Source: Ischnura elegans
Taxonomy: Eukaryota > Arthropoda > Insecta > Odonata > Coenagrionidae
Assembly (NCBI RefSeq): GCF_921293095.1
Contig: NC_060246.1
Location: 139,190,198-139,254,197, forward strand
Reading direction: 5' to 3'
DNA: 64,000 nucleotides
Of the stretch, positions 1 through 64,000 are shown piece after piece. Every line of letters starts with the position of its first letter. Position 1 is the first letter of the stretch. The position numbers were made by a program, and so were the translations under genes. Under the pieces are notes generated by a model. The model searched no databases. It had not been told where the DNA came from and saw only the letters and a program-made list of their open reading frames with translations.

Positions 1-775
1 AGTGGTTAACAATATTTGATTTTGAAAAAAATGGCATATCAGGCCCTGATATAAGTTCGCAACTTTCCCTCACAGAGCAAATTTATAGGGAACTCGTATT
101 ATTAACCTGAGATCGAGAAGGTTTTTTCACCATCTAAATGACGTTTTTTTGACGTCTTTTTGACCTCTTTTGAAGACGTCTTATTCGACATTTTCTAGAC
201 CATTTCAAAACCAAACATAGACCACGTTAATGATGAAGTAAATAAATTTGGAATTAACGAGTAATCTTCATGAAAATGGATTCCAGAATGTCCTAGAACT
301 GCTAAGCGAAGCATTTAAAAAACTTTTTCTCACAATTTTTACTGGTCATTTTTTTTTCTTTTCAATACCTAAGTAAAACCACTGTAGCGGCAGTGGTCAA
401 CAATATCTGATTTTGAAAAAAATAAGATCGGGACCCTGATATAAGCTGGCAAATTTCCCGCGAAGGGAAAATTTATAGGGAATATGCATTATTAATATGA
501 GATCGAGAGGATTTTCTCACCATCTAAATGACGTTTTTTTGACGTCTTTTCGACCTCTTTTGAAGACGTCTTATTCGACGTTTTCCAGACCACTTCAAAA
601 CCAAACATAGACCACATTAATGATGAAGTAAATAAATTTGGAATTAACGAGTAATCTTCATGAAAATGGATTCCAGAATGTACTAGAACTGCTAAGCGAC
701 GCATTTAAAAACTTTTGCTCATCATTTTTGCTGGTCATTTTTTTTCTTTTCAAAACCAAAGTAAAACCATTGACC
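1..775. repeat. Two tandem copies of a ~391-bp repeat
   Basis: The segment starting at base 1 recurs at 392 with about 85-90% identity. Both copies contain the same order of landmarks: a TTTGAAAAAA run, a CCCTGATATAAG block, a stretch rich in GACGTC/GACGTTTTT motifs at roughly 10-bp spacing, and a CTTTTCAA tail. The first copy may begin outside the window. No coding potential is supported. It could be a satellite or the subterminal part of a DNA transposon. Confidence 0.75.
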
Positions 776-782
776 ATATCAT

Positions 783-817
783 GACCTATAAGACGTCTTC
801 TAGACGTCTTATAGGTC
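783..817. repeat. Perfect palindrome, 16-bp arms
   Basis: The arms GACCTATAAGACGTCT and AGACGTCTTATAGGTC are exact reverse complements separated by 3 bases. The GACGTC core is the same motif that is repeated through the upstream 391-bp units, so the palindrome is probably the terminus of that repeat family. Confidence 0.85.
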
Positions 818-834
818 TTGGTGTTCTCCCTGGG

Positions 835-1030
835 ATGGCCCTAAATAGATCTGCGTATTTAAGAATTTTACCTCGTTTGTATTTGTAATGAAATCATGTC
901 AAGAAAAAATAATAATAAGGTTTTGATTCTGCATCACCCCTTTTATGTACATGGCCCTAAATAGATCAGCATATTTAAGAATTTTATCTCGATTGTATTC
1001 GTAATGAACTCATATCAGGAAAAACTAATC
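835..1030. repeat. Direct repeat, two ~80-bp copies
   Basis: ATGGCCCTAAATAGATC begins at 835 and again at 951. The similarity continues for about 80 bases in each copy (TATTTAAGAATTTTA, then a TGTATT-GTAATGAA block). No gene is visible here. From 1031 to about 1620 I see no supported feature. Confidence 0.7.
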
Positions 1031-1619
1031 CCTTCCTTTACTAATTTCCTCCTCCGTTCTTAATTTATTATTTTGTACTTATTAAATTTCAATTGTTCAT
1101 ATTCAGGTGCTTTTACACGAGTTGGATATGTGAATCCAAAATTGGTTACTGCTGTTGAGGTTGATGATGAGTACAGCAAAAATACAAATGATGATGCCTC
1201 TAGTAAGGCATAATTGCTATCTTTTAGTCCTTCCATGTTAATGGAATTTTTCACTCACACTTGGAATCTCAATTCCTTTTAAGAATTCAGTCGATGGATT
1301 GGAAAGATAGAGACAAGAACGAAATCTCCTTCATTCACACATTCACGCAGAAGTTTAAAATATGAAAACACGAAAGTTGCTGCCCTTGTTTCATGAGGTG
1401 GTGTCATCATCAGATTTATATTTAATTAACTCATTCAGGGAGAGCCTTTGCTTGATGGAAGGAATTTACCTCAAGAATGAAAACAATGATAAACCATGCC
1501 CAAAGCCAAGGAATGGCTGATTGTGAGGTGCGGTGTCCCATTAAGCATGAGCCCACGACAGCATAACTTACCTGAGAAAAAAGGATAAAGCCGCCAAATT
1601 TTAGTTGCAAATAGCTCTA

Positions 1620-1960
1620 GAGGTAGGCAACCGTTAAGTGAATGGAAAAAAATATCTCTTTCTACCTTGGGGCAGATATGGATATCAATCATAATTTAGT
1701 GATTTTGGAATGTCACTTATATTTCCAGATAATACTGCTAGTAGAAAAACTGACTGAAGTTCAACTCCAGCTAGCATTTCAAGAAAAATGGGAGAATATA
1801 ATAGATAATGATCTCATTGCTATATCAGTGCAAGATAACTGGCAAAACATCATGAATGGACTTCAGAAGGTCACGAAAGAAGTATTACATAAATTACGAA
1901 GTGAGGAAAGCTAGAGCAATGTGGATGAAGAATATCTGGAAATCTATGCATATAAAATTA
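1620..1960 (+). pseudogene. LINE endonuclease/linker relic
   Basis: The reading frame 1642-1914 starts with a GADMDINHNLVI segment. This resembles the end of the AP-like endonuclease domain of non-LTR retrotransposons (GAD-x-x-SDHNLV). It is followed by a linker (FQEKWENI, NWQNIMNGLQK) like the endonuclease-RT spacer of the LINEs found elsewhere in this window. No RT domain follows, so this is a short decayed fragment. Clade cannot be assigned. Confidence 0.55.
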
Positions 1961-2448
1961 AGTCCTAAATCATGTTAACTATACCATTTATTACTCCGGA
2001 AAGGCTGTACAGATTTTAATGATACATATTTGGTTTTTTGGATTTCTCTCAACCCTGAATAGTAGAATAACTATTGAAATTTAGTGAAAGTTCATAGAAA
2101 AATTAATCTTGACCTTAGGGGCATTTTTTTAGGACTTTGTAATACATATTTCAACAGCTGTCAAGTTGGTCAAAACTTGAATGATTTTTTTAATTTTTAC
2201 CTATTTAATGACTTCATAAAAATATTAACAACTTTTCAATAGATTGAGAATGCAACTTAGTAAATTGTAGCTAAACCTTGCACAAGTTAACACGTCACTA
2301 CAAAGCAAAGCAAGTGTTTTTAAACAAATCTCCAAGCAATTGTTGACTGTCGGTAATATGTAGCCATGTTCCTGTCGACGAATTGAGCGAATTGATTTAA
2401 TTTCCTAGGAATTTTTGCAATTTCGTTTCATCGTAAGATGAGATCATC

Positions 2449-2740
2449 AACAAAGTGTTCCTAAACATGATTGATAACCACAAAAATCACAAATGGTTTA
2501 GTGAGAGAGCAAATTTGGCAGCTAAGAACGAAGATGTGGATGACTTAAACTTTGTAATTTGGAATCAAATCGTTGGTACTCTGAATTCATTCATATATAT
2601 TGACTATATAACAAACAAAAATGAAGTCACTATCTATCCATCAGAATTCATTAACTGCTTGGATTTCCCTAGTTAACCACCAAAAAATTTACAGATGAAG
2701 GTTGGCTTGGTGCAATGCAATGGAACCCATTCGGTCATAA
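2449..2740 (+). pseudogene. Helitron helicase C-terminal relic
   Basis: The frame 2455-2676 reads NHKNHKWFSERANLAAKNED and later VTIYPSEFINCLDFPS, a stop, then PPKNLQMKVG in the same frame. This order (WLSERAILAxKN, then NYPTEFLNSL, then PPHxLxLKVG) is the hallmark of the C-terminal Pif1-like helicase of animal Helitrons. One in-frame stop at about 2674 and the missing upstream helicase motifs show that it is dead. No Helitron 3' hairpin/CTRR end was identified. Confidence 0.6.
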
Positions 2741-2974
2741 AAAAGACTGATGATCAGTGTGATTCATGCAACTATACTCAGAGGAAAATTCCAAGATGAG
2801 GTAGTTCTCATTTCGAGGATTCCCATGATCCCAACCAATATGTTCTTTGAGTTTAAATGAATTCAGTTTCCAATTTTTGTTGCATTCACGATGAGAAGTA
2901 GCTAATCAAAAGGACAACGGTTGAGTGTTTGTGATCTAAATTTAGAAAACCCATGCTTTCCTCATGGTCAATTA

Positions 2975-3265
2975 CATCCCAAGCAGAGCCAAAGTGCATT
3001 TTATGTGCTTTTAATGTGCATTCATTACTGCATTAAATGCACATAGAAAATGCACATTTAAAGCGCATTTCAGTCCCCACCTTAAATGCACATTATATGT
3101 GCATTGTAAATGCACATTTTTGTCTGCGCATTTTAGGTACATTAAATGCACATTGTGAATGCACATTTTTGTCTGTGCATTTTAGGTACATTGAATGTGC
3201 ATTGTGAATGCACTTTTTTTCCTACCCATTTTAGGTATATTGAATGTGCATTGTTAATGCACTCA
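2975..3265. repeat. Left subterminal array of TGCATT/AATGCAC motifs
   Basis: After the CATCCCAAGCAG end, the motifs TGTGCATT and AATGCACATT recur about every 10-20 bases. The last part forms a ~48-52-bp higher-order unit (GCATTTTAGGTACATT, then GAATGCAC) starting near 3127, 3175 and 3227. The same motif in inverse orientation occupies 10305-10426. It is interpreted as the left end of the En/Spm-like element. Confidence 0.7.
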
Positions 3266-3409
3266 TTCCACTTCATTGGGATAGGTAAGTAGTGAATTTT
3301 AAGTTTTTAAGCATTTTAGAAGAGTCATATGATCAACATTAGAGCCCTGATCACTCGAATGTCGATATCTGGACACTCAGGGGAAAATCGACAAGCGTGG
3401 CACATTTTT

Positions 3410-3490
3410 TCCTCACATCTGAACGAATTTTTGGGGGGGCTCGGGCCCCCTCACGCCCCATGGAGTTGGCGCCACTGGAAAGCAGTACCA
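3410..3490 (-). mobile_element. hAT-type MITE end fragment
   Basis: The segment ends in TTGGCGCCACTGG, whose reverse complement begins CCAGTGGCGCCAA. It is preceded by a poly-G/CGGGCCCCC block. This resembles the CAGTGGCGGAxC termini of the hAT MITE at 13665-13840. Only one end is recognisable and no target-site duplication was found. Confidence 0.35.
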
Positions 3491-3495
3491 CCAAT

Positions 3496-5030
3496 AAATT
3501 GTTTTTTAGAGAAGAATCAAATAAAAAAATGTGCTATGAGAAGTACACCAAATATATTTCGAAAGAGATACATAGCTAACATCATAGTAAGATAATAGTA
3601 AGTAATTGTCCATAATTTATTTAAGGGTTGCAATAAACGCTGTAAAATATTATGAACAATACAAAACTATATATAATACAAAAAAACCAATATAATTGCG
3701 GTGCTGCAAGCGTGCAAGTTTGATGTGATCGTGGGTAACAAGTGCGACAGTATTCTGGAACTCTTTTCCTCCGGAATGGCTATTGGTCCGACATTCGTCC
3801 GAGACGTGAGGGAAACCGGCAAAACCCCACGTAGACCGCCGTGCATATGAAGCTGATGTTGTTGTTGGTCGATGAAGTGCTCGCGGTGATGTCTTTCGCT
3901 TTTATCCTGGTGTCCTTGCATTGCTGGTGTATCCGGTCTTGTGGTGATGCTTTGTTTGCAGTGATGGAATGTCAGAAATTGGAATTAATATACATTATAT
4001 TACATTTTATAAGCACAAGTCATATTGAAGCCAACAAGCTTTGGTCACTGATGTTATATTTACATATTATGAAGTAGAGCAAACTTGCAGTCGTCATGTG
4101 GAATTTTCATCGTCATAGTTAAGAATTATTTACATAGCGCCCGTCATCAAAATAAATTACAGACTCAAGCATAAAAGTGCAGGATATTTACATATGAGGG
4201 ATGAGTTTTTAAACTGTTTTAAGCAACATAATTTAGTGTGATTTTAATATTTAAATTTGCTTCAAGGGCAGAAAGATTTGCATAGTGGTATATTAATTTA
4301 ATTTTGATTTTATTTAAATTTAAGTAAACGTTTATAGAAGGTAGGCATTACGATTCCACTTTATCATAGAGAGGGTAAAAGGACAATTCTAAGGAAATAT
4401 AGCTGATTAAACTAAAGTGATTTTACTGATAATACTAAAATGGGAATTGAAGTGATGAGATGGGTATTTTAATTGAGGTAAAAGTTATTTCAGCGAAGAA
4501 AAGCTAAGAACAAATGATTTAATACATGATTGTAAAGTTATAAACACAGGTCAAGGATTTTAAGCAATTTAAAAATTTACAAACAAAGTTTTACCATATT
4601 GATTTAATGATTGTCTATTGAAATTAATTTTTTCATTCCCATTTTTATGAATTTACTTAATTTTTAGTGTAATGAAATTAGATCAAGGCTACGTTAAATT
4701 CAGATCGGTGCCGGAAGGGCTGGATTTGAGAAGGCTAGTTTTAAGAATTAGGAATTAGATAAGGTTTCTATGCTCATCCGTCTGCCTTCTCGATGGCTGC
4801 CAGCTGTTGGTTCCAGGAATATACTGTCTTAACGTAGTATCCCAGAACGTCACGAGCTGCGTTGTCCAGGATCCCTGCTACTGTTTGTCCTCTCCTTCGG
4901 GTGTAGATGGGCCAACAGCAGGCTGAGGAGTCATAGCAGGTCGTCTTTGGTCACCAGGGACTCGGCAGCTGGACCTGGAGAGGGAAGCACAGGACAAGGT
5001 ATTAACGGCACTGTGTCAGCCACCCACTTG
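3496..5030. other. Non-coding interior of the En/Spm-like element
   Basis: AT-rich sequence without a supportable gene. Short reading frames at 3.7-4.1 kb show no recognisable motif. The part 4690-5030 is less AT-rich and leads directly into the Penelope-type palindrome. It may be part of that insertion. Confidence 0.4.
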
Positions 5031-5185
5031 CCTCAAAGCCTCGGGGTATATATGTATACAGAATTCTGTGGGTGAGGGCAGTTCAGCATCTCCTAATTGG
5101 CTAATACAACTGGGGACTAAAGCCAATCAGGAGATACTGAACTGCCCTCATCCACAGAATTCTATACATATACCCCGAGGCTTTG
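5031..5185. repeat. Long imperfect palindrome (Penelope-type terminal repeat)
   Basis: The arms at about 5031-5101 and 5113-5185 are inverted copies (TCAAAGCCTCGGGGTATA on the left, TATACCCCGAGGCTTTGA on the right). They include GAATTCTGTGG/CCACAGAATTC and GGGCAGTTCAGCATCTCC/GGAGATACTGAACTGCCC. The palindrome immediately precedes a hammerhead-like motif. This pairing resembles the long terminal parts of Penelope-like retroelements. It could fold into a hairpin of about 70 bp. Confidence 0.65.
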
Positions 5186-5204
5186 AGGATTTGGAATTGG
5201 ATTC

Positions 5205-5252
5205 CTGAATCCCTGATGATGCTGGGCGAGTTGTCCGTCGAAACGTTGGAAG
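5205..5252 (+). ncRNA. Hammerhead-ribozyme-like motif
   Basis: CTGATGA at 5213-5219 and GAAAC at 5240-5244 match the two invariant core segments of a hammerhead ribozyme. Between them, GGGC (5224-5227) can pair with GTCC (5233-5236) around a GAGTT loop, giving a short helix II. Hammerhead motifs are known from Penelope-like elements, and the adjacent palindrome fits that context. The base pair directly next to the core is not ideal, and helices I and III were not established. Activity is therefore uncertain. Confidence 0.4.
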
Positions 5253-5297
5253 GAGAAATGGAGGACCCGAGCCGGTGCGAAACCCATCAACCTATCT

Positions 5298-8200
5298 CTA
5301 TTCTTGACCCAAATCATCATCTGAGCCAATGTTTCCAGTGTCTCCGAAGGCTCGTTTTTTGCTTGAGGGGAGGTTATTACGTAGCCAGGAGCTCACTGCC
5401 TTGGCTATGGCTTTTGAGCCGGAGCCTGGGTACTTAAAAAGTACTGCATCTGTAATGAAAGAAAATACATAATAATTTAAAGAAAGTGATCATGTCTATA
5501 GGCATAATCTGTGTTAAAGAAAAAATACACACCAGTCAGAACAGAAGCAGTTTTCGTGCTGCAAAGGCCTTTCTTCTGTTCTGTTCCCCTCCAGTTCAAC
5601 TTCACCTTCAACTGCCTTGAAATTATGTATCGGCAAATATTCCTACTCATCTCCTCGTAACCCTTAGGGCTATAACATTTCAAAGAAATGTATTTTGTCT
5701 GCAGTTTAAAAAAATAGTTTCAGTTTACCTTGTGTATAACTTCAAATTACATTTTGTTCATTAACCATTATTAGACTGACTACGTACCACAAAATCAAAG
5801 TTTTCTTTCTTCCCCAGAAAAAACTCAAACTTTTCGAAGGCCTCATGATCTGTGAGAGGCATCGCAGAGGGCCACCCTTGGGGCTTTGTAAAATTCTCTG
5901 CGGATGACTCACTTCCTACATGAGCACATATATTTTCTAGTATGGCACTATGTGCTCTTAATGTTGTCTTTATCTCCTCCTGATTTTTCAATATTTTCTG
6001 AAGGCATCTTTTCATTCCTTCAAACCAAGATAAATACCAAAAGTTAACAAGAAGGAAAATTGAGTATTGAATTTGATAACAATGGGTGCAGATTTGTAGC
6101 TACTCACCTTCTGATGCCCCTGAGGACTGCATTGTGCTCTCTTGGTGCACATTCTCCAAGCTTCTGCCAGATGGTGGTTCTAAAAAAAGGAAAACAAATT
6201 ACACTGTAAGACTAGAAAAAATGGTATTAAAGTAATAAAATTTCTAAATCGTAAAAATTACCTATGCATTTACGACTTTCCCTAGATGGCTTTGTCGAGG
6301 GATGATGCTGGTGACCTCTACAAGATGGTCCAGGTGATGTAAGCTCATCACTGCCCGTTTCTCCATCTGCTAAACAATCATTTGAAATTTTCATTTCACT
6401 AACATTTTTGAGCTATTGATGGAAAAGTACTTGTAGCACGACATAGAAATCCTAGTTCAATAAGTTTTACGAGTAGACCATTATAATCAAAATGATTCAT
6501 ACTTTGCCTCTGACTATTCGTGCTTTTAGGAACTGGTACACGAACAGGAATTTCAGGAGGAGAAGGTATTCCCTGATTCTCAGGTGCTTTTTTCATAAAT
6601 TCCATCCTCACGTCTCCATTTTCTTTGGTAGTTTTAGGAGGGAATGCCATCTCCTTATCTTCTTCACTCTCCGTTGATGTAGGAGAATCAGGGCTAAACC
6701 GTGTTGGCTTCCTCCTCTTCCTTATAAGTGCTGCCTCATTCTCCGCAGCAGACTCAAAATTGTCAGTATCGCAGGCTTTTGACAATTTTAGCCTAGCTTT
6801 CGGATACGAATCTGCAAGAAAAGGTTGAATAAGTACACACAGAAGAAACCTGAGAGATTGAAACACATGAGAAATTACTTAGAAATTACCGTAGGTGCCT
6901 CTCACTTCTACATCATAAGTAGGCCATGACACGTCCGCTGGCCCTCTTAGCATACTCTCCCTGAAATCATGTGGCCAGTGGCATTTTTCATGATTTGGGA
7001 GAAGCCACCTTTCCGGCACAACCGCAGTCTCCCTCATGGGTTTTACTTTTGCTGTTCGGTCAGCATCATCGAACCAAAGTAAAAAGTCAATCACGCAAAA
7101 TTTTCCCTGGAAGAGATAGGACTGATTAAAATGCATTTACAGCCTAATAAAATTCGCTATAAATACTGCCACGTACGAAAAAAAATTCACTCTCACTCTA
7201 AAATAAGCCGTTTTTGAGTGAAATACACACATACAGGTTAAGGGGACACTTTCTTTCCATTAGTCACCTGAAAATTATAACGATGCTAAAATACGGAAGT
7301 TATCTCATCTAGAAGGAATGAAGTAGAGGGAAAGCCACATGTTCTTCTCCATAGGGCATTAGAATTGCTTTATATAGTATGTCACTCAGTTCATACACTT
7401 TGGTTTCATGTGAGAGATTCGATACTTTATATATTCCTAGTTTCCCAGATGAAATAGGATACACATATATATTTATATAAGTCTGAAAATGATTGGAACT
7501 CCTGAGCAACAATCCTGATACCAGTTAAGAGACCACCATTGCAAGTTACGATATTTCTAATTAATCCATAACGCCCACTATTCAAATAAACACAGTTGTC
7601 AGGATGACGATCTTTTAGAATATAATGTACATCTTCATATGAGTGAAACTGGCCTGTCACATCCATTCCATCAGGTACTGGACCTTCTTCATGTTCACCA
7701 ACAACTCCTCGTCTCCTACGATCGTTACTTTTATTTCCAAATATTTGCTTCTCACATAGCCTTTTAAATATTTGCTGGAGTGGCAGATGAGAGGACCGCA
7801 CAAGTTTTTTAATGTGCCCTAACTTACTCTCAAAAGGGTATGCACTAAATCTTGCGAGAGGCCCATGATTTTTCACATCACCACATAGATGAAGCAGACT
7901 GTGAATATTGTATGACAAGAATTTGCTCCCTAAAATTTTTGCACTGTACGACACAAATAGTTTTAAAAATTCGTCTGCATCATCTACCAAGGATGAGATC
8001 AATTTCTCATTGCTCACAATAAAAATTCCAGAATGTAGTAGCAAGAAACATTTAAAGACATTGGCCTTCAACACACTGCTCAGAACAACTGGGCCTACAT
8101 ACAACAGAAACTGCCGACATTCACTTGCTTTCCATTTTGAAAAATAGTGCAGTGACCTTACTTTTCTAGTGAATTCACAAGGAAGAAACGGTGATACTTC

Positions 8201-9775
8201 CTCAATGTTGGCATCCAAAGTGCGCCTGTTGGCAGCTGACAGTCTGGCCACAACGTTACCTTCAAACAGAATATATTTCAAAAATCTCCTCAGAGTTCCA
8301 AGGTCCACTAAATGCATGGGATCAAGAGGTATATCAGAAATGAAATTGGTACCAATGTCTTTCAGAGGACTGTCTCCCTTATGATGAGAGAAGTCTTCTC
8401 CATTCAGGAAAGAATTGTTGGTCCTTAATGGGCCAACTACACTACTGTATATTGTGAAATGCCCTACACTTTCGCCCTCCTGCTCACACCTTTCACATCC
8501 ATGAATAGAATTATGCCCCACAATACACTTGATATATGCTCGTGCGGGTGCATCACATATATATCTGAATTTTAATTGACACTGTCTTCCAAATGCAAAG
8601 GCATTATCATTCTTCAGGTCTCTTACCTCTTTCAGAAATTCAGAGAGATACTCCGTTAAAGGCTTAGGCTTACCTTCCCCATAAAATATTCCTAAAGGAA
8701 ATGGCTCTCTAATACCAAGTTGATTACACCTGGCTAATATTGGCCAGCATTCAGTGGAAGCACTTTTGTAAATGGGAAATCCGTCAAAGCTAATATCAAA
8801 TAAAACTGTCGCGTCTTCCAATTCCCGGACCTTACTAAATTTCTTGATCCCATTTATTAGCCCCAAATGCGCATAGCTGCCATTATCAAGCTTTTTGACG
8901 GGGACTTTGCGCTTCTTAGTCAAACGTAATGATTCGGCGGTTTTCGGTAGGTGAGGGTGAAGAGGCTTCAGAATTTTTAGTAAGGCAGAGGTTGCCTCCA
9001 AAGTTATCCCGTAATCCACACTCCACTGGGCTAACTGAGTGCGAAGAGATAATTCTCTTCTTTCGCCACAATTCTCTTCAGTTTGGTACACTGGATCTGA
9101 AGAACCATGACCTCCAAAAATCGAATCTTCATCCGACTCGGGGACACTTGGAGTAGCGCTAGGGGAGCTACAACCCTCGAAATCACTTTGGAGGGGACTG
9201 CAATTTTCCCCCTCCATGAACTGATTGGCATTCCCGTCCGACTCCAAATCGCTACGCTCTACTCTCCCAACATTTTCACATTGTTCACCAATTATTTCAT
9301 ATCCCATTCCAGTGTTTTCACTCTCTCCATCAAGATTTCTAAAAAAAGTATCAATCTGTCTCTTAGCTAATCTACTCGCGCGCTTTTTAATAGACCGCTG
9401 CAAAGGCATGAACTTTTTGGAAGCCATGCTCGCCGAAATTCACGTCAACAGTTCACGATATTCACTCTCTCACGTTTCTGTAAACTTGAGCACTTTTCTT
9501 CGTTAAAAATTTCGCGGGTACTCGTCGATGAATAAAAACTTTTGGGCTATGTCGCCGCGTCAATTCTTAAGATTCACAAGTCACAAGATGTGGTCACAAC
9601 GTTTCCCGACCGAAGGTGGTCAACGCTGGTCGCTTTCTCAAGGGACTCTGAATAGAAAACTCAACATGACGAGTACCCGCGAAAGTTTTAACGTAGAAAT
9701 TCTACACATACATTATAATTGTATTATATTTATATAAATTAATAGAAAGATATATTTTAATTTACTTACTTCCAT
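5298..9775 (-). CDS. DUF4806-type accessory protein of En/Spm-like element (8 exons)
   Basis: Eight exons (9775-9770, 7106-6890, 6811-6503, 6366-6262, 6179-6108, 6017-5788, 5698-5533, 5449-5298) join in consistent phase into an intact 418-residue protein. Exon 1 holds only ATG GAA before a GTAAGT donor. Exon 2 carries VVPERWLLPNHEKCHWP and SWPTYDVEVRGTY, the N-terminal pattern of DUF4806-containing proteins. Exon 3 is acidic/serine-rich linker. The C-terminal exons carry LTDHEAFEKFEFFL, then NWRGTEQKKGL, then a WL-containing end, matching the DUF4806 block by recall. The transposase ORF lies wholly inside intron 1, so alternative splicing from one promoter is the simple model. This copy has no stop or frameshift. 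Its role may be DNA binding/regulation by analogy with TnpA; that is inference. Exon 3's donor could alternatively lie a few codons downstream. The last ~20 residues may have been altered by the neighbouring Penelope-type insertion. Confidence 0.75.
7309..9427 (-). CDS. En/Spm-like (tnp2-type) transposase, one frameshift
   Basis: The frame from ATG at 9427 runs 666 codons to 7427. In order it shows an acidic N-terminus, LFDISFDGFPIYKSAS, a CIVGHNSIHGCERCEQEG zinc-binding-like segment, DPMHLVDLGTLRRFL, and HSLLHLCGDVKNHGPLARFS leading into YPFESKLG. These are the recurrent motifs of animal and plant En/Spm (CMC superfamily) transposases. The probable acidic residues are in the FDG, DLG and FESK motifs. 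The expected C-terminus (GKLGIYKVSNLS to HVAFPLLHSF) continues in another frame ending at 7309. A single frameshift therefore sits near 7455-7475, in an AT-repeat run. This may be a real mutation or an assembly error. The whole ORF lies within intron 1 of the DUF4806 gene on the same strand. Confidence 0.8.
9506..9688. repeat. Short inverted repeat upstream of the transposase ORF
   Basis: TTCGCGGGTACTCGTC near 9511 is repeated in inverse at about 9667-9688, GACGAGTACCCGCGAA, with one mismatch over 22 bases and ~140 bp between the arms. It lies between the shared first exon and the transposase start. It could be a small MITE or a hairpin in the leader of the transposase transcript. Confidence 0.55.
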
Positions 9776-10100
9776 TCTTCGAGATTCCGTTGTCTTCAGT
9801 AACTGACGAACACGAACGACTAATGAAAAAGCCGAACCGCCGAACTGAGAAGAACGCAACACCACTTAAACAGCGGGCCGAAGATGAAAGATCTATGGCC
9901 CTATGCGGCCCGATGGGCCGAAGCAGGCCGAACGCCGAAGTCTCCGTCACCATCTGGTTGCCATATGATGATGCCAGGCCCGAGGTCGTGCTATATGGCC
10001 GCCGCTTAAGCGTTCCCGCGAATATTAAAATCTCACTACCCAGCCTAAGTTGCACTTCACTTTCACCGGAGTTGTCACGTAACAACACGTACCTTTAAAT
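9776..10100 (-). promoter_or_regulatory. Probable 5' leader/promoter of the En/Spm-like genes
   Basis: GC-richer sequence directly upstream of the ATGGAA exon and before the right terminal repeats. Its position fits a common promoter and 5' UTR for both element genes. I see no clear TATA or initiator, so the call rests on position and base composition only. Confidence 0.3.
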
Positions 10101-10304
10101 AATTAAAAGCTTGTCATGGAAATAGTCGAATATCCCAAGAGAATAAACATATATATGTCGCCCTAATATGAGTAAAAAATTCTGCGTATTCGCCGAAATA
10201 TTGATGAGACCGGAAAAGAAAAACCACAGCAGACAATTTTGCTCTCATAAATCTTGGATTATGTCGTATCTAAAGTCATTTCTACTGTTCCGGATGTATC
10301 TACG

Positions 10305-10426
10305 ACCTGCATAGAAAGTGCATTGCGAATGCGCATTACCAATGCGGTATTTATGCGGATTAGCGACCAATGCGGTCGTACGCGCATTTAATGCACATAT
10401 AATGCGCTTGGGCGCTGCTTGGGATG
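10305..10426. repeat. Right subterminal array, inverse of 2975-3265
   Basis: TGCATT/AATGCGC motifs are dense here (AGTGCATTGCGAATGCGCAT near 10317). The segment ends in GGGCGCTGCTTGGGATG, the inverse of the left end CATCCCAAGCAG. It is interpreted as the promoter-proximal end of the En/Spm-like element. Confidence 0.65.
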
Positions 10427-10869
10427 CGGCATGTTCGTTTGTTGGTAAGTTATATGCTTAAATTGTTCTTGCACCTAATAACAAAAAAAATCCATTTTAT
10501 ATCAGAAGGGGCTTTACTCATGAGAATAAACCCAAATGTGTATACCTACTGATTGAATTAGTAAATGTCTTTCTGAAAAACCATTGTAATACTTATAGTA
10601 GAGAAGTAGTGTTGTTGAATTTTTTCATATCAAAATAAATAGAATATTTCGTATAGTAATTGTATCTTTTTTTAAATCTCATGCATGAGAAGATCATTTG
10701 CCTGTAATACCCTTGCTTGCAATATAATTTTTCCCCCCCAGGAAAATCCTCGATCCGCCCTTGGGTGTGACTAAACTCTTCATTGATTGTAAAGCAGTGC
10801 AAATATTTTCTGGGTTAGCTGGTATGTAGGTAGTACAAAGCAACCCAGCTAGTGGATAAGTTGGTACTG

Positions 10870-11230
10870 CTCATAGGATGGTGAGGAACTATTTTATAGG
10901 AAAGATAAGAGAATGCCATTATGGAAAAAGAATAGCATCAGCTCTCAGGCTGCTCATAGAGAAAAGAATAGAGGAGGAAAAAATTGTCATTCATCATTTT
11001 TATTGAACTTAGAGAAGGGTTTTGATCATGTGGACTGGAGCATGTTGTTGTAATTCTGAAAGAAATTGTTCTACAATGATAAGAAAACTTGCCAATATTT
11101 ATATAATAACCATGTTGCTGTGGTTTAATCTGGACCCATGTACAAAGAAACAAAAGTAAGAAAAATATTGAGACAAAGTTGTGCACTCTCGTAATTTCTA
11201 TCGTTTTCATTGAGAAACCTATCAAAGGGA
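10870..11230 (+). pseudogene. LINE reverse-transcriptase relic
   Basis: Conceptual translation with several frame changes gives LNLEKGFDHVDWSMLL (RT motif: DxxKAFD), then NNHVAVV-SGP, then VRKILRQSCALS (RT motif: RQGCxLSP). The order and wording match the LINE at 38.66-40.49 kb (NQVAVIKCGP, RKGVRQGCALSP). This is a fragment of the same family, heavily decayed. The 10.43-10.87 kb stretch before it holds no recognised gene. Confidence 0.6.
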
Positions 11231-11693
11231 AGTAAATTTATAATTTATATAGTATTGTGAAAAAATATTACTATGTATTTAGTGAAGCGTTGAAACGCCA
11301 AGTTCTGTAGGCATTGTTTATAAAAATTTGGATGAGAAAAGAAAGGAAATTTTCATTTGCAACTACATTAAAAGAACACATTCAGACTTGCAAAAGAACA
11401 CTCGTGGGAACCTTTAGTGAATATAGTATTGCTTCTGAACGTTAAAATTCGGTGTGGGTAAACTCCCGCCCTTACTTTAGCTCCTGAATTGTGTGCATAT
11501 AGCAAGAAGGCCTGCAAACTACCTCTTTATCATTCTGGCCACGAATAGTAAATATTAATGCTGGCGGCGACGCTGGCTGCTGATGGCTTTTTAAATTGAC
11601 CGCGGTTACCGCAGTGACGATCTCCTTTGTTATTTCAACAGAAGAATTTCGAGGTTCTCTTGTTGAGCGAGATTTGTAGGTCGGTGAGCCAAG

Positions 11694-12243
11694 ATGGGTT
11701 TCGGTGATTATCCGGTCGAATATAATGCGAAAGTCCATGGGCCTTATGATCCTGCTCGGTTTTATGGGAAACGTAAGTGATATATGTTTTTACCTTGTCG
11801 AGTTTGTAACCTTGAATCCCACTATATACTGTGAAATACTTTACAGCGGATACCCCATTTGGCCAAGTGAAGGTTGGTGAGATAGGATCATGGCTGGCTA
11901 GAAGAAATAAGTCTCCCCAAGGTATTGCTGCAGCATGCAGTCGAGGTAAGCAACGCTTACATCTCCTACTGATTTCGAACAATGTGGATTGACATTCAAC
12001 TTAACAAATTATAATTTCTAGCTTGGTGGCGGTGGCAGCATAAGTATGTGCAGCCGCGACGCGCTGGAATTGCCCCTTTCTTCCAAATCACTGCTGCTGC
12101 TATGACTTTCTTCTACGTTATCAACTATGGAAAAATGAGTAAGTCTTGATTTTTTGGTGACGAGTCGTTTGCTGCTATGATTCTGTACTTAACCATTCGT
12201 TTTAATTTTAGGGCGTCATAGGAACTACAAGTACCATTGGTGA
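11694..12243 (+). CDS. ATPsynF: Mitochondrial ATP synthase subunit f
   Basis: Four exons (11694-11772, 11847-11945, 12022-12138, 12212-12243) with GT-AG introns encode 108 residues. The Drosophila protein is about 107. The start MGFGDYPVEYNAKVHGPYDP, the middle AWWRWQHKYVQPRRAGIAPF, one membrane segment (AAAMTFFYVINYGKM) and the end RRHRNYKYHW are diagnostic. The protein is a small single-pass subunit of the membrane Fo sector, in the peripheral-stalk base of the mitochondrial F1Fo ATP synthase. The introns are 73-76 bp, unlike the long introns of the neighbouring ferlin gene, which suggests compact housekeeping expression. The gene is convergent with ferlin. The frame is intact, so it is probably functional. 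Confidence 0.96.
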
Positions 12244-12325
12244 GAGAACTACCCCAAACTGGAAAGGATCTGTGCGTCCGCCTTTTGTAGCATAGTAATT
12301 GTATATTGTTTTGGCTTAGCCAAAA

Positions 12326-12331
12326 AATAAA
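12326..12331 (+). terminator. Polyadenylation signal of ATP synthase f
   Basis: AATAAA lies 83 bases after the stop codon of the ATP synthase f gene, a normal spacing for a short 3' UTR. Confidence 0.7.
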
Positions 12332-12839
12332 ATGTAAACGTTCATTGGGATTTACATATTTGATTTAATACCTAAGAAAGGCAGTCGCCAGAGGGAAATT
12401 CAGTTAAAGCATTACTAAAATCGTATAACCTTTAATTCGATGTTTCCTTAAGTGAATGAGTGACCTAATTAGCATTTTGGGTGTTAGCCTCGAATGACCA
12501 TGAGTAAGTGGAAGTGAACATTATGTTGGTCAGTTACGAATAATATTAGCGAATCCTTAGGTTATTTACTTGTTGCATTAGTCTTAATAGTAAACATATG
12601 ATAGTACCTGCGGTAAATATTTCCCTGAGTTTCCAGCGGCTCTTCCCCTTTTTCGTATTCATTGCTTTAGGATTTGGCAGCCTGTACTCTCATCTGTTTG
12701 TATTATTGCAGTCATTGGTTGTTTGCACCACTGGGCTGTAATCAAGTGTGGAAAATTTTAGCAGTTTGTGTTTAATTTCAAAACCATCCCATGTGAAAAG
12801 GATTAAAGAAAGGAAAGATGTTGATAATTTAATTAAGTT

Positions 12840-12845
12840 TTTATT
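12840..12845 (-). terminator. Candidate polyadenylation signal of ferlin
   Basis: AATAAA on the - strand, about 222 bases beyond the ferlin stop codon. It would leave about 500 bp between the convergent 3' ends of ferlin and ATP synthase f. Other weak signals exist, so this is tentative. Confidence 0.4.
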
Positions 12846-13066
12846 CTTTCTGTTAAGGCCGTAATATATTTCTGTGTTTGCATCACCATCCAAGCGTTAT
12901 AAACTTCAGCATTGAAATGTGTCATGGAGATGAAATTTTTTGGTAAGATATAGGTGTATTGCTTCCAAGATATTATGTAATGGAAATAAAGTTATTCCTG
13001 AAAGATGGGGTTTAAAATACTCAGATGGGTAGAAAATCTATATCATAAGAGATGAAATCATTGAAC

Positions 13067-59125
<46,059 letters not shown>

Positions 59126-59458
59126 CTGGAAGAAGAACAAGAAAAATATGCCCAAATTGGATTTTAAAAGAGGTAATTACCATCCGTTTGAACCTCGACC
59201 AGGTAGTGGGTATTAAAAAAAACATAAGATATCCTTGCATGTGCATTTAAGCCTTTTCATTTGCTTCTTTTCACATACTTTTTAAAGGCAGAGAACAAGA
59301 ACAATAAAAATATGGACCGATAGCATCTCATGGACCTCATTTTATAACGCAAGAGTATTTAAATGACCTAGTGCGCGATTTAAATTTGTCCAAAAAGCAG
59401 AGAGTTCTTAGGATCAAGATTAAACGGTTGGAAATTGCGGGATCCAAATACGAAAATA

Positions 59459-60141
59459 GGGTAGTCTCCTTCATCAAAGAAAACGAAAGGCACTGATTGC
59501 GATTCGTTACCCAACATTAGTGTATTCATAATATTGAAATTATTTGGTTTTAGAAATCCCAGTTTAGACGAATTTTAATGGTCAATTTTAACCTCATTTG
59601 AAAAAGGCCAGATTGGCGCCCATGCGATGTCACTCCGCGTGACGTCTGAGAGACCTAGATTGATTCTATATGAGTAGATAGGATTTTTACATTGCCTGAG
59701 ATTACCAATGTATGCATAAGGCACAGAGCTCAGGGAAACATTTCTTAATAATCATCTATTAAAATTGCCTATGGTCGTAAAGTTTCCTTCCGTTCATAAG
59801 GTATTAATAATCCTTACTTACGCCAAGCGCTGTCTGCTAGCAGGGTACTCTGCTAGCGGCCTGCATCGTATTGGCGCTCATAGCCTCGCATCAAGGTGGC
59901 CTCATACGGCGGCAGCTGGAACCAGAATGACGTCAAACGGGCTTTTCCCAGCATTCATACTTATCTGTACTATCTATACTTATCTATACTGTCGTTGTGT
60001 TTTCGCGCGCTTGAAAATTTTCACTTTTCATTTAATCGCGAAAAATAGATATCGTCATTTTGAAAATCTAAAAGCGTGAAATGCGTACTCCAGAAGTAAT
60101 AATCTTTCGATTTAGGCAATTAAAAAAATAGGAAACCACCC
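59459..60141 (-). mobile_element. Copy C of the 660-bp MITE family
   Basis: The ends are GGGTAGTCTCC and GGAAACCACCC. TA is present on the left; the right flank is TT. The interior matches copies A and B with more differences, plus a short extra repeat of TACTTATCT/TATCTATAC near 59960-59990. Confidence 0.78.
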
Positions 60142-60282
60142 TTTTTCTATGTATCGATCTCGCCATGACGAATTTAAATGAATTTTTCCTCAAGAAAACA
60201 ACTTTAATTTTTGCGATGATGTTATGGATATTCAATTCAGATTATTTTCGCGTGTCCATTGATTCCTTCAAGGTTTTTTAAT

Positions 60283-61010
60283 GGCTGTTCTCTTACATAA
60301 TGGCAGTGAGCTACCCTCAGTACTGTTAGCTCATGGAACTGATATGAAAGAATTTTACGACAATATGCAGTTACTTTTCGAAAAAATCACTAAAAAAATA
60401 TAAGTGGAAAATTTGTGGCGTCTTAAAAGTAATTGCAATTATAGTAGGCTTACAGCTTGGCTCCACGAAATATTGTTGCTTCGTCCACGAGTGGGGTAGC
60501 AGAGACAGGAAAAATAATTACTTGAAAAAAAATTGGTCGTGATGTAAAGCACTTGTTCCTTGATCGAAAAATGTCCTTTTTCAGCCGATGATTGATCCGA
60601 AAAATATTCTTTTGCGAAAAATGGTTCTGGTTCTACTTATTTTAAACAAAAATTCCCTAAAATCAGTGAGGTTATGATCACATAAGGACTTTGTTTTTGG
60701 CTACAGATAAGGGAAGTGCTGAAGGGTTCGGAATTTCAACAGCAGTTGAGTTTAACGGAAAAAAGAGTGTGGAACATGTTCAAAAATGTTTTGAACATTT
60801 TTTAGGAAATATCATGGCTTAAAATTATCGCGAATATGAATTTATAAATTCACTTTCTCGACTAACACCTTGACCTTTTTCCACCAAAACTCGGCGCTGT
60901 TAGTGATGAATACAGTAAGCGTATCCACCAGGATATTTCACGAATGGAAAAATAGCACCGTAAAGGTTTTTTGACCAGTGTTATCGAATTCAGAATGTTT
61001 GGTTCCAATG
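60283..61010 (+). pseudogene. Decayed arthropod repeat-associated gene
   Basis: Across three frames the conceptual product reads HNGSELPSVLLAHGTDMKEF, CGVLKVIAIIVGLQLGSTKY, then CCFVHEWGSRDRKNNYLKKN, and later pieces near IFHEWKN. This order resembles a large uncharacterised family common in arthropod genomes (LPSxLLAYGTxLKE, CGDLKVxxxLLGxQxGYTK, CFLCxWDSRDR, RFHQDIxxME). I know it only as repeat-associated and do not assign a function. Many stops and frameshifts make this copy dead. Confidence 0.5.
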
Positions 61011-61099
61011 TCCTGCTTGATCTCTTTGCTGCGCCGTCTCATAACTGGCTGCTAAACTTCATACCATTGGGTGATATTTCTAAGCACCCGGAAGAAGAA

Positions 61100-62310
61100 A
61101 TAAATAAACATCCATAATACTTAAGAAAGCATTTTTTAAAAATACATGCGACTATGATTTTTTTCATCGTGTTATCCTGATTTAACCGTAATCGAGATGA
61201 CCAATCACCGGACTTTTGGGACAGTTTACACATTTCGGGTTGCATTGTAGCATTCGAATTTTTCTCATTTCCTACTATAATATGTGTCGAGTTCTTTTCT
61301 AATAATGCCGACCGATTTTTACTTGGTTGTGAGGCATACGGCGATCATCATTCCTTAGTATGCAGTAGTCACGATATGTTCGATTTGCGGCTTCTCACGT
61401 ATTTATCAGCGCAACTCCATACAAGATTTACATAAGGAACTTGGGTTATGATGACAGGCAAGCATGAAATCCCTCAAAGCTGTTTCCCTACAGCAAAGGC
61501 GGACGAACCTAGTTCTCAACATTCATCTCCCGTGCCATTAGCGTGAGATTAGGAAATGGATCAGCGGTATTTCTAGAAGCATACAACGAGGGGAGGTACC
61601 ACGTCTGAATATGTATTAACTGGTGTATGTGAATGTCTAAAGGTGTATGTTACACCTATAATTGGATCAACTCCTGAAATGATAGGGATGACGGGTGAAA
61701 GCAGCATCGGCGATTGTAAGTTAATGCAGAGGAGAAGGGCAAAATCACTGGGTAATGTTTCGACAGGGTCAATTGTAAGGTACCAGGGTTAACTGAACCC
61801 CGTAAAGGTGGGGTGCTGCTGTCCTGTCGCATCCAATCTATTCAAGTTTTATAACGGAGGGCGTCTAGGAAAAGTCCACTTTTCCCTGAGAAAGTAAAAG
61901 TTACATAGACCTCGACCAACTCCTTGTTACCGCTGCTAATCTTAAGGCCACCAATATTTCCCATGATGCCGTCATCTCGAGATAGTCATCGAGGGATGGG
62001 GTCTGATGAACCAGGAATGGGGTCGCTGCTTTGGAATGTTTTGAATTCTGTAATGATTCCTGATTTTTATCACTGCTGCCTGATATAGGAATCGTACTAG
62101 GCAAGCGGTTCATGAGTTTCTTCTCGGGGACCTTGAAAATGCCTACAAAGTGGGTGACACTCGAGTTGGTAGATTAAATTCCCTTGTACGGAGAACACCA
62201 ATTATTTTTATTTCAATTTAGGTATGAATACAATTCCACCAACTTTACCCTGAATCCATTGAGTTTATTTTTAATTGTGCCACGTTGGAGAAACTGGCTA
62301 CGAAAATTCA
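61100..62310 (-). other. Unassigned region; possible ferlin linker exon at ~61.9-62.17 kb
   Basis: A frame on the - strand (about 62175-61901) contains VGIFKVPEKKLMN followed by a Ser-rich stretch (STIPISGSSDKNQESLQNSK). This could suit a disordered ferlin linker after C2A, and the position upstream of the C2C exons fits. No confident C2 motif or splice pair was established, and a stop ends the frame. The remainder of the region shows no gene. Confidence 0.2.
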
Positions 62311-62318
62311 GGTATTAA

Positions 62319-64000
62319 CCCCTTCAGTGGTGTTTAAATTTTCCCCAAGTTGTACCCCCAGGGCGGGTTTTTATAATGTTTAGCTTAAAAATGGATTGAA
62401 AAAGTAAATACGTCTTACAAAAATATATTTAATATAGTATTAAGCACATTACAGGTATTTAAAGTATGATCATACTGTGCCCCATGATGTAAATAAATAT
62501 AAGCATACCCAATTTAAACAAATAATGTTATTGCTATTTCAAACAAAATCTAATACTTTCTTTTTGTGTGATACATTTCAAAGCAGTGTTCGGGATGCAA
62601 TGGAATATTCCCGCACTGTTTGCATTCCCACCTAGTTTCTTTCCTTCCGGGACAAACTCGGCATACTCTACTGGGAAACTTCTTCTTTTCTGTGGCTGGT
62701 ATATGCGTGGGGAAATGTCTTTCAGTAAGACGAACAGGTGGGTCAGTTTTCGAGGGTCTTCTTCCTTTGGCCACTTTTCTTTCCATGGCATACTTCTCTA
62801 GAAGTCCATGAATGACTTTATGCCTAAACTGTAGGAGAGTGCATTTTTCTCTGCCACTTTTTCCATGCACAATATGAGCATTTACAATGCTTATGTCCAT
62901 CAAATGAAAGAATAGCTTCCTGTACCATCGGAGACTTTTTCTGAGGCACTCGTACGGTTTTATTTTTTGGTCCAATCGATCCACTCCTCCCATATTAGCA
63001 TTATACTCTATCACGGCGTCTGGTTTCTTCACTGCTTCTTTGGTTTTCCTGTCTACTTTTCCTGTCTCACATATTTTTCCCCTGTGATACGTGGATAACA
63101 TTGTCACATCTTTTTTGTCACGCCATTTTATTGCAGAATAAACTCCTGATGTGTAACATAGTACGTCACCTTTCTTCAATTTTGCTGTCTGCAGTTCTTT
63201 CGGCATTTCCTTTCTTCGCAAGTCAACTGTTCCACAGGCTCCGAAACCATGAGATTGCAGCTCTTGGAATAGATTTGGACTTGAGAACCACCGGTCCATG
63301 AATATAACATATCCTTTCGCAGTAAGTTGGGGACACATCACAAGTTTAGTAACAGAAGCATGGCTTATTAGTTTCCGCGAAGCACTTTCATCACCCCGCC
63401 TTTCCTCCCCTTGACCAGTGTAAATGAAAAAGTCCCAGGCATATCCTGATTGAGATTCACAAATGAAAAATATTTTTATACCAAACCTTGATCTCTTTAG
63501 AGGAATATATTGTTTCATCAGTGACCTTCCTTTGAATAGCATAAGGCTTTCATCTACCGAAATATTTTGTTCCGGCAAATAGGTTTTTCTGAAAGATAAT
63601 TGAAGCATTTCCAGCAGTGGCCTAATTTTCCTGAGGCGATCAGTGTTGCCCGTATCTTCATCATTGACAAAGTGCAGGTAACGCAGAATCAACTGAAACC
63701 TTTTCAGAGAAAATGTTTCGTAAAAAATAGGAGTCTGAAGTATGTAGTCTCTGGTCCAATATAGCTTCAATTCGGGCTTGCTAATAATACCCATTGCCAA
63801 AATCAATGCAATAAAAAGTCTAATTTCATTCTCACATGTATCATTCCACAACCTTATCCTCGCATTGGAACCAACGCCTGAATTTAGAGCATCCTCGCGG
63901 CACTTATTGGCATATCTATTTGTCTCGACTACAACATGGTGCACGAACTCATCAGTGAAGAAAAGTTCGAAGCATTGCAGAGGAGAAACATCTGAACTAA
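62319..64000 (-). mobile_element. piggyBac-like transposon, right part beyond window
   Basis: A TTAA at 62315-62318 is followed by CCCCTTCAGTGG, which suits the TTAA target and CCC-beginning termini of piggyBac-like elements. The transposase reads leftward from beyond the window edge and stops at 62550, 230 bases before this putative 3' end. The other terminus lies outside. Confidence 0.6.
62550..64000 (-). CDS. piggyBac-like transposase, N-terminus outside window
   Basis: The frame is open from the window edge to the stop at 62550, with more than 480 residues visible. The upstream codons give LFFTDEFVHHVVVETNRYAN, so GTG at 63944 is not the start and the true N-terminus lies beyond 64000. 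The three piggyBac catalytic aspartates are visible: NISVDESLMLFKGRS, YVIFMDRWFSSPNLF and NMGGVDRLDQ. The C-terminus is a Cys/His-rich zinc domain (CRVCPGRKETRWECKQCG, then HPEHCFEMYH), usual for this family. There is no stop or frameshift in view, so the protein may be active or recently active. It performs TTAA-specific cut-and-paste transposition in related elements. Confidence 0.93.
   Translation of the reverse strand, partial: SSDVSPLQCFELFFTDEFVHHVVVETNRYANKCREDALNSGVGSNARIRLWNDTCENEIRLFIALILAMGIISKPELKLYWTRDYILQTPIFYETFSLKRFQLILRYLHFVNDEDTGNTDRLRKIRPLLEMLQLSFRKTYLPEQNISVDESLMLFKGRSLMKQYIPLKRSRFGIKIFFICESQSGYAWDFFIYTGQGEERRGDESASRKLISHASVTKLVMCPQLTAKGYVIFMDRWFSSPNLFQELQSHGFGACGTVDLRRKEMPKELQTAKLKKGDVLCYTSGVYSAIKWRDKKDVTMLSTYHRGKICETGKVDRKTKEAVKKPDAVIEYNANMGGVDRLDQKIKPYECLRKSLRWYRKLFFHLMDISIVNAHIVHGKSGREKCTLLQFRHKVIHGLLEKYAMERKVAKGRRPSKTDPPVRLTERHFPTHIPATEKKKFPSRVCRVCPGRKETRWECKQCGNIPLHPEHCFEMYHTKRKY

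Follow-up and report, generated by a model that had tools for sequence, protein, structure and literature searches.

In the maize En/Spm element, the transposase region lies within the first intron of an accessory gene, and the target duplication is 3 bp. TRC elements, the animal and fungal branch of the CACTA superfamily, as described in the accessible text of two reports, have CCC termini and 2-bp duplications (PMC1636069, PMC4298943). In 2006, SmTRC1 from Schistosoma was reported to give rise to alternatively spliced transcripts, with most ESTs lacking the transposase ORF. The authors drew an explicit comparison to TnpA and TnpD, proposing that the second protein must have an analogous role (PMC1636069). 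As far as the available sections of that paper go, a TnpA-like role was proposed for a protein for which no relatives had been detected in other animal elements, and the question of what fills this role in general stayed open.

The locus analyzed here is located in a window of 64,000 nucleotides from Ischnura elegans. An initial annotation of this sequence assigned a transposase and an accessory gene to positions 5298-9775. These coordinates are accurate for the exons, but the element as a whole reaches well past them, and both genes are enclosed by a single pair of terminal inverted repeats (TIRs) with target duplications (Table 1). A genome search with the region recovers two further full copies (L032 and L033, 99.6% identical to the window copy) and several partial copies, while an internally deleted copy, L034, is 98.5% identical. 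The gene unit is confirmed by copies that have the same layout. A related sister element, 5214 bp in length, encodes a transposase 63% identical to that in the window. In all five copies with both ends examined, four from this family and one from the sister family, the TIR begins with CCC and is accompanied by matching 2-bp duplications, which are AT in the window copy, AA, TA and AG (L034) in the other family members, and TT in the sister element.

Table 1. Positions of the features of the Ischnura elegans element within the window
Feature	Position	Strand	Comment
Target-site duplication, left	2976..2977		AT
Whole element	2978..10423	genes on minus strand	7446 bp; homology to other copies ends here; TIRs and target duplication
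TIR CCCAAGCAG	2978..2986	+	at 3' end of genes
Subterminal repeats GYGCATT/AATGCRC, 3' side	2994..3262		16 matches, partly tandem at 49 bp
Exon 8 and stop	5298..5449	-	
Exon 7	5533..5698	-	remainder of DUF4806 match
Exon 6	5788..6017	-	DUF4806 match begins
Exon 5	6108..6179	-	
Exon 4	6262..6369	-	
Exon 3	6503..6811	-	
Exon 2	6890..7106	-	N-terminal domain
Possible short intron, transposase to exon 2	7107..7267	-	donor CAG/GTGACT; predicted from sequence
Transposase ORF	7427..9427	-	666 aa; C-terminus frame-shifted relative to other copies
Exon 1	9770..9775	-	ATG GAA; donor GTAAGT at 9769-9764
Subterminal repeats GYGCATT/AATGCRC, 5' side	10318..10407		6 matches
TIR CCCAAGCAG	10415..10423	-	at 5' end of genes
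Target-site duplication, right	10424..10425		AT

It might be supposed that a landing transposon struck a host DUF4806 gene, or that the two genes are neighbors by chance, as DUF4806 genes are reported, in the accessible text of one study, to be ordinary genes in zebrafish (PMC11075544). Such an origin is extremely improbable: both genes lie inside one TIR pair with target duplications, the full and deleted copies are nearly identical to the window copy, and the pairing of the genes recurs in distant families, as detailed below. An invaded host gene is rejected because the unit recurs at several insertion sites in this genome.

The element was originally described as En/Spm-like, which does not hold if the term is taken strictly. 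Its CCCAAGCAG termini begin with CCC and not with CACTA, and the target duplication is 2 bp and not 3 bp; these features are TRC-type and do not fit En/Spm proper. The same features extend to a distant family, the transposase of which shares 39% identity across the matched part and 31% across the full alignment, and which has perfect 10-bp CCCACACAGC termini with an AA duplication. In another family, R21, termini were sought, but their position could not be fixed. That this is a CACTA-superfamily element of the TRC branch, with one of its two genes nested in the other, is well supported.

The transposase itself resembles the tnp2 type, although this is apparent only indirectly. A Pfam scan of 11 proteins (the window transposase and 10 relatives) gives no match to Transposase_21 (PF02992). 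DUF4218 falls below the cut-off in all 11, and in L027 and L029 it is outscored by other weak families. A profile built from 12 transposase sequences, however, aligns with two Transposase_21-positive proteins from the same genome over 351 columns (profile-profile probability 99.9, E 7.7e-37), which bears out the tnp2-type identification. Three acidic residues, D215, D292 and E533, are invariant in the transposase alignment and are plausible candidates for the catalytic residues. Compared to L032 and L033, the window transposase has a frameshift close to its C-terminus; the ORFs are 702 and 703 aa in copies L002/L032 and L003/L033, respectively.

The core of the initial annotation was the exon structure of the accessory gene, and this stands almost unchanged. 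The two-codon exon, its in-frame join to position 7106 and the six further exons all have correct coordinates and phases, and all seven introns have GT-AG junctions. The transposase ORF lies entirely within intron 1 of this eight-exon gene, as had been claimed. The product was given as 418 residues, one short of the 419 aa (plus stop) encoded by the 1260-nt CDS. Every splice site and the 419-aa frame are kept in L032, L033 and L034, and the letters of exon 1 are identical in all seven aligned copies of the window family. In L034, most of the transposase is deleted (298 of 2001 bases aligned, with 232 letters inserted); its intact accessory frame may just mean that the deletion copy is recent, given its 98.5% identity to the window copy. 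A search of the genome for a processed copy with the spliced exon junction is uninformative, with 308 matches at three or fewer mismatches versus 70 for a reversed control, and two mismatches in the best match listed.

The sister element keeps all eight exons and their phases, including the two-codon exon 1, and exons 1, 2, 6 and 7 are identical in length between the two elements. Between the window and sister accessory genes, pN is 0.275 and pS is 0.776; the accessory protein has thus been kept despite saturation at silent sites. The transposase (copy L002 versus sister) has the same pattern, with corresponding values of 0.241 and 0.712. The leaders of the two families share a single blastn block of 73 columns at the terminus; the sequence of ATG, one codon and GTAAGT is nevertheless kept. 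When each leader is shuffled by single bases 2000 times, a two-codon exon followed by GTAAGT occurs in 0.4% (window) and 0.5% (sister) of shuffles, and looser exon-1-like strings occur in 25% and 18%, respectively. Given these low rates for the strict string and its presence in both families, exon 1 is more than a chance occurrence.

Beyond these two families, the pairing of transposase and DUF4806-type gene recurs in the genome. Of 14 further loci inspected by eye, two of which are near-duplicates of others, 12 have a DUF4806-type N-terminal exon within about 370 nt past the transposase; no such exon is seen by eye after the transposase in L023 and L025. Among the 58 C-terminally complete transposase matches listed, at least 22 have such an exon on the same strand and no more than 1 kb downstream. 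For the other 36, the exon lies at 2.6-7.1 kb in six cases and is not found in 30. This list was built with the peptide of one family, matches short of query position 660 of 676 were excluded, and two short fragments among the 70 listed rows were dropped before counting; the 22 are a lower bound because distant exons are missed. In a range of 10 kb around the 58 listed matches, no DUF4806-type exon lies ahead of the transposase or on the other strand. The gap between transposase and exon 2 is 87-364 nt in 12 families (omitting L022, for which the stop position was assumed) and 84-416 nt in the 22 pairs. In a blastn comparison of 15 loci, the leaders mostly cannot be aligned with one another, and an exon 1 upstream of the transposase is predicted in the two closest families only.

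These data bear on where the accessory protein begins. It may be that the two are ordinary neighboring genes, the DUF4806 gene having its own promoter and a start downstream of the transposase, with no use of exon 1. An in-frame ATG does occur 33 nt upstream of exon 2 in the window copy, so that the protein could in principle start there, and in seven of 10 more distant families an ATG lies inside exon 2, 0-2 nt after an AG (the acceptor in L021 being weak). In the sister element, however, an in-frame TAG is located directly upstream of exon 2, and the conserved FCVVDF motif follows it without an intervening ATG, so the start codon must lie further upstream. The conservation of the exon 1 ATG and GTAAGT in the sister family, the good acceptors at the DUF4806 start in most families and the short gap after the transposase also argue against independent neighboring genes, an arrangement that is quite unlikely.

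Splice signals flanking the transposase ORF are enriched across families. They were scored with approximate, insect-like matrices and compared to first-order simulations, in families that are related and thus not fully independent. At the DUF4806 start, the mean acceptor score of 12 families is reached in 0 of 1000 simulations, and 10 of the 12 have a good acceptor individually (p 0.033 or less), the exceptions being L021 and L026. For acceptors in the 150 nt preceding the transposase ATG, none of 1000 simulations attains the mean score of 11 families, but the signal is weak in the window family (p 0.41), the sister family (p 0.84) and L027. Donors are enriched in the first 60 nt past the transposase stop (p 0.0005 over 12 families), although only three of 12 reach p 0.05 individually. 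For a leader donor, sought in the 400 nt ahead of the transposase, the overall enrichment reaches only p 0.03; outside the two closest families, it is clear by itself only in L021. Control stretches and reverse complements have lower splice scores.

The donors after the transposase stop could also fit a purely bicistronic model, in which the transposase transcript is spliced after its stop into the DUF4806 exons and no skipping form is made. In 10 of 12 families examined, moreover, the gap lacks AATAAA and ATTAAA (a gap of 200 nt was used where the acceptor was not given). This model would leave the sister DUF4806 protein without a start codon ahead of its conserved N-terminal motif and the conserved exon 1 without an explanation, and we consider it unlikely. 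The signals on both sides of the transposase ORF together suggest an optional exon, placed between exons 1 and 2. Alternative splicing of one unit is likely on this reading; in the window and sister families, in which the upstream acceptor is weak, the transposase is more likely to come from intron retention.

The accessory partner had been identified as a DUF4806-type protein, an assignment that holds for its relatives more clearly than for the window protein itself. DUF4806 (PF16064, Pfam cut-off 25 bits) is the sole Pfam match of the window protein, at 17.6 bits, and scores 16.4 bits in the sister protein, both below the cut-off. In the partner of the distant family with the 39% identical transposase, DUF4806 scores 35.4 bits, above the cut-off, and in another distant family it scores 20.5 bits; the exon joins of these distant families were judged by eye. 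The identification is thus well supported through relatives. A conserved N-terminal exon is typical of DUF4806 proteins, and the window gene has both this exon and the domain itself, in exons 6-7. DUF4806 proteins are otherwise known as genes of unknown function; unlike these, the protein here is transposon-borne. A search of the whole genome with PF16064 gives no match, but the domain is split by an intron and the controls are silent as well, which makes this result uninformative. Searches of the PDB with the window protein and both profiles return nothing useful, and no PDB sequence links DUF4806 to BEN.

A link between the two domains has nonetheless been drawn elsewhere: DUF4806 is called a BEN subtype, with a citation of Pan et al. 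2023, in the accessible text of PMC11075544. BEN proteins, according to the portions available of two further papers, bind short and sometimes palindromic sites (PMC7764960, PMC11472053). Candidate sites are present in the element. The motif GYGCATT/AATGCRC has 23 matches in the window element, 22 of which lie within 500 bp of the ends, compared to a mean of 1.64 in single-base shuffles of the whole stretch. In the sister element, all nine matches are near the ends (shuffled mean 0.98). The distant family with CCCACACAGC termini has other terminal repeats, around CTGTATTACAG by eye. DNA binding by the accessory protein is probable, given the BEN report and the clustered end repeats, and the same two observations make a TnpA-like role for the DUF4806 partner plausible.

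The element is probably a TRC-type cut-and-paste transposon in which a single transcription unit yields two proteins, the DUF4806 protein helping at the ends. Skipping of the transposase region would join exon 1 to exons 2-8 and produce the DUF4806-type protein, and its inclusion would produce the DDE transposase, probably with downstream splicing to the DUF4806 exons. Most likely, the DUF4806 protein would bind the clustered repeats near both ends, and may help the transposase to assemble on them or regulate the promoter, as TnpA does in maize. As initially interpreted, this is one mobile element with two genes and intron-1 nesting; it is the strict En/Spm identity that falls away.

The resemblance to maize En/Spm (tnpA/tnpD) is one of layout, with the transposase in intron 1 of the accessory gene and repeats that a helper could bind at both ends. 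The window element differs in its CCC termini and 2-bp duplication, and its DUF4806 partner is not known as a relative of TnpA. With SmTRC1 and TRC elements, it shares CCC at the TIR start, a 2-bp duplication and a tnp2-type transposase; with SmTRC1, it also shares a second protein from 3' exons and a splicing pattern proposed to skip the transposase ORF. The second proteins of SmTRC1 have no detectable relatives in other elements, whereas the partner here is DUF4806-type and recurs across families. The splicing of SmTRC1 was shown by ESTs and RT-PCR, whereas that of the window element is predicted from sequence.

The initial annotation knew of no previous description of a plant and animal parallel. 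The parallel in splicing was in fact already proposed in 2006 for SmTRC1 (PMC1636069), but nothing in the literature searched identifies the partner. Among these openly accessible papers, none listed reports a transposon-borne DUF4806. The terms DUF4806 and transposase co-occur only as rows of one Hydra domain table, in the accessible part of that source, and the accessible text of PMC4158355 holds nothing on a partner protein.

With a partner that recurs, probably binds DNA and is encoded together with the transposase, the question of the TnpA-like role becomes testable. It is possible, if a little short of probable, that in a deep TRC lineage a DUF4806/BEN gene carries the transposase as an optional cassette exon, that the balance between enzyme and end-binding regulator is set by whether this exon is included or skipped, that partner and family-specific terminal repeats co-evolve, and that many unexplained animal DUF4806 genes derive from such elements. 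These elements may be an origin for expanded DUF4806 genes, such as those in the Hydra table and in zebrafish. More broadly, the findings suggest that the plant and animal branches share a design in which one unit encodes two proteins, the helpers apparently being different.

Immediately past the accessory gene, the element carries a long imperfect fold-back. Comparison of the genome copies found this fold-back in common in the two other full copies (L032 and L033), the internally deleted copy (L034) and a further locus from the genome search (L037). The transposase of L034 is mostly lost, with the remaining part holding a fold-back insertion, and the accessory gene is intact.

Between exon 1 and the transposase ORF, the leader contains a second inverted repeat that may be a nested miniature element. 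The core of this repeat was looked for in the sister element at L005 and was not found there. Two stretches elsewhere within the element have matches of 76-96% at many other sites in the genome search, and are probably other nested repeats. The window also has an ORF with DDE_Tnp_1_7, which encodes a piggyBac-like transposase, along with reverse-transcriptase ORFs that are probably of the non-LTR type.

Repeats and mobile-element features of the window, and the deleted copy
Feature	Position	Description
Repeated stretches within element	window 3286-3488; about 3750-4454
Fold-back	window 5031-5188	52-nt arms, 88% complementarity
Inverted repeat in leader	window 9495-9699	32-nt arms, 94%
Reverse-transcriptase ORFs	window 26530-26997; 38722-40200; 52227-54227	one of 666 aa, rest fragmentary
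DDE_Tnp_1_7 ORF	window 62550-63794	414 aa, 251.6 bits
L034	G000:C5:128995068-129000905	5838 bp, target duplication AG

Among the matches listed, a shortened transposase (a frame of 441-442 aa) occurs at five places on contigs C19, C7, C5 and C8 of the searched genome (G000), in each case with a DUF4806 N-terminal exon 7.07-7.08 kb downstream of the transposase. It may be that these five places represent a larger amplified unit.
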